DNA of 64,000 nucleotides from Kazachstania africana CBS 2517 (Eukaryota; Ascomycota; Saccharomycetes; Saccharomycetales; Saccharomycetaceae). Positions within the stretch are counted from its first letter, which is position 1. Each line of letters begins with the position of its first letter. The position numbers and the translations under genes were made by a program. Shown here piece by piece: positions 1-64,000 of the stretch. The stretch is taken from NCBI RefSeq assembly GCF_000304475.1, contig NC_018942.1, forward strand, positions 1 to 64,000, in the 5' to 3' direction. The notes below the pieces were generated by a model. It had not been told where the DNA came from, made no database searches, and saw nothing but the letters and a program-made list of their open reading frames with translations.

Positions 1-1509
1 ATTTTATTGAACTCACCACACTCAATTGTTTATAAAACTACTTTATCCCACTTCTCTTGCTCACTTTTTCACCTCATGACCTTCGCATTACTGTCGCCGT
101 CACACGCTCAACTAACTAACTACCAAACATTCATCGGATTATCATCTTTTTTTCTTTCTCGGGTCCTGCCGAAATTTGAACTTGAGGAATACAATCTTTT
201 TTCTGACCCCCGGGCACTCCAGAAAAACCCGCTCAAATCGATCTCGTCAAATTCACCTGACACGGACCTACCTACTTAACCCCACCCGAAACACACCTTC
301 TGGTCTCTTGTGAACTTGACTCTTATATATTTCAAATCAGACAACTCAGTAGATCAACATATCTTTCTACCAACTTCATAGCCCCTCTCCTTCTTGAAAT
401 AATTTCTCAAATTTCCACTATTTTCAGACGAGATATCTCACTCGAAATACAGCGTCAGAGACATGATCCTGTCGTATAATGGATCTAATCACTATCTTCT
501 ATCATTATATTAATATAGATATAATTTACTGCTCACTCCCTCTAGTCTACTCTCATTCTTCGCTAATTGATTTCCATATATTTTCCTCATCTTCACATAC
601 TTCCCTACTTTACATACTATCTTGGAATAATATTTTAATATCACCATTGAATACCACTTTTCCACTCTTCCATCACTCTCTATTCTGTAAACACCTACTC
701 TTTCTCTTTTCCAATATTAACATTTACGCCAATCCGAAACGATATTTCTTCAACTTTACTTCGTCTTTTTTAAAAATATTAAAATAAAAATCAGGAAACC
801 ACTGACTAAACTATGACAAACTTGCCCTATTCCTCTGAACTAAGGGGAAAACTATTATTTTACTATCTCTATTATCAATTTATTCTATATTCGAATAATC
901 GCCTTTCTCTCGACTGATGATCCTGAATATGACATCATACATCCACATAAACCGTCCACACTCGACAGATTACGAAACATCTATTCCCATTTTACTACCG
1001 TCTACACTCATCGAGATACTCTCTTATATCTTCTCACCGTAAAACCTCGCACACTCGCTCTTCTCACAGCTCCCCGATCAAACTCGCATTCGAACTTCCA
1101 ATTTCATTTTCTTTTCCCAACGCGACGGAGAAAACTGATTCTCATTGAATTTATTTTTGAGAAAACCTCGCTCACAGGATTCTCCTTACTTTTCGCCTAG
1201 ATTTTCACAGTGAGAGAATACCGTACAGACAACACTTGAAAGATCTCGTGCGACCATTTCTAAGGAAAGATCTTTAATATTATTCTTTCAACCTTCTCAA
1301 CTTGTTATCATAATTAACACCCACTTTCTTATCCAAAATTCACCCATTCATTCCTGAACTACTCACCCGCTCCCTTTTCAATATCACTTACCTCTACATA
1401 TTACACTTCCCTCTGCCATTCTTTTCTTCGCGTTTTTCTCATTTCATTATTTTCTCGCGCAAACAGACCTCTCGAAATCTGCGCTCGATCTCAGAAGAAA
1501 AAATCTCAA

Positions 1510-4140
1510 ATCTTCCCCGCTCTGCGAGATCGTCTCGGCCAACTTTCCCCTGCGTAACTGTCTGACACCACAACACTGAAAATGATCATTTTGACATGAC
1601 ACTTTCCATTCCACGTACATCTGAACCCATAAAATACAATTAAATCGACCTCATTCCATCACACTACATATATCTATGAACCAATACCATAGAACACTCT
1701 GCTATACACCATCTTTTCTATCTTATCATCGTCAAGACTCTTTACTCTGACCACCTCGCCCCCCCACCCATTTTATACCTCTGCTATCCCTTCTTTCACT
1801 GTCACAGTCTCTACAATTATCATTTTAATCCACCTTCTTAAATACACAAATGAATCAACTATATCAATCATTACTGAAACAGGAATAACTTTACTTGACT
1901 TATATATAATTGATAAATGAACTCAAATGTCATTCATAATCATCTCTGACACTTCCTAAACTAACCCATTCGATAATCATGACCCTCACCGATGAATATC
2001 AACTGACCACTATTTCTACTTCCGAACATCCCTGTATCAATAAATATCAATTACGGAATCATCCAAACTTCCCCTTCATTGGATAACCCTGATTACGATT
2101 AAGTGAGAATTTCAAAGGAACCACACTCCAAATATTGTATGCGTTACTTTATTCCGTGAAATATTCTATTGAACCCGATTCCTTCTCATATTCTACATGA
2201 TATACACTCTGTCGTTCTGCCTGGAATCTATCAAAAAATATTCTCTTTGTCAACATCCTATATCATTCTAAACTTTCACTTATCTCTTCATGATCAACAT
2301 CATCCGTATGATTTTTGGGCACTAATTTTATACCCGTAAATGGTTGAATTCTTTGAACAGCTTTGGACAGAGCGAGCATGAGCCCAGAATATTTCTATAA
2401 TAACACAATACATCTGCCAAAACTTCACCTTGTCATGCCTAAATTTTCTCTTTAAAAAACCATTTACAATTTAACTGGATACAATAAGAGATCACTACTA
2501 TTCTAACAGAAGAGACACCTTCGTAATAGATTTACCTCATCCACTCAAAAATAATAGATCTCAATCCTATTGACAGCCAATTCCTCGGGTACATTCTCTC
2601 AAACCATTCAATAACTATTGTCTTTAACATCTTCTCGTTATGACATCAACTCAACCTTGACACAGTGCCTGGACATACCACCCTTTAACATAACACTAAC
2701 TTCGTTTCAAATTAATACTTTACTTTCTAATTTAGAGATATGACATTAACACAACTACGCTACCGCGCTTTAAATCGAATATATCTAACTAATTGACCAC
2801 CGATCTATAATAACTTTGTCACTGAATCATATGAACAAAATTACCTAGGAAGTCCAATCATTAACAACTTCTGAAATAACACTTTCATAATTTGGAAGGA
2901 TACATCGTAAATATTCCGCATCTTATCAATAAAATCTTCGTTCAAGGCACTTTCCCACCCACAGATGAAGGCCAGCATATTCCGCGTGACACTCCACGTC
3001 ACAACATCATTGGAGAATTTCCATTTGATGACAAGGGACTAATGCCAGTCACAATGACAATCGTCACCGCTCCACACCTAGGGAAATGCTTACGAATTCA
3101 TAGATTATTTCTACTGACATAATTATCCCATATCTGAATTACTTTGTCGTCTACAATTGGGACATCCATTCTATGCCAGTTTAACCACTTACCGTACTCA
3201 TCTACCGACATAACATATTATGATCAAACTTTCCAAAGAACAATAATACAACTTGGAACATTGGAACCACAAGCTCAATGACTGCGATCTTGATATAATA
3301 AATTTACGAAAGCCTTTCTCTGTCATTCTTGTCATTCCCGTCAAATAAACCATTCTTGTCTAACTGGATAGAGTAAGAGGCTATTATTATTTGTAACCTG
3401 AGGAAACATTTTCGTCCTTGACCTTTTTTACTCATCTCAAAGAATGATCGATCTAAATTCTATTCACAGCCTTCTGAGACAGTCTGTCTAATTTTCTTTC
3501 AATAACAGTCACGATATCATCATCTAATTATGACATACACAACGTTCAAGCGTCTCATTCTTAAAACTAACACGGATCACTTTCAAATGAATCTGTGACT
3601 TAACCCTATTATTGAACACACCATCGCATTCTACTGATCATAATTTACTAACTCACCATCTATTTGAAATAGCTTTATCTTTGATTGTCAGGGAACATAG
3701 CTACTCGATGAATCCAATTATTTTTCGAATAACCATGATAACTTCTTAAATGACAGTCTCGAACGTGGAAATATGAACATTAAACATATTTTTTATCACA
3801 AGCGTCATTTATAATAATCGTTCTGAATACTCCACCAACAGGTGACATTCATTCCATCATCTCTTTATTTGTAATAATAGGAATAGACGATTCATATTGT
3901 CGTCTCCCTTCTTCCACATACGAATATTACTAATGAACACAGATTAGTATCCGACATTATCGGTGAGAAGAAATACATCCATTCAATTCTAACCTATACT
4001 TTACGAAAGGCTATCGAAACCAGTCATCAAATGCGCAATCTCAAATTCTGATCAAGCCAAATACAGCGATTAATTACCAACGAAGCTTCATTGCTACTTC
4101 TCATCGACATCTGGTCACTATTTCTGCATCGTTACTCAAT
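1510..4140. repeat. Strongly diverged tandem repeat, period about 890 bp
   Basis: Two adjacent units can be aligned by eye. The word TAACTGGATA recurs at 2471 and 3361 with one substitution-rich neighbour, CTATT-ACAGCC at 2567 and 3460, TTCAATAAC at 2607 and 3498, and TTATGACAT at 2638 and 3528. The offsets are 890, 893, 891 and 890. A third unit to the left is suggested by a matching stretch around ACCTCAT at 1648 and 2534, an offset of 886. Similarity between anchors is patchy, so the units are old. They share no frame and do not look coding. The outer limits given are approximate. Confidence 0.55.
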
Positions 4141-4737
4141 TGCCCAAAGACTTCCCTAGAACATATTCAAGAAATTGACTAAAAAACTTGATTTTGACTC
4201 CTCTAGATTTGACAATTTTGTGAACTACATCGGTTTAGATCTGTGCGTACTTATTGTACTAGTATCATCGACTTTTTACTTTGAAATATTCCTAAGATCT
4301 CTGACATTGTCTTCTCGTTTTATCAATCCAAAAGGGCGCCATTACATAGGGATAATTGAAATCAGGGAAGTCCACCAACATAACCACTTGCTAGTAACAC
4401 AACTTGCCTCTATTAAAAAACCATCAATGGGCGATTTTGAGCCTGTATTATCAACTCTTCTTCCCCTTATCAAACTGATTGTACACTTCAGATCGATTGG
4501 AATTGACGCCAAATCAGCGTAAACTAACTCTATAACCATGACTATTATCAAGTGACTATCAACGAATATGAATACCTTACGTTTTAACACACAATCATGA
4601 CAAATTACACTTCGATATCCTGGTTCATAGCTTCTTCTGGTATTCAGATCTTCAGTAAATCTACGTGAATAAACGTACTAGTCTCGACCTTAGAGCTCAT
4701 CTCTCTTCACCGTTCCTTCATCTTTGAATCTTCGAAA

Positions 4738-4753
4738 TTTTTTTTTTTTTTTT
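4738..4753 (+). repeat. T16 homopolymer run
   Basis: Sixteen T residues are flanked on the left by TTCGAAA and on the right by CTAAATTTCGA, so a short inverted match brackets the run. It lies where the strand asymmetry of the left tract fades. No promoter or gene is seen next to it. Confidence 0.8.
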
Positions 4754-5400
4754 CTAAATTTCGATTCTCGAGAAAAAGAGATTTGATTGTAATTCAATCA
4801 ACTACACGATTACTTTAACTAACAGATATAACTTACATTTCCAATGAAGTTCAGAGCTGACTGAAAAGAGTACACTTACTACTTCCAAGCACGATGTCGA
4901 ATTCATAGAATGAAGGGACGAGATAAAGAAATGACTAAAGGGATGGGTCCCGTATTGCTGACCAGCACTCCTTCCATCAGTTACTACCATTCCCTGGTAG
5001 TTTATCAAATACGTACAGATTAGAATGTCTTAACTCCAATAGCTCATGAACAGCGTTCTTGAGCTGGAGCTTCCTTGAAAATGAAATGTTTTTCAATAAT
5101 TCAGGATTGCCTTCTTTTCAAGAATGAAACAATACTATAATCTCACCATCAATGGTATATAATGCTAAGAATAACACGGAATAACATATTCAACTGTTAT
5201 GAGGTATTGACAACATTCGTAACTATGAATTTGATTGCATTCGTATCAACCACTTTTCCATTTAAATTAAACACATCCAACGAACCAAGTATCTCTTATG
5301 ATGGCGGATACACAAGTCATCTAATTTTTTATTAAAATAACTGATATTTGTTCTCAATTCAACATCCCACACTATTCTGCTTTCGAATCATTCGAATCAT

Positions 5401-5660
5401 TTATCGAAACGCAATCATAATCAAGGAATAAGAGGGTACAAGTACTGCAGCACTCCAATCTAACACTGCTGGGAAAAAGTTGTAACATCTATCTTCCCAA
5501 CGCCGGAGAATCATTCGGACTATGAGGTCCCCCATCAGAGTGGGACGATATGTTGGAAGGCAATTCATCTTTATATCTGTTGGAAGGTAGGATTTAAGAA
5601 GAAAGAGCGGTACCGGTTTACAATTTGGCACCCATCTCAAGTTAGACAAATGTAAAGAAC
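5401..5660 (-). mobile_element. Possible Ty3/gypsy pol C-terminal remnant
   Basis: A minus-strand frame of about 82 codons contains a run resembling the tail of gypsy-type Pol proteins, where a short Ser-Leu-Leu-Lys-x-Tyr motif is followed by a proline-rich stretch and a Gly-Asp-x-Ile-x-x-x-x-Ile-Leu segment. Here the words LLKSYLPTDIK and GDLIVRMIL fit that layout. There is no flanking integrase, no terminal repeat and no target duplication visible. The match is from memory and short, so an unrelated chance frame remains likely. Confidence 0.25.
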
Positions 5661-6344
5661 TAAATCCTCCAGATATTTCTCCCAGCTGGAAGTTTCTACT
5701 GTTTTATATATTACTTTGTAAGAAAAATAGAATATAATATTAACGTTTTACTGTGCCAGTGCTTGCAACAGTCAGCGTAACTCAAACTAATTATACTCAT
5801 ATTACGTCTAGAAAAGCTATTTATCCAGAATCAACCATACATCGACAAGCTACACATATTTAAGACCGTACTATGAGATATTCTATACAAGAAGGTAAAA
5901 CCGTACTACTTAACTCTATATATAATTCATTGGCACCTGTAAACCATCAAATACCTCACAATTTCTAACACCGAGGTGTCAAATCCACGCCTTTCCACCT
6001 CAGACGTCTATCGAAAATGCGCCAAACGTTAAACGTTTCTACTGGTTTGTTGCAAAAATACCAAAATATTTACAGCAAGTGATTATTTAACTAATTAATC
6101 TTGCCTGCAACTCAACATTAACTCATATTGGGAAAATTTTGGTTTACATAGATGAGACGGTTCATTTTCGTAAAGTTGTGCTGCTCACTATTGAGCTATA
6201 CAAAGTGCGGTTCGGCTCCTGATCGCAGTGCAGACTATTTTAAAGGGTCACTCATAAACATTATAAAAATACCTTGGCCTCAGACTGAGTGTAATACATC
6301 TATTTTAAATCTGCATTTGGTGAAGGTGTTAAGAGAACCTATAG

Positions 6345-6542
6345 GTAATTAAGAAAGAATTAGGAGTTGCAGTTTCAGAAATTGCCATTCTGAGAAAGCA
6401 ACTTTCTAGCAAAATTGGCGATGACTCTTCTGACTTCGAGAGCTATATGTATGTGGTGTGCAAGTTCTCTCATGAATTGCTAAAGCGTTCAAGTGACACT
6501 CTTGTGACTCTGTTGACAGATTCAAAATTGTTACTGGCATAA
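6345..6542 (+). pseudogene. Degenerate open frame, unrecognised
   Basis: A frame without an ATG stays open for 65 codons and reads like real protein, with an amphipathic helical stretch (AVSEIAILRKQLSSKIG) and a serine/leucine-rich continuation. Further coding-like pieces in shifted frames follow to about 6780. The family is not recognised. The pattern fits an old, frameshifted gene, but chance cannot be excluded. Confidence 0.25.
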
Positions 6543-7278
6543 TTGAAATATAATTCCCTTGGGCAATAATAAATTGATCCCGGGAGTCTGGAGAAAATTT
6601 TAAGAAAAAAATTTTTCAGGAGAAACAAGATTGTAGCAAAAGATAGCTTTTAGTTGAGGTGCTTCAAATGTCCTGAGGGATTTCATCCAAACCATGAGAC
6701 ACTCCTGAATACTATCCTGCTTGAAAATATTGCCCAACCACTATACATAGCGTGCCATTAATGGACGGTATTGGCTCCTTTATTCACGGAATAATCTTTG
6801 CTTATAGTAACAGAATTCGCCCAGAAAGTCTTGGCGATTTTTTCGATTAGCTAACGTTAACGCCCTACAGCCGCTTCTTGCAGGGCGGGAAGCAATTAGA
6901 AGTCAATTTTTTTATAATCTGGATGTATCTTCGTTTGTAAACAAAGCGGCCTACTTCATTTTCTGGATTAAAATATTGCTTAAATTTTACAGTAAATATA
7001 AGTTAAGAGACACTCGAGAACTCCCCCCGAAGTCAGAAATACATCCATTTTTTTTCAACTCTTTTCAAAATACAATAATGGGATAGAAACATTTTCTCCA
7101 TTTTATCGTTCAGCTCCCATGGCAGTGTAAATTAAACTTCTATCGATAGCTGAGCCACATTTAACAGGCACCTGCCTAATCTACTGGCTGGTCGACAACT
7201 TACTTGATCCTGCTGCTTAAATTGCTTAATCAAAATCCTAATAAACCTTCGTAGAGATCATTTATCCAAATTGTTATC

Positions 7279-7291
7279 TGGGTACGGGTGC
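7279..7291 (-). promoter_or_regulatory. Rap1-like site
   Basis: The minus strand reads GCACCCGTACCCA, which agrees at 11 of 13 positions with the remembered Rap1 consensus ACACCCRYACAYM. It lies about 280 bases before the permease gene that starts at 7573. It could be a promoter site or a scrap of telomere-like sequence. No second copy is seen nearby. Confidence 0.3.
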
Positions 7292-7572
7292 CGCAGTCCT
7301 GATGCGTAAACCGACCGCTGATAACAAGCTGTACCACAAGAATTTTTTTAATAACGTAGTCCTCATCTTTGATCAGGATGAATTATTATATAATTCGGCA
7401 TCTTATACTTAATAGAAGTATGATATGATGGGGTCTGTCTCTTGTACAGACCGGTTTTGTAACTGACGATCACCGGTACTAAAGTACTAAAAGAGTTGCA
7501 ATAGCTTCGACAGAAAATAACCCATCTATTCTCAGCGCAGTTTCTAGTGTCACATCTGTACCACGCGACGCA

Positions 7573-8994
7573 ATGGAAGGACATGAGCTGGCGTCGAGCC
7601 ATTCTACGAACACTATGGGAGACTTCAGTACTGAACAGAAAGTAAATGAAGTAAATTCTTTTGAAGAGATTAAAAATGTTAGTGTAGACAAAGGCATTTT
7701 ATCAGAAGATAATATTGATTTTCCTGAAGGTGGCTTTCAGGGTTGGTTAACCACCTTTGGATCGTTTTGCGGCTTGATAGCAGTTTTTGGTATAGAAAAT
7801 GTTACAGGTATTTTCGAAGAATATTTACAAACACATCAACTAGCAGAGGTCAATTCCTCCAAAATTGGTTGGATCTTCTCCATTTTCCCTTTCATTTGTT
7901 CTGTCTCAGGAATCTTCAGTGGTATCTATTTTGATAGAAACGGTTTCAAAAAGATTGTAATTATAGGGACAATTTTGCATGTAGGTGGTCTCTTTGCAAT
8001 GGCTAACTCGGCCAAATACTGGCACTTTATATTATCGTTCTCTATCATTTGTGGATTTGGTAATGGTTTAGCACTGAGTCCCTTGATCATTTGTCCTTCA
8101 CATTATTTCAAGAGAAGAAGAGGTTTGGCCATTGCCTGTGGTAATTTAGGGAGTTGTATTGGGGGTGGTGTCTTTCCATTTCTTTTAAGAAGATTATTTC
8201 GTATGACTTCGGATGAGAACGCATATTACGGCTTTCAATGGGGAATTAGAGTGTTAGCATTCATAAACTTGACATTGTTGATTATCTCTATTGTTTGTGC
8301 AAAGGAAAGGCTTTCTTACGCTGCTGAACTCAAGGGAAGCAAGTTCATTGAAAGATTCAAGAAGGTTTCAAAAATATACGCGCTACAGAGTTTTGACGCT
8401 AAAGGCTTAGTTGAACCATTATTTTTATCATGTGTGGTAGGCTTTGCCCTTTGTGACACGTGTTTGAACGTTGCAACAACTTACTTTACTACATATGCTA
8501 CTACTCGTGGCATAAGTGCGTCAGATTCTAAAAATCTGGTTTCGGTCATGAATTTTTGTAGTATTCCAGGCTCTTTGATACCAGGTATGCTATGTGATGT
8601 GTTTGGAAGGTTCAACATAATGATAGGAACAATGATTGCCCTCACACTACTCATATTTGTAGGGTGGTTACCATTTGCCAAAAGTTTGGCAAGTTTTTAC
8701 GTTATCTCAGCTTTATTTGGTTACTTACAGGGCACTATTTATTCCCTTCTCGTTGTGTGCTGTGGACAGGTCTCAAAAACAACAGATTTTGGTAAGAGAT
8801 ATGCTACAAGTAATCTAATTGCTTCCGGTACCATATTATATGCTGTGCCAATAGCTGGTGCAATTATTGGTAGTGGTAGTCATAGAGGATATGAAAACTA
8901 CATAGTTTATTGTGGGGTTCTCGCAATAGCTGGCGGTATTGCTATGTTTGTAACGAGGATCATAGCAGTTGGTTTCACATGGAAAAAGTACTGA
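7573..8994 (+). CDS. MFS permease of the monocarboxylate-permease-like (MCH) family
   Basis: The product of 473 residues is a 12-segment major facilitator protein. After a hydrophilic N-terminus of about 50 residues comes FPEGGFQGW, the form of the P-D-G-G-aromatic-G-W signature that opens the first helix in this family. The loop after helix 2 reads GIYFDRNGFKK and a central cytoplasmic loop separates two six-helix halves. The layout resembles yeast Mch4 and Mch5; Mch5 imports riboflavin, while the others have no proven monocarboxylate role. Substrate therefore stays open. Translation could start at 7573 or at the second ATG, 7615, which begins MGDFSTEQ; both leave the transporter whole. It is the first intact gene from the left end and stands alone among relics, as subtelomeric transporters often do. 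Confidence 0.85.
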   Translation: MEGHELASSHSTNTMGDFSTEQKVNEVNSFEEIKNVSVDKGILSEDNIDFPEGGFQGWLTTFGSFCGLIAVFGIENVTGIFEEYLQTHQLAEVNSSKIGWIFSIFPFICSVSGIFSGIYFDRNGFKKIVIIGTILHVGGLFAMANSAKYWHFILSFSIICGFGNGLALSPLIICPSHYFKRRRGLAIACGNLGSCIGGGVFPFLLRRLFRMTSDENAYYGFQWGIRVLAFINLTLLIISIVCAKERLSYAAELKGSKFIERFKKVSKIYALQSFDAKGLVEPLFLSCVVGFALCDTCLNVATTYFTTYATTRGISASDSKNLVSVMNFCSIPGSLIPGMLCDVFGRFNIMIGTMIALTLLIFVGWLPFAKSLASFYVISALFGYLQGTIYSLLVVCCGQVSKTTDFGKRYATSNLIASGTILYAVPIAGAIIGSGSHRGYENYIVYCGVLAIAGGIAMFVTRIIAVGFTWKKY

Positions 8995-9875
8995 CCTCAT
9001 AAAACTGCTGAACAAGCTCATAGGTGTAGTACTCCTGAACAGTTTGGCAAAAACGCTGTACCAGTTGGTTAACCATAAGGGCAGTCATATAATTATTAAT
9101 ATAAATACTTTAAATTTTACATATAAACACAATAACTGATACTAATACAGTTTTGAGGATCGCTGAAAAGCCAACACCTCTAAGAACGTCGCTTAGATAG
9201 ATTCATCAATTAAATTACTCAGTTTGTATTTGTATAGAGTAGGATGTGGCGGCTACGTGTTAGCGGATGATCATAGTAAATATATTTTTATCTTATTAAT
9301 GAGAATGAACTTTAGTTAAGTTTTCGTTGAAAATCATACAGGTACCATTCCTAGAAGTATAAACTCTTTATGCTTTTATTTCTACACCAGTGCCAATGAC
9401 CATTGATGATGGTTATTTTGAAGGTCAGCAGTTATTACACTTTTTTCAAAAAATGCATTATTATCAGCGGAAAAAACAACAACATAGAATCGCTGGATGA
9501 GAAACATAACCATTAATAATTACAAAACTTCATTCGGGCAAGAAAGGCGTTCATGCATATTAGCTCAATGTAATCCCAGATTTCACACACACACCATCAT
9601 CGCATATTCATCGAGGGCATATATCGGGGTATATATTTTGAAGAAGCCCTTTTGTTCATCTATTTATGCAAAGCTGGTGTGTCTAAATTTTTCTTTTTAT
9701 TTATACTCTGACTAAATGAACCCTATTAATTTGTTTCTTGAGAACAGAGTTGGTGCTTGTCCTTAGATTTGTATTCGATTAGCATGGTCACTATTCCATT
9801 TCCGAATGCTGAATATTTCTATTTCGGTTGTATATTACCGAATATCAATCATAAGAAAGAAACTAAAATGAGCAA
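8995..9875. other. Intergenic, nothing recognised
   Basis: This stretch lies between the permease gene and the end of the copia pol relic. Short frames occur but none is convincing, and no terminal repeat of the relic was found here. Confidence 0.6.
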
Positions 9876-11030
9876 TTATCTGGGCCAAGAGGATTCCATA
9901 TCTGAAGTCCATAAAACTGGTTTCGAGAAAAGATATGCACAGCGAGGTGCCATAATACTGGTAGATACAACATGAGTTCTGTCTACCGAATACGCAGCAA
10001 TGGAAACAGTTCCAGGCCATAGAGAAGGGGGAACCCGACCCCCGATTAATAAGCACCCAATCTTTTCCCCAATATATCGATGGGCACGCTCAACAGCCCC
10101 ATTTTGGAAACTAGAATAAGGTACGGTTGACAGTTGAATTATGACCTGGCTTTTAAAGAATTCATGCAGGGTTGAATTGAAATTAATCATCGTTATCCTA
10201 CGGATAGCCCCAACACGATAACCACCTGTAGAAGAGAAATAGTTTTCAGTAAGAGCAATCCATTAAATAAACTTTTAGCAGTTTTCCCTTGTTCTTTAGA
10301 TGAGTAACTGAATAGTACCTGGAGCAAGCATCACGTATGGTTAATAAGAATTTGTTAGGGGCGAACGCTTTCTAACGGAAACCACCACATAAGTCAGCTT
10401 ATAATAATTACAGTGGTTGGGTATACGCGGTTGTGGATATCTTATCCTTATTAATGATATTTTTGGACAGAGAGCAACGGGGTGAGAGTGATATTACAGC
10501 TGCATTCAGAGTTGGAAAACCGATTTGTTTTGCAATCTTACTGAATAAATCAGGCCCTGGATGGCCTAACTGAACATGGATAAAAACACTGGTTTCGATA
10601 TTAGAAACTGGTTTAGGTAGCAGTTTGTCTACAGATTCCATCGTATAAAGAGCGAAATCGTTATCGAAAGTCCTGGTAGCGGCTCTTGGTAAATCAAAAG
10701 CATACAATTTCTCCTTCAAAAAGCCTACTTGAGTGACCTCCTCAGCCTGGCTTAAGAAAATATGATCAGATGTGAAGTTGAGTATCCATTCACCCCGGTA
10801 GAGGGCTTTTCTGATGGAAATTAAGTTTAGCAGCATATCAGCACATGAGCAACTTCTCTTAGAGTAATTTTACCTAATTGTACAACACCACGTCCCTCAA
10901 TAAAGACAGACCGGCAACATCACCGATCTTTCCTTCCCGATTTAGGGTTAGTGCAGAAAAATATTCCTTTTTACGAGCTACATAGTTGGTAGCACAACTA
11001 TGAAAAATCCAGCCATCTGAACTTATTTGC
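9876..11030 (-). mobile_element. Ty1/copia-type pol relic (integrase region)
   Basis: Pieces of a copia-type Pol lie in order on the minus strand in changing frames. Around 10.9-11.0 kb there is a stretch ending GRGVVQLGKITL. From 10836 to 10408 comes the zinc-binding GAG-pre-integrase segment with QLGHPGPDLFSKI and CSLSKN, in which one expected cysteine position is serine. From 10190 to 9876 comes the end of the integrase core with NGAVERAH, which holds the catalytic glutamate, then LWP. At least two frame changes and several stops separate the parts, and the relic stops abruptly near 9876 without reverse transcriptase. No LTR is seen. The element is dead and old. Confidence 0.8.
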
Positions 11031-12468
11031 GGTTCAAGGTTATCAGCAATAAAAGCAGCCCATGAATGCTCTTCAGTCTGAGTCGTATCATTTCCATTTT
11101 CCTTCTTTCCTTTGAAGATCTGAGCATCTGGAAATTTTTAATTTTTGCAGTCACGGAAAAAATGAAATTCACCTGAGATCTGCACAAATGGTGACCCGCT
11201 GAGTCCAGAGATAGATATATATATTCTGAAAATAATTGCACACTAGATTTCATTTTAAATACTCTTACCAATAGAGAAGAAGATATGCTCAATAACAAAA
11301 TGGATAAATCGCCGGAGAATGACATTAAATCTGCTGATAATCAAACTCCAATAGGTCCTAGAAAACGTTTGGTGTATATTTTATTCAAGACATTGGTCCT
11401 TTCCCTACTTTATAATGGCTTACGATTGAATTTTAAATTACTCCCAAAATTTATTCTTCTTTCATTTCTTGTTTACCACAGTGAACTTTACTCCATCATT
11501 TCTGAATGGCAGTAGCCACTGTTGTGATGGCTGATTGAGTTGATACTTTAAAAGGTCGCATATTATGTTAGCGAGCAGAAATTCCTTTATATACTCTTAT
11601 TTTAGCCACTCCTTCATTTGTAAATAATTATACATGTCAAAGAATAGTAGTTTCCCAATGACAAATATAGTTGGCTTCTTTTCTACTTTCTTGTACCTTT
11701 TTAATAGAGGGAGTAACAAGCTTTTCTCTTTGAGAAACCTGAGTCCCTTGAAGATCCTGAAACACTCTCATGCTTGAAACAGTTACTGTTACGTGACTTT
11801 CTTGCCTTTTTGATGTTATTGTTCTTGTTGTGACTAAATTCAGAGCACATAATGCTCCCCGTTAAGCTATTATCTGTTACTTTCAGTGCTTTTGAGATAG
11901 TTTTAAGGTTACAACTGTTCTGAAGGGGTATCATAGACCGTATAATAGTTCCTCTCTTTCTTATCTTTTATGTGCCTTTATCAGTTCTTAAGAGGGGAAT
12001 CAATTTTGGAATACTCAAAGGAATATATCATTGTTATTAGAAGATGACTGTACTATATCGATATAACCAGACGTTTTCTCTTTTCAGTATCAAAAATGCT
12101 GAACCACAAACTTAAAATAATTGATGGTTCTGTAACAATATACATAGTGTTACGTATTGGGGAAGTATTAGTTGCAGTTTACATTGAATAACACTAGGAT
12201 GTTAGTGTAGGTATCAACAAAAACATAATTCATGATGTTTCGCTTAATCTGGTTCCCACTTAAAGTACTGCATAATTTTGATGTTATGATCACCCACGTT
12301 GAATCAGACATAACACGGGTACTCACTCCACAGTATTGGCAAGGCTACCACAGGGTATATTGTTAGAAAGAGGCATATTTTAAGGGCAGGATATGGGTAT
12401 GAAAATCAACAACCTGATCTTCTTTGTCCTTCTCATACAAAGAGAAGCACAATAAAATATACCTTTCA
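11031..12468. other. Intergenic with one small open frame
   Basis: Apart from the 76-codon frame at 11285, the region shows only short frames. The minus-strand frame around 11.0-11.3 kb seems to be flanking sequence of the copia relic rather than a gene. Confidence 0.55.
11285..11515 (+). CDS. Small hypothetical protein with one hydrophobic stretch
   Basis: A 76-residue frame starts with ATG and has a polar, lysine-rich first 30 residues, then a basic patch (GPRKR) and a leucine-rich, partly hydrophobic stretch that could be one or two membrane segments. It resembles no family I can name. A truncated N-terminus of a DUP-like membrane protein is one possibility, given the DUP gene at 15.6 kb, but no diagnostic motif supports it. 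The frame may be non-functional. Confidence 0.2.
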   Translation: MLNNKMDKSPENDIKSADNQTPIGPRKRLVYILFKTLVLSLLYNGLRLNFKLLPKFILLSFLVYHSELYSIISEWQ

Positions 12469-13026
12469 GCAATATTTGATGTCTATTTGCATAGCAATTT
12501 ACGTTAAAGAAAATGGACCTCTATTGCATATCAAATTACCCTTTGAGGGTCATAGACCATCTGACTCTATTAATAGGAACGTCAACTTTGCAGCTTCGTG
12601 TGGGTTATTTGTGGTATACATTAAACATTGGATATCATTTGCCATATTTGGCCCGTTCACTGGAAACTAATGACATGGAAATCGAGAGTAGTCCTTGATT
12701 CGTACAATAGCACTTTCAATATTTGTATTCATTGGCAGTTTATACTGTTACTACAAAAGCTAAAGTGTCTTTTTCTGACGATATACTTGTACCACAAGAG
12801 TCCTTCTAAAATAGGAAATCTGGCGCTAAGAGAAAGCTCGCAGTCCATTATGATAGCCATACAGAAGTGGAATTTTCCTATTTAGGAAAAAAGCACTCGA
12901 AGAAGATCTATTTTAAAAGGGTCTATTTTTCAGGTAGGCAACTTCACGCATATAAAGATCTCCCAAGTTTCGAAAAGAAAAGGATTTTTTGGGTTCCTTC
13001 TATTATATTATATAATACTCCTCGTT
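12469..13026 (+). pseudogene. Degenerate frames of an unrecognised membrane-anchored protein
   Basis: Coding-like pieces follow one another in changing plus-strand frames. Near 12.71-12.77 kb there is a short hydrophobic stretch (ALSIFVFIGSLYCYY) that could be a signal anchor. It is followed by a frame that runs to the TAA at about 13026, broken by a single TAA near 12809. That frame contains KVSFSDDILVP and ends with FWVPSIILYNTPR. No family is recognised. The damage is limited, so the gene may have died fairly recently. It ends 50 bases before the next broken gene. Confidence 0.35.
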
Positions 13027-13076
13027 AAAAAAAGTTGGAAGCAATTACTTTGTATTTGAAAATATCATAGTTTGAT

Positions 13077-13815
13077 ATGAAGATCACGCTACAGCTTCTA
13101 TTTTATGTTTTTTTTCTCTTTACATGTTGGGAACTTCGTTAAGGCAACACCACCCGCAAATACTAATAATTCGTGTTTATTATTGGAAAACGCAGCAGGC
13201 GATATAATCCCACACGTTATTGGCATTGTTGAATTGAGTGATTTTGAGAATTATGACAATACTACCGAGTTTCTCTCCTGAGACTATAACGTTTCACTAT
13301 ATGGCTACAATGGGAAAGATGCTTACGATGTTCCTTTAAAAAAATTGATGAAGTCCAAACAAGAGCCAACAGAAAAGAATGACTTCAGTGGATCTTAGTA
13401 GCTGGACAATGCGTTCATAAATATTGGAATGTTTCAAATGGTGTTTGGGAAATGGCAAAATAAGATTTACCGGAGCAATGATAACGATTGCGGTGCACTA
13501 ACAGCGTCCTCGAATAAGTATTATTACAAATATTTTGCTGTTATGGGAGAATGTAGCTCAACAATTGAACAAAAGACAATCACTAGTGCTAATTCAATGT
13601 GTCTCATTTCAAAATACGAAGGTGAGGATTTGTGGATTATCTACTCTTTATCAATCAACCGTAACGGACTCTGCATGCTACTTTGGTGATTGGTCGGAGC
13701 CCCAAAGGCGTGGACCGTTTCTATGGTTTCTGCTTTATACAAGGGATGCTACGACGGAGACTGTAGCGGTCTAGTTTCTCCATACACTTGTAGCATTTCA
13801 GATGATGGAAATTAG
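13077..13815 (+). pseudogene. Broken gene for a secreted cysteine-containing protein, possibly killer-toxin-like
   Basis: The ATG at 13077 begins a clear hydrophobic secretion signal of about 17 residues. A frame change just before 13141 moves the reading frame. The new frame then continues with a TGA at 13279, a double TAG at 13396-13401 and a TGA at 13687. A last frame change is needed to reach a cysteine-rich end at 13815. Read across the breaks, the original product was about 245 residues with several cysteines and likely exported. This size and build recall yeast chromosomal killer-toxin relatives, but the assignment is a weak inference; another secreted protein is equally possible. It cannot make a full product as written. 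Confidence 0.5.
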
Positions 13816-14178
13816 TTATGTACAGGAAAACCTCACGCCTTTTTTTGAGTTTTATGTTTATATATGTAACTGTGGAATTACTCAATAGGCGTGGTAATGG
13901 TTATTTCGTTACTTCGCCATTTAAATCAATTACCCATTTTGCAACATTGTCGATGGAAAAACGGCTTGATAGTGAATGAGTTCAACTTTGCCTCGTTATT
14001 GCGAATTCCCTTGAAATCCTCCATTGAGATTGAAAGTTCACTGCTCAACGGAAAAAAATCATCTAACAATTAAAGTATGAACACGTCAAATATATCTATT
14101 CCTAGCTGTGGACAGGCAAGAAAGTGGACGTACTTTCCACGTCTTATTTTCTTCAATACCATCATTGATAGAATGAAA
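13816..14178. other. Intergenic, nothing recognised
   Basis: A frame of about 60 codons from 13891 lacks any recognisable motif. No regulatory element could be assigned. Confidence 0.5.
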
Positions 14179-14943
14179 CTAGCGGAATTTACCAAAACGG
14201 ATTGCAGCTTGCAGGAATTCAAGAATTCTGTCATCCTGTAAAATACTAATGGTAAACATTAATTGGTTCATGTTTTTAAATTTAAAAATGGGGCCAAAGC
14301 AAGTCTGGCCTGCATTGATGAGGTTGTAATACCTCCCGCGAGCATTCAAACGGGGCCTCTTTGGAGCACCAATCTCATGCACCTGTAACGTTTCAGTCTA
14401 ATATTCCATCTCGTAAGCAGTCAACTTTTGAAATAGCTGGCATAGTTCTTTTTTTGGCAGCAAAAGCAAGGCGATGGTTGTACGTTTCAACTCTGGAAAT
14501 GTCTAGTCTAATTAAATGACTCCACACACCAGCTAAAGCCTGGTAAAACAACCTGACACTGAATTTTTGTTTCAAATATACATCACTTGGATGTGACTGG
14601 AGCTGGACATTGAAGGCGTGCACTTAATTAATCTGAATTCTCAATGCTCAAGAACAGAAATGTTCTAACAATCAAACCATCAACTTTGTTATTTCTAGGC
14701 GAGTCCCTATCTATTGTTTCAATTTAGTAATGTGACTCTTCGCTTTCCTTGCCCATTCTCGTACCTTTCCATAACAAACACTTCATTGTAAGCATCATCG
14801 GCTTGTTGCTCCAACACTTGTGACCTGTGGCTAGACAATATATCAGTACGAAATAATCCAATATCACTGGAAAGCAACTTAATGGTGCAAAGTTTAAAAA
14901 TATGCAGAAATCCTAACAGTTTAGCAGAGAGGAGTTGGTCCAA
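14179..14943 (-). pseudogene. Degenerate minus-strand frames, possibly retroelement-derived
   Basis: Three neighbouring minus-strand frames of 74, 76 and 67 codons follow in order with stops between them. The middle one holds LIRLDISRVETYN and the last one a basic patch, APKRPRLNARGRY. The strand equals that of the copia relic and the position would be upstream of it, as expected for gag, but 3 kb and two plus-strand relics lie in between. No diagnostic zinc knuckle is seen. The assignment is a guess. Confidence 0.2.
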
Positions 14944-15601
14944 AATAAGGCCCTATTGTCATAGTTTCTATTTTTGTTGTAAGTAGACTGGATAAAGAAC
15001 AACTTGGAGGCTGGGTCAATAAAAATATTCCTTGAAGTACCAGCAAAACTCGGAATACTCAGCACTGCAAACCTCAAAGGAAAAGCTAGTGTAATCTACA
15101 ATATTGTCATCAGTGCCTGTGTAATCTCATTAATTATCAAGGTGATTGAGCTTCTGAGATGCTCACATTCAGCATCCTCGGATCTTCTCCACTGGACAGT
15201 GGCAGTAGGAATCCATGCAACAGAAATAACTTCAAAGATAGAACATGCATTACTAGCAATATGGTGGAGTTACCTTGAATCACTAACATCTCTGAGCCTA
15301 GTAATATCATCTCTGGTTGATTGAATAAGAATAGAAGCTTATCATTATAGATAGCTTCTAGAACAGTATAGAAAAAGTTAGTTAATAAAATGGTGAGCTC
15401 ACCTCAAAATGACAGATCATAGATGTTTTTGGTCAATAGCTTTTGATTAAGCAAGCCTTTTGTTTCAAGCGGATAAGTTAAGTGAACAAAGGCCACTCTT
15501 AGGTTTGCACACACTATAAACTGTTGCATACCACTTCAATGGTTTCTACAAGTAGCTTTTGAATATAAATATTTTTATATTCGTGGTGGTAATGTTAACA
15601 T
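14944..15601. other. Intergenic, open on both strands but unrecognised
   Basis: The plus strand is open for 106 codons from 15004 but begins with TTG, which yeast would rarely use. The minus strand of the same stretch also reads coding-like in part. Neither is recognised. Confidence 0.4.
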
Positions 15602-16237
15602 CTAAGGGAAGTACTGGTTGGCTTCAGGAAATTGGGCTCTCCAATATTCATCAAGCGATTTGATGTATGCCTCTGTAGCTTTTTCTTGGAGTTTTTTAAA
15701 TTCGAAATCATCAGTTAAGGGAGGGAATTCATAGTACTTCCTAATCACACTGTTGATAGCAGAAGTATTGTTCCCATTGATCAAATTCATCTCAATATCA
15801 CCTTCCCTTCCTTCAATCTGAGAATTGTGGTGCTTGGAAGATGTTTGTTTAAGTATCATCCCTTTGAAATAAGCATATGTTGATTGACCATCGTAAAAAC
15901 GGTAAGGTGTTGACCACTCTCCTTGTTCAAATAGATACAGATTTATGCTAGAAGTAATAATATTCCAGGCATGTGGGTCAATGTTGGGTCTGTATTCAAT
16001 AATGTACTGGAAAAGTCTCACATTTGATGATATAGTGAGATCTGAAGTGAAGGTCAGTAAGGATGTTATGCCTGTTCCAAGAGATGAGAATAGCGCAATA
16101 AAAAAAAGAAGCATTGCAAAGCCACCATTATTGAATATTAGTATACTGAACGTTGAAAGCACGACTGCGCACATTAGCATACCAAAGGGTATTTGAAAGG
16201 TCTTCAGATGAAACAACTCATTAAAGTAGTGCGTCAT
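15602..16237 (-). CDS. DUP/COS-type membrane protein, N-terminus uncertain
   Basis: From the first ATG the product has 211 residues. Two adjacent hydrophobic segments near residues 15-70 are followed by the DUP signature: a DPHAW word, an N-x-Y-L-F-E core and the EGEW-like motif (here EQGEW) before YRFYDGQ. The C-terminal half is polar. DUP and COS proteins are integral membrane proteins linked to vacuole and endosome sorting in Saccharomyces. The reading frame is open for 37 further codons upstream of this ATG without another ATG, and that stretch reads like the usual N-terminal tail (PSEVFRNAM). The gene may therefore have lost its start codon, or it now begins internally. No intron signals fit. 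Confidence 0.6.
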   Translation of the reverse strand: MTHYFNELFHLKTFQIPFGMLMCAVVLSTFSILIFNNGGFAMLLFFIALFSSLGTGITSLLTFTSDLTISSNVRLFQYIIEYRPNIDPHAWNIITSSINLYLFEQGEWSTPYRFYDGQSTYAYFKGMILKQTSSKHHNSQIEGREGDIEMNLINGNNTSAINSVIRKYYEFPPLTDDFEFKKLQEKATEAYIKSLDEYWRAQFPEANQYFP

Positions 16238-17306
16238 TGCATTACGGAACACTTCACTTGGAATCCTAATCGTCGAGGAATTGATATTAGTTCCTAAAGG
16301 CTCATATGATATTTTCGAGTTCGTTACTGAACTGCTTTGCCAATTATTAAGTTGAAATTAACTCGATTGCTGTTTGAATGACAGGCAAAATTTTTTTCGT
16401 GCCCTATAGATTTGAGCTTGCGAATAAGTCTCTCACTAATAAAAACCCCTATATACCGGTGAAATAAAAGACCTGCAAGTGTTGGACAAATTCGATCAGT
16501 CTAGTGCACTGTCTCGAGCGTTATAATATACGTTGCTCCATTGGAAAATTAGATTGAATTTAGTATATCTTTCAAGAGAAACTAGTATTCTAGCTTCAAC
16601 GGGAAAAGGACTTTTCAGGCGAAGAAATAAAAGGAAGAGAGCAACAGCTTAACGAATGTCTATAGCAGTCACTCCCTACTGCTTTGTGTTTCTGTGATAA
16701 AAAGGCCATCTGGCTATACGACTGATACTTTTACAGCTGTGTCGACTGCTAATACATACACTATTAGGACCTCTGCTTCGAGAAAACGCACAAGAAACTG
16801 AATTAAACTTGAATCTGTATATATTTTTTCACCTATTCCACGTTAACAGTTTATTTATTGAGATTCTGCAATATGAGCTGCTGATAGCGCGGAACTACTC
16901 AAAATATAATTATACTACGAATACAACAATACTGTGACGGAGTGACTCGAGTATCTTTTGTCTGTCTTATGAGTTAGATATTCCTCAATGTAATAACAGA
17001 CAGTGACCATGTTATGGTTAATCTTAGTAACTTTCATTACGCCACTGAAAAATTAAGTTCAATCTTGGACTTCAGGCTGGCATGGGTCGGATAAAAATGG
17101 ATGGACTGAAACGTTAAAATGAATGCCAGACTCTTTGTTATTAATATAAGTATATTTTATTCTAGCATTTACAGCTGCTTAAAGATGCATTAAAAAAATT
17201 ACTGTGCGACTATACATATATATCAAATAGGTAACTTAAATAATTTCTAAAAGTCTATATAATTTATTTCTATCCTGACGTTTGGCTATTCTCTGAATGA
17301 CACATC
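16238..17306. other. Intergenic, nothing recognised
   Basis: The first 110 bases carry the open upstream extension of the DUP-type frame. The rest has no frame of note and no repeat that could be matched. Confidence 0.55.
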
Positions 17307-17927
17307 CTATAACAAGAAAGATACAGCTAAAGCGACTGCACCAAGTAAACTGGAACAGGAGAAATCAGGCGCAGCTGCATTAGATGATGTGGCAGAGGAA
17401 CTAACCCACTTCTTTGAGTGACTAGTCGTACCAGTACCCTCAGAAGCCCAGTAAGATGACGCTCTAACTTCGTGGGAAGAGCCAGAGGCATCTTGCGATA
17501 AGGAGGACCCAGCGGTACTAGCCCACTTTTTTGAGTGACTAGTCGTACCAGTACCCTCAGCAGCCCAGTAAGATGACGCTCTAACTTCGTGTGAAGAGCC
17601 AGAGGCATCTTGTGATAAGGAGGACCCCGCTGTACTAGCCCACTCTTTTGAGTGACTAGTCGTACCAGTACCCTCAGCAGCCCAGTAAGATGACGCTCTA
17701 ACTTCGTGTGAAGAGGCAGAGGCAGAGGCATCTTGTGATAAGGAGGACCCAGCTGTACTAGCCCACTTTTTTGAGTGACTAGTCGTACCAGTACCCTCAG
17801 CAGCCCAGTAAGATGACGCTCTAACTTCGTGTGAAGAGGCAGAGGTATCTTGTGAGGAAGAAGCGGCCCCTCTCACATTGACAGAGAACAAAGAAAATGC
17901 ACCAAGTAAGATGGTTGCTGTCTTCAT
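17307..17927 (-). CDS. GPI-type cell-wall protein with four 39-41 residue repeats
   Basis: The 206-residue product has a signal peptide of about 20 residues (MKTATILLGAFSLFSVNVRG) and a C-terminal hydrophobic tail of about 15 residues after a small-residue region, the layout of a GPI-anchored protein. Four near-identical repeats fill the middle. Each carries SHEVRASSYWA, EGTGTTSHSK and a Ser-rich linker. The aromatic and charged core is unusual for wall proteins, whose repeats are mostly plain Ser/Thr. No family is recognised. It probably sits in the wall or outer membrane leaflet. Neighbours are a DUP-type gene and an FLR1-type pseudogene, fitting a fast-changing subtelomere. Confidence 0.75.
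   Translation of the reverse strand: MKTATILLGAFSLFSVNVRGAASSSQDTSASSHEVRASSYWAAEGTGTTSHSKKWASTAGSSLSQDASASASSHEVRASSYWAAEGTGTTSHSKEWASTAGSSLSQDASGSSHEVRASSYWAAEGTGTTSHSKKWASTAGSSLSQDASGSSHEVRASSYWASEGTGTTSHSKKWVSSSATSSNAAAPDFSCSSLLGAVALAVSFLL
17405..17860 (-). repeat. In-gene tandem repeat, four units of 117, 117 and 123 bp spacing
   Basis: The word GTAAGATGAC, on the top strand, recurs at 17451, 17568, 17685 and 17808, giving spacings of 117, 117 and 123 bases, all multiples of three. Units differ at only a few positions, so the array arose or was homogenised recently. Copy number is likely to vary between strains. Confidence 0.9.
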
Positions 17928-18546
17928 AACTTATATTCCTAACTTAAGTAGCCTGAAGTACCTAGTAATAATATACCCAGTAACCAGTTAGAGATACTTA
18001 TAAAATAATTTTTGAAAAACTATTAAGACATGCTCCATTTATGTATTTTTTTTATCGATGAAACACAGTATTAATTGTTATGAAGAATCACTAAAACTAC
18101 TTCAGTAGCACTCAATTTTCAATATAATATGAGTAACAGGTGTATCTGGGTGCAAATTGAAGCCTTAAAAACAGTAGACCTACTGCTTTGTTGCTATGGA
18201 CTTCATCTTAGAAGGAATATCTTGGCAAGAATCTGTTCAATTGGATGTATAAAAGCCTGCAGCCAAGAGATCTGCCCTGATTATAACCATTTTCTCTGTC
18301 ATCTCAGACCGATCCACATTCCTGTACATACATATTCGGGTGCAATCAATGTATATGGAAAATGTCAACCTTTCGGGTACAAGAAAAATTCAGTGGCCTA
18401 TATAGGCTTCCATACTTGATAGAAATCTTAGCGTAATAATTGAAAAGCTAAGAACGTACGTTATGTGCTATGGAGCAATCTACTACTGGCGAAGTTCCCT
18501 TCTTCCTCGAAGATTATCCTACAAAAATATGAGGGAAAAAACAGCT
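17928..18546. other. Intergenic, one unsupported small frame
   Basis: A 96-codon ATG-started frame lies at 18129-18419 on the plus strand. It has several cysteines and histidines but no recognised motif, and nothing supports it as a gene. Confidence 0.5.
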
Positions 18547-19193
18547 CTATGCAATTGTTTTAGAGGTCCTTCTTGATAAAATATTCGATGCTGACGTTTC
18601 AGGGAAAAAGATACGAAAGGGGAGAGATGCGATAAAAAGTCACAGTAATGACCAAAAAGTCCATCTCCAATTTTTGACGACTACTATAGGTGCACCTAAT
18701 AGTGGACCAAAGATTGGAGCGGCTACGGCACCAACAGTCAATGACGTTATATGGATATTCAGCTTCTCGGGATTAATCACATCAATGATTGAGGCACCTC
18801 CAGTTGAAAGGAAAGGTGAGGATAAAAAGTCTGTTATAAACCTTAAAATGGCTAAACCAGCAATATTTTGGACCATTGCACAACGTAATTGCAAAATCAT
18901 AAATATCAAGTAATGACATAGATTTGTTGTCCACCAATTTTGTCTACTTCAGTCTGTGATAAAAAGACGACTTGACCAAACTCATAATTATGAGCGTACG
19001 ATGATAAATATAGCGGGGCACTGACTTGGCTTACGTGAACATCATTCTGAATTCCTTCTTGTCCCGGTGTATAAATTGATGATCCCATATAATTGGTATA
19101 TTTCAGCATCATAATTTCGAAAGTGACAAAATTGTTCTTTAAAGCGCTCCAATCCTGCGAATTGTCATGATCATCGTCTCCATTCCATTCCAT
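18547..19193 (-). pseudogene. FLR1-type multidrug transporter pseudogene
   Basis: The minus strand carries the N-terminal third of a DHA1-type drug:proton antiporter. It begins with EWNGDDDHDNSQDWS and continues with NYMGSSIYTPGQEGIQ, then QQIYVIT. A frameshift near 18906 leads to CAMVQNIAGLAILRF, STGG, then VGAVAAPIFGPLLGAP and NWRWTFW, followed by a stop near 18638. A further shifted piece with FPETSASNIL runs to 18547. The remaining two thirds of the protein are missing. The same-strand frame at 19231-19527 may be its ruined N-terminal tail. Family members export drugs such as fluconazole in S. cerevisiae; this copy is dead. Confidence 0.85.
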
Positions 19194-19615
19194 TTCTTAA
19201 AACCAATAAAGGTTTTTATAATAGCAAAGGTTATCTCATTAGGTCAGCATGGCCAAGGCACCATCGGCCGAGTTTATCCGTCCGTGACCTCAAGAAATTT
19301 GCTAATTGATAAACAAACAATACGATGTAATTTTTCCAGCTCGGATGAGCAAATAAGTTCTTGGCTTGATAGAAGTACTTACGTAATACATCACAGTCGG
19401 CCGAATGTATGAACTTGTTTCTTTTCTCGAAGTTTTTCAGTTCAGAGGGAGATGGAAGTGCACACATTCCCTGAAAAAGAGCACTGGCAAGGCATTGATA
19501 TAAGAAGGGAAAGTAATGGATCAACATGTTTAATTGAGTTCATTCTTTACTGTAATTTTAAATTCTAAGTCAGTAGACTAAAAATCAACCTATACATTGA
19601 AAAATAAAGAATAAC
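19194..19615. other. Intergenic between the FLR1-type relic and the GRE2-type gene
   Basis: A minus-strand frame of 98 codons (19231-19527) sits directly upstream of the transporter relic and may derive from it. The last 90 bases serve as promoter of the reductase gene. Confidence 0.45.
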
Positions 19616-20644
19616 ATGTCTGTTTTCGTTTCAGGTGCCACTGGTTTCATTGCCCAGCACATTATTGGCCAATTACTAGAGCAAAATTATAAGGTCATTG
19701 GTACTGCTAGATCGCAGGCAAAAATTGACAAGTTACTGAAGCAATTTGGTAACAAGCCGGGCTTTACCATGGAAATTGTAAACGATATATCTGAATTAGA
19801 GGCTTTTGACGCTGTCTTTAAGAAGCATGGTAAGGATGTTAAATATGTTCTTCATACAGCTTCTCCGTTCCATTTCGAATCCACCAATATCGAAAAGGAC
19901 CTTCTACTTCCAGCTGTCAATGGTACCAAGGGTATTTTGGAGAGTATCAAGAAATATGCTGCTGATTCTGTTGAACGTGTTGTCATTACTTCATCTTATG
20001 CAGCCATTATGGACTTTAAAGTTGAAAATGATGTTAATACCGTCAGAACTGAAGCTGACTGGAATCCAGATACATGGGAATCTTGTCAAGCAAATGCTCA
20101 CACCGGTTACTGTGGTTCCAAAAAGTTTGCTGAAAAAACCGCATGGGAATTCTTAGAAGCCAACAAGAATGAAGTCAAGTTCAAGTTAGCAACTGTTAAT
20201 CCCGTTTTTGTTTTCGGTCCACAATACTTTGATGAGGACGTCTCAACCAAACTAAACACTTCATGCGAATATGTTAATCAGCTTGTTCATGCCAAGGCAG
20301 ATGACCCTATCCTGCCAGTATGTGGTGGGTTCATTGATGTACGTGATGTTGCTAAGGCTCATATCTTGGCTATGCAAAAGGAGGAGTTAATTGGTCAAAG
20401 ATTACTAATGACTGGAGGTAAATTCAACTTCCAAGATATTGTCGACATCTTAAATGAGGATTTCCCAGCCTTACAAGGTAACATTCCAGTTGGTAAACCA
20501 CACACTGGTGCTCAACACAAACAAATTGGTGCCAAAGTAGACAACTCCAAAACTAAGAGTTTGTTAGGCTTCGAGTTTAGAACCTTAAAAGAGGTTATTG
20601 ATGACACAGCCGCTCAAATCTTGAAGCATGAAGGTAAGTTATGA
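19616..20644 (+). CDS. GRE2: NADPH-dependent methylglyoxal/carbonyl reductase, GRE2 type
   Basis: The 342-residue product has the same length as S. cerevisiae Gre2 and begins in the same way, MSVFVSGATGFIAQHI, which contains the GxxGFIA nucleotide-binding turn. The catalytic set of the extended short-chain dehydrogenases is complete: a serine in TSSYAA near residue 125 and the Tyr-x-x-x-Lys of YCGSKK near residue 165. Gre2 reduces methylglyoxal and isovaleraldehyde in the cytosol and is stress-induced. Related yeast paralogues (ARI1, YDR541C) have similar sequences, but the N-terminus and the C-terminal DDTAAQILKHEGKL favour GRE2. It converges with the CRG1-type gene at about 21 kb. Confidence 0.9.
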   Translation: MSVFVSGATGFIAQHIIGQLLEQNYKVIGTARSQAKIDKLLKQFGNKPGFTMEIVNDISELEAFDAVFKKHGKDVKYVLHTASPFHFESTNIEKDLLLPAVNGTKGILESIKKYAADSVERVVITSSYAAIMDFKVENDVNTVRTEADWNPDTWESCQANAHTGYCGSKKFAEKTAWEFLEANKNEVKFKLATVNPVFVFGPQYFDEDVSTKLNTSCEYVNQLVHAKADDPILPVCGGFIDVRDVAKAHILAMQKEELIGQRLLMTGGKFNFQDIVDILNEDFPALQGNIPVGKPHTGAQHKQIGAKVDNSKTKSLLGFEFRTLKEVIDDTAAQILKHEGKL

Positions 20645-21064
20645 TTATATAGAGGATATAATGAAAGTTTTTATAATGTGTTTTGCTGAATAAAAAACTT
20701 TTTCACATGCATTTTCATTTTTTGTAGTAGTGACACTATGAACGCTTGCGCTGTGAAAGCACAAGGTTTATAGTCTTCGCAACATAATGTATAATTTCAC
20801 CATATTTATCAAATAAATGCGAGCAGGGAATGGAGTGGACTTGAGCATTACGGCGCAATTTGTCTGGAAAATATAATTTGATTGTTGTTTCGTATAGATG
20901 ATATGCAAAGAATTGGCCCTTATAAAGTGCATCGCAATTATCATATAATTTGTGCGATCAGGAGCATCAGCTGAGTAATAAAAGTGAACTTTTTTAAAAA
21001 ATAAAATAAAAAATATTTAAGTGAAAATAAATTAAATACTATTTAGAGGTTGAAGCTATTTTCT
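20645..21064. other. Convergent 3' intergenic region
   Basis: The 3' ends of the GRE2-type and CRG1-type genes face each other. The stretch is AT-rich with A-runs near 21000 and has no frame of note. Confidence 0.6.
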
Positions 21065-21958
21065 TTATGCTTTACGACATGTGTAGTAGAATGTTTGCCA
21101 TTCAACATTCAGTGGAGTATCCATTTCTGCAATATCGCACGTGTCCTTTAGCTCGTCGATAAATCTGTCAATAACATCTTTTTCATCATTTGGATGAGCT
21201 TACTTATAAGCACTATAAATACTCCAGCTTCTTGCAAAATCTCTCAACCCTGTCAATGTAGTTGTGGATTTGATGAAATAAGGTGATGTGGAGGATGTAT
21301 CCTCCTTGGAAATCTTTTGTAACTCTTCGACATCATGATTTCTGACATAATTGCAGCGAGACTTGAAAGTAACATCTGCAAAAATGGTTGATAACTTATT
21401 GAAAAGATCAACACCTCCAAAAGCGTTAAAAAAACTTCTCTGAAAATCAGTCAATTGGCTTCCCATAAACTCATCGCCGTAGCAATATTTCCAATAAATT
21501 TCATTTGCCTCAGGGCCCAAATCAGTAAATTCAGGTTGGATGTAAAACCAGAAAGCAAAGGTACCGTCGGTTCTTAACACGTTGTTAACCTTGGTAAAAA
21601 GCTTGTCAAGATCGCACCAATGTATGCTCTCAGNNCCGATAACCATATCAACGTCATTATTGACAACCTTGTCAATATCCTCTCCGTAGTATTTTACAAA
21701 GTCAACATTAGCTTGGCTGTTATTTGAGATTGCAGTTCTTAGCATACTCTCAGAAGGATCGATACCGATTGCCTTCTTGAAATGAGGTGCAAATAAAGAA
21801 GTGGCAATCCCAGTACCGCAGCCTACGTCGATCAAGATGTCCTTTTTACCCTTATGGTAATCTAAGATAAATTGTATTAAAGAAGCAGGGTACGTTGGAC
21901 GAACGCTGTGATAATGTTTCGATTGAAAGTTTTCACTCAAGTAAGTTGATTTAGGCAT
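21065..21958 (-). pseudogene. CRG1: CRG1-type methyltransferase with an in-frame stop
   Basis: The frame encodes a class I SAM-dependent methyltransferase. It starts MPKSTYLSENF, has the SAM motif DVGCGTG near residue 40 and IGIDPSESML after it, then IHWCDLD and GTFAFWFYIQPEF, all closely like S. cerevisiae Crg1, which methylates cantharidin. A TAA at 21200-21202 ends the frame after 252 residues, directly after SWSIYSAYK. The same frame then runs on for 44 codons to a TAA at 21065-21067, with sense expected of the family C-terminus (NVEWQTFYYTCRK). Without the TAA the protein would match the usual length of about 290. Nonsense mutation, readthrough or a sequencing error are all possible. Two Ns lie in codons 108-109 and keep frame. 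Confidence 0.8.
21634..21635. other. Two undetermined bases (N)
   Basis: Two Ns lie inside the CRG1-type frame, in the stretch before ESIHW. The frame continues correctly on both sides, so the gap size is probably exact. The first affected codon is GGN and so still glycine. Confidence 0.99.
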
Positions 21959-24351
21959 TGTTATATCTCGTTTTTCTTACCGTTTTAAGTGACGAGAATA
22001 GAACTGAATTAAATCCTGTTGAAAAAAAATGGAAAAAACGTCAGTATTTATATACCCGTAGTCGCGGTCATTTTTTTCAAAAACTAAAAATAGAATGAAA
22101 ATTCCTGGGGAAAGTAGCTTAGCTAAGTCGGTTCTTAGCCTAAATGAAAAAAGCAGCGGCATGGAGCCGATCTAAAAATAAAATGATTGATACATTCTGA
22201 TTGCTAGTCCTTATACATGCTGTATGAATAACTTAGCCCCCTATCTGAGCAAACATTTTCAATGCAGATAAGGTCGAGATTTGCGTGCGCAAAAAAATCA
22301 TATATTTCATAATGTTACAGTAATAAAGAAATGTTGCAGAAAGAAAATTCAAATATATTTTATGAATACCAACGGTATCAGGAGTCACTGGGGTTGAATT
22401 GACAGCTTGCTATATTTTCTTTAGACATTTGTAATTTGGTAGATATATGGAAGCGTTCAAATACACTTGATTGAATTTACAGTACGACCATGCAAGAAGA
22501 AGGATACTCAAGATGAGAACATTAGATATATCAGGAAAACATTTAACCAACACAGTGTACACTTTATGAATGCAATGGAACTAAAAAGATTGTTCAAGTG
22601 GTCAGTTGAATACACTAAACACGTATTAAAAAGAAAGATTCGATCAATAATGCTTTCCATGTGTGAAATAATGTGGCTGTCACTGAACAGAAAACATACT
22701 TTTAAATACTTAAATAATTTTTAAGGTAAAATGCCCTTGAAAATGCCGGAGGGAGTGAAATGTACATTTTCGCAGTGTCAAAAAGGTGCAAATATGTAGA
22801 GAGCCTGTAAAGAGCAAAAGGTGCAATAAGCCACACGTTCTTGCAGTTTTTGATCAGACTTATTTCCAAAGCAGAGAAGAACTTCTTGTGATGAAAGGAA
22901 AAAAGTAAACTATGCCAATAAATCTCTTTGTAACACTTGTCTTTTCGTTGTATCGTCATGCTAAATCAATTGTTTCTTGTACAAGTCGCGAGAATCGCAA
23001 CTTCTGGTAGTACTGCTTCTGCAGCCGCATGGTTTGTGCCCTTCTGCCCATAAAGTCCGACGGCGGTCTTATAATCAACAACCTAATCTTGCCATGGTTC
23101 TTTATATCATCAGTGCTGCTAAGAACTTTTCTCTCATCCAGGACCTGCGCCGCGGTGGAAGTCTGGCGGTATCATAGATTTCATAAAGCACAAGCTCTAA
23201 CAAGGGATGCCCTATTTTGGGATGACACCCGCCGGAGTTATATAAAATCTGCGAATTTTACTTCCTCTCTTTCCTCGAGAGAAAAATAGAGAACGATAAA
23301 GGCGGCCGCTCTCTTCTTGGCTCTCCGTTTTCACTTTACCCCACAAATTTGGGATGCACATCTTGAGAGACAAGCCGCACGGGGACAGCATGGCCGTCGC
23401 CGTCCTATCCCTAAAGAAGGAGCCGTTGTTTTCCTGTCGTTCACCTTGGAAATCGCGTCACCTAAATAGTCACATCTGCAATGTTATTGTATCTGCATGT
23501 GTAGGGTTCTCGAACTCCAAGCAGAAAAGCCGTACTCCGAAAGCTTTTCATGCTTCGTTTTCTGTCGCGTCCTCTATAAATATTTACTGGAAAAAATTAA
23601 GAGGTTTCTACTATTAGTAAGAGCGTCGGCCTTTAACTAGCATGAAATTTTCGTTACGCAGTTAAATCTGTCCTCCTTTTGGCACTCTCTACAACAAGGA
23701 GGAATGAATATCATTAGATTAGACTAGCATTCGCATGTAGATAAATTAGTGGAAACTAGCGCAGTCCTGTATTGTATTAAATTTGGAGTAGCAAATGTAA
23801 GATTACTTCAACGTGTTTGTTTTGCAAGTGGTTTCTGTTTTCTATATGTAATTTTTCTCTTACTTACGACACTCTCCCTGTTCATTTTTCCAAAGAATTA
23901 GGATTCAATAGGTGACAAAAAGAAAAGAGTATCATAACGGAACCTGCAGAGGCGGTAGGAAATGGGATCTCGGTGTCTATAAACCTCCTTATCATGTAAA
24001 TGTTGACTAAATAAACTTAGTCTGGGCTTGAATGCCATAGCCTCGTACCTTGCAATTGAAACCCCGATCACTCTAAACTGTATGATTGTTTATTTATGAC
24101 TGGCATTACGGTGATATTCAGATGAGACAGTGCTATAAGCACTGTAATACAGGGGACAAAATAGTTGTTACAAATATATATAAAAAGGAAATTGATATCA
24201 CAATGTATTAATTAAAATTAGTTTCGTATCCTCTTTTCAAAGAAAAACGGACATCAATTCATTGATTTTTAAATTGATATTATTTAATTAAGATCAGTGT
24301 CTTCAAAAGAAAAATAAAAAGCAAAAACAAATTCAATTATTTCAAAACCAG
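21959..24351. other. Long upstream region of the hexose transporter gene
   Basis: About 2.4 kb separate the CRG1-type gene from the transporter gene. No convincing frame is present, though the stretch near 23.0-23.4 kb is somewhat richer in GC and open on the plus strand. A TATA element lies near its right end. Long promoters are common for HXT genes, which respond to glucose level; no Rgt1 motif could be placed with confidence. Confidence 0.55.
24175..24185 (+). promoter_or_regulatory. TATA box of the hexose transporter gene
   Basis: TATATATAAAA lies 167 bases before the ATG at 24352, inside the usual distance range for yeast. Confidence 0.55.
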
Positions 24352-26028
24352 ATGGTGACAGAATTAGATTCAAAAACGTCTGATTCAAATTCACATCTAT
24401 CTAGTATCTCAAATAAGTTGTTCGAGGATGACTCCGATAATTTTCAAGTGGCGGGTAAAGTAGATACTGTGGCAATAATGCCAAAGAAACCAATGAAAGA
24501 GTACTTAAAGATCTCAGTGTTATGCTACTGTGTTGCTTTCGGTGGTTTTATTGCAGGTTGGGATACTGGTAGTATTTCCGGTATTACTAACCAAACTGAT
24601 TTCTTACAGCGGTTTGCGCAACATCATAAGGACGGTACGTATGAATTTTCAAACGTCAGAAAAGGTTTAGTTGTTGGCATTGTTAATATAGGTGCTGCTT
24701 TCGGAGGTATTATACTTTGTAAATTAGGTGATGTGTTTGGACGTAAAGGTGGGTTAGTCTGTGTTGTTTGTACATATATGGTCGGTTGTTTGATATGTAT
24801 AACTGCTGCGGATAAGTGGTATCAATATACGATCGGCAGAATCATTACCGGTATGGGTATTGGTGGTATTGCTGTTCTATCTCCAATGCTGATTTCTAGA
24901 AAGTTCCCCAAAGCAATCAGAGGAACCCTAGTGTCATGTTTCCAGCTTAATCAAACATTTGGTATTTTTATAGCTTATTGTACAAATTATGGTGTCAAAG
25001 ATTATTCTAACTCAGCAAGTTGGAGAGTTCCAGTTGGTTTATGTTTTGCATGGGCTTTAATTCTGATCGGAGGTTTGACTTTTGTCCCAGAATCTCCACG
25101 TTACCTATGTGAAAATAACAAGATTGAAGAAGCTAAGCGTTCTATTGCTATGTCAAATAAGTTGGAACCAGATGATCCAGCAGTTCAAGTCTTAAATCGA
25201 GCTGATTCTGCTGGATTTGAAGTTGAAAGGCAAGAAGGTTCTGCAACGTGGGCTGATCTGTTCACGACAAGAACCAAAGTTTTCCAACGTTTAATCATGG
25301 GAATTATGCTTAAGGCATTGGATCAATTAACAGGTGATAATTACTTCTTCTACTATGGTACATCTATATTCAAGTCTGTTGGTTTAGAAGATTCATTTGA
25401 GACTTCTATTATTTTAGGTGTCATCAATTTTTGCTCAACTTTTTTAGCTCTTTATATCATTGATCATTATGGCCGTCGTACATGTTTACTATGGGGTTCC
25501 ACTGGTATGACCATTTGTATGTGTGTTTACGCTTCAGTTGGCGTCAAGGCCCTTTATCCCCACGGAAGAGATAATGAAGCCTCCAAAGGGGCTGGTAATG
25601 CTATGATTGTCTTCACATGTTTCTTTATTTTCTGTTTCGCAACCACCTGGCCACCAGTCTGTTATGTGATTGTTTCTGAAACGTTCCCAATGAGAATTAG
25701 AGCAAAAGGTATGGCCTTGGCCACCGCTTCAAATTGGCTATGGGGTTTCCTCATCAGTTTTTTCACACCATTCATCAACTCTGCTATTCATTTTGCATAT
25801 GGTTACGTTTTCATGGGATGTCTATTCTTCAGTTGGTTCTACGTTTTCTTCTTCGTGCCTGAAACTAAAGGTCTAACACTGGAGGAAGTTGAAGAAATGT
25901 GGCTAGACAATGTCTTGCCATGGAAGTCAGCCGAATGGATTCCAGCTGCCAGAAGAACGGCAGATTTCAATGAAGAAGAGTTTAGACATGATCATAAGGC
26001 ATGGTACAAGGCACTTCTCAGCAAGTAA
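24352..26028 (+). CDS. HXT: Hexose transporter of the HXT family
   Basis: The 558-residue product is a 12-helix sugar porter of the plasma membrane. A hydrophilic N-terminus of about 60 residues precedes helix 1 with [13 protein letters not shown]. Family marks are GDVFGRKGG after helix 2, [11 protein letters not shown], the mid-protein PESPRYL, DHYGRR and the C-terminal [11 protein letters not shown]. The WKSAEWIP tail is typical of Hxt proteins. In helix 7 the sugar-contact motif reads [14 protein letters not shown], so the first of two glutamines usual in Hxt1-7 and in animal GLUTs is aspartate. This could alter affinity or substrate. The gene converges with the Ser/Thr-rich gene at 26389. 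Confidence 0.93.
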
Positions 26029-26388
26029 ATAAATAGCTGAGTTAAGCCGCTAGAGCTTTTATGTTTTATGTTTTTAATGACTGATTTTTTTATGACCCTA
26101 TTCTTTTAATATTATTATGGTTTATTCTCGCATATTTAGAAGTAGATAAATAGGTTTTTAGATACTATACATTAGGTATACATTGTTTTCTAATTTACTT
26201 TCATTTTTGCCTTAAAGCATCTAAATGTTACACTTAAGTAATTCCTATAGATAACTATAGAAGATGGTATTTTAAAAATTATATAATACATGAAATTGAT
26301 TAACATACATCAATAGCTAAATTGTTTATCCAAAAGCAAGTATGACTAAAATCATCTAAGAACCTAAAAAACTGGATTATATTTGAGA
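26029..26388. other. Convergent 3' intergenic region
   Basis: This AT-rich stretch lies between two converging genes and must hold both 3' ends. No gene is seen. Confidence 0.6.
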
Positions 26389-27471
26389 TCATAATAATAA
26401 AGCGACAGCACCGACAACACCAGCACCAACACCAATTGCATTCTTCATAGCACCATTTTGAGTTTCTTGAGCAATAGAGACGGTGGAAGCAGTGCTAGAA
26501 GATTGCTTGCTGGATTGAACAGCCATGGTGGTAGCAGCGGTGGAAGCCTTAGTGGTTTCAGCAGTTTCACTGGCAGCAGTGGCAGCCTTAGTGTTTTCAG
26601 CAGTTTCACTGGCAGCAGTGGCAGCCTTAGTGTTTTCAGCAGTTTCACTGGCAGCAGTGGCAGCCTTAGTGTTTTCAGCAGTTTCGCTGGTAGCAGTGGC
26701 AGCCTTAGCGCTAGTACTAGTTAAGTCACATGGAACAGTTACTACAACAGTAGAGAAGAAAGTTTCAGTGCCAACAACGTAGGTTTCAGTGCTGGTAGTT
26801 AGAGAAACTGTGCTAGTTGCAGCAGCGGCAGCCTTTTTAGATTCACAGACCTCATCACAAACAGTGACAGTTGTAGCAGAAGTGACGTGTTCAGTAGCTT
26901 CAACCACTTCAGTGGTACCAGAAACGGTAGCGTTGGCAGAGGCGTAACCAGAGGATGTCACAGATGCCAGAGTGGAGGAAGAAGCGACAGTGGAGTTTAA
27001 AGCGGCAGAGGTAGAGATTGAAGATTGAGTAGAAGCGGCAACAGTGGTGTTTAAGGATGTGGCAGCAGAGGAAAGAACGCTGGAGGCAGCTTGAGAGGAA
27101 GCAACTTGTGAAGTAGCTTGAGAGGAGGCAGCCTGAGAGGAAGCGGTTTCAGAAGTAGCTTGAGAAGTGGATTGAGAGGAAGCGGCTTCAGAAGTAGCTT
27201 GAGAGGAAGTAGCTTGAGAAGTAGCAGCTTCAGAAGTGGCAGCTTGAGAGGAAGCAGATTCAGAAGTGGCAGCTTGAGAGGAAGAAGACGCGACTAGAGA
27301 AGAAGATGGACTTATTGTGGAGGTAACGTAAGTGGTGGAAAAAACAGTGGAAGAAGTTACATCAGATGCAGAGCTAGAAGTACCGATGACGGATGACGAA
27401 GCAGTGGTGGCGGTGGTGGTAGATGCAACGACAGAGCTGCTTGAAGTTGTAGTAGAAGCTGAGGAACCCAT
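26389..27471 (-). CDS. Ser/Thr/Ala-rich GPI-type wall protein without an evident signal peptide
   Basis: The 360-residue product is dominated by Ser, Thr and Ala. A first half of short Ser-Gln-Ala-Thr repeats is followed by a more ordered part with two cysteines (TVTVCDEVCESKK) and a third further on (TVPCDLTS). Next come four 13-residue repeats (SETAENTKAATAA), then a C-terminal small-residue region and a hydrophobic tail ending GVVGAVALLL, as in GPI precursors. The start MGSSASTTTSS is not hydrophobic, an in-frame TAG lies three codons upstream, and no intron that would add a signal exon is visible. A TATA box 87 bases upstream fits this ATG. It may be a wall protein that lost its secretion signal. 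Confidence 0.6.
   Translation of the reverse strand: MGSSASTTTSSSSVVASTTTATTASSSVIGTSSSASDVTSSTVFSTTYVTSTISPSSSLVASSSSQAATSESASSQAATSEAATSQATSSQATSEAASSQSTSQATSETASSQAASSQATSQVASSQAASSVLSSAATSLNTTVAASTQSSISTSAALNSTVASSSTLASVTSSGYASANATVSGTTEVVEATEHVTSATTVTVCDEVCESKKAAAAATSTVSLTTSTETYVVGTETFFSTVVVTVPCDLTSTSAKAATATSETAENTKAATAASETAENTKAATAASETAENTKAATAASETAETTKASTAATTMAVQSSKQSSSTASTVSIAQETQNGAMKNAIGVGAGVVGAVALLL
26522..26710 (-). repeat. 39-bp in-gene tandem repeat
   Basis: Units of exactly 39 bases start at 26561, 26600, 26639 and 26678, with a more diverged unit before them at 26522. Each encodes SETAENTKAATAA or a close variant. Units are almost identical, so copy number probably varies. 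Confidence 0.85.
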
Positions 27472-29378
27472 CTTTGTCTAAATTATATACAAAACTGTTA
27501 TACTGGAGTACTACTAAGACAAAGATTTCTTCCAAACATCCAAAAGAATACCCAAGCTTTATATATTTTGCCACGAGTGCTAGGCTGCCTTTGTGGCAGG
27601 AACCGGTGGCATGGAGAGCTGCTTCAAAACAAATGTTGTAATATACGATTTTCTTGTTGTTCTTGATCAAGGAAAGGTTAAAAATCACAAACTGGGGAGC
27701 AAAGTAATCCAATTCAGACTATTAAACGATTGACGGGGAACGATGTACAATTATACATAGAGGCACAACTATTGTAGGGAAATTAAGAGAACGTCCACTT
27801 TGCGTGGAGGGAGTGTGTTGTCAGCGTACACTTCGAAAGTATCCATGGCGAGAGGATTCTCGTGCCTGTACTCCTTTCTTTTCGAGTAATTGTCCGAGAA
27901 AGAAGGCACAGAAAGAGTTCTAAACGGGCCTGATTGATTAAACGCTGATTACAGAAAAAAAAGAAGTGGAAAAATTGCTCCTACAAAAATGGGCCAATGC
28001 TATTTCCCAAAACTGTAAATATATACGAAAATTGTACTTGAATAGTCCTATCAGGAAACTTCTTTCCAGTGACTTCCAGCTTAGGTCAATCATAGATACG
28101 CGGAGCGCTAATTTACTACCTATTTTTGTTGGCTTAAGAGAGTAACTGAATTCTTCTATTCAAGATGGCGCAAACGCCTCGTTTTCTAGGTGGATCTAGT
28201 CGATGGATATGGACATAACTCTTGTGCCTTCATCTGATTGTAAGTTTACAGGGTTTGATTTACTGAAAAAGTCTCCCTCTTAGGTGTCACTTGTTGTCCC
28301 AACATATCCATATACGATTTTTAACAATGCAGACCACGACACTCTCTAATATATTGGACGGCTATGACAAAAGTAACAAGCTCTCGTAAAAAAACTTGAC
28401 AAGATTCAATTTCATGTACAGCATGAAATATTGGTCAAAACATCTCTGCTGTAAGTGAATGAAAATTTTGTCGTATTCGGCATCAAACACACGCTATATA
28501 AAGAATTCAGCTGCACTATATTGTTGTTCTGTAAAGGTCCTTTCCATATTCTTTCTTTACCTTTTTAACGATGGGCAGAACCTCTCTCAATGACAATTGA
28601 GCAAAAACTGAGTAATCTCCTGTGTTTGCCACGTTCTAATAATAACTTCTGTCTCCTCCCCTGTCAACAATTCTTTCTTCGTTCAGCACCATCTGCAGCA
28701 GTTTGAATCTGCATGTGTTTTCACGATCGTTTAAGATGTTCCCTTCAAGATTCATAACCGACAAGAAACCGACCGCGGATTTCCTTAGTAAGGAACGGGA
28801 TCTATTGAGCGAGTGTCAAAAGAAAATACGATTCCCATAATTAATCTCAATTTTGCCAAGAAAGGTTTTTTATCCGAGAAGTTGACAGAATTTCTCTGAG
28901 AGGAAGATGAAATGGACGGTTACTTGAAAACCTTAACTTTTTTGCTGCTTCTACTAGTGTCAATCCCGTTCATAATATTTTAGAAATTTTGGGTGTCGTG
29001 GACAAGTTTTCAGTTGTGACAGTGGGCGAACAATTCTAGATTTTGATTTTTTCACAGGTACAGGAGTATTTGTTCACTGCTTCATGTTTGTTTGTTTTTG
29101 GCTGCATTTTTCCGCACACTACAGAGACCTCCCAAGGATTGCCTGACAAGAGCTATTTCATGTTAGCAAATATATAAAAATAGTTCTACGTCAATGAAGT
29201 TCGTACTTCTTTGGCGGTATAAAGTCTTATATTTTTCTTATATACAACTGCATGCAATATTAGGACAGTTTAGGCCTTGGAAATGATATTTTTATCTCTT
29301 AATAGTTAAAGAATTCAATCAAGCAAGCTGTCGATGTCCATGACGTAATTCAGTATTTACGAAAGCCATCCATAGTCT
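27472..29378. other. Long promoter-like intergenic region
   Basis: About 1.9 kb lie between the start of the Ser/Thr-rich gene and the 3' end of the ferric reductase gene. No convincing gene is present. A 13-codon upstream frame starts at 27539 on the minus strand, between the TATA box and the ATG. Long promoters are known for regulated adhesin genes such as FLO11; nothing more can be said. Confidence 0.5.
27558..27565 (-). promoter_or_regulatory. TATA box of the Ser/Thr-rich gene
   Basis: The minus strand reads TATATAAA 87 bases before the ATG at 27471. The distance suits transcription starting just before that ATG. Confidence 0.5.
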
Positions 29379-31502
29379 TCACCAGCATTGAAATTCTTCA
29401 TAGTAACTAATTGCGCTGTCTGGATGCTGTAAAATTTTCATAGCTGTCATATCTCTAGTTACATCTACAAATAGGGGAGCCCCACAACAAAGTACAGATA
29501 ATGATTTTCCTTGGCGGATTGATTTCTCTAGTATAGCCTCAATATCGGGTCTTCCTCTCTTAATGGTCATAAATTGTTTGAACTTCTCCAGAATATCTGA
29601 TTCTTCAAGAAGAGGTATGCACGTGCTGACAGTGTCGTGGAAATCTACAGGATTGATACTATCATTTTCATCTACTGATATTGGGGCATTCGTGACGTAA
29701 AGTTCGATGTCTAAACCTACATCTTTGAGTTTCATAATCTCGTTCTGATATGCTTGAAGAATCTTTTTACCCCTTGTAGCAATAACGAATTTGATACTTT
29801 TCTTGGATTGTACTAAATCTAATTTGTTTTCATTGACCAAATTGATCAAGTGTGCCAATGGGCCTGGAACACCACTGCCTCCTGCCAGTAAAAGGATGTC
29901 ATCTGAATGGTATACTGGTGCTGATGAACCATAAGGTCCTTCCAATGAGACTCTCATTTCTATTGCCCCATTATTGGCTATGAGTTTTTTGAAAAGATGA
30001 CTAGTTGCACCTTTTTTCACCCTTAATACTATAATCAATTCGTTGCCATCATCCAAAACGGTGAATGGATGTGACTGCCAAAAGATTACAGGGCTCATAA
30101 AGTATGCAAAGGCATATTGCCCCGGTCGCATTGACCAATATCTTATATCATGTTTTTTTATAGTCACCTTCACTAAATCTATATCTATCAATTTCAATTT
30201 TGCCTTTGGGAAACCAAATATAACTAACCTAAATATTCGTAGTAGGCGCTCAGCAATCCATAAGAATATTGAGGAAATTACCCATTCTTTCCAGCCAAAC
30301 CTTTCAACGTGTTTCCAACAACTATAAAAAAATAAAATAGCCAATATAATGTGACCATATAAAAAGGTTTCGTAATAATAGAGACGGAAGTAGCCAAATG
30401 AGAAAATCACAATGCAAGTCGCCACGCATGTAGCAAAGATTCCAAACTGGAAAAACCGTGCGCGAATAGCATATCCCAATGCATTTGTTAAAATTACCTG
30501 AAGCAAATAACATAAAGAATGCACCATAGCATCAATGACCATTGTCCTGCCAATCCATTTATGGAATGCAACAAATGTTGTATACTTGAAATCCGTGAGC
30601 AATTCTATGAGATTGTTTCTTGTACTGAACAATACTATTAATGGAAAGTGAGCAAATGCCAGAATTCCTGCTCTATCAGCAATAAGTTTAAGATACTGTA
30701 TCAGCTTTGTCTTGTAAAATATATTATGATTATCTGTGACATAATTTTTTGACAGAAATATCAAATGCAATAAAGAATAGCCGAATAATATCGTAGATTC
30801 TAGTCTTGAGGGAACTAAGCCGATAACCACCTTATTGAATCCCACATAGTCTGCATGATACCCGAATAGAGTCGGTATCATTATCTTACCTCTTATTTTT
30901 TGTATCAACCGACGCTTGAAGATCTTGACGTTGATACCAGAATGGTCCAAAAAGTTGCATAGGCCTGCTATTACGAAAACAATCGCAAAATATACATATA
31001 GAAGCACGCCATAACGGTTGCTTGCGTCTAAATTGTGTGCAAAAGCGTGGTAGGCATTACTATAGGCAAATCTTGAAAATTTGTCCACTGAAACTGGATA
31101 GGTCAGGTCTTTCAGACCATCTGTCGAGTTCTGGATATATTTTGTAGCGTTATTCAATGCCTCGTAATATGAAGACAATGAGAAATCCTTGAATTTTTCG
31201 TCTTGACGTTGACAAGTGGAACGAACTTCCATTAAGGTTTTGTCAAATGTTACATTGTTGTCACGGAAATCCAGGTCCTGGAGGGTATCGTATATGCAAC
31301 TGATCCAGGTACCAAAAGCTGGTTGATAGCTACACATGACATCAGCCTCTGAGTATGACCATGTGAGCTTCTTCTTTAAATAGTACGCACAACCTGATGT
31401 GGCATGCCTTTCCCATAAATCCTTTTTTGGAGTAACGAAGCTACCATTCGCATTGTTTAACAGAAAACAAGATAAAAACGAAAGTACTATTATAAGTTTC
31501 AT
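29379..31502 (-). CDS. FRE6: Ferric/cupric reductase, FRE2/FRE6 type
   Basis: The 707-residue product starts with a signal peptide (MKLIIVLSFLSCFLL), has a luminal or outer domain of about 150 residues with several cysteines, then about seven membrane segments with paired histidines for two hemes (for example around HKWIGRTMVIDAMVH and in GHIILAILFFYSCWKH). The C-terminal half is the flavin and NADPH module with HPFT, GPYG, GGSGVPGP and CCGAP, ending EEFQCW. The family moves electrons from NADPH to metal ions. Adjacent LDB18 matches the S. cerevisiae chromosome XII left arm, where FRE6 (vacuolar) lies near LDB18, so FRE6 is the best fit; other FRE2-clade members cannot be excluded. The first ATG at 31502 is used; an earlier GTG is not needed. 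Confidence 0.85.
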   Translation of the reverse strand: MKLIIVLSFLSCFLLNNANGSFVTPKKDLWERHATSGCAYYLKKKLTWSYSEADVMCSYQPAFGTWISCIYDTLQDLDFRDNNVTFDKTLMEVRSTCQRQDEKFKDFSLSSYYEALNNATKYIQNSTDGLKDLTYPVSVDKFSRFAYSNAYHAFAHNLDASNRYGVLLYVYFAIVFVIAGLCNFLDHSGINVKIFKRRLIQKIRGKIMIPTLFGYHADYVGFNKVVIGLVPSRLESTILFGYSLLHLIFLSKNYVTDNHNIFYKTKLIQYLKLIADRAGILAFAHFPLIVLFSTRNNLIELLTDFKYTTFVAFHKWIGRTMVIDAMVHSLCYLLQVILTNALGYAIRARFFQFGIFATCVATCIVIFSFGYFRLYYYETFLYGHIILAILFFYSCWKHVERFGWKEWVISSIFLWIAERLLRIFRLVIFGFPKAKLKLIDIDLVKVTIKKHDIRYWSMRPGQYAFAYFMSPVIFWQSHPFTVLDDGNELIIVLRVKKGATSHLFKKLIANNGAIEMRVSLEGPYGSSAPVYHSDDILLLAGGSGVPGPLAHLINLVNENKLDLVQSKKSIKFVIATRGKKILQAYQNEIMKLKDVGLDIELYVTNAPISVDENDSINPVDFHDTVSTCIPLLEESDILEKFKQFMTIKRGRPDIEAILEKSIRQGKSLSVLCCGAPLFVDVTRDMTAMKILQHPDSAISYYEEFQCW

Positions 31503-31919
31503 TTGTCTCACTCAATGCCTTTCACTAACACCATATGAATTACCCTTCATCATAGGCTTTAACTGAGTTATATATCGTTATCTTTTGAATCAAAAAGTTC
31601 GATGGTTTATATTAAAAATGGGTGCCAATTTAAAACGCCTCGAGATATCTTTCATCGCTCTGCCCGATTTCTATGTTGATTGAAAAAGTAGAGAATCTGG
31701 TACATAATGGAAGCAGTCTTGACGTCGAGGACTAGCAAGAAAATACAGACCATCCGGTAGCGTGATAGGCCCCCATCTGTTTGCCAGACTTATTTGCAGT
31801 TTTGCTCTTCGTTGTTCCAATTAGCAGCCAGCCTTTGCTGGATTCATTCAAGATTTTTATCAATTAAGCTGTAAAGAACTCCAACTTGGAAGAAACTATT
31901 TTAGTATAAGATTGAGGCC
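31503..31919. other. Divergent promoter region, FRE6-type and LDB18
   Basis: Both genes start from this 417-base region. COF1, which lies between these genes in S. cerevisiae as I recall, is absent here. Confidence 0.6.
31620..31626 (-). promoter_or_regulatory. Possible Aft1/Aft2 iron-response site
   Basis: The minus strand reads GGCACCC, which contains the CACCC core bound by Aft1 and Aft2, about 120 bases before the reductase ATG. FRE genes are Aft targets in S. cerevisiae. A single short site is weak evidence. Confidence 0.35.
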
Positions 31920-32453
31920 ATGGCAACCACTAACCCGATAATTGCCCGACTTGTGAACCGTGTAAACCGAATTGAGTCTTTTCTTGGTGACTACGATGGC
32001 TCAGAAAATATTTTGGAAAAAACCACTTTACTTTTGGATATTTTACAGGGGATCTACGAGAGAGGAAGCAACTATAACAAGAACCTTTTCGATTTATTAC
32101 ATGTGTTTGTATCGACAAATGATTTTGATGAAAGAACTGAAGTGGAAACTGTTATTAAACTGCAACAAGATGAATTTGTGAAATTATCATCGACTTTAGA
32201 AAATTTAAAATTAGCTTACGATAAGCATTTTAAATTTGATGCTATTATCGAATTACCAAAAAAAACTATTAAGTTTGATTTGGAATGCCTTGATCAATTG
32301 CCAATTTTGATTTTACAATGTAATGAATTGATTATAAAATCATTGGCGATGAGTGAAAAGTTTTTGGATTATATCATTACCTGCAATGATAAATTCCGAT
32401 CCGTTAAGTCAAAATTGGATAGGCTTGAGGAACAAATAGATTCCATAGGTTAG
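31920..32453 (+). CDS. LDB18: Dynactin-associated Ldb18-type subunit
   Basis: The 177-residue product is helical and nearly the same length as S. cerevisiae Ldb18 (about 178). Recognisable parts are LVNRVNRIESFLGDYD at the start, where Ldb18 has a similar coiled stretch, and the C-terminal LPILILQCNELIIKSLAM followed by a heptad-rich tail ending KLDRLEEQID. Ldb18 corresponds to the p24 subunit of dynactin and supports spindle positioning. Overall identity is low, but motif order, length and the neighbouring FRE6-type gene agree. A coiled-coil protein of other function is the alternative. Confidence 0.7.
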   Translation: MATTNPIIARLVNRVNRIESFLGDYDGSENILEKTTLLLDILQGIYERGSNYNKNLFDLLHVFVSTNDFDERTEVETVIKLQQDEFVKLSSTLENLKLAYDKHFKFDAIIELPKKTIKFDLECLDQLPILILQCNELIIKSLAMSEKFLDYIITCNDKFRSVKSKLDRLEEQIDSIG

Positions 32454-34032
32454 TCTCATATCAAGTGGTGGTATAGCTTGTCAAGTTATCTCGAGAAGAC
32501 TCTTCTAATGAACTTTTAACAGCATTACATCATGGTAAAAGAAGCGCCTGGTGCAGGCGCATGCACATTGGAGTTTTAGAAAACTAATACGAGTGATTTG
32601 GCATTCTTATGATCTTTATTGGGGGGGGATATTTTCACCGTACTGTTGGTTTTGCTTTTTTTTACGTAATATGCAACTTTAATCTAAGTCCTCTATAAAT
32701 GTGGGGACTAAGTATGGTATATTTCTGGTTTATTTTTGAACTGTTATGGCTCAGATACGTAAGTTGAGGTTGATCCTGTGAATTGAATTCGGTGCTTAAC
32801 ACTTAAACCTATGTAGTTGCTTGAGATGAATCAATGGTTTCATTATTGACCGGCAGAAATAATATTCTCCCAACATGGATTGTGAGAGCATCTCAACTAA
32901 TACTATCGTAGCACAATGCCATCAAAACGGTTGACGACAGCGTATTTGAACAACTTTGTTGGAAAACAAAAGGCAAATATATCAATAGCTTTAGCGAAGG
33001 GAGCCGCTGAGAATCAGTACTATTGTCTGCGTTGCCATGCCAGAAGGTTACATTTTACGATGACTTTTTCCTGCATGATAAAAGCACTCTCTATAGATTG
33101 CAGCATATGATAATCATAAATGTTAAAGGCTAAATAAGCTTCAGTACAGAAAGCCCTCATTAAATAATGCGCCAGGAAGCGTACTTCCTGTAATGCAATG
33201 TACTACCCAAACAACACACGTCAGTTGATATGCCTGGAGGAACTTAAAATGATTCAGTCCGTGAATAGGTTTATGTTACCGAAAATCATGCATAAATAAC
33301 AATGTTCCATTCTACATCGTGAAGAATCTATTCCATTGTGGTTTATACGATCTTTTGTCTACACATAACTGAGAAATATTACCTTATTGATGCATCTTCA
33401 ACATTATAGTACTATGTGATGTTTACTGTTAACAACACATCTTTTTCAAAGAACTTAATGAGTACACCTGGCACCGTTAGCCATTTCAGGCCTCCTTCGC
33501 AAATACCGTGAATTTAATCAGTTTTTTGTTGCATGTTGGCTTGTCAATTGAGAATATATATATATATGTTTAAATTCTATGAGAAGAGATATTCTGACAC
33601 CTTTATTCGGGTCCCTCGATATTTTTATTTCAGAAAATGACCTATATTTAACGGAAAAGCTGAAATGGACAAGGTGGTAAATGTACTGTCTCTGTATTCG
33701 GTTTGCTATAAATATATGACTGTCATTGTGTCAAATTTTTCGAGACCTGGACCCTGTATTTTCCCAATTAACGTTTTCTAATGCATTGCCGTTATTACGA
33801 TAACGTCCGTTTAAGAGTATTGATATTCCAGGACAACTAGACATGGAAAAGATGAATATTTGCATTATAAGTGCTAACTACGGCCAATATCTTAAGTTAT
33901 GATGATAAGGAAAAGAGATATAAACTAATATATAGAAAAAAAATATAGATTGTGGCTAAACAATGGATAATTACAAGATGAATTTAAGGAGATAATTCAT
34001 TGATAATATAATGATAATTATTACAATTTCAA
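32454..34032. other. Intergenic, nothing recognised
   Basis: About 1.6 kb separate LDB18 from the 3' end of the ADP/ATP carrier gene. A 64-codon frame at 32916 and a short AT dinucleotide run near 33555 are the only items noted. In S. cerevisiae these two genes are not neighbours, so a rearrangement junction should lie here. Confidence 0.55.
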
Positions 34033-34956
34033 CTATTTAAACTTTTTACCGAATAAGATCATTTGTAATTGATCATATAATGAGATAACACCTGCACCTG
34101 CGACACCTCTTAAGATATTAGCACCACAACCTTTAAATAACGATTTGACACCTTCCGCAGCTACAATTTGTCTGCAACAGTCGAATGCACCATTGTATTT
34201 AACAGCTTGACCTGAAGTCATCATCATTCTTCTTCTAACTGTATCTAATGGGTATGAACAAGTTGATGCACCAGTAGTGACAGCCCAACCCAATAAGAAA
34301 GAAGCCAAAAAGGAGCCTTCCAAGGAACCAGTCAATAGTAATGGCTTCGTGGAATCATAAAGACCGAAATATAGACCTCTGTAGACAATGATACCAGCGA
34401 CAGATGGTAAGAAACCTCTGTATAGACCTGCCACACCATCAGATTTCAAAGTCTTCTTATAAACATCGATTAACCCATTAAACTGTCTTGAACCACCAGT
34501 CTTAGTAGATTTGGCGTCTGCAGCCAGTCTTGTTCTTGCATAATCTAAAGAATAGACAAACATTAAAGAAAGACCACCAGCAAGACCACCGGATGCTAAA
34601 TTACCTGCAAACCACTTACCGTAACCTTCTTCCTTCTTGAACCCAAACATTGCTTTAATTTTATCTTTGAATGCAAAATTCAAAGCTTGCGTAGGGAAAT
34701 ATCTGATGACATTAGCAGTGTTACCTCTCCAAAATGCGATGATACCTTCAGATTTAGCAGTTCTTCTAAAACAATCAACAATACCGTTGTATCTATGATC
34801 AAGAGAACCTTGTTTAATCATTTCATCTTGATTTTGAATCAACAATTTGACTCTTTCAATTGGTGAAGCAGCAGTCTTTGCGATTGCTGCGGAGACACCA
34901 CCCATTAAGAAATCAATAAGGAAATTTGATTCCATCTGTTTCTTTTCCATACTCAT
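34033..34956 (-). CDS. PET9: Mitochondrial ADP/ATP carrier
   Basis: The 307-residue product is an inner-membrane carrier with three repeats of about 100 residues, each bearing the Pro-x-Asp/Glu-x-x-Arg/Lys type motif: [16 protein letters not shown] and YPLDTVRRR. The RRRMMM signature of ADP/ATP carriers follows the third motif. It exchanges cytosolic ADP for matrix ATP. Lying divergent to RPL19, it occupies the place of AAC3 next to RPL19A in S. cerevisiae, and so stands for the AAC2/AAC3 pair. The ATG at 34956 gives the short N-terminus [10 protein letters not shown]. Confidence 0.96.
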
Positions 34957-36051
34957 GACTTGACCGTGCTTAAGATTGACTCTTCTTAGTAATGTTCTGA
35001 CAGTGATATATAATCAGAGGAAAACCGTTCTTTAGTAACAAAACCTTTATATACTACAATCGACCAATGAGTTATAAAAAAGCGATAGATACCATTGGAT
35101 GTTACAAAACGAGAATTACGCTATATTGATTTTCCCTTTACTTTTTCGATACCATAATAATTTCACAAAACAACGGGACGTGTCAGGCCGGTCGTGCAGC
35201 AAATTCGATAACGAGAGTGTCCGAGACCGGTGGCAGGCCTCATTCCATGTTCAGATTACTGCCGCTATTAGAGGATTTCTCTTGAATTTAATTGGTAAGT
35301 ACCAAACAAATGGAAGTGACAGACAAGAAAGGACCGGCAGGATAGCGAGAAGAATAGCAGTCGTGGTTACCCCCTCCCGCCATTGGAGACAAGCCAGCCG
35401 CCAGCACCAGAAACCTGTCTATGACTGCCTTGTAATAAAGTTCTATCCGTTGTGGTTGGAGGACTACTCCCTTCACTGTGCCTGTCCATCTTGGCTCGAA
35501 GTCTTGAGGGTCTCGGATTTCTCCCGTTGTTCGTTTGACTGTTCTTGCGCGAATCTGCATCCGTACATCGGCGCGCGAAATTGAAGAAAAAAAACAAAAA
35601 AAAACAAGATAAAAACCAGTTCAAGGGAAATCGCATCTTTTTTTCCGTTTACAGAAAAAGCGGTTCGTGATGGCATTCCCTTGCGAAATGTCGGTGGTAA
35701 GATAACTCTCGTCGGCGGAAAGTTCCTGATCACTTCCTTCTAGCTGGCTGGGACGTTCGCACAGAATTCAGTTCCCTCCCTCTACTGGCGGGTGGAGAGA
35801 CAAGATAGGCAGAGTCCCCTTTGGCTCCAGGCTCACTCTCTGTGTAATCGCAGAATGCACAATTGGTAAGGGACTCGCAAACCACTCACCTACACTGAGT
35901 GAATAGTGAATACCAACGCCCTTTCCACACACAGTACGCTGAATGCACTGAGTGCAATTTCCAAAAAAAACTTGATAATCTTGAAATTTAACATATTTCA
36001 ATAGTTGCATCAGATAGTTTATTCAACAATTTTAGAGAACCAAAAGCAAAA
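34957..36051. other. Divergent promoter region, ADP/ATP carrier and RPL19
   Basis: This 1.1-kb region is richer in GC around 35.2-35.7 kb than its surroundings. Overlapping frames are open on both strands there, including one of 161 codons from 35099, but none is recognised and the openness fits a stop-poor GC-rich stretch. No clear Rap1 motif was found for RPL19. Confidence 0.5.
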
Positions 36052-36900
36052 ATGTATGTCGATTGTATTTATTGAAACCATTTGAGAGAACTTATATTGG
36101 TAAAATCTATCCAAATTAGAAGAGGTAACCTAGTTTTGGACTTTTTGAGAAATTTGAACTTATCAAAATGAATGGGAAGAACAGTAAAGAAATAGCGATT
36201 TTAATATGAATCTAACTTTTTAAATATCCATGATAATGAACCAGTTGTCACCAGATAATGCTCTCAACCTTTTTCCACTTATACTAGAACAAATTCACTA
36301 ACATTTATATTCGTTTTATTTTTTTTTAACAGGGCTAACTTACGTACTCAAAAGAGACTTGCCGCTTCTGTCATCGGTGTTGGTAAGAGAAAGGTTTGGT
36401 TAGACCCAAACGAAACCACTGAACTTGCTCAAGCCAACTCTAGAAGTGCTATCAGAAGATTAGTAAAGAACGGTACCATTGTCAAGAAGGCTGTCACCGT
36501 CCACTCCAGATCTAGAACTAGAGCTTACGCTTTATCCAAGAGAGCTGGTCGTCACACTGGTTACGGTAAGAGAAAAGGTACTAAGGAAGCTCGTTTACCA
36601 TCCCAAGTCGTCTGGATCAGAAGATTAAGAGTCTTAAGAAGATTATTAGCTAAGTACAGAGACGCTGGTAAGATCGACAAGCACTTATACCACACTTTAT
36701 ACAAGGAAGCTAAGGGTAACGCTTTCAAACACAAGAGAGCTTTAGTCGAACACATCATCCAAGCCAAGGCTGATGCTCAACGTGAAAAGGCCTTAGTTGA
36801 AGAAGCTGAAGCTAGAAGAATGAAGAACAGAGCTGCTCGTGAAAGAAGAGCTCAAAGAGTCGCTGAAAAGAGAGAAGCTTTATTAAAGGAAGATGCTTAA
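36052..36900 (+). CDS. RPL19: Large ribosomal subunit protein eL19
   Basis: The spliced product has 189 residues, exactly as in S. cerevisiae. Exon 1 is only AT (36052-36053); the intron follows and exon 2 starts at 36333 with the G of the ATG, then GCTAACTTACG for Ala-Asn-Leu-Arg. The sequence reads on as [23 protein letters not shown] and ends [10 protein letters not shown]. The protein is highly basic and contributes to the subunit bridge on the 60S surface. Codon choice is strongly biased, as in highly expressed genes. The 3' end converges with MIS1, 134 bases away. Confidence 0.97.
36054..36332 (+). other. RPL19 intron, 279 nt
   Basis: The donor is GTATGT at 36054 and the acceptor ends in CAG at 36332. 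The best branch site is CACTAAC at 36296-36302, one base off TACTAAC and 30 bases before the acceptor. A T-rich tract precedes the acceptor. The intron splits the start codon after AT, as in S. cerevisiae RPL19 genes from memory. Confidence 0.93.
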
Positions 36901-37034
36901 AGCTTAAATAATATAGATATTTAAATAACATATATATTATCTTTTGTTTTCTTTCAAATTTAAAATTTTAAAAAATTAATTTATTAAAGATTTTGAAGTA
37001 AGAATATATATTTGGAAATTCTAATTCGATTACA

Positions 37035-39875
37035 TTAGAATAGACCTTCAATCTCATCTTTCTCATTAATCTCCATATCCATGAAACCTGGGCGTGTCGG
37101 TAATCCAGGCATTGTCTGGATCCCCTCCGTTAAAACTTGAATGTAGCCAGCACCAGCTGATAATTTGATGTCCTTTATTGGGATAATGAACCCATTTGGC
37201 GTACCTTTCAGCTTGGGATCTGCTGATAAAGAATATTGCGTCTTTGCTATGCATATTGGCAGATTACCATATCCAAGAGTCTCATATTTTTTCATCTTAT
37301 TCTCTGCTTCTTTTGACATAGAAATATCTTGGCCTCCATACAGTTTTGCCACCACTTTTCTAACCTTCTCCTCAAAACTATCCTCTAGGTTATATAAAAA
37401 ATGGAAATTTCTATCTTTCTGAGATGCATTTACAACGGCATGCGCTAACCCTACTGCTCCTTTACCGCCTTCAGCGTAATGATTAGAATTTATTACATCA
37501 AAAGCCCCTGCTTTTAAAGCACTTTGCCTCACGACTTCGAATTCCTCCTCAGTATCGGTTTCAAATCTGTTTAATGCCACAACACAGGGGATTCCATACT
37601 CTTTAACATTATCTATTTGTTTCTTCAAGTGCTTAAGACCCTTCTTCACTAGCTCAGTATTCGCTTCCATATATTCTTTGGGAATTGGTTGGCCCGGTTT
37701 AACGTCAGTACCACCGCCATGCATCTTTAAAGCTCGAAGTGTAGCAACGAGGACAACCACATTTGGAATCAGAGAAGATGAGCGGCATTTAATATCCAGG
37801 AAGCGTTCACCACCCATACTGAAATCAAATCCAGCCTCGGTTACCGCAAATCCAGTAGTTGAATTTTCATCGTTTGTTTGACCCATTAACTTTAGTCCTA
37901 TAAGATCTGCCATGATTGATGATGATCCTATTGATATATTAGCGAAAGGGCCTGCATGTACTAAAACTGGAGTTCCTTCAAGTGTTTGCATTAATGTTGG
38001 TTTCATCGAGTCTTTTAGCAGAGCTGCTACCGCACCAGCGCATCCGATATCTTCTGCAGTGATAGGGTTTCCATCGTAGTCAAATGCAACAACTATTTCA
38101 CCGGCCCTTTTTCTGAGGTCTTTAATGCTTTTAGACAAAGTTAAAATGGCCATTAATTCAGATGCAGCTGTAATTTCAAATCTTGAAACTCGAATGAGAC
38201 CCTTCTCAGAAGGAGCTTGCCCGAGCGTTATTTTCCTTAACATTCTGTCATTCATATCTATCACTCGATTCACAATAATCGAATCGGGGTTTATATTTAA
38301 TAAAGAAAATTGTCGTATCTCTTCTAAAGAGAGTTCGTTTGGATTCTTTTTCGAAATTCCTAATTTTCTCAACCGTCTGAGCATGAAAGGAGTAAATTCT
38401 TGTTTCCCATTTCGTTTATTGGTTACTAATCGACTAAAAAATTGAGTAATATCCTTTTGCGTCGATTCATGGAAGTATCTTGTATCAACTGCCGATGCTA
38501 AAAGATTAGTGGCTGCAGTAATTGCATGCATGTCGCCAGTAAGGTGTAAATTGAATTCTTCGGTGGGTATAGCTTGTGAAAAACCTCCCCCAGCAGCTCC
38601 CCCTTTCATACCAAATATTGGGCCCATGGAAGGCTGGCGTAAGTTAGCTATTGAAGGGATCCCCAAATGGGCAGTGAGTGCTTGAGCCAAGCCAATCGTG
38701 GTCGCAGACTTTCCTTCACCAAAGGGCGTAGGTGTAATACCAGCAACCAAAACGTACTTGCCATTTTGTTTCATTTTTAATCTTTCGAGGATGGATGTTG
38801 ATATTTTTGCCTTGAAATGACCGAACAGTTCAAGTTCATCTGGTAGAATTCCCAACTCTTCAGCTAATTTTTCAATACGCTTGGGTTTCTGTAACTTGGA
38901 TATTTGAAAATCAGACACTTTAGTGTTGTTTTCCAAGTTTGGTAATGGCAGAGGGGAAATATACGGATGGAATGTTTTGCCCGCGATACTGTTTTTAGCA
39001 GCAATGAAGACATTGTTCATGAGAGAGGCGACTGTCATTGGGCCAACACCACCAGGAACTGGTGTAAGAAAGCCTATTGTATTCTTTACTGAAGCGATAT
39101 CGACGTCACCCACTAGTTTTCTCTTTGATTTTTTGCTTTTATCCTTTACGTAATTAATCCCAACATCAATTATGACTGCATCCTTCTTAAGCCATTCGCC
39201 TTTGACAAAATTGGGAATTCCACAAGCTGAAACTAAAATATCTGCTAATTTTATTAGCCTTTCTATGTTTTTCGTCTTGCTATGGCAACTAATTATTGTG
39301 GCATTCTCCTTCCTTAACATTGTCGCAAGAGGGTTACCGACAATATCTGACCTTCCTATAACTAGAGCGACTTTCCCCTCTACGATTATATTTGGATCGG
39401 ACCTTAAAAGTTCCATTATACCATTTGGGGTGCATGGTAAGAAAAAAGGATGGCCACCTCTTTTTGCCAGTTGTCCTGAATTGAAAACCGTTAGGCCATC
39501 AACATCTTTTGAAGGCAATATGGCATCAGTAATGGTTTGTTCATTTAACAGCTTAGGTAGAGGTAACTGTACTATGATGCCATCTATTGCAGAATCACTG
39601 TTCGATTCTTCTATTCTTGCTAGAACTTCATCTTCAGAGACGTTTAAAGGTAGTTTTTCCACTATTGTCGTGATAAGGCATGACTTTGACGCTCTCTGTT
39701 TCATCCGGATGTAAGTGCTAGAGTCTGATTTATTACCAACTTGAATAATTTTTAATGTGGGGCTGAAATCCGGATATTTTCTCTTCAGCGTTACCACATT
39801 GGTTTTAATTTGGTCAACAATTGACTTTGATAAAGCAGTCCCTCGCAGGAGATGATAATGACGCAGAGATATCAT
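37035..39875 (-). CDS. MIS1: C1-tetrahydrofolate synthase, MIS1 type
   Basis: This 946-residue trifunctional enzyme interconverts one-carbon tetrahydrofolates. Residues 1-310 are the dehydrogenase/cyclohydrolase: the Tyr-x-x-x-Lys of TYIRMK, DVDGLTVFN, VIGRSDIVGNP and TPVPGGVGPMT are seen. Residues 320-946 are the formyl-THF synthetase with the nucleotide loop TPFGEGKSATT and GGAAGGG. It ends EIEGLF. The start YHLLRGTALSKSI resembles Mis1 (mitochondrial) more than Ade3 (cytosolic), and gene order next to TEC1 and RPL19 also points to MIS1. The ATG at 39875 gives only five residues before the conserved domain, so no normal presequence is present. The frame is open 16 codons further up without ATG. 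Sequence departs from family consensus at many positions. Confidence 0.9.
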   Translation of the reverse strand: MISLRHYHLLRGTALSKSIVDQIKTNVVTLKRKYPDFSPTLKIIQVGNKSDSSTYIRMKQRASKSCLITTIVEKLPLNVSEDEVLARIEESNSDSAIDGIIVQLPLPKLLNEQTITDAILPSKDVDGLTVFNSGQLAKRGGHPFFLPCTPNGIMELLRSDPNIIVEGKVALVIGRSDIVGNPLATMLRKENATIISCHSKTKNIERLIKLADILVSACGIPNFVKGEWLKKDAVIIDVGINYVKDKSKKSKRKLVGDVDIASVKNTIGFLTPVPGGVGPMTVASLMNNVFIAAKNSIAGKTFHPYISPLPLPNLENNTKVSDFQISKLQKPKRIEKLAEELGILPDELELFGHFKAKISTSILERLKMKQNGKYVLVAGITPTPFGEGKSATTIGLAQALTAHLGIPSIANLRQPSMGPIFGMKGGAAGGGFSQAIPTEEFNLHLTGDMHAITAATNLLASAVDTRYFHESTQKDITQFFSRLVTNKRNGKQEFTPFMLRRLRKLGISKKNPNELSLEEIRQFSLLNINPDSIIVNRVIDMNDRMLRKITLGQAPSEKGLIRVSRFEITAASELMAILTLSKSIKDLRKRAGEIVVAFDYDGNPITAEDIGCAGAVAALLKDSMKPTLMQTLEGTPVLVHAGPFANISIGSSSIMADLIGLKLMGQTNDENSTTGFAVTEAGFDFSMGGERFLDIKCRSSSLIPNVVVLVATLRALKMHGGGTDVKPGQPIPKEYMEANTELVKKGLKHLKKQIDNVKEYGIPCVVALNRFETDTEEEFEVVRQSALKAGAFDVINSNHYAEGGKGAVGLAHAVVNASQKDRNFHFLYNLEDSFEEKVRKVVAKLYGGQDISMSKEAENKMKKYETLGYGNLPICIAKTQYSLSADPKLKGTPNGFIIPIKDIKLSAGAGYIQVLTEGIQTMPGLPTRPGFMDMEINEKDEIEGLF

Positions 39876-40210
39876 CACGTATCTATTTTTCACCTCTGCA
39901 GTAATGTAAAGTGGAGGATATCAAGGAATTGACGAAGACTGTCAGTCAATGAAGCACGTCATCATCTAGTGATACCCTTCCTTAAAGCATTGATTTATCG
40001 AATTTTTCTGATAAAAAAAGCTCGAGAAATTTTCATTGTCGGACTTTTTCGTCCAAATGAAACAGTAGAAATGGCTTTCTCTGTAGTTGAACAATGCCTT
40101 TAAATATGAATTCACAAACCATGATTTAAATTACAAAAACCAGTAAGTCTGTTATATAGACAAATACACAGCTTTTTTAGAATATATGAAAAGAAATTAT
40201 TTAACTAGCT
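39876..40210. other. Tandem spacer, TEC1 3' end and MIS1 promoter
   Basis: This 335-base spacer carries the TEC1 terminator and MIS1 promoter. No frame of note is present. Confidence 0.6.
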
Positions 40211-41938
40211 TCAATTATAGCCATTATTATTAGTTGTTGTAGTAGTATTTTTGGACGAAGTAATAAAAGATGCATTTTCTTGGTCGTATGCATGTTGTTG
40301 GGTCTGCGATTGGGGATGCTGTTGTGGCAAATATTGCGGTTGACCTTGTGCGTATTGAGAAAAGTGTGCGGGATAGAGATGAGGGGCATAAGGATATTGC
40401 TGTGATTGCATAGCCATTGCATATTGAATGTCTTGAATTTGTTGATTTTGATGTTGTTGTGCCAGAAGGAACTGTTGTTCTTGTGGAGATTGAAATTGGT
40501 TAGGTACCGGAAATTGGGACACGAATGGCGACTGAGAACATGCCACATTTGGAATTTGTGTTCGATACACTGACTGATAGTAGGCATTTTGTTGATCATT
40601 TGATATTACAGTTGCCTGATTATTATCTTGGAAAGTTTGTGCCATTGAGGACATACTTCCATTGATATTCTTAGCCTGGGCATTCAAAACACCTATGAGT
40701 TGCTTTTGTTGTAATTTAACATTTTTGGCGGATTGCAACGCAGATTCTTCCCTGTTAGTTAGGTTATTGTAGGAGCCTTTCACATTGGGTGAGGAAATAC
40801 TATCAGGAACCTTCACAGGAACGCATTTGTAACTTTTCAAATTTTCATAAACAGATTTGGCATAATCTAGAGGAGTGATTGGGAAAGAGTTTGGATTTAA
40901 AGGTTGAGAAGGTAAGTGTGGATGACGCAACAGAGATTCATCTTGCAGATCTTGGAAATGATTTGTTGCTGGATTATTACCTGTCGTTGTTGAATGTGGT
41001 GTTATTAATGTAGGATAATCCATGTATTCTTTCTTTGGTACAATTTCTATATTTTGAGCTCCAGAAGTTGCAGACTTGGACATTTCATGATCTGCTATAA
41101 ATCCATTCCCTCCTTCTTCCTCTTCTTGAATGTGTCTACTTATGATATCTTCAAAGACGTGATTAAAGGCTTGCATTGTTTTGGAATCCTGGGGAGCTCC
41201 ATTTTCTATCAATTGCAACAATTCTATTTCTAAGGGTGACAATTCATTATTATTTGATAATTTTGTTATTATTGATTTTTTCCAAACTTGAATATGAGAC
41301 GAAATTTGTTTCTTTGTTCTAGTTTCATTTGTGTGGTATTTTATATACAGCGAAATCAGTTCATTTCTACCATAATTTCTTTCTTTCAGTTTAATTTTTG
41401 AAGTACCATTTTTCATGATTAGTCTTAATGAATCTAAGAAGGCAGTTTCCACTTCTGTAGTCCATTTATCACATCCATCTTTCATATTATATAGATTCCT
41501 CGGAGAGGTAGACGGCGTTCTTTTTTTCTGTTTATTTGAATCGATTAGATTGGTACTATCTAAATAAGGTAATTTTGTAGGAGGACCTGAATTTCTAGTA
41601 AATTTTTGTTTATTAACATGTTTGAAAAGGTGTCTTTTTATCGATTTTGATCTTTTTCCTAACCCAGTGTTTAGCAATTCCAAGGCGTCGTCATTATCAT
41701 CGATATTTTTAACTTTAATTTCATCAGAAAAGATATCTAATAATTTTAAATTCTGTGATGATTCCTTATTCATGTATACGTCGAAGACTCTGGTATCTAC
41801 TGGATTCCAATCATTGTGGGATGTTAACTGAGAGTTGATATTGTTGTCATTATCGATTTTAGCGCCGGACATTCTAGGATCATTATTCGGAATAGTACTT
41901 GAAAGTGACGAAGAAAGAGGGTCGTTAGCTTCAGACAT
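40211..41938 (-). CDS. TEC1: TEA/ATTS-domain transcription factor of filamentous growth
   Basis: The 575-residue product is longer than S. cerevisiae Tec1 (486). A TEA DNA-binding domain spans about residues 154-230, with CDKWTTEVETAFLDSLRLI, an RNELISLYIKYHTNETR segment and KKQISSHIQVWKK as its third helix. The N-terminus is polar, and the last 150 residues are Gln-, Asn- and Pro-rich. Tec1 binds CATTCY sites, often with Ste12, to drive filamentation and Ty1 genes, and is limited by Fus3-directed turnover. Its place between MIS1 and MAK21/UBC4 matches S. cerevisiae order. The extra length is mainly in the low-complexity C-terminus. Confidence 0.95.
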   Translation of the reverse strand: MSEANDPLSSSLSSTIPNNDPRMSGAKIDNDNNINSQLTSHNDWNPVDTRVFDVYMNKESSQNLKLLDIFSDEIKVKNIDDNDDALELLNTGLGKRSKSIKRHLFKHVNKQKFTRNSGPPTKLPYLDSTNLIDSNKQKKRTPSTSPRNLYNMKDGCDKWTTEVETAFLDSLRLIMKNGTSKIKLKERNYGRNELISLYIKYHTNETRTKKQISSHIQVWKKSIITKLSNNNELSPLEIELLQLIENGAPQDSKTMQAFNHVFEDIISRHIQEEEEGGNGFIADHEMSKSATSGAQNIEIVPKKEYMDYPTLITPHSTTTGNNPATNHFQDLQDESLLRHPHLPSQPLNPNSFPITPLDYAKSVYENLKSYKCVPVKVPDSISSPNVKGSYNNLTNREESALQSAKNVKLQQKQLIGVLNAQAKNINGSMSSMAQTFQDNNQATVISNDQQNAYYQSVYRTQIPNVACSQSPFVSQFPVPNQFQSPQEQQFLLAQQHQNQQIQDIQYAMAMQSQQYPYAPHLYPAHFSQYAQGQPQYLPQQHPQSQTQQHAYDQENASFITSSKNTTTTTNNNGYN

Positions 41939-43809
41939 AAATACAGCTGGACAAAAACTAGATGATGGTACTGAACTAAGAATAAAGAGAGCAAAGGGGA
42001 GACAGAGAAAAATAAAAGAGAGTGAAGTAAAGTTGCAGTACTATCACGTTCTTAAGCCATTAAAGGACCAAAAATGAACTTTTTAAAAAAAAAAAAAAAA
42101 AAAGAAACTGATTTATTTCAATGGGAAGCAGATATCAAAGACTAGTTTCAACGAAACGGAGATTTGAAGAAGAAAGATCGTTTGCTGTTTTTTGGGGTTT
42201 TATGTTAGAATTCTAACAAAAGAAGGATTAGTAAGAGAAGTATCGAGAAAAATAAAATAAAGGTAACCAAAGTGATCGAGCTAATGAAGAATGAAGAAAT
42301 AAGCCTTGCTATATATTTATAGCAATGTGCGATTTGATGCTGATTTAACTTTGAATTATGAAACTTCTTGTTGTTTGTCTCTTACTTAATACTGGCAAGA
42401 AGCGTCACTACAGCCCTCGAGAGACTCTTTCTCTTCCCATTGTCTTGGTCGAGGAAAAAAATTCAACGCCTCGCTGAAAACCGACGGACAAAAACAGCAG
42501 AATTATCTACGTAGGTGTTTTGCCCTTTTTTCTCGGGCGTGTCTAAGAAAGCCACGGAGAAGGAGAAGGGGGAACAAAATAAACAAAAAAATGATTTGAT
42601 AAACAAAGCCGAGACAGTTGTTGTTCCGCTGCGGGGATGTCTGAGAGTCGTCATCAACATCAATTTGTATTTCCTTTTTTCTTTTGTTTTTTAAATTTTG
42701 GGTTTTTCTCTTTTGCGCTGATAGTGCGTGTATTAAGTGTAGCATTCTCATCTTATGAAACAAGAGCAATTCTCAAATTAGAAAAACAACCGGGTTTTTT
42801 GGGCACCACGTAGGGAGGGTCTGGCTGGGCCTTTGACGGCGGAAGCGGGGATTTACGCTGCAAGGCAAGATATCTCTTGGAAGCAATGAGGGATATGACA
42901 GATCACAAAAAGATGAAGGAAAAGTAATCGCCATTATCTGGGAACAGTGAAGATTGCTGCAGGATTAAGTCAATCGAATGGAAGCTAGTCTTGAAATATT
43001 TTATTGTCGAGGTTGACAATTAATTGGATTATCAGACATTAATTTCATGGTTTGGTAAGACTTATTTGTTGATTTCAAATAAACTTTGTTCAAACAGGAT
43101 CTACACAACGAAAGGGATAAATCCAGTTTTCAGGAACCTCTTCAGCGTTTCATTGTGATACAGTCCATTACGTACAATTTCCTATCTTGCTTTTCTATTT
43201 TCTTTTCCCCTTCCAGCTCCTTTGCGGGGGTGACAATGATTTGGGAGAGGACAATATTTGTTTAATCTGATAAGAAGGAGGAAAGCCGAAGAAAAACAGC
43301 GTACGTCAAATATAGGAAAAAAAAGGACAGTGTGTGCCCCGATTGAATTGATTTTCCCTTCGTATTGCACATTTTACTTAGACGTCGTTCTCTTAGTGAT
43401 TATTTTTAGAAGCACATGCAAACCATTACTAAATATCGTAGTTACACCTTTATCCCTGAGAAAACATTGAAGGAAACACCGAAATTACCAAAGCAACAGC
43501 AATAAATTATATTTCTGGTGGGAAATAGGCTATCAATTGATCACCTTCAAAGTGATCATTTGCCTCGTACCGCACCCCTCTGGGTAGACAACGCACTAAC
43601 TTTCACATAAGACATAGGGCAAAAAGTTCAATGAAGCTTATTGCAATCGGGATACCTCAGCTATAATAGATTGCACATCTTTACCTGCTGCATGACCCAA
43701 AAGAAAAAAAAATCAAAAAACCGCAGTTTCAAATTGTATGTTTAACTTTATTATACAGGAATAAAATATATTACTTAGATACGTACTACTTTTTTTTGCC
43801 GAAAATGTA
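41939..43809. other. Long TEC1 promoter and MAK21 3' region
   Basis: About 1.9 kb hold the TEC1 promoter and the end of MAK21. An A18 run lies near 42085-42102. One combined Tec1/Ste12-type element is listed below. Frames here are short and overlap without recognisable content. Confidence 0.55.
42743..42762 (+). promoter_or_regulatory. Filamentation-response-like element (TCS plus PRE)
   Basis: CATTCT at 42743-42748 fits the Tec1 consensus CATTCY and TGAAACA at 42756-42762 is the exact Ste12 pheromone response element, seven bases apart. The pair lies about 805 bases before the TEC1 ATG. S. cerevisiae TEC1 is itself a target of Ste12 and Tec1, so positive feedback is the natural reading. Confidence 0.55.
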
Positions 43810-46725
43810 TCAATCGGAGTCGGATTCTAAATACTTAGCGTAATCTGCAGCATCTGCAAATAATGGTAGAGATTCCTTCTTTTGTCTTTTATTTTTCTTA
43901 GAACCCTCTTCAGATGCCTCTCCCTCAACATTTTTACGTTTCTTGGAATCTTCTTCAGCCTCTTCTTCTTGGTCGGATGACTCGTCATCGTTGAAAATAG
44001 CCTCATCAATTTCAATATCATCTTCTTCTTCTTCTTCAAAAGCTTCCTCATCTTCACTATCACTCATATCACTGAAATCTTCACCACTAAACTCTAATTC
44101 ATCACCACTGTCATGTTCCACATCAGGTCTTGATTTCACCAATGCATCCCAAATTTCATCTTCATCCATTCCCTCATTATCAGAATCAATTTCTTTCTTC
44201 TCATTTTGTTGTTTCTGCTTTATAGCTGATTTTTTATTCACGAAATATTGATAGAAAAATTTCTCATCAGGTTTGATCTCACTCACTTTTTTATCTAACC
44301 AATTGGTAGTATTAACAGCGGCTTCCTTATTAACCATGTCTGATGCTTTTACAAGTAACGAACTGTTCAATTGTGATCCGCCAAACAAAGGTTGCATAAT
44401 AGATGAACCTCTAGTAACCTGTTTCTGTCTGGCATTTCTGTAAACAAATCTGTCAAGGAAATGAGCTAAAGTGAAGAGACCAAGATCCGGTTTTGTAACT
44501 TCATTAGGTTTGTTGTTAATGAATGCATCTGCATAGGATTGTACGGTTGGGTGAAAATGATTCACAAATTGTGTTATTTCCCATAATGAAGATTGATCTG
44601 CATTGGCAAATTTTGGATCACGTTTACGACTGTCATATTGTTTTGGTATTTTCTTCTCCTTCTTTTCGTCTTCTTCTCCTTGTGAATCACTTTGATATTG
44701 ATAATCAACTGGAGAGTTTATAAGTAAATTTCTAATTTGCGGAATAGTTTGAACTAATTGTATCAAAAGATAGAAAAACCCTGCAATTGTACCGACATTT
44801 AACCAATGAGATGAAACTTGTAAGATTCTCTTAACGAATGCCTCGACACGCGCAACGTTCTTTGCATCTTGTTTCAAAGATTTGTAAAGTAAATTAAAGT
44901 AGATACCTTGCTTAGATGAATTGAGTAATCTTGGGTCGAAAAGTGATTCGTACAACGTCTTGTAATATCTATCAGTATTCAAACAGGCCTTGACGGTAAC
45001 TTGATTAATTAAAATAAGTGCCTGAATAGATGTATTGAAATTGGAAGAATGTGTAATTTTATATAAGGTTTCCATGTGTGCCTCATATATTGATGCGGGA
45101 ATTGTGGCAAATGGAAAGGAACGATTGATGCCTGTCAATAAGGCACTGAACAACTTCGAGTTCTTTTCACTCAGTATTTCAGCATCTGTTTTCTCGTTCT
45201 TCACTGATTTACCACCATTTTTACCTCTCTTAAAGTTCTTTTTCCGTTTATTTTCATAGCCTTTAGCATTGGACTTAACTGGAATTTCAGTGTCTTGTTT
45301 ATCGGTGGTTACCAAAAACTTTTCGAAAAGGGTAAAATATGTCTTGATTAATTTGTTTGCAATTGAATCTTCTGACCTTTTCAAAATTGTTTGATTCAGA
45401 GTAATCACTGAATAATACACTGTATGATAATCGGCATTTGGTCTTAAAGCAAGATCAACCATGTTGTCTATAACAATACTTTTCATGTTCGGATGCATTT
45501 GTTGTAATTGTAATAGTAAGTATGATGCCTTTGAAGAGACTTTGGAGTCGATATCACCCAATTTATTTACACCCAATCTTAATAAATTAAATTCTTGTTC
45601 AGGTTTGGAGGTCAATAAATCGAATATGTGGCTTAAAATCTTTGATCTAACATGAATAATAGGATCGTGAGATAATTTCTCTAAGATTTCCAAAATTTTG
45701 AAAAAAGTCTTCTTCAAATAATCTTCGAAGTAGAAAATGGCCAATGTTCTCTTATTTAACATCATGGAAAGACCAGGTTGATTTTTGAAGTATCTCAACT
45801 TTCTATCAGGTAACATGCCATTCAAAAGTAAATCCTTCAATGCATTCAAACTTTGTAATTGGGAATTTCTAGATTTTTTGTTACAATAGGATAGAAGAGT
45901 TTCTAGGGATTTGGTATTGTGAATAGGAGATTCTTGGATCAATAAAGTTAAAGCAGAAATTTTATCACTTAATGTACCATCAGATAAAATTTGTGACATG
46001 AACTTCTTTTGTGAAGACTCCCTCGTGAAACCTTCAAAATAAGTTTGATTATCGATTTCAAGAGCTTGTTTACCTCTTTCTAAAAGAGTTTCGATTTGTT
46101 CTTTAGTTAACTTGGTATCTTCTTTGATATTTTGTTCAATTTGAGGATCTAAAGGAACTTGGTACCAGGCTGTCTCGAATGAAATAATCAACTTTTCAGC
46201 AGTGGAAATGTTTGTTTGAGTAACTAAGCCCTTAGTATTGTGATTCTCTACATCTTCGGCTTCTTGTTCGGATTCTGGTTGGAGCTCGCCGGCGTCTTCT
46301 TGTTGTTCTTCCTCTTCCTCTTCTTCTTCGTCCTCTGCTGAGCTAGGACTAAGTTCAGCCTCTTCCACTCCTTCATCTTCTGGTTCAGATTTCGTTTCGA
46401 TATCATCAACAGTACGGTTTTCTAGACCAATGTTTTTCATAAAACTTTTCAAATCATCAGTGAAAGCTTCATCCTCCTTAGAATCTTCATCACTGGCATT
46501 AAATTCCTGTTCACTTAAATCATTGTCTATTTCACCTTCAAGTAATTCTAAGTCCTTTTCTGTAGCGCCTAAAGATAAAGCTTCACGGCGAAGGACGTCA
46601 TCAACTTCATTCTTCTTAGCGGTTTTCTTATCATTAGATTTCTTCTCTTTCTGAGCATTTAATTTTGAGGAAATTTTGTCCTTCAAAGAAGATAAATCTA
46701 ACTTATTAGATTCTGTATCACTCAT
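43810..46725 (-). CDS. MAK21: 60S ribosome assembly factor Mak21/Noc1
   Basis: The 971-residue product is the Noc1 subunit of the Noc1-Noc2 complex that acts on early nucleolar 66S pre-ribosomes. A lysine-rich start and acidic stretches (around residues 60-160) precede the HEAT-like body from residue 190 ([10 protein letters not shown]). A CBF/Mak21 domain lies near residues 540-720 with [32 protein letters not shown] and [16 protein letters not shown]. Long Glu/Asp runs and a KKNKRQKK basic cluster close the C-terminus. It is divergent to the UBC gene, the same arrangement as MAK21-UBC5 in S. cerevisiae. Confidence 0.96.
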
Positions 46726-46783
46726 TGTATTTGGAACGTTTTATGAGTGGTAGCTGATGAAATTTTAATCTTGTAATTAGCTC

Positions 46784-46793
46784 ATCTCATCGT
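46784..46793 (-). promoter_or_regulatory. PAC motif before MAK21
   Basis: The minus strand reads ACGATGAGAT, nine of ten bases of the PAC consensus GCGATGAGMT. It lies about 60 bases before the MAK21 ATG. PAC sites bound by Dot6 and Tod6 mark ribosome-biogenesis genes. Confidence 0.7.
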
Positions 46794-46832
46794 TTTAATC
46801 TATGTCAGTTTTTTTTTGTTCCTACAAAGGAC

Positions 46833-46845
46833 GAAAAATTTTTCA
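46833..46845 (+). promoter_or_regulatory. RRPE motif between MAK21 and UBC4
   Basis: GAAAAATTTTTCA fits the rRNA processing element bound by Stb3. Together with the PAC site 40 bases nearer the gene it forms the usual ribosome-biogenesis pair for MAK21. Confidence 0.7.
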
Positions 46846-47413
46846 GAATGCCAAGTACCGGGTAATGAGCAATCTGGAGCCAGGCGAGAAGAACAGAGAA
46901 AAAAGATAATCAGCGGCTAACCATAAGTAGCCAACGCAACAGCAACGGAATTTGATTCAGCAATCTGGCTTTTGGTCGTTTTCCTTGCATTTGGAGGGAA
47001 TATCTGTTCCTTTTTCACAATGCTTTGCATCTTTCCTACCGCCAAGCTCTCAGATTCCTCTCGCAAATACTGAGAGAAACATTACTGTGTAGAAGTTCGG
47101 GGATTGTCCAGCGTTTTCAATGATACCTGTCCACAACAACATCTCAACTAAGACGACGCTCTCACTCTCTATCATCAGCTGAGCCAAATCATCTTGTTTG
47201 TCCTCTTTGGAGAAGCTTTAAAAAGAAAAAAGACTCTCCGCTACCCTGATCGGTTAGCTCGCGGTATTAATTATACAAAATTTCTCGAACATTCCTTTTT
47301 CCGCCTTGTCATGATAATTATAAAAGAGGCAGGATGCAGAAAAGTGATTGGAAAGTATTCTCTGTGTGGCAATAATATAGAACTATAAACCACCGTAACT
47401 AGTACCACTAAAC
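46846..47413. other. UBC4 side of the divergent promoter
   Basis: The spacer from the RRPE to the UBC ATG has no gene. A 64-codon frame at 47194 begins with a non-ATG codon or is unsupported, and no motif could be assigned. Confidence 0.5.
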
Positions 47414-47992
<579 letters not shown>

Positions 47993-48310
47993 GAATATAG
48001 GAATGGCTTAGTGCCCATCCTGTCACTTGTTCACAAGAACTCTTATTTTATGTAGTGTTTATTTGATATTAAATAAGCGTTTTTCTTAGTCATTATTAAA
48101 TATATTATTTAATCGATAGGTTATGATTTGATACAAGTTCAGATTTTTTTGCGAGAATAGGACTGTTGGACTTTCATATTGGAAGATAGTCTCACCAAAC
48201 AAAAAATAAACATTTGCATATGCTTGTGCATGAGCCTAGCTTAAAAAAGCACCTTGAACATGTCATCAGACAATAATGGCAAAGGAAGAAAGTCCACATT
48301 GTTACAGAGA
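47993..48310. other. UBC4 3' region
   Basis: This AT-rich stretch lies between the UBC gene and the tRNA terminator. No frame is supported. Confidence 0.6.
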
Positions 48311-48317
48311 AAAAAAA
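48311..48317 (-). terminator. RNA polymerase III terminator
   Basis: Seven T residues on the minus strand follow the tRNA-Asp 3' end after one base. No T run of four or more lies between the two tRNA genes, so this one terminator should serve both. Confidence 0.85.
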
Positions 48318-48318
48318 T

Positions 48319-48390
48319 CTCCGCGACGGGGAATTGAACCCCGATCTGGCACGCGACAAGCGCCCATTCTCACCATTAAACTATCGCGGA
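48319..48390 (-). tRNA. tD(GUC): tRNA-Asp (GUC)
   Basis: The 72-base gene begins TCCGCGATAGTTTAATGGTG and pairs its first seven bases with TCGCGGA at the end, leaving G as discriminator. The anticodon loop reads CTTGTCGC with GTC, and the T arm holds GGTTCAATTCC. It has no intron. It is the downstream member of a pair with tRNA-Arg. Confidence 0.97.
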
Positions 48391-48409
48391 TTTCGAAGAA
48401 GAAAGAGAG

Positions 48410-48481
48410 CACTCACGCTGGGGGTCGAACCCAGAATCTTCTGATTAGAAGTCAGACGCGTTGCCATTACGCCACGCGAGC
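48410..48481 (-). tRNA. tR(UCU): tRNA-Arg (UCU)
   Basis: The 72-base gene begins GCTCGCGTGGCGTAATGGCA. The acceptor stem pairs with CGTGAGT, using two G-T pairs, followed by G. The anticodon loop reads ACTTCTAAT with TCT, and the T arm holds GGTTCGACCC. It has no intron. It lies 19 bases upstream of tRNA-Asp. In S. cerevisiae Arg-Asp pairs are transcribed as one dimeric precursor, including one beside UBC4 as I recall. Confidence 0.97.
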
Positions 48482-50592
48482 TCAATTTCCGATTTTTAAA
48501 GTTCAATTTTCTTGTTGATAAAGCGTTTAAAATGAGCCTCTCATTTTTTTACATTCTAAAATTAGCAGAAATGTGGTTTCTACGGTATGGATACGTAAAA
48601 GGACAATTATTTGTAGTACTTATGACGTAAAGGAAGATCGGAGCTTGTTTCTCCCATATTATTTTCGTTAATTGTGTTCATATTGCTAAAGATCAGTCAA
48701 GTTCGTAAAGTAAATTCTTATTAATCAGTGGTTTTACCAAATAATGCACTAGTTATATATAAAATATAATCATAATATAAAATAGTATAGGCTGATACAA
48801 ACTTTCATCAAGCTTCAGTGTTCACCTGAGTATTTATACTTTTTCTAAAACATGTTGATTTATATCAACTATATCATGTTCTAGATTTATGAGTCAATGC
48901 GTTGTCATAATTATCGTACCATATTTATTGCATGATTATATGTAGTCGTGTTTATCACGTCTTATTTGTTTCATGTCAATACCTGGTCCTGTTTATCACG
49001 CCATGTTTACTGTTCAATTCTTCTATAACATTCTAAATTTGACATTTTAACTATCAAAACATTGAAATGTCAGTATAATGCCATTTCCAGCAACTTACTG
49101 AATTAGTCACTTTCTGACAAAATTATTAGCGATGCACCTACTGGAACGACAGTCTGATGGGCCTGTAGTACTGTAGTATGAATCACCAGTCGAGAATGTG
49201 AGCACAACAGTTTACCATAACTAGAAGATTCGCTGCTGGTATAAATTCGCAGATACTATACAGCATGGTACAAGTGACAGGTGAAAATTTCCTATCATAG
49301 AGTTGACAAGATGTGCCATGAACTGTTAATGTATAAAATGACCTGATTTAGTACCGAGAGAACATCTCTTACTCTCTTATTGAAGACACTTTTTTATATA
49401 GAAAAAAGATAGGGCAAGTTTTGGTTTTTACTATGTATTTTAGTACTGATTCCACACTTTGTTTGTTTAGCTTATTACAACTAACTCTTAGATTTTGCTA
49501 TTTACCACAATATCATCGATTAGCAACTTCCCAAGAAAGGAAAAGACAACGAACAGTCAGACAGGTACTTCTGTTGCGCCAGCTTAATATCGAAGGTCTT
49601 AGTAATCTGTACCATTCTAATTAACTCTTGAAAACTTAAACATACAATTATACTCAAGCTCTTATCAGTATCAATAAGAAGAGAGTGTGTAAATATCGCC
49701 GTAATTTCTTATTCAGTATTAACTTAGTGCTGTAAGTTTTGGATAAGTTTTTTTTGATCTGAGGTTTATGTTTTGTTTCAGTTTCAGTCGATTTCATCCA
49801 TCGTATGGCCAAAACAAAAACAAACTTGGAATTACTTCAGCAGAATGTCAATCAAGGTCGAAAGTGCCACAGAGGCAGGAATAATAACATATTACGTATA
49901 TCAATGGGAGAGGAATAACAGCAAAAGGAAGAAAGCGTAACTTGTGTCAAAAGTTTTGAAGCATGTTTCCAATACATGATGTTGATAACATATAGAAGGA
50001 GTTGTGTCTATTTCTAAAAAGTCTCTTTTATACTGTCTGGTCCATAATATATTTATGTTACTGTGCTAGTCATATAAAGAATTTACTAGCTGCAGAAACA
50101 TGATGTTGCGACTTGATTCATATCAACTAACGGTATTTACAGAGAAGAAACATTGAGCAAGTAGCCAGGCCTGTCTTAATTGTAATAAAATATGCACAAA
50201 AAGTATATATATGCTAGTTACTAAGAATCAAAAGACAGAAAAGAGTCGCTAACAGACCATTACTTTGTATGGAAATAAGCAATGCAGCTGGGGCAGCGAG
50301 TAATCTCTCTCTGTCAAAAAAAAAAAATGGTTGTTAAAGAAATAAAATCTATATAAGGAGTAGCAAACTAAATAGCAGCCCTGGCGAGGTTTCCAAGAGT
50401 TCGTTACCTTACCGTAGTCTTTACATGAATGAGCTTGATGACGTTCGAAATTGTTTCGCAAAAAAATTATTCGAATTTCATCAAAATAAAAGCCAACTAA
50501 CTTAGTCAATTTTGAAACATAGAATAGCGTAAAGAAGAAAAGAATCACACTCTTTCAGCTGTACAAGTAAGAGCATAACGGTTACTTCAGCA
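48482..50592. other. Intergenic, tRNA pair to SPT7; possible decayed LTR
   Basis: About 2.1 kb hold no supported gene. Several frames are short. The segment 48853-49209 starts TGTTG and ends CAACA, with a Ty-delta-like beginning, but lacks a target duplication. A10 lies near 50316-50328 (as part of a 12-13 base A run). Confidence 0.5.
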
Positions 50593-53500
50593 ATGTTCGA
50601 AAATATACCAATTGTTAACTATCAGCGAACGAAACCAGAGTCTTTACTTAAATTAACTGAAAAATTATTCAACGACAACATCTTCGAATTATTTCTAACT
50701 CCACAGCAACTTATTGTATTAGAAGCCATTCTTTCACTCCCTGAATATGAATCAAAGGTGAAAATATGGCGTGAACTAATGAATGGGAATGTTATATTGG
50801 CTGTAGAAAACGTTGTTGAACGAAGTCAACAGTCACAAGAGGAAATACCAGAAACAGAAAAACCAGAAGAGGAACAAGAAGGAAATAATGAAGGAGATGA
50901 AACAAGCGATGCCAACAACAATATTTCTGAGGACTTTTCAGAACTTGATCTGGAAGATCTAAAGCAACACATTACCAATTCAAGTTTTGTGGGCAATCTA
51001 TCATTAAAAGTTCGTTATGTGCTATGGCAATATGCTATTGATGCTGATAATGATTCTGAACGCGATGCAAACAGCGAACAAACTGATATACTAGATTATG
51101 TGTTGTTAGAGACAGATGATTCAAAATCAGAGCCCTTGACCGATAGTGTCATCGATGCAGAACCAATGAAAGGAGTTTTTGACCATAATGAGGATGATGA
51201 TTATGATGATGATGATGATGAAAAAGAAGAGGAAAAAAGTGTACTGGAAAATTCTGTAGATAAAGATTTCTCACTCAAAGAGACTGTAACATATGAGATG
51301 GTTGAAAATGGTCGTTTGCTTTTATGTTTACGGGTGTCTAGGGAAACCTTGACTAAACTTCGAAATAATAACATAGACGGAATAATTTCTAACTGGAACA
51401 AAATCTATCACAACTTTGAGTATGACAAAGAAACTATGTTAAAACGACTGAAGCTAGAGGAAAACGACGAGTTACTTGAAACAACAAAAAAAAGACGCCA
51501 AAATAGTAATGCAAATGGCTCAGATGGGGATGAGTCAAAAGTAAAAGTAAAAGAGGAACATGAAGGCGTCAAGTTTGATAAAACCAATGAAGAAAGTCAA
51601 GAGCCAGATAATAAAAAACCAAGACTAGACGCGAAAAATGCACTTCCTAGCCCAGCAGTTGATCTTGGCATCGCAAATCTATCATTAAAACATTTATTGG
51701 CGTCTGTTCAAAAGGAAAGATCAAAATTAAATTTATCAGACTTTGAACTAAAGAGACTTATAACAGATGTAAGGAAAAACAGGTCAAAATGGACTTCAGA
51801 CGACAGAATAGGACAAGAAGAGCTGTACGAAGCATGTGAAAAGGTTGTTCTCGAACTAAGAAACTATACGGAACACTCAACTCCTTTTTTGAATAAAGTT
51901 AGCAAAAGAGAAGCTCCAAATTATCACTTAATTATAAAGAAATCAATGGATCTGAATACCGTATTGAAAAAGCTGAAAACTTTCCAATACAATTCAAAGC
52001 AAGAATTCGTAGACGATATTATGTTGATTTGGAAAAACTGTTTGACCTACAATTCTGATCCCTCACATTTTTTGAGGGCGCATGCAATAGCAATGCAGAA
52101 GAGATCATTGCAACTAATTCCAATGATTCCCAACATTACTATACGTACCCGTAGCGACGTTGAAAAAGAGTTCGAAGAATTGGAAAAGGATAAAGATTAT
52201 GAAGAGGAAGAAGAGGAAGAAGAAGTGGCAGGTTCTGGAAGAAAGGGCCTAAATATGGGTGCCCACAAACCGGCCCAACAACATGATAATGAAAAGAACG
52301 GAGAAAATGATGAAGTGATTTTAGATATTGATTCCAATAGCGATGAAAGCAAAGAAGATAACAATAAGGAAATTGTGGATGAAAATAAACAAAAAATGGA
52401 TGAAAGTACCACTGAAACTAAAAATGATGAAGATGATAAGAGTAGAAAAGGTTCTCAAAAGAAGGATATGGTTGCTAAAACTCTCCCTAATGGGGAAGAA
52501 ATGCCGGTTGACGATAAGGCTATTCAAGGTGGTCTTACTTCAGAAGAAATGACTGAAAATGTCGAAGAGGTAGAAGAGTCGGAACAGGAAGAAGAAGAAG
52601 AAGAAGAAGAAGAAGAAGAAGAAGAAGAAGAAGATATGCGTGATTCACAACAATACCTTGCCGAAAAAGATGACGATAAAGATGACATTGAAATATCGTT
52701 GTGGAAATTATTAACAGCTAAAGCTCGTGCAGAGATCTGCATCAAAAGAAATGAATATTTCAAAGATGGACAACTCAACAATTTATCTGAAGCATATTTA
52801 AAAGATCCACAAAAGATGAATACGTTTGAGAAACTTTTTAGAGATTACAAGGAACAGAAAGAGTTGGAAATTTACAGACAAAAAATTGAACAACAATCCA
52901 TAATGAAAAATGGCTTTGCTGCAGCAATCAAAGCAGAAAATACAACGAGTAACATCATACCAAATCATCAAATATCAAACGTGTTTGACAATAATAATTA
53001 CTTAAGCTCTTCTATTTTCGAGAAGGAATCATCTGATGATGTTGATTTTGATAATAAGGTTTTTTTACAAGAATATGAAACCACTAATGTGTTTCCTGAA
53101 TTTAACTACAGAGGATGTGATTCAAACTTGTTGGCAAAGGAGGAAAACGCTTATGTAAGCCGAATGCTGGGTCAGGAAAATGATACATTTACTAAAACCG
53201 AAAGCGAATATATTAAAGACAGGAATAAGGGTCTTACTCCCAAGATGAATAACAACATCGAATTGATCCAGCAAATAAGACATATCTGCCATAAGATATC
53301 CTTGATTAGGTTGTTGCAAAATCCATCGTACACTCAAAACATGAAGAATCCCAATCTCAATAACCCTAATGTTATGCTGCGTACTCATCAGTACAGGTAT
53401 GCTAAAATCGACGATTCCATCGATTTAGATCCGATATCTCAATTTTCAAAACACGACAATAAGAATAGTACCAGATTGATTTCAAAAATAATGCATAAAA

Positions 53501-54561
53501 ACATGTGCAAGATTTCTATGTCAAATGGGTTTGAAACGACACAACCATCTGCTATTAACATGCTCACAGAATTAGCTGGTGACTACCTTTCAAATCTAAT
53601 CAAAACCGTGAAAACGCACAAAGAGACAAGCTCTTTGAATTCTAATACACCCAATGAGATCCTTGTAATATCATTGTTAGAAAACGGAATCAATAGACCA
53701 GACGACCTTTATGTCTACATGGAATCAGAATTTGAAAAGAAGACAAAGAAATTAACGGATATAAAATCGAAACTGGAGGGTTTTTTGAAAGACCTGTTGA
53801 GACCAACTTTGCAAGAGTTATCGGAGCGTAATTTTGAAGACGAAAGTCAAAGTTTCTTATCGGGTGACTTCGCCTCTGAATTGACTGGTGAAGATTTCTT
53901 TGGATTTAGAGAACTTGGGCTAGACAAAGAATTTGGCGTATTAAGCTCCTCCGTGCCTTTGCAATTATTGACTTCTCAATTCCAAGCCGTTGATGGCGAA
54001 ACTAAGGTTCAGGTTACGAAATTACAAAGAGAAGAATTCGACTCTGTGTCCTATTCTAGAATCAATAAAGAGGCCGTGGACGAACATAAGCTATTAAGTA
54101 CAATTGTCCCACTTTTCGAAAAAGCATACGAACGTTCCAAGAACTATACCTTGAAACCTCCTAAAGGAAGCACGGTGCCCGATGAAGCGACTCGAACAGA
54201 TGAACAAAATCCTGATTCAAGCGAATACGTTATATTAGAAGATGATTCAATGGTTTCGAAAGCGAAGGGTACAGCCAAAGTCAGGCTTCCGCCAACTGGT
54301 AAGATTGCTACAACTTATAAGAAAAGAGCTGTCGATACCGCATTCATATTACCAGAGGAAGACGTTTCACTACTCAATGAGGGGAAGCAAGATCTTTACT
54401 CTAACAATCAAGACAGCCCCCAGCCTGATATGCTGAATGGTTCACTAGTTCGTACAGCACCATCTGACATTAATTCTTTCAGCCTCGATGCCGGATTCAA
54501 CGATCTGCATAGCCCCGCCAATAATTCCTTCAGTCTGAGCCTTCCAAAATTAGATCAGTAG
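50593..54561 (+). CDS. SPT7: SAGA complex core subunit Spt7
   Basis: The 1322-residue product is close in length to S. cerevisiae Spt7 (1332). A bromodomain lies near residues 415-515 (LRNYTEHSTPFLNKV, then YHLIIKKSMDLNTVLKKL and WKNCLTYN), which binds acetyl-lysine. Acidic runs flank it, including 15 consecutive Glu. A histone-fold region lies near residues 980-1060 (MLTELAGDYLSNLI, then GINRPDDLYVYMESEF), by which Spt7 pairs with a SAGA subunit. The tail contains the part cleaved in the SLIK form in S. cerevisiae. The gene is in tandem with SEC18 as in the S. cerevisiae order. Confidence 0.95.
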   Translation: MFENIPIVNYQRTKPESLLKLTEKLFNDNIFELFLTPQQLIVLEAILSLPEYESKVKIWRELMNGNVILAVENVVERSQQSQEEIPETEKPEEEQEGNNEGDETSDANNNISEDFSELDLEDLKQHITNSSFVGNLSLKVRYVLWQYAIDADNDSERDANSEQTDILDYVLLETDDSKSEPLTDSVIDAEPMKGVFDHNEDDDYDDDDDEKEEEKSVLENSVDKDFSLKETVTYEMVENGRLLLCLRVSRETLTKLRNNNIDGIISNWNKIYHNFEYDKETMLKRLKLEENDELLETTKKRRQNSNANGSDGDESKVKVKEEHEGVKFDKTNEESQEPDNKKPRLDAKNALPSPAVDLGIANLSLKHLLASVQKERSKLNLSDFELKRLITDVRKNRSKWTSDDRIGQEELYEACEKVVLELRNYTEHSTPFLNKVSKREAPNYHLIIKKSMDLNTVLKKLKTFQYNSKQEFVDDIMLIWKNCLTYNSDPSHFLRAHAIAMQKRSLQLIPMIPNITIRTRSDVEKEFEELEKDKDYEEEEEEEEVAGSGRKGLNMGAHKPAQQHDNEKNGENDEVILDIDSNSDESKEDNNKEIVDENKQKMDESTTETKNDEDDKSRKGSQKKDMVAKTLPNGEEMPVDDKAIQGGLTSEEMTENVEEVEESEQEEEEEEEEEEEEEEEDMRDSQQYLAEKDDDKDDIEISLWKLLTAKARAEICIKRNEYFKDGQLNNLSEAYLKDPQKMNTFEKLFRDYKEQKELEIYRQKIEQQSIMKNGFAAAIKAENTTSNIIPNHQISNVFDNNNYLSSSIFEKESSDDVDFDNKVFLQEYETTNVFPEFNYRGCDSNLLAKEENAYVSRMLGQENDTFTKTESEYIKDRNKGLTPKMNNNIELIQQIRHICHKISLIRLLQNPSYTQNMKNPNLNNPNVMLRTHQYRYAKIDDSIDLDPISQFSKHDNKNSTRLISKIMHKNMCKISMSNGFETTQPSAINMLTELAGDYLSNLIKTVKTHKETSSLNSNTPNEILVISLLENGINRPDDLYVYMESEFEKKTKKLTDIKSKLEGFLKDLLRPTLQELSERNFEDESQSFLSGDFASELTGEDFFGFRELGLDKEFGVLSSSVPLQLLTSQFQAVDGETKVQVTKLQREEFDSVSYSRINKEAVDEHKLLSTIVPLFEKAYERSKNYTLKPPKGSTVPDEATRTDEQNPDSSEYVILEDDSMVSKAKGTAKVRLPPTGKIATTYKKRAVDTAFILPEEDVSLLNEGKQDLYSNNQDSPQPDMLNGSLVRTAPSDINSFSLDAGFNDLHSPANNSFSLSLPKLDQ
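52588..52632 (+). repeat. GAA microsatellite, 15 units, inside SPT7
   Basis: Fifteen uninterrupted GAA codons encode polyglutamate. Pure codon repetition, in place of mixed GAA and GAG, points to slippage, so length may vary between strains. Confidence 0.95.
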
Positions 54562-54828
54562 TATATTTTCATTTCTGTTTGGTGAGCGTATATCCCGTTA
54601 TATATAGACATACATAAATATTATTGTAACCATTATTATAAGCTAGCATCTCTTATGTTGAACGCAAAAGAACTTCATTATCCAAGGCTTAGGCGCGACC
54701 GCAGGGTAACGGACATTTCATCGAAAATCCTGTAACCTCAACTGAAAAATATGTAATACTCGACTATTTAACTACGTATTATTAAGTGACGCTATTGCTC
54801 AAGACACTGTCATTTCAACAAGATCAGT

Positions 54829-57111
54829 ATGGACAAGTTCAAATTGCCCTCATTTACTAAACCCACTCATAACATCGCTCCTCCGGATATGAGCAATGTG
54901 GACCAACGACCACGTCATTTACATGTCACAAATTGTCCAAACAATACATATGCCCTCGCCAATGTTGCAGCAGTATCCCCAAAAGATTTTCCAAATAACA
55001 TTTATGTTATAGTAGACAACTTATTTGTATTTACTACAAAACATTCTAATGATATTCCTCCCGGATCTGTTGGGTTCAATGGAAATCAACGCACATGGGG
55101 TGGTTGGTCTTTAAATCAAGAAGTTCAATGTAGGGCTTTTGATATGCTAAAGTATTCCGGAAAGCAATCTTATTTGGGCTCAGTAGATATTGAGATTTCT
55201 TTTAGATCAAGAGGAAAAGCTGTAACTACACCTTTTGATCAAGATCAATTGGCAACCCACTTCATCAAAAATTATGAGTCGCAAATATTCTCACCAACCC
55301 AGTATCTTATCATGGAATTCAAAGGACATTTTTTTGATTTGAAGGTGAGAAACTTACAAGCAATTGACTTAGCTGATATTGAACCTACTAATAAAGTAGC
55401 CACAGGCATTGAAGCAAAAGGTATTTTAACCAAGCAAACGCAGCTCAACTTTTTCAAAGGAAGAGATGGTCTAGTTAACCTAACTTCTAGTAACTCTTTA
55501 AGACCAAGGTCAGATGCTGTTATTAGAGCGGACTTTAAGTTTGAAGATTTAGGTGTCGGTGGTTTAGATAAAGAGTTTACGAAGATTTTTAGGAGAGCTT
55601 TTGCAAGTAGAATTTTTCCACCATCAGTGATCGAAAAGCTAGGTATATCTCATGTCAAAGGTCTATTATTGTTTGGACCACCAGGTACTGGTAAAACTTT
55701 AATTGCCAGGAAAATTGGTAACATGCTGAATGCAAAGGAACCAAAAATCGTAAACGGTCCTGAAATATTAAGTAAATATGTCGGGTCATCTGAAGAAAAT
55801 ATTCGTAACCTGTTCAAGGATGCTGAAGCTGAATATAGAGCAAAAGGAGAAGACTCTTCCTTACACATCATCATCTTCGATGAATTGGATTCTGTTTTCA
55901 AACAAAGAGGGTCCAGAGGTGATGGAACTGGTGTAGGAGACAATGTTGTCAACCAATTATTAGCTAAGATGGACGGTGTTGACCAACTAAATAATATTCT
56001 GGTTATTGGTATGACTAATCGTAAGGATTTGATCGATAATGCCTTATTACGTCCTGGTAGATTTGAAGTCCAAGTTGAAATACACTTGCCAGATGAAGCT
56101 GGTAGATTACAAATTTTTGAAATTCAGACTAGAAAAATGAGAGAAAATGACATGATGGATGCTGATGTTGATCTAGCCGAGTTAGCTGCACTATCCAAAA
56201 ACTTTTCAGGTGCTGAAATCGAAGGTTTAGTTAAAAGTGCAAGTTCATTCGCTATAAATAAAACGGTCAATATTGGTAAGGGTCAAACAAAACTAAATCA
56301 AAAAGATATTGCGAAGTTGAAAGTTACTAGAAATGATTTTTTGAATGCTTTAACAGAAGTAACACCTGCCTTTGGTATAAATGAGGAGGATCTGAAAACG
56401 TGTGTCGAGGGTGGTATGATTTTATATTCTGATAGAATCAATGCTATCTTGAAAAACGGTGAAAGGTACGTTCGCCAAGTTCGTCAAAGTGAAAAATCAA
56501 GGTTGGTTTCGTTGTTATTCCATGGCCCTCCCGGTTCGGGTAAAACTGCACTTGCAGCTGCTATTGCTCTAAAGTCTGAATTCCCATTTATCAGACTTAT
56601 ATCACCAAATGAACTTACTGGTATGTCAGAAAGTGCAAAAATAGCTTACATTGACAATACTTTCAGAGATGCTTATAAATCGCCACTAAACATTTTGGTT
56701 ATTGATTCACTTGAAACACTTGTTGATTGGGTACCAATTGGCCCTAGATTTTCCAACAATATCCTCCAAGTTTTGAAAGTTGCTTTAAAATATAAACCGC
56801 CAGAAGGTCGTCGTCTCTTAATTATGACAACAACTTCTGCGTACTCGGTCTTAAAACAAATGGATATATTGAGTTGTTTTGATAATGAGATAGCAGTTCC
56901 TAACATGACCAATTTGGATGAATTTAATAATGTTATGATGGATACCGGCTTCCTAGATGATGCCGATAGAGTTAGAGTTATAAATAAGTTAGCCGAAACA
57001 GCCCCACGCATGAACATTGGCATTAAGAAAGCGCTCACGAATATTGAAACAGCAAGACATGATGATGATCCAATAAATGAAATCGTTGAATTAATGACAC
57101 AGGCCGTGTGA
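54829..57111 (+). CDS. SEC18: AAA+ ATPase NSF/Sec18
   Basis: The 760-residue product (758 in S. cerevisiae) disassembles SNARE complexes after membrane fusion. An N domain of about 220 residues is followed by the active D1 ring with GPPGTGKT near residue 282, IIFDELDSVF near 350 and TNRKDLIDNALLRPGR as the second region of homology. The D2 ring has GPPGSGKT near residue 566, with LVIDSLETLV at the Walker B place, where glutamate is replaced, as usual in the hexamer-holding D2 domain. It lies 267 bases after SPT7 on the same strand. Confidence 0.97.
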   Translation: MDKFKLPSFTKPTHNIAPPDMSNVDQRPRHLHVTNCPNNTYALANVAAVSPKDFPNNIYVIVDNLFVFTTKHSNDIPPGSVGFNGNQRTWGGWSLNQEVQCRAFDMLKYSGKQSYLGSVDIEISFRSRGKAVTTPFDQDQLATHFIKNYESQIFSPTQYLIMEFKGHFFDLKVRNLQAIDLADIEPTNKVATGIEAKGILTKQTQLNFFKGRDGLVNLTSSNSLRPRSDAVIRADFKFEDLGVGGLDKEFTKIFRRAFASRIFPPSVIEKLGISHVKGLLLFGPPGTGKTLIARKIGNMLNAKEPKIVNGPEILSKYVGSSEENIRNLFKDAEAEYRAKGEDSSLHIIIFDELDSVFKQRGSRGDGTGVGDNVVNQLLAKMDGVDQLNNILVIGMTNRKDLIDNALLRPGRFEVQVEIHLPDEAGRLQIFEIQTRKMRENDMMDADVDLAELAALSKNFSGAEIEGLVKSASSFAINKTVNIGKGQTKLNQKDIAKLKVTRNDFLNALTEVTPAFGINEEDLKTCVEGGMILYSDRINAILKNGERYVRQVRQSEKSRLVSLLFHGPPGSGKTALAAAIALKSEFPFIRLISPNELTGMSESAKIAYIDNTFRDAYKSPLNILVIDSLETLVDWVPIGPRFSNNILQVLKVALKYKPPEGRRLLIMTTTSAYSVLKQMDILSCFDNEIAVPNMTNLDEFNNVMMDTGFLDDADRVRVINKLAETAPRMNIGIKKALTNIETARHDDDPINEIVELMTQAV

Positions 57112-57366
57112 TAAAAGCCTTGGGTATAACCATTTTTTGTACTCACAATCATATATACTAAATTAATAAATACTCGTCTTCAACAGCGAAAAAATTTTTC
57201 TGCCTTCTAATGTGGTAGCCTTGGCCTATCCAAACAGTAGTTATTGGCTTGAACCATGAGCATGTTTGGTGATTCTGCCTCGCCTGCTTTACTTACATTC
57301 TCCTCCTCCCATTAACGCTAGAATGGTCGGAAAGCTAGGGCTATGGGCTAGTTATAGCCAAAAGAG

Positions 57367-57374
57367 TCACGTGA
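57367..57374 (+). promoter_or_regulatory. CACGTG (Cbf1/Pho4-type) site before TIF32
   Basis: TCACGTGA lies about 150 bases before the TIF32 ATG. It fits an E-box bound by Cbf1 or Pho4. A centromere CDEI was considered and rejected because no CDEIII follows. Confidence 0.5.
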
Positions 57375-57410
57375 TAAAAATAAGAAAGTTCGGGTAAATT
57401 AATTCTCTGC

Positions 57411-57423
57411 TGAAAATTTTTCA
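57411..57423 (+). promoter_or_regulatory. RRPE-like motif before TIF32
   Basis: TGAAAATTTTTCA is directly followed by TCGATG. It lies about 100 bases before the ATG and would link TIF32 to growth-regulated ribosome genes. Confidence 0.55.
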
Positions 57424-57522
57424 TCGATGGCTTACTCGTTATAGATATACATTTTTCATTACCTGATTACTATGGTATAATAGAACTCTGGTAGCTTGAA
57501 GGAATAAACTGAATACTAACAA

Positions 57523-60500
57523 ATGGCACCTCCTGTTTTACGTCCAGAGAATGCTCTTAAGAGAGCTGAAGAATTAATTTCTGTTGGAGAAGAACAAGCT
57601 GCTTTGCAATCGTTATATGATTTTATAACCGCTAGAAGAATTCGTTGGGCTCAACCATCTCTTGTCGAACCTATTGTTTTTAAATTTCTAGAGTTGGGTG
57701 TCCAGTTAAAGAGAGGTAGATTAATTAAAGATGGTTTACATCAATACAAAAAGCTCGTTCAAGGCTCTACTGAAGGTTTGGTTTCTGTCGGTGCAGTTGC
57801 CCGTAAGTTTATCGATCTGGTCGAAACAAAAATGGCTTCTGAACAGGCCAAAGAAGATGAAAGAGAGGATGAAGATGAAGATCTAGAAGGGGGTGTTACC
57901 CCAGAAAATCTTTTAACTTCTGTATATGAACAAGATCAATCTGTCGGTGGTTTCAATGATGAAGCAATTACCTCATGGATGAGATTCAGTTGGGAATCCT
58001 ACCGTTCTGTGTTAGACTTACTACGTAACAATTCTCAATTAGAAATCACCTATTCTGGTGTTGTTACCAGATCCATGCTTTTCTGTTTGAACCATAACCG
58101 TAAAAATGAATTCAAGAGATTAGCAGATGTGCTACGTCAACATTTAGATGCTGCTAATTATCAACAAAGCAAGTATGCCACCAACGTTGTTGATTTGAGT
58201 GATGCTGCAACTCTAAAACGTTACTTAGACCAACGTTTCCAATTAGTCAATGTCTCTGTTAAGTTAGAACTATGGCATGAAGCTTTTAGAGCAGTTGAAG
58301 ATGTTTACCATTTAATGAAAATGTCTAAAAGTGCACCAAAAATGTCAACTTTGGCCACATATTACGAAAACTTAGCTAAGGTTTTCTTCGTTTCCAATGA
58401 TCAATTATTACATACCATTGCCTACAAAAAGTTTTACAAGTTATACTTAACCAACCCAAAGGCTGATGAAGAGCAATTCAAAGAATATGCATCAAGAATC
58501 TTCTTGTCTGCTTTATCTATTAAGTTAGATTACTTACCACTTGTTGGGTATGATCCTCAATTACGTTTATACCGTTTGCTAAACTTGGAATCTAAACCAA
58601 CCAGAAAAGAAGTTATTGACTCCTTATTAGAAGATGAAATGTTTTTTATGGTTGACGAAGAAATCAAGCAATTGTACGAATTAGTTGAAAACAATTTTGA
58701 TGTCTCCGCTATAAAGGATCAATTAACAGTCTTGTTACCAAAACTACTTTCTAAACCATACTTCCAACCTTACTTAGAATCCGTCAGAGATGTTATTGTG
58801 AGAAGGTTATTGCTCAAGGCTTCTGCCCAATACACTTCTGTTTCATTCGAAGATCTGTTCAGCTTCCTCAGTCTACCTGAACCAATGAAAATTTCTAACT
58901 GGGATATTGAAAAGGCCTTACTACAAGCTGCTGTAGAAGATTACGTTTCTTTTTCTATCGACCATGACTCAAAAACTGTTACCTTCGTCAAAGATCCATT
59001 TGAAGCTTTCGTTGGTGCAGCTCCAGTTGTTGATGAGGAAGAACAAGAAGAAGAACAGCAGCGTGAAGACAATTTGGAAGTTGAGGATGAACTTGATGCT
59101 ATTGATGGTGAAGAAAATGAAGAAGCACAAGTTGAACCTGAAATTATTGTTACTCGTAACTATTACATCCGTAACAAGTTGTCAGAATTATCTAAATTCT
59201 TGAGTGAGGTCGAATCATACTCCGAATCCTCTTATATGGAAAAGATTAAATTAGCCCGTGAGAACTTGATTCAACAAAACAAGGACGCCATTGAAAGAGC
59301 CAAGAAAGCTGCCGAAGAACGTACCAAGAAGTCCTTAGAACAAAAACAAAGATACATGGCTGACGCAGCTCTACAAGCTCAACAGGATGGTGAATTAAAG
59401 CAACAACGTATCATGGAAGAAAAGGCCGCAATTGAAGCTAAACTTGCGGAGGATGCTCGTCGTCGTTTAGTAGAAAAGAAGAAACGTGAATTACAAGAAT
59501 TGAAAGATAAGGAGGCAAAGAGATTCATTGCTGAAGTTAATGAAAAGGGTCATGTTTACATTGATCCAACTGAAGCTGCCAAGTCTGACCTCAAGGACTT
59601 AACCCAACTAGTTGTTAAACAACTTTCTAAGGATAAAGACGAATTAGAAGAGAAAATTAATTTTGCATTGAAGAGGCTTGACCACAATGAAAGGGCCTTA
59701 AGAAAGGTTGAATTACCATTGCTCCAAAAGGAAGCAAGTGCGTTGAGGGATATTGATCTAAAGAAGTATGAAACTATGAAGTCCAAGATTATTGAGACCG
59801 CTAGAGCTGAACATGAAGCCAAATTAGCTGAGCATTCTCGTCTGCTAAGCGTCTACGGGGACTACAAGAACATAAAGCAGCGTTTACTTGAAGCACACAA
59901 TGTGAAGTTTGCTGAAGCTCGTAAGGAAATGTCTGCTAAATTAGAAGCTGCTAAACAAGCAAGAATCACAGAAGTTCGCCAAAAGCGTTACGAGGAAGCT
60001 GTTGCTAAACAGAGACAAGAGGTTGCTGCTGCTGAAAGACAAAAGCGTGCCAAGGAACAAGAAGAAATCTTACGCAAGCAAAGAGAAGTTGAAGAAGCAT
60101 TGGAAAGAAAGGCTGCCACCAGTAAAACTGCTACACGTGTACCAGCAACCACTCCAGTTGTTCAAAAGAGTCAAGCTGATTTAGATGAAGTCGCTCGTAA
60201 ACAAAGAGAAGTTGAAGAAGCCTTAGAAAGAAAGACTGCCTCCGCACCAAAGAGAAGTGGTTACATCCCACCAAGTCAAAGAGCTTCTATGCAAAAGAGT
60301 CAGTCTGAATTAGATGACATTGCTCGTAAGCAAAGAGAAGTTGAAGAAGCTTTGGAAAGAAAGGTATCTGCATCTAAGGCTATGCCACGTGCTATGCCAT
60401 CAGTTGCTCAAAAAAGCCAAGCCGATTTAGATGAAATTGCTCGTAAACAAAGAGAAGTTGAAGAGGCTTTAGAAAAGAAAACGGCTCCAGCTCCAAAAAG

Positions 60501-60540
60501 AACGGGTTACATTCCACCAAGTCAAAGAAGAAGACAATAG
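57523..60540 (+). CDS. TIF32: Translation initiation factor eIF3a
   Basis: The 1005-residue product is the scaffold of eIF3 and guides mRNA recruitment to the 40S subunit. It begins [19 protein letters not shown], as in S. cerevisiae Rpg1/Tif32 (964). A helical TPR/PCI-type body covers about residues 1-490, with the PCI end at [11 protein letters not shown]. An acidic linker follows, then a long charged coiled coil from residue 560 that binds the 40S and eIF3b. The last 155 residues hold four copies of [13 protein letters not shown] joined by Pro/Ser-rich linkers with GYIPPSQR. This repeat block accounts for most of the extra length. Very regular codon use suggests high expression. Confidence 0.96.
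60073..60480 (+). repeat. Four-copy in-gene repeat at the TIF32 C-terminus
   Basis: A 39-base core encoding [13 protein letters not shown] (or EKK) starts at 60073, 60196, 60325 and 60442. Spacings are 123, 129 and 117 bases. Three of the four are preceded by [12 protein letters not shown] words, and two linkers contain GYIPPSQR. Confidence 0.9.
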
Positions 60541-60813
60541 AGAGCTCGCTAAGTACGTTGTGGCCTGAAATTGCCACATATTGTGTATAGTTATATAGAT
60601 AATTCAGTTAATAAACATGTCGTATCCACGTAAATAATTCAGATTTGGAATAATCTTAAAATAATTAAACATCTCTAAAACAATATGTAAAATGAGAAAA
60701 AACTACACAAAATAAAAACTAAAACGTTTGGTTATATTATTATTACAATAATGAAGGTAAGAAGAAACAATAAAAAAATATGTTAAAGCAGGTTGTACGC
60801 CTACCAAACTTAC

Positions 60814-62346
60814 TTACAATAGTAAAGCGGCAACAGCAGGAAAGGCGCCCATGAAGGAAGATGGAGCAAAGTTACCAGCAGCAGCACCAGATGACTTAGA
60901 GGAGGAAGAAGTTGAACCGGAGGTAGCAGTGGCAGATCCAGAGGTAGAAGCAGCCTTCTTAGTAGCACTAGAAGCCTTAGAGGAGGTAGAAGTAGCTGCC
61001 GTACAGGTATATTCGTCACCTTGGATGTTACCTTTACTGTGTAATTTGTTCATAGCACTACAGGAATAGTTAGATGCAGTAGTTTCGATGTCAGCAGCAC
61101 CTTTGACCAAATTTAAGGATGATAAATCCAATTCACTGAAGCTACCGATAATTTCCATTGCACCATCGACTTCAGTCAAGCTTTCGAAACCATCAATGAT
61201 TTTTAAATCAGTGTTGTTAGCAATGACGAAACCACCACCAACTTTGGTTAAGTTATTAAAGGACAAAGAGGTTAGGCCATCGTTATATTGAATGGAGAAA
61301 GTTTTACCAACGGTTTTTAGGCCACTAGCAGTTAGATTAGCGAAAGTGTTGTTGATACATTCGAAAGAAGAGTTGATGTATTGTAAATTAGAGAAACTGG
61401 CACTATCGACAGCACTTAAAGTAACGTTGTTAGCCCAGATCAAATCGTCTAAGGAAACAACGGAGGAAGCACCGTTGAAAGAATAGGTCAAAGCGTCAGA
61501 GACAGTTTCTAAGGAAGAATCAAATGAAACTAAGTATTTGTTGTTGTTAATATCGATAGAACCAACGGAGGTTAAACCAGTGAAACTGTCAAGAGAAGTT
61601 AATGAAGTGTCGGAAATAAGGACGGTGTCGACAGAGGTTAATAAGCCGGCCTCGAAAGCTTCAATAGCTGGTAAAGTGACTAATTCGATGGTGTCTACAG
61701 ATTCTAATTGGCCAAAAGTGGCTTGTGTTAAAATGGTTAGACCTTCTAAAGTTAAAGTACCAGTAACGGTTTTCAAATCAGCAGAAAAAGTAGTCAAACC
61801 GGTGGCGTTTTTGATGGTGAAAGAACCGTCAATTGTTTCAACATTAGCTAAGGAAGCACCACCTAAGTCACCAGAGATAGTTAAGTCACCGACTAAAGTT
61901 TTACAGCTGGCATATTGGTCCAAATCAGTTTGAGCAGTAGCAGTAGCAGAAACACTACAAGAGGATGGGACACTAGCAGAACTGGCCTTGGTAGTGGTAG
62001 TCTTACTGGTAGAAGAACTGGTTTTAGTAGTGGTGGTCTTGCTACTAGAAGAGCTAGATTTTTTAGAGGCTATGAAATAATTTTTGTTAGTATTGCAATG
62101 CTCGATAAAAAAAACAATATTTGCATCTTATGGCCCTATATTCCTCAGCGAGATCAAAAAAAAAAATCTTAATTCTCTTTTCGGATGCTTCTGAAAAAGT
62201 CTGTCTCTAGAAGGAGAAAGAAAATCTTTCTCTCGAAGTGAGGTACCAAAGTAAAGTTATGTTTTCGTAAAGATAAAATAACACATACCTGCTAAAACAG
62301 TAGAGCTTAATAAAGCGGCTTGTAACAAAGTGGATTTGATTTGCAT
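60814..62346 (-). CDS. ECM33: GPI-anchored cell-wall integrity protein Ecm33
   Basis: The spliced product has 437 residues. Exon 1 (62289-62346) gives the signal peptide MQIKSTLLQAALLSSTVLA; exon 2 (60814-62069) follows after a phase-1 intron. The body is a receptor-L/leucine-rich-like fold with repeated LTSVDTV- and LTKVGGGF-type words and paired cysteines, close to S. cerevisiae Ecm33 (CSVSATATAQTDLDQYASC near the start). A Ser/Thr-rich stretch and hydrophobic tail (FPAVAALLL) mark GPI anchoring. Between signal and body lies an extra stretch of about 28 Ser, Thr and Lys residues not remembered from S. cerevisiae. It is convergent with TIF32. Confidence 0.95.
62070..62288 (-). other. ECM33 intron, 219 nt
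   Basis: On the minus strand the donor is GTATGT at 62288, the branch site TACTAAC at 62092-62086 and the acceptor TAG ends at 62070. Exon 1 is 58 bases, the same phase and place as the ECM33 intron known in S. cerevisiae. Splicing joins the signal peptide frame to the body. Confidence 0.95.
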
Positions 62347-63698
62347 TTTATAAAGGTTTTATTGGAGTGTACAAAAATTGTTCCTTGATGAAATAATAAT
62401 TGTTTGGACTGGTTTTAAGAAACGAGTGATTCGGTGATCTTTTGTACTTAGATTAATGGAAAACGGTTAACACAAGAATGGTAGTATACTGTTTTAATTT
62501 CTTCCTTTGAAATAGAATATAAAAGCCCTCGTTACACCTATGATAGACAAAGGATACATTTCAAAAAGAGGAAGACATAGACTCAAGATCGGTTGAAAAC
62601 AATTTTCAGTTTATATAGTACCGTCGATTATGAGGCTATCTGGAAAATTTTTCTTGCTTAGAAAGCGAGTGAAGGATGCGAAGAAAAGGTGGAACTCCAT
62701 CGAGGAAAAAAGCGCTCTTATTTTTTTTACTGCGTCTTCGTCTTTTTTGTTGTCATTGCTCGTACCTTTCGGAAGTGTTCTTTCCCGTTATTGTGATTAG
62801 CGTGCCTTCCTTTTGTTCCAGAAGGAATCGTTGTGGTGGGAAGGAAAATGCGAGAAAACGACGCGGGTTGTTTTCCTGTGAAGGAAAACCTTCTTGATCA
62901 ATTTGGAAAGACTCAAGTTCTTCTCTTTCCGCTGAATGTAAAGGTCGACTGACGGCTGGTGGGCATGGTAGTATTGGATAGTCGCCTCAAGGTGTCATTT
63001 TTGCCACTTTTAGGGAAGGAACTTCGCGTTTTCCATAACTTAAATGCATCACTTTCCTCTTTTGTAGAGGACAATTAGTCGCGATTCCATATGCAGAGAT
63101 CCTAACTTTGCGAGAGTGCCAAGACGCATGTAAGTAGTAAACATTCTGGCACAGAAGTGGGAGCCAAGTCGGCACGCGTTTAGGATGGTGGAGAGGAAAA
63201 GGAAGGCGCTAAGATTCGTGCTTACATTTTTCTTGTAGAGCCAAACTGGTAAACAAGTTGAAAGTAATTTAGTCATAATAGATACCTTTCCCTTTTTCTC
63301 CCTCAATAGGTCAAACTATAAGTATCATGATTTCTTGGGGACATATTTACGGAACTCTATAACATATACACATCTGGTGCTGTACCACTCTGGACCTTTG
63401 TTTCTAGTTTTATCCGTGAACTTACTGCTCCTGTTATCGCATCTTGTAATACACAAGGGCATATTAAAATGCTCTAAAAAGAACCTCATCCAAAAGCTCG
63501 AACTCCAAGATAGGCATCACCTGAAGATCACCAACTAAAATACACCTCTTGTCATTTCACATAAATGTCAGAAAAGTACACCCACACACACTATATAGCA
63601 TCTTCTTAAGAAAAGAAGTGATTTATAACGTGGTGGATTTTCTGTTTTGGAATTGACAATGACGATCGATCACAGAAAAAGATAGCTACATACATAGG
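62347..63698. other. Divergent promoter region, ECM33 and SLM4
   Basis: About 1.35 kb separate two divergent genes. The stretch 62.7-63.2 kb is richer in GC but its frames are short and unrecognised. An eight-codon upstream frame just before SLM4 is listed separately. Confidence 0.55.
63659..63685 (+). other. Short upstream reading frame before SLM4
   Basis: ATG at 63659 opens eight codons and closes with TAG at 63683-63685, 13 bases before the SLM4 ATG. If transcription starts upstream of it, ribosomes would meet this frame first and lower SLM4 translation. Confidence 0.35.
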
Positions 63699-64000
63699 AT
63701 GATAGACTCTGCCAATGTCAAGGCACTCCTAGAGAATACTTTGAACGGCATTTCATGCCAAAATGTGCCATTTAGAACGAACGCTCTGAGTTCATCCGTC
63801 GTCCTTTCATCAAAGAATGGCTCTATAATATCCTATGCCATAGATAATAGTAACCCTGAAAGTAGTACATCACTCAGTAATCTGAAAATGATGAGTCTTC
63901 TCAGTAAAGATAAATGGAATGATGACGAAAGTCAGCCATCGGAACAAACAACAAAAAGTTGCTATCAATATCAATGGAACGCTAAGGGTACTGGCTACAA
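63699..64000 (+). CDS. SLM4: EGO complex subunit Slm4/Ego3, 3' end cut by the window
   Basis: The first 100 residues are present; the frame is open to the last base. It begins MIDSANVKALLENTL. The strongest match to S. cerevisiae Slm4 (162 residues) is LSNLKMMSLLSKDKWNDDE. Ego3 is a roadblock-fold protein on the vacuole membrane that, with Ego1, Ego2 and the Gtr GTPases, relays amino-acid supply to TORC1. Its place beside ECM33 matches S. cerevisiae (YBR077C-YBR078W). The ATG at 63699 is chosen because the family start aligns there. Confidence 0.92.
   Translation, partial: MIDSANVKALLENTLNGISCQNVPFRTNALSSSVVLSSKNGSIISYAIDNSNPESSTSLSNLKMMSLLSKDKWNDDESQPSEQTTKSCYQYQWNAKGTGY

Follow-up and report, generated by a model that had tools for sequence, protein, structure and literature searches.

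Loss of G and gain of C over the last 6 kb of a Kazachstania africana chromosome end may in part be the mutation imprint of an exposed end

Why does one DNA strand become poor in G and rich in C toward the start of a contig, and why does this asymmetry fade inward? The question is raised by the window analysed here, a stretch of 64,000 nucleotides of Kazachstania africana CBS 2517 which begins with the first nucleotide of contig NC_018942.1 (the genome consists of 12 contigs, 11.13 Mb). Positions 1-4900 contain 1532 A, 1224 C, 540 G and 1604 T, and equality of C and G is rejected (naive binomial, p=5e-61); the C:G counts of six sampled 60-base lines, on which the original prediction was based, were reproduced in 6/6 cases. 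Up to 2 kb the GC skew is about -0.5, and by ~6 kb it has risen to zero: In 500-bp steps from base 1 it is -0.45, -0.56, -0.48, -0.56, -0.35 and -0.40, followed from 3 kb by -0.25, -0.30, -0.23, -0.19, -0.19, -0.13 and then +0.07. The predicted gradient over 1-4900 is thus real, and it extends slightly further than proposed. Over 1-6000, G+C is steady (0.32-0.40) and the AT skew is near zero (-0.12 to +0.08). With the remainder of this one 64-kb window serving as interior control (10-64 kb), the mean skew over 107 steps of 500 bp is 0.036 (sd 0.127, minimum -0.33, maximum 0.47), and 5-kb windows range from -0.069 to +0.124 as compared to -0.378 for 1-5000.

Judged by own-genome matches, the skewed DNA is a telomere-oriented subtelomeric repeat that is common to many ends (Table 1). 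At least 66 matches to 1-5000 were found, every listed one within ~33 kb of a contig end; 64 of the 66 listed matches have the telomere orientation, and the two exceptions are 79-bp fragments. Homology to the repeat, counted where a match longer than 200 bp occurs, is present at 16/24 contig ends, and skew of the same sign and strength class at 15/24, i. e. at 15 of the 16 homologous ends and at none of the eight others. All skewed end DNA that was compared belongs to this one family. C9R is the only end at which telomere repeats adjoin the family, with the tract lying ~0.57 kb further out than the homologue of window base 3; by the homology of its outer part to C9R, which is joined to its own contig through a gap, window base 1 would lie about 0.6 kb from a telomere tract. 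Between this tract and the homologue of window base 1, the skew on C9R is -0.67, and it then fades steadily (Spearman 0.95 between skew and distance over 15 points with C9R as outer anchor). Thus, on the top strand G falls and C rises steadily toward the telomere over the last ~6 kb. The suspected link to a nearby chromosome end is supported by these observations; a telomere-distant base 1, the same skew at interior loci or a lack of skew at all other ends was not found in strict form, the qualification being the internal copies of the repeat, which are skewed in 4/4 of those fetched.

Table 1. Coordinates of features in the first 9 kb of the window
Feature	Position	Strand	Remarks
Subtelomeric repeat bearing the skew	1..6050	- (G-rich, C-poor strand, 5' to 3' toward telomere)	from own-genome matches
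Outermost part	3..540	+	92% identical to C9R 692-1220, ~0.57 kb inside the telomere repeat tract
Outer blocks b0, b1	840..2700	+	9 and 12 copies aligned; skew ~-0.47; asymmetric substitution process
Middle blocks b2, b3	2760..4690	+	12 and 18 copies; skew ~-0.3; asymmetry marginal with recombination
Inner block b4	4700..6000	+	10 copies; skew ~-0.15; compatible with symmetry
Old internal duplication, outer copy	2357..2968	+	60.6% identical to 3248-3845
Old internal duplication, inner copy	3248..3845	+	pairs with 2357-2968
Better conserved stretch	4696..4996	+	89-93% at most matched ends; T run near 4738-4754
First intact gene inward of the repeat, for a 473-aa transporter of the major facilitator family	7573..8994	+	

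The region had been described as non-coding over almost 5 kb, and no sign of coding was found: The longest ATG ORF in 1-6000 has 102 aa (50 mononucleotide shuffles of 6 kb: mean 84, maximum 140), and 3-base periodicity is at most 1.5 times that of shuffles in 1-5400 and 1.7 times in 5401-6000, as compared to 6.6 times inside the gene at 8401-9000. A coding relic as the source of the skew was rejected on both counts.

Do the copies of the repeat still record an asymmetric substitution process? They were compared in an outer (b0 and b1, 840-2700), a middle (b2 and b3, 2760-4690) and an inner part (b4, 4700-6000). Stationary models favoured asymmetry; as they tie the root to the equilibrium composition, part of their gain is the composition itself, and they were set aside for free-root fits. 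In the latter, asymmetry gained a 2dlnL (6 df) of 53.3, 18.0 and 7.9 in the outer, middle and inner part, with fitted equilibrium skews of -0.37, -0.16 and -0.04, and the observed gains were attained in 0/60, 1/60 and 8/60 symmetric simulations, respectively. Since recombination between copies inflates this test, we built a null with recombination inside windows, which was run at 300-bp windows and is compared only with values from that setting, not with the lower ones obtained otherwise (26.4 without the diverged C2 copy); it attained the observed 2dlnL in 0/64 cases in the outer part (maximum 32.8) and in 5/64 in the middle part. Strand symmetry is thus rejected in 840-2700 with a free root and also with recombination, the excess being in T>C, G>C and G>T; asymmetry in 2760-4690 is marginal, and 4700-6000 is compatible with symmetry. 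Substitution directions between copies, the counting of which had been suggested, are thus biased in the outer part, borderline in the middle one and compatible with no bias in the inner one.

In the outer part, a single parameter that boosts G>C and T>C by x2.29 accounts for 49.0 of the 53.3, and the T>C/A>G ratio is 2.1, as compared to a largest simulated value of 1.53. All top-strand substitutions that yield C (G>C, T>C and A>C) are boosted by x1.87 in the outer part (2dlnL of 41.9 at 300 bp and 29.2 at 150 bp) and by x1.00-1.02 in the middle part, in which no excess of T>C was found. For G>C alone, the 2dlnL of 20.1 drops to 4.0 when the windows shrink to 150 bp. No excess of G>A was found in the outer and middle parts: Its boost as a single asymmetry is x0.77-1.00 with a 2dlnL gain of at most 1.8, and the G>A/C>T ratios of the free model are 0.75-1.12 and 1.10-1.37, respectively. 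The original prediction had suggested that cytosine deamination on the exposed bottom 3' strand removes G from the top strand, which should leave more G>A than C>T there; since T>C, G>C and G>T but not G>A are in excess, plain deamination is not the cause. Its reservation that the enrichment of C needs a further cause was justified, as the fitted excess lies in T>C and G>C, accompanied by G>T.

As the most likely explanation we propose, tentatively, that damage on the exposed 3'-end strand is repaired with errors and that this effect overlies a repeat passed between chromosome ends by recombination; this judgement applies to the two components jointly. The bottom strand, whose 5' to 3' direction here points at the telomere and which is the one of the 3' overhang, would gain G and lose C, most strongly beside the telomere and no longer detectably beyond 5-6 kb. 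It may often or repeatedly become single-stranded, through 5' resection or when ends undergo break-induced copying; where C or A is damaged, abasic or blocking lesions could then arise that lack a partner strand for repair, and translesion synthesis by Rev1 and Pol zeta, inserting C, would place G on the exposed strand. Lesions turned to G on this strand would make the top strand lose G and gain C at constant G+C and without AT skew. When resected subtelomeric single-stranded DNA of S. cerevisiae contains uracil, 46.9% C>G and 41.7% C>T arise on the overhang strand, according to the available part of PMC3521656; the dependence on Pol zeta and the insertion of C by Rev1 are discussed in the accessible text of PMC6765108. 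The oriented skew at the ends, its steady fade, the asymmetry of the outer part, the skew of diverged copies (those just 62-70% identical still show -0.25 to -0.42) and the lower number of G in the outer units of old internal duplications (938 vs 1126 in the inner ones) all speak for this explanation. Against it stand the skewed internal copies, the marginal result with recombination and the missing T>C excess in the middle part, the excess of G>T, which is unexpected from insertion of C, and the laboratory spectrum with C>T similar to C>G (PMC3521656, available part), while G>A is not in excess here. The drop of G>C at 150 bp, the singletons, the triplets, the tandem duplicates and a skew beyond the fitted equilibrium also argue against it.

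The main contender, possible though rather unlikely in our judgement, is that an ancestral C-rich, G-poor repeat was spread by recombination and passed on its skew, which symmetric mutation slowly erodes, the gradient being the repeat's own make-up. An ancestral C-rich repeat had already been considered in the original prediction, which is partly right here: All compared skewed ends carry the family, and internal copies 15-30 kb inside contigs have kept the skew in 4/4 of those fetched, so that part of it travels with the repeat and present distance is not the whole story. Invariant alignment columns are more skewed than variable ones (b0 -0.48/-0.42, b1 -0.61/-0.43, b2 -0.55/-0.16, b3 -0.48/-0.24), and the actual skew lies beyond the fitted equilibrium in all three parts, as expected of a decaying relic. 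Recent triplets gained G more often than they lost it (85 vs 50), and their equilibrium skew of -0.24 is reached or undercut in 6/80 symmetric and 34/80 asymmetric simulations; singleton changes (G>C 2/1285 vs C>G 21/4164) run opposite to the asymmetric model and are not significant, and no consistent outer-inner difference was found between recent tandem duplicates. We dropped the reading of the singleton and triplet counts as a bias that has stopped because in simulations they fit both models; taken by themselves, recent changes do not distinguish a bias that is still at work from a relic. However, pure inheritance conflicts with the rejection of symmetry in the outer block even with recombination, with its T>C/A>G ratio and with the compatibility of the inner block of the same element with symmetry, and a smooth rise of C toward the telomere in the source repeat would itself need a cause. 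The skew may be the mutation imprint of an exposed end and in part the heritage of an old repeat, as copies moved inward have retained it.

The other explanations account for less. Telomere-directed, TERRA-like transcription from the subtelomere, with R-loops displacing a G-rich strand that gathers damage, is improbable: Yeast TERRA starts in subtelomeres, runs endward, is G-rich and engages the C-rich template in R-loops (PMC10048448, in the part available), so that the displaced strand would be the one that gains G here, but if transcription started within the repeat, an abrupt step would be expected and not a fade extending over 6 kb. Sequence alone cannot separate R-loops from resection. 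Chromosome ends are expected to be copied by outward-moving forks, and ordinary replication asymmetry in the terminal replicon was therefore weighed as well; skews of this kind exist in yeasts, as stated in the accessible part of PMC3459929. However, in yeasts such as S. cerevisiae and K. lactis the leading strand is enriched in A and C, whereas with outward forks it would here be the G-rich bottom strand, with the opposite GC sign; moreover, AT skew is absent, the strength is far above that of the interior, and no exact S. cerevisiae-type origin consensus was found in 1-7500, which makes this account very unlikely. Hardly more can be said for selection, which would maintain an endward G-rich strand because it binds end proteins or seeds new telomeres. 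The remaining G sit in a non-random context, invariant columns are more skewed, and TTACCCT and CTAACCCT motifs adjoin the telomere on C9R; on the other hand, eight telomere-like hexamers occur in the outer segments at 0.4 to 1.5 of expectation, none of seven binding-site patterns occurs in 1-7500, and copies diverging by up to ~38% have no evident preserved motifs. The outer segments, eight in number, are homologous copies, and hexamer enrichments in them were therefore not counted in favour of motifs. A degenerated telomere repeat has next to no chance: The C9R tract is C-rich, G-free and in the same orientation, but it consists of C and A with almost no T, whereas T is at least as frequent as A both beside the tract (145 A and 189 T) and in 1-4900, and alignments between the units extend across hundreds of bases. 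A telomere-derived origin was rejected.

It is tempting, if doubtful, to go one step further from end exposure: The composition of the last 6 kb might be a spatial record of the frequency and the reach with which the 3'-end strand becomes single-stranded, by way of a translesion signature that arises in nature and is strong enough to set the composition (on the exposed strand C>G, A>G and C>A, with C>T not in excess); repeats moved inward by recombination between ends would be its fossils. If mutation at exposed ends does shape kilobases in a natural yeast, resection or R-loop exposure would be legible in the ends, the substitution spectrum could reveal the repair route that fills them, and sequence alone would allow species to be compared in their end protection. 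If the skew is a relic, the history of a repeat can mimic a position-dependent mutation gradient.

How does this locus relate to known systems? The Y' element of S. cerevisiae carries a helicase-coding ORF, and the core of the X element has an origin consensus and an Abf1 site; in contrast, no ORF here exceeds 102 aa in 1-6000, and exact matches to the origin consensus or to the Abf1-site pattern are absent from 1-7500. By description, the likeness to X and Y' elements lies in oriented repeats beside telomeres that are common to several ends and sometimes in tandem (PMC10048448 and PMC12408736, available parts); the available text of PMC12408736 on subtelomeric elements does not mention skew. 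The system of resected single-stranded DNA in S. cerevisiae concerns the same strand, with C>G on the overhang strand via abasic sites and translesion synthesis, but it is experimental, with uncapped telomeres, an added deaminase and C>T similar to C>G (PMC3521656 and PMC6765108, as far as accessible), whereas here no excess equivalent to C>T was fitted. In human subtelomeres, GC skew is tied to telomeric RNA-DNA hybrids, and strand asymmetry by telomeres is discussed with R-loops (PMC5286223, accessible part), a likeness of topic. Among titles and opening lines of abstracts in the open literature, no report of such a gradient in Kazachstania was found. The ends of Encephalitozoon cuniculi come with an enrichment of G from core to telomere that, according to the available part of PMC4704409, is not explained by gene content; there, the skew extends over EXT and SUB regions with higher G+C and AT skews, whereas here G+C is constant, the AT skew is near zero and the fade takes place over 6 kb in one non-coding repeat.

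The asymmetry of the window's left end is far beyond the range of the same window's interior: GC skew on the top strand is about -0.5 across the first 2 kb and fades from there at a nearly even pace, vanishing near 6 kb. The original prediction had described a fading G depletion over bases 1-4900, and its C:G counts were reproduced exactly in all six sampled lines. Toward the telomere, C increases and G decreases together, G+C staying at 0.32-0.40 and AT skew between -0.12 and +0.08 throughout bases 1-6000.

The window (bases 1-64000 of contig 3 in a genome of 11,130,140 bases and 12 contigs) has the gene content of a budding yeast, and its outermost part belongs to a repeat. By coordinates, all of the at least 66 matches to bases 1-5000 in the own genome are located in the terminal 33 kb or so of a contig; 64 of the 66 listed are telomere-oriented, and the other two are 79-bp fragments. 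When 10 kb at each of the 24 contig ends were surveyed, 16 ends, including the window's own, had repeat homology (at least one match over 200 bp). Mean skew is about -0.2 or lower over the first kilobase at 15 of them, with the right end of contig 3 (C3R) being borderline (-0.21 and -0.18); the sixteenth, the left end of contig 6, has just two short pieces in the search for matches over 200 bp. Negative skew of the window's sign was found at none of the eight ends lacking repeat homology. The right ends of contigs 11 and 12 are skewed oppositely, by about +0.3; this extends some 3.5 and 8.5 kb inward, through imperfect repeats that may represent a cell-wall adhesin gene reading outward to the end.

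Coordinates of features in the window and at other contig ends
Feature	Location	Strand	Remarks
Part of the repeat	window 1-6050		
Outer part (blocks b0, b1)	window 840-2700		
Middle part (blocks b2, b3)	window 2760-4690		
Inner part (block b4)	window 4700-6000		
Old, degenerate units	window 1-4700		about 0.9-1.1 kb apart; the element is composed of them here and at homologous ends
Inverted 79-bp pieces	contig 10, 219-297; contig 8, 732773-732851		both match window 2714-2794; the only inverted ones among the matches listed
Two open frames	window 26389-27471; 17307-17927	minus	coincide with tandem repeats (39-42 bp and 117 bp)
SEC18 homologue	window 54829-57111		
AT-skewed stretch	contig 8 left end, about 6900-8000		two windows of 500 bp have AT skews of -0.50 and -0.46; internal repeats present

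Most contig ends break off within the repeat, so position relative to the end need not equal true telomere distance. Among the 24 ends, only the right end of contig 9 (C9R) has telomere repeats in its first 120 bases. Its outermost approximately 121 bases are CACCACACC and CCCACA repeats (74 C, zero G), followed by TTACCCT three times and by CTAACCCT motifs. The homologue of window bases 3-540 (92% identity) starts further inward, at base 692, which puts the equivalent of window base 1 some 0.57 kb from the tract. Skew in the intervening 570 bases is -0.67 (A145 T189); the C9R piece is connected to its contig across a 317-base gap. With C9R as the outer anchor, the joint profile gives a Spearman coefficient of 0.95 (15 points), and a straight-line fit crosses zero at 7.4 kb.

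Is the skew carried by the repeat or by its place? Four internal copies were fetched, located 15-30 kb inside contigs, and the block skews of all four resemble those of terminal copies (for example -0.43, -0.52, -0.36 and -0.26 in b0-b3 of the copy on contig 7), which speaks for a property of the repeat; the copies on contigs 2 and 7 adjoin assembly gaps, and the one on contig 6 shares 91% identity with C3R and hence may have moved inward recently. Three other observations speak for an effect of place: copies of merely 62-70% identity are still skewed by -0.25 to -0.42, the skew of the element's inner block is much weaker, and the outer units of old internal duplications contain 938 G, fewer than the 1126 of their inner homologues. 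In these duplications C-over-G exceeds G-over-C at eight of nine ends with one tie, a weak count given the common ancestry of the ends, the use of no more than three matching pieces from each end, possible overlaps, and many pieces aligning at just 54-69%. Recent tandem duplicates revealed no consistent outer-inner difference.

Substitution models address the process itself. For b0-b4 (9, 12, 12, 18 and 10 copies) we compared symmetric and general rate matrices with free root composition; inherited skew alone is thus not scored as bias. Twice the log-likelihood gain (2dlnL, 6 df) was 26.9, 28.3, 22.4, 27.8 and 7.1 for whole blocks with midpoint roots, and 26.2, 52.9, 15.3, 34.3 and 10.5 with best root against best root. 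With one tree per 300-bp window, it was 53.3, 18.0 and 7.9 for the outer, middle and inner parts, with equilibrium skews of -0.37, -0.16 and -0.04. Symmetric simulations attained these values in 0, 1 and 8 of 60 runs, respectively; a null with artificial recombination inside windows, run on the outer and middle parts, did so in 0 of 64 (maximum 32.8) and 5 of 64. Varying the window size (100-600 bp) and trying two further settings for rate variation gave a 2dlnL of 36-53 in the outer and 16-31 in the middle part, and the outer value was 26.4 upon exclusion of the diverged contig 2 copy. These checks make the strand asymmetry of substitution robust in the outer part and marginal in the middle part.

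A single parameter boosting G>C and T>C jointly (2.29-fold) recovers 49.0 of the 53.3 available in the outer part. Single-parameter gains were 41.9 for any base to C, 37.6 for T>C, 20.1 for G>C and 5.0 for G>T, whereas G>A gained 1.8 with the wrong sign. With 150-bp windows, the corresponding gains (of 38.9) were 29.4 for G>C plus T>C, 29.2 for any base to C, 29.8 for T>C, 4.0 for G>C, 7.2 for G>T and 0.2 for G>A; T>C is therefore the steadiest outer component. In the middle part the combination of G>C and G>T accounts for the signal (13.2 and 15.8), to which T>C contributes nothing. G>A as a single asymmetry brings no gain; the free-model G>A/C>T ratio is 0.75-1.12 in the outer and 1.10-1.37 in the middle part, and 1.4-1.5 in whole-block fits of b2 and b3, ratios compatible with a small share of G>A excess in the middle part. 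Seen from the strand bearing the 3' end, these excesses read A>G, C>G and C>A.

Among recent changes, the singletons of b0-b3, for which four diverged copies were barred from serving as the changed copy, gave G>C 2/1285 versus C>G 21/4164 and G>T 16/1285 versus C>A 16/4164; triplets gave G>C 11/2272 versus C>G 11/5026, with 85 G gained and 50 lost. Both sets of counts resemble decay of the skew more than its maintenance, yet simulations of symmetric and asymmetric models alike cover them. The G left on the top strand in bases 1-2500 is preferentially followed by A (observed/expected 1.74, versus 0.53 for T and 0.69 for C). This preference is weaker inward (1.08, 0.81 and 1.04 for A, T and C in 4701-7000) and absent from interior DNA of the window (1.04, 0.86 and 1.10); C3R, a diverged yet skewed copy, lacks it as well (1.12, 0.84 and 1.07). 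Read on the bottom strand, C persists where T precedes it and is lost where A does, the reverse of TC targeting.

We favour a mutation process linked to exposure of the strand with the 3' end, superimposed on a repeat that carries older skew along, because the gradient is oriented and confined to end-derived DNA among the sequences compared, and because the substitution process is asymmetric in the outermost testable part. The process might be translesion bypass with C insertion. Such bypass is consistent with the strongest components of the outer part and with the absence of AT skew; it would not explain the G>T excess, the absent G>A excess, or the absent T>C excess in the middle part. R-loops would expose the same strand (PMC10048448). 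In the yeasts examined (PMC3459929), the GC sign of ordinary replication bias is opposite.

Experiments on resected yeast subtelomeres found C>G changes on the 3'-end strand (PMC3521656; PMC6765108), and G enrichment toward the telomere has been described for Encephalitozoon (PMC4704409). Thus, the phenomenon is of a known kind, and its strength, gradient, constant G+C and spectrum set the K. africana case apart as a variant.
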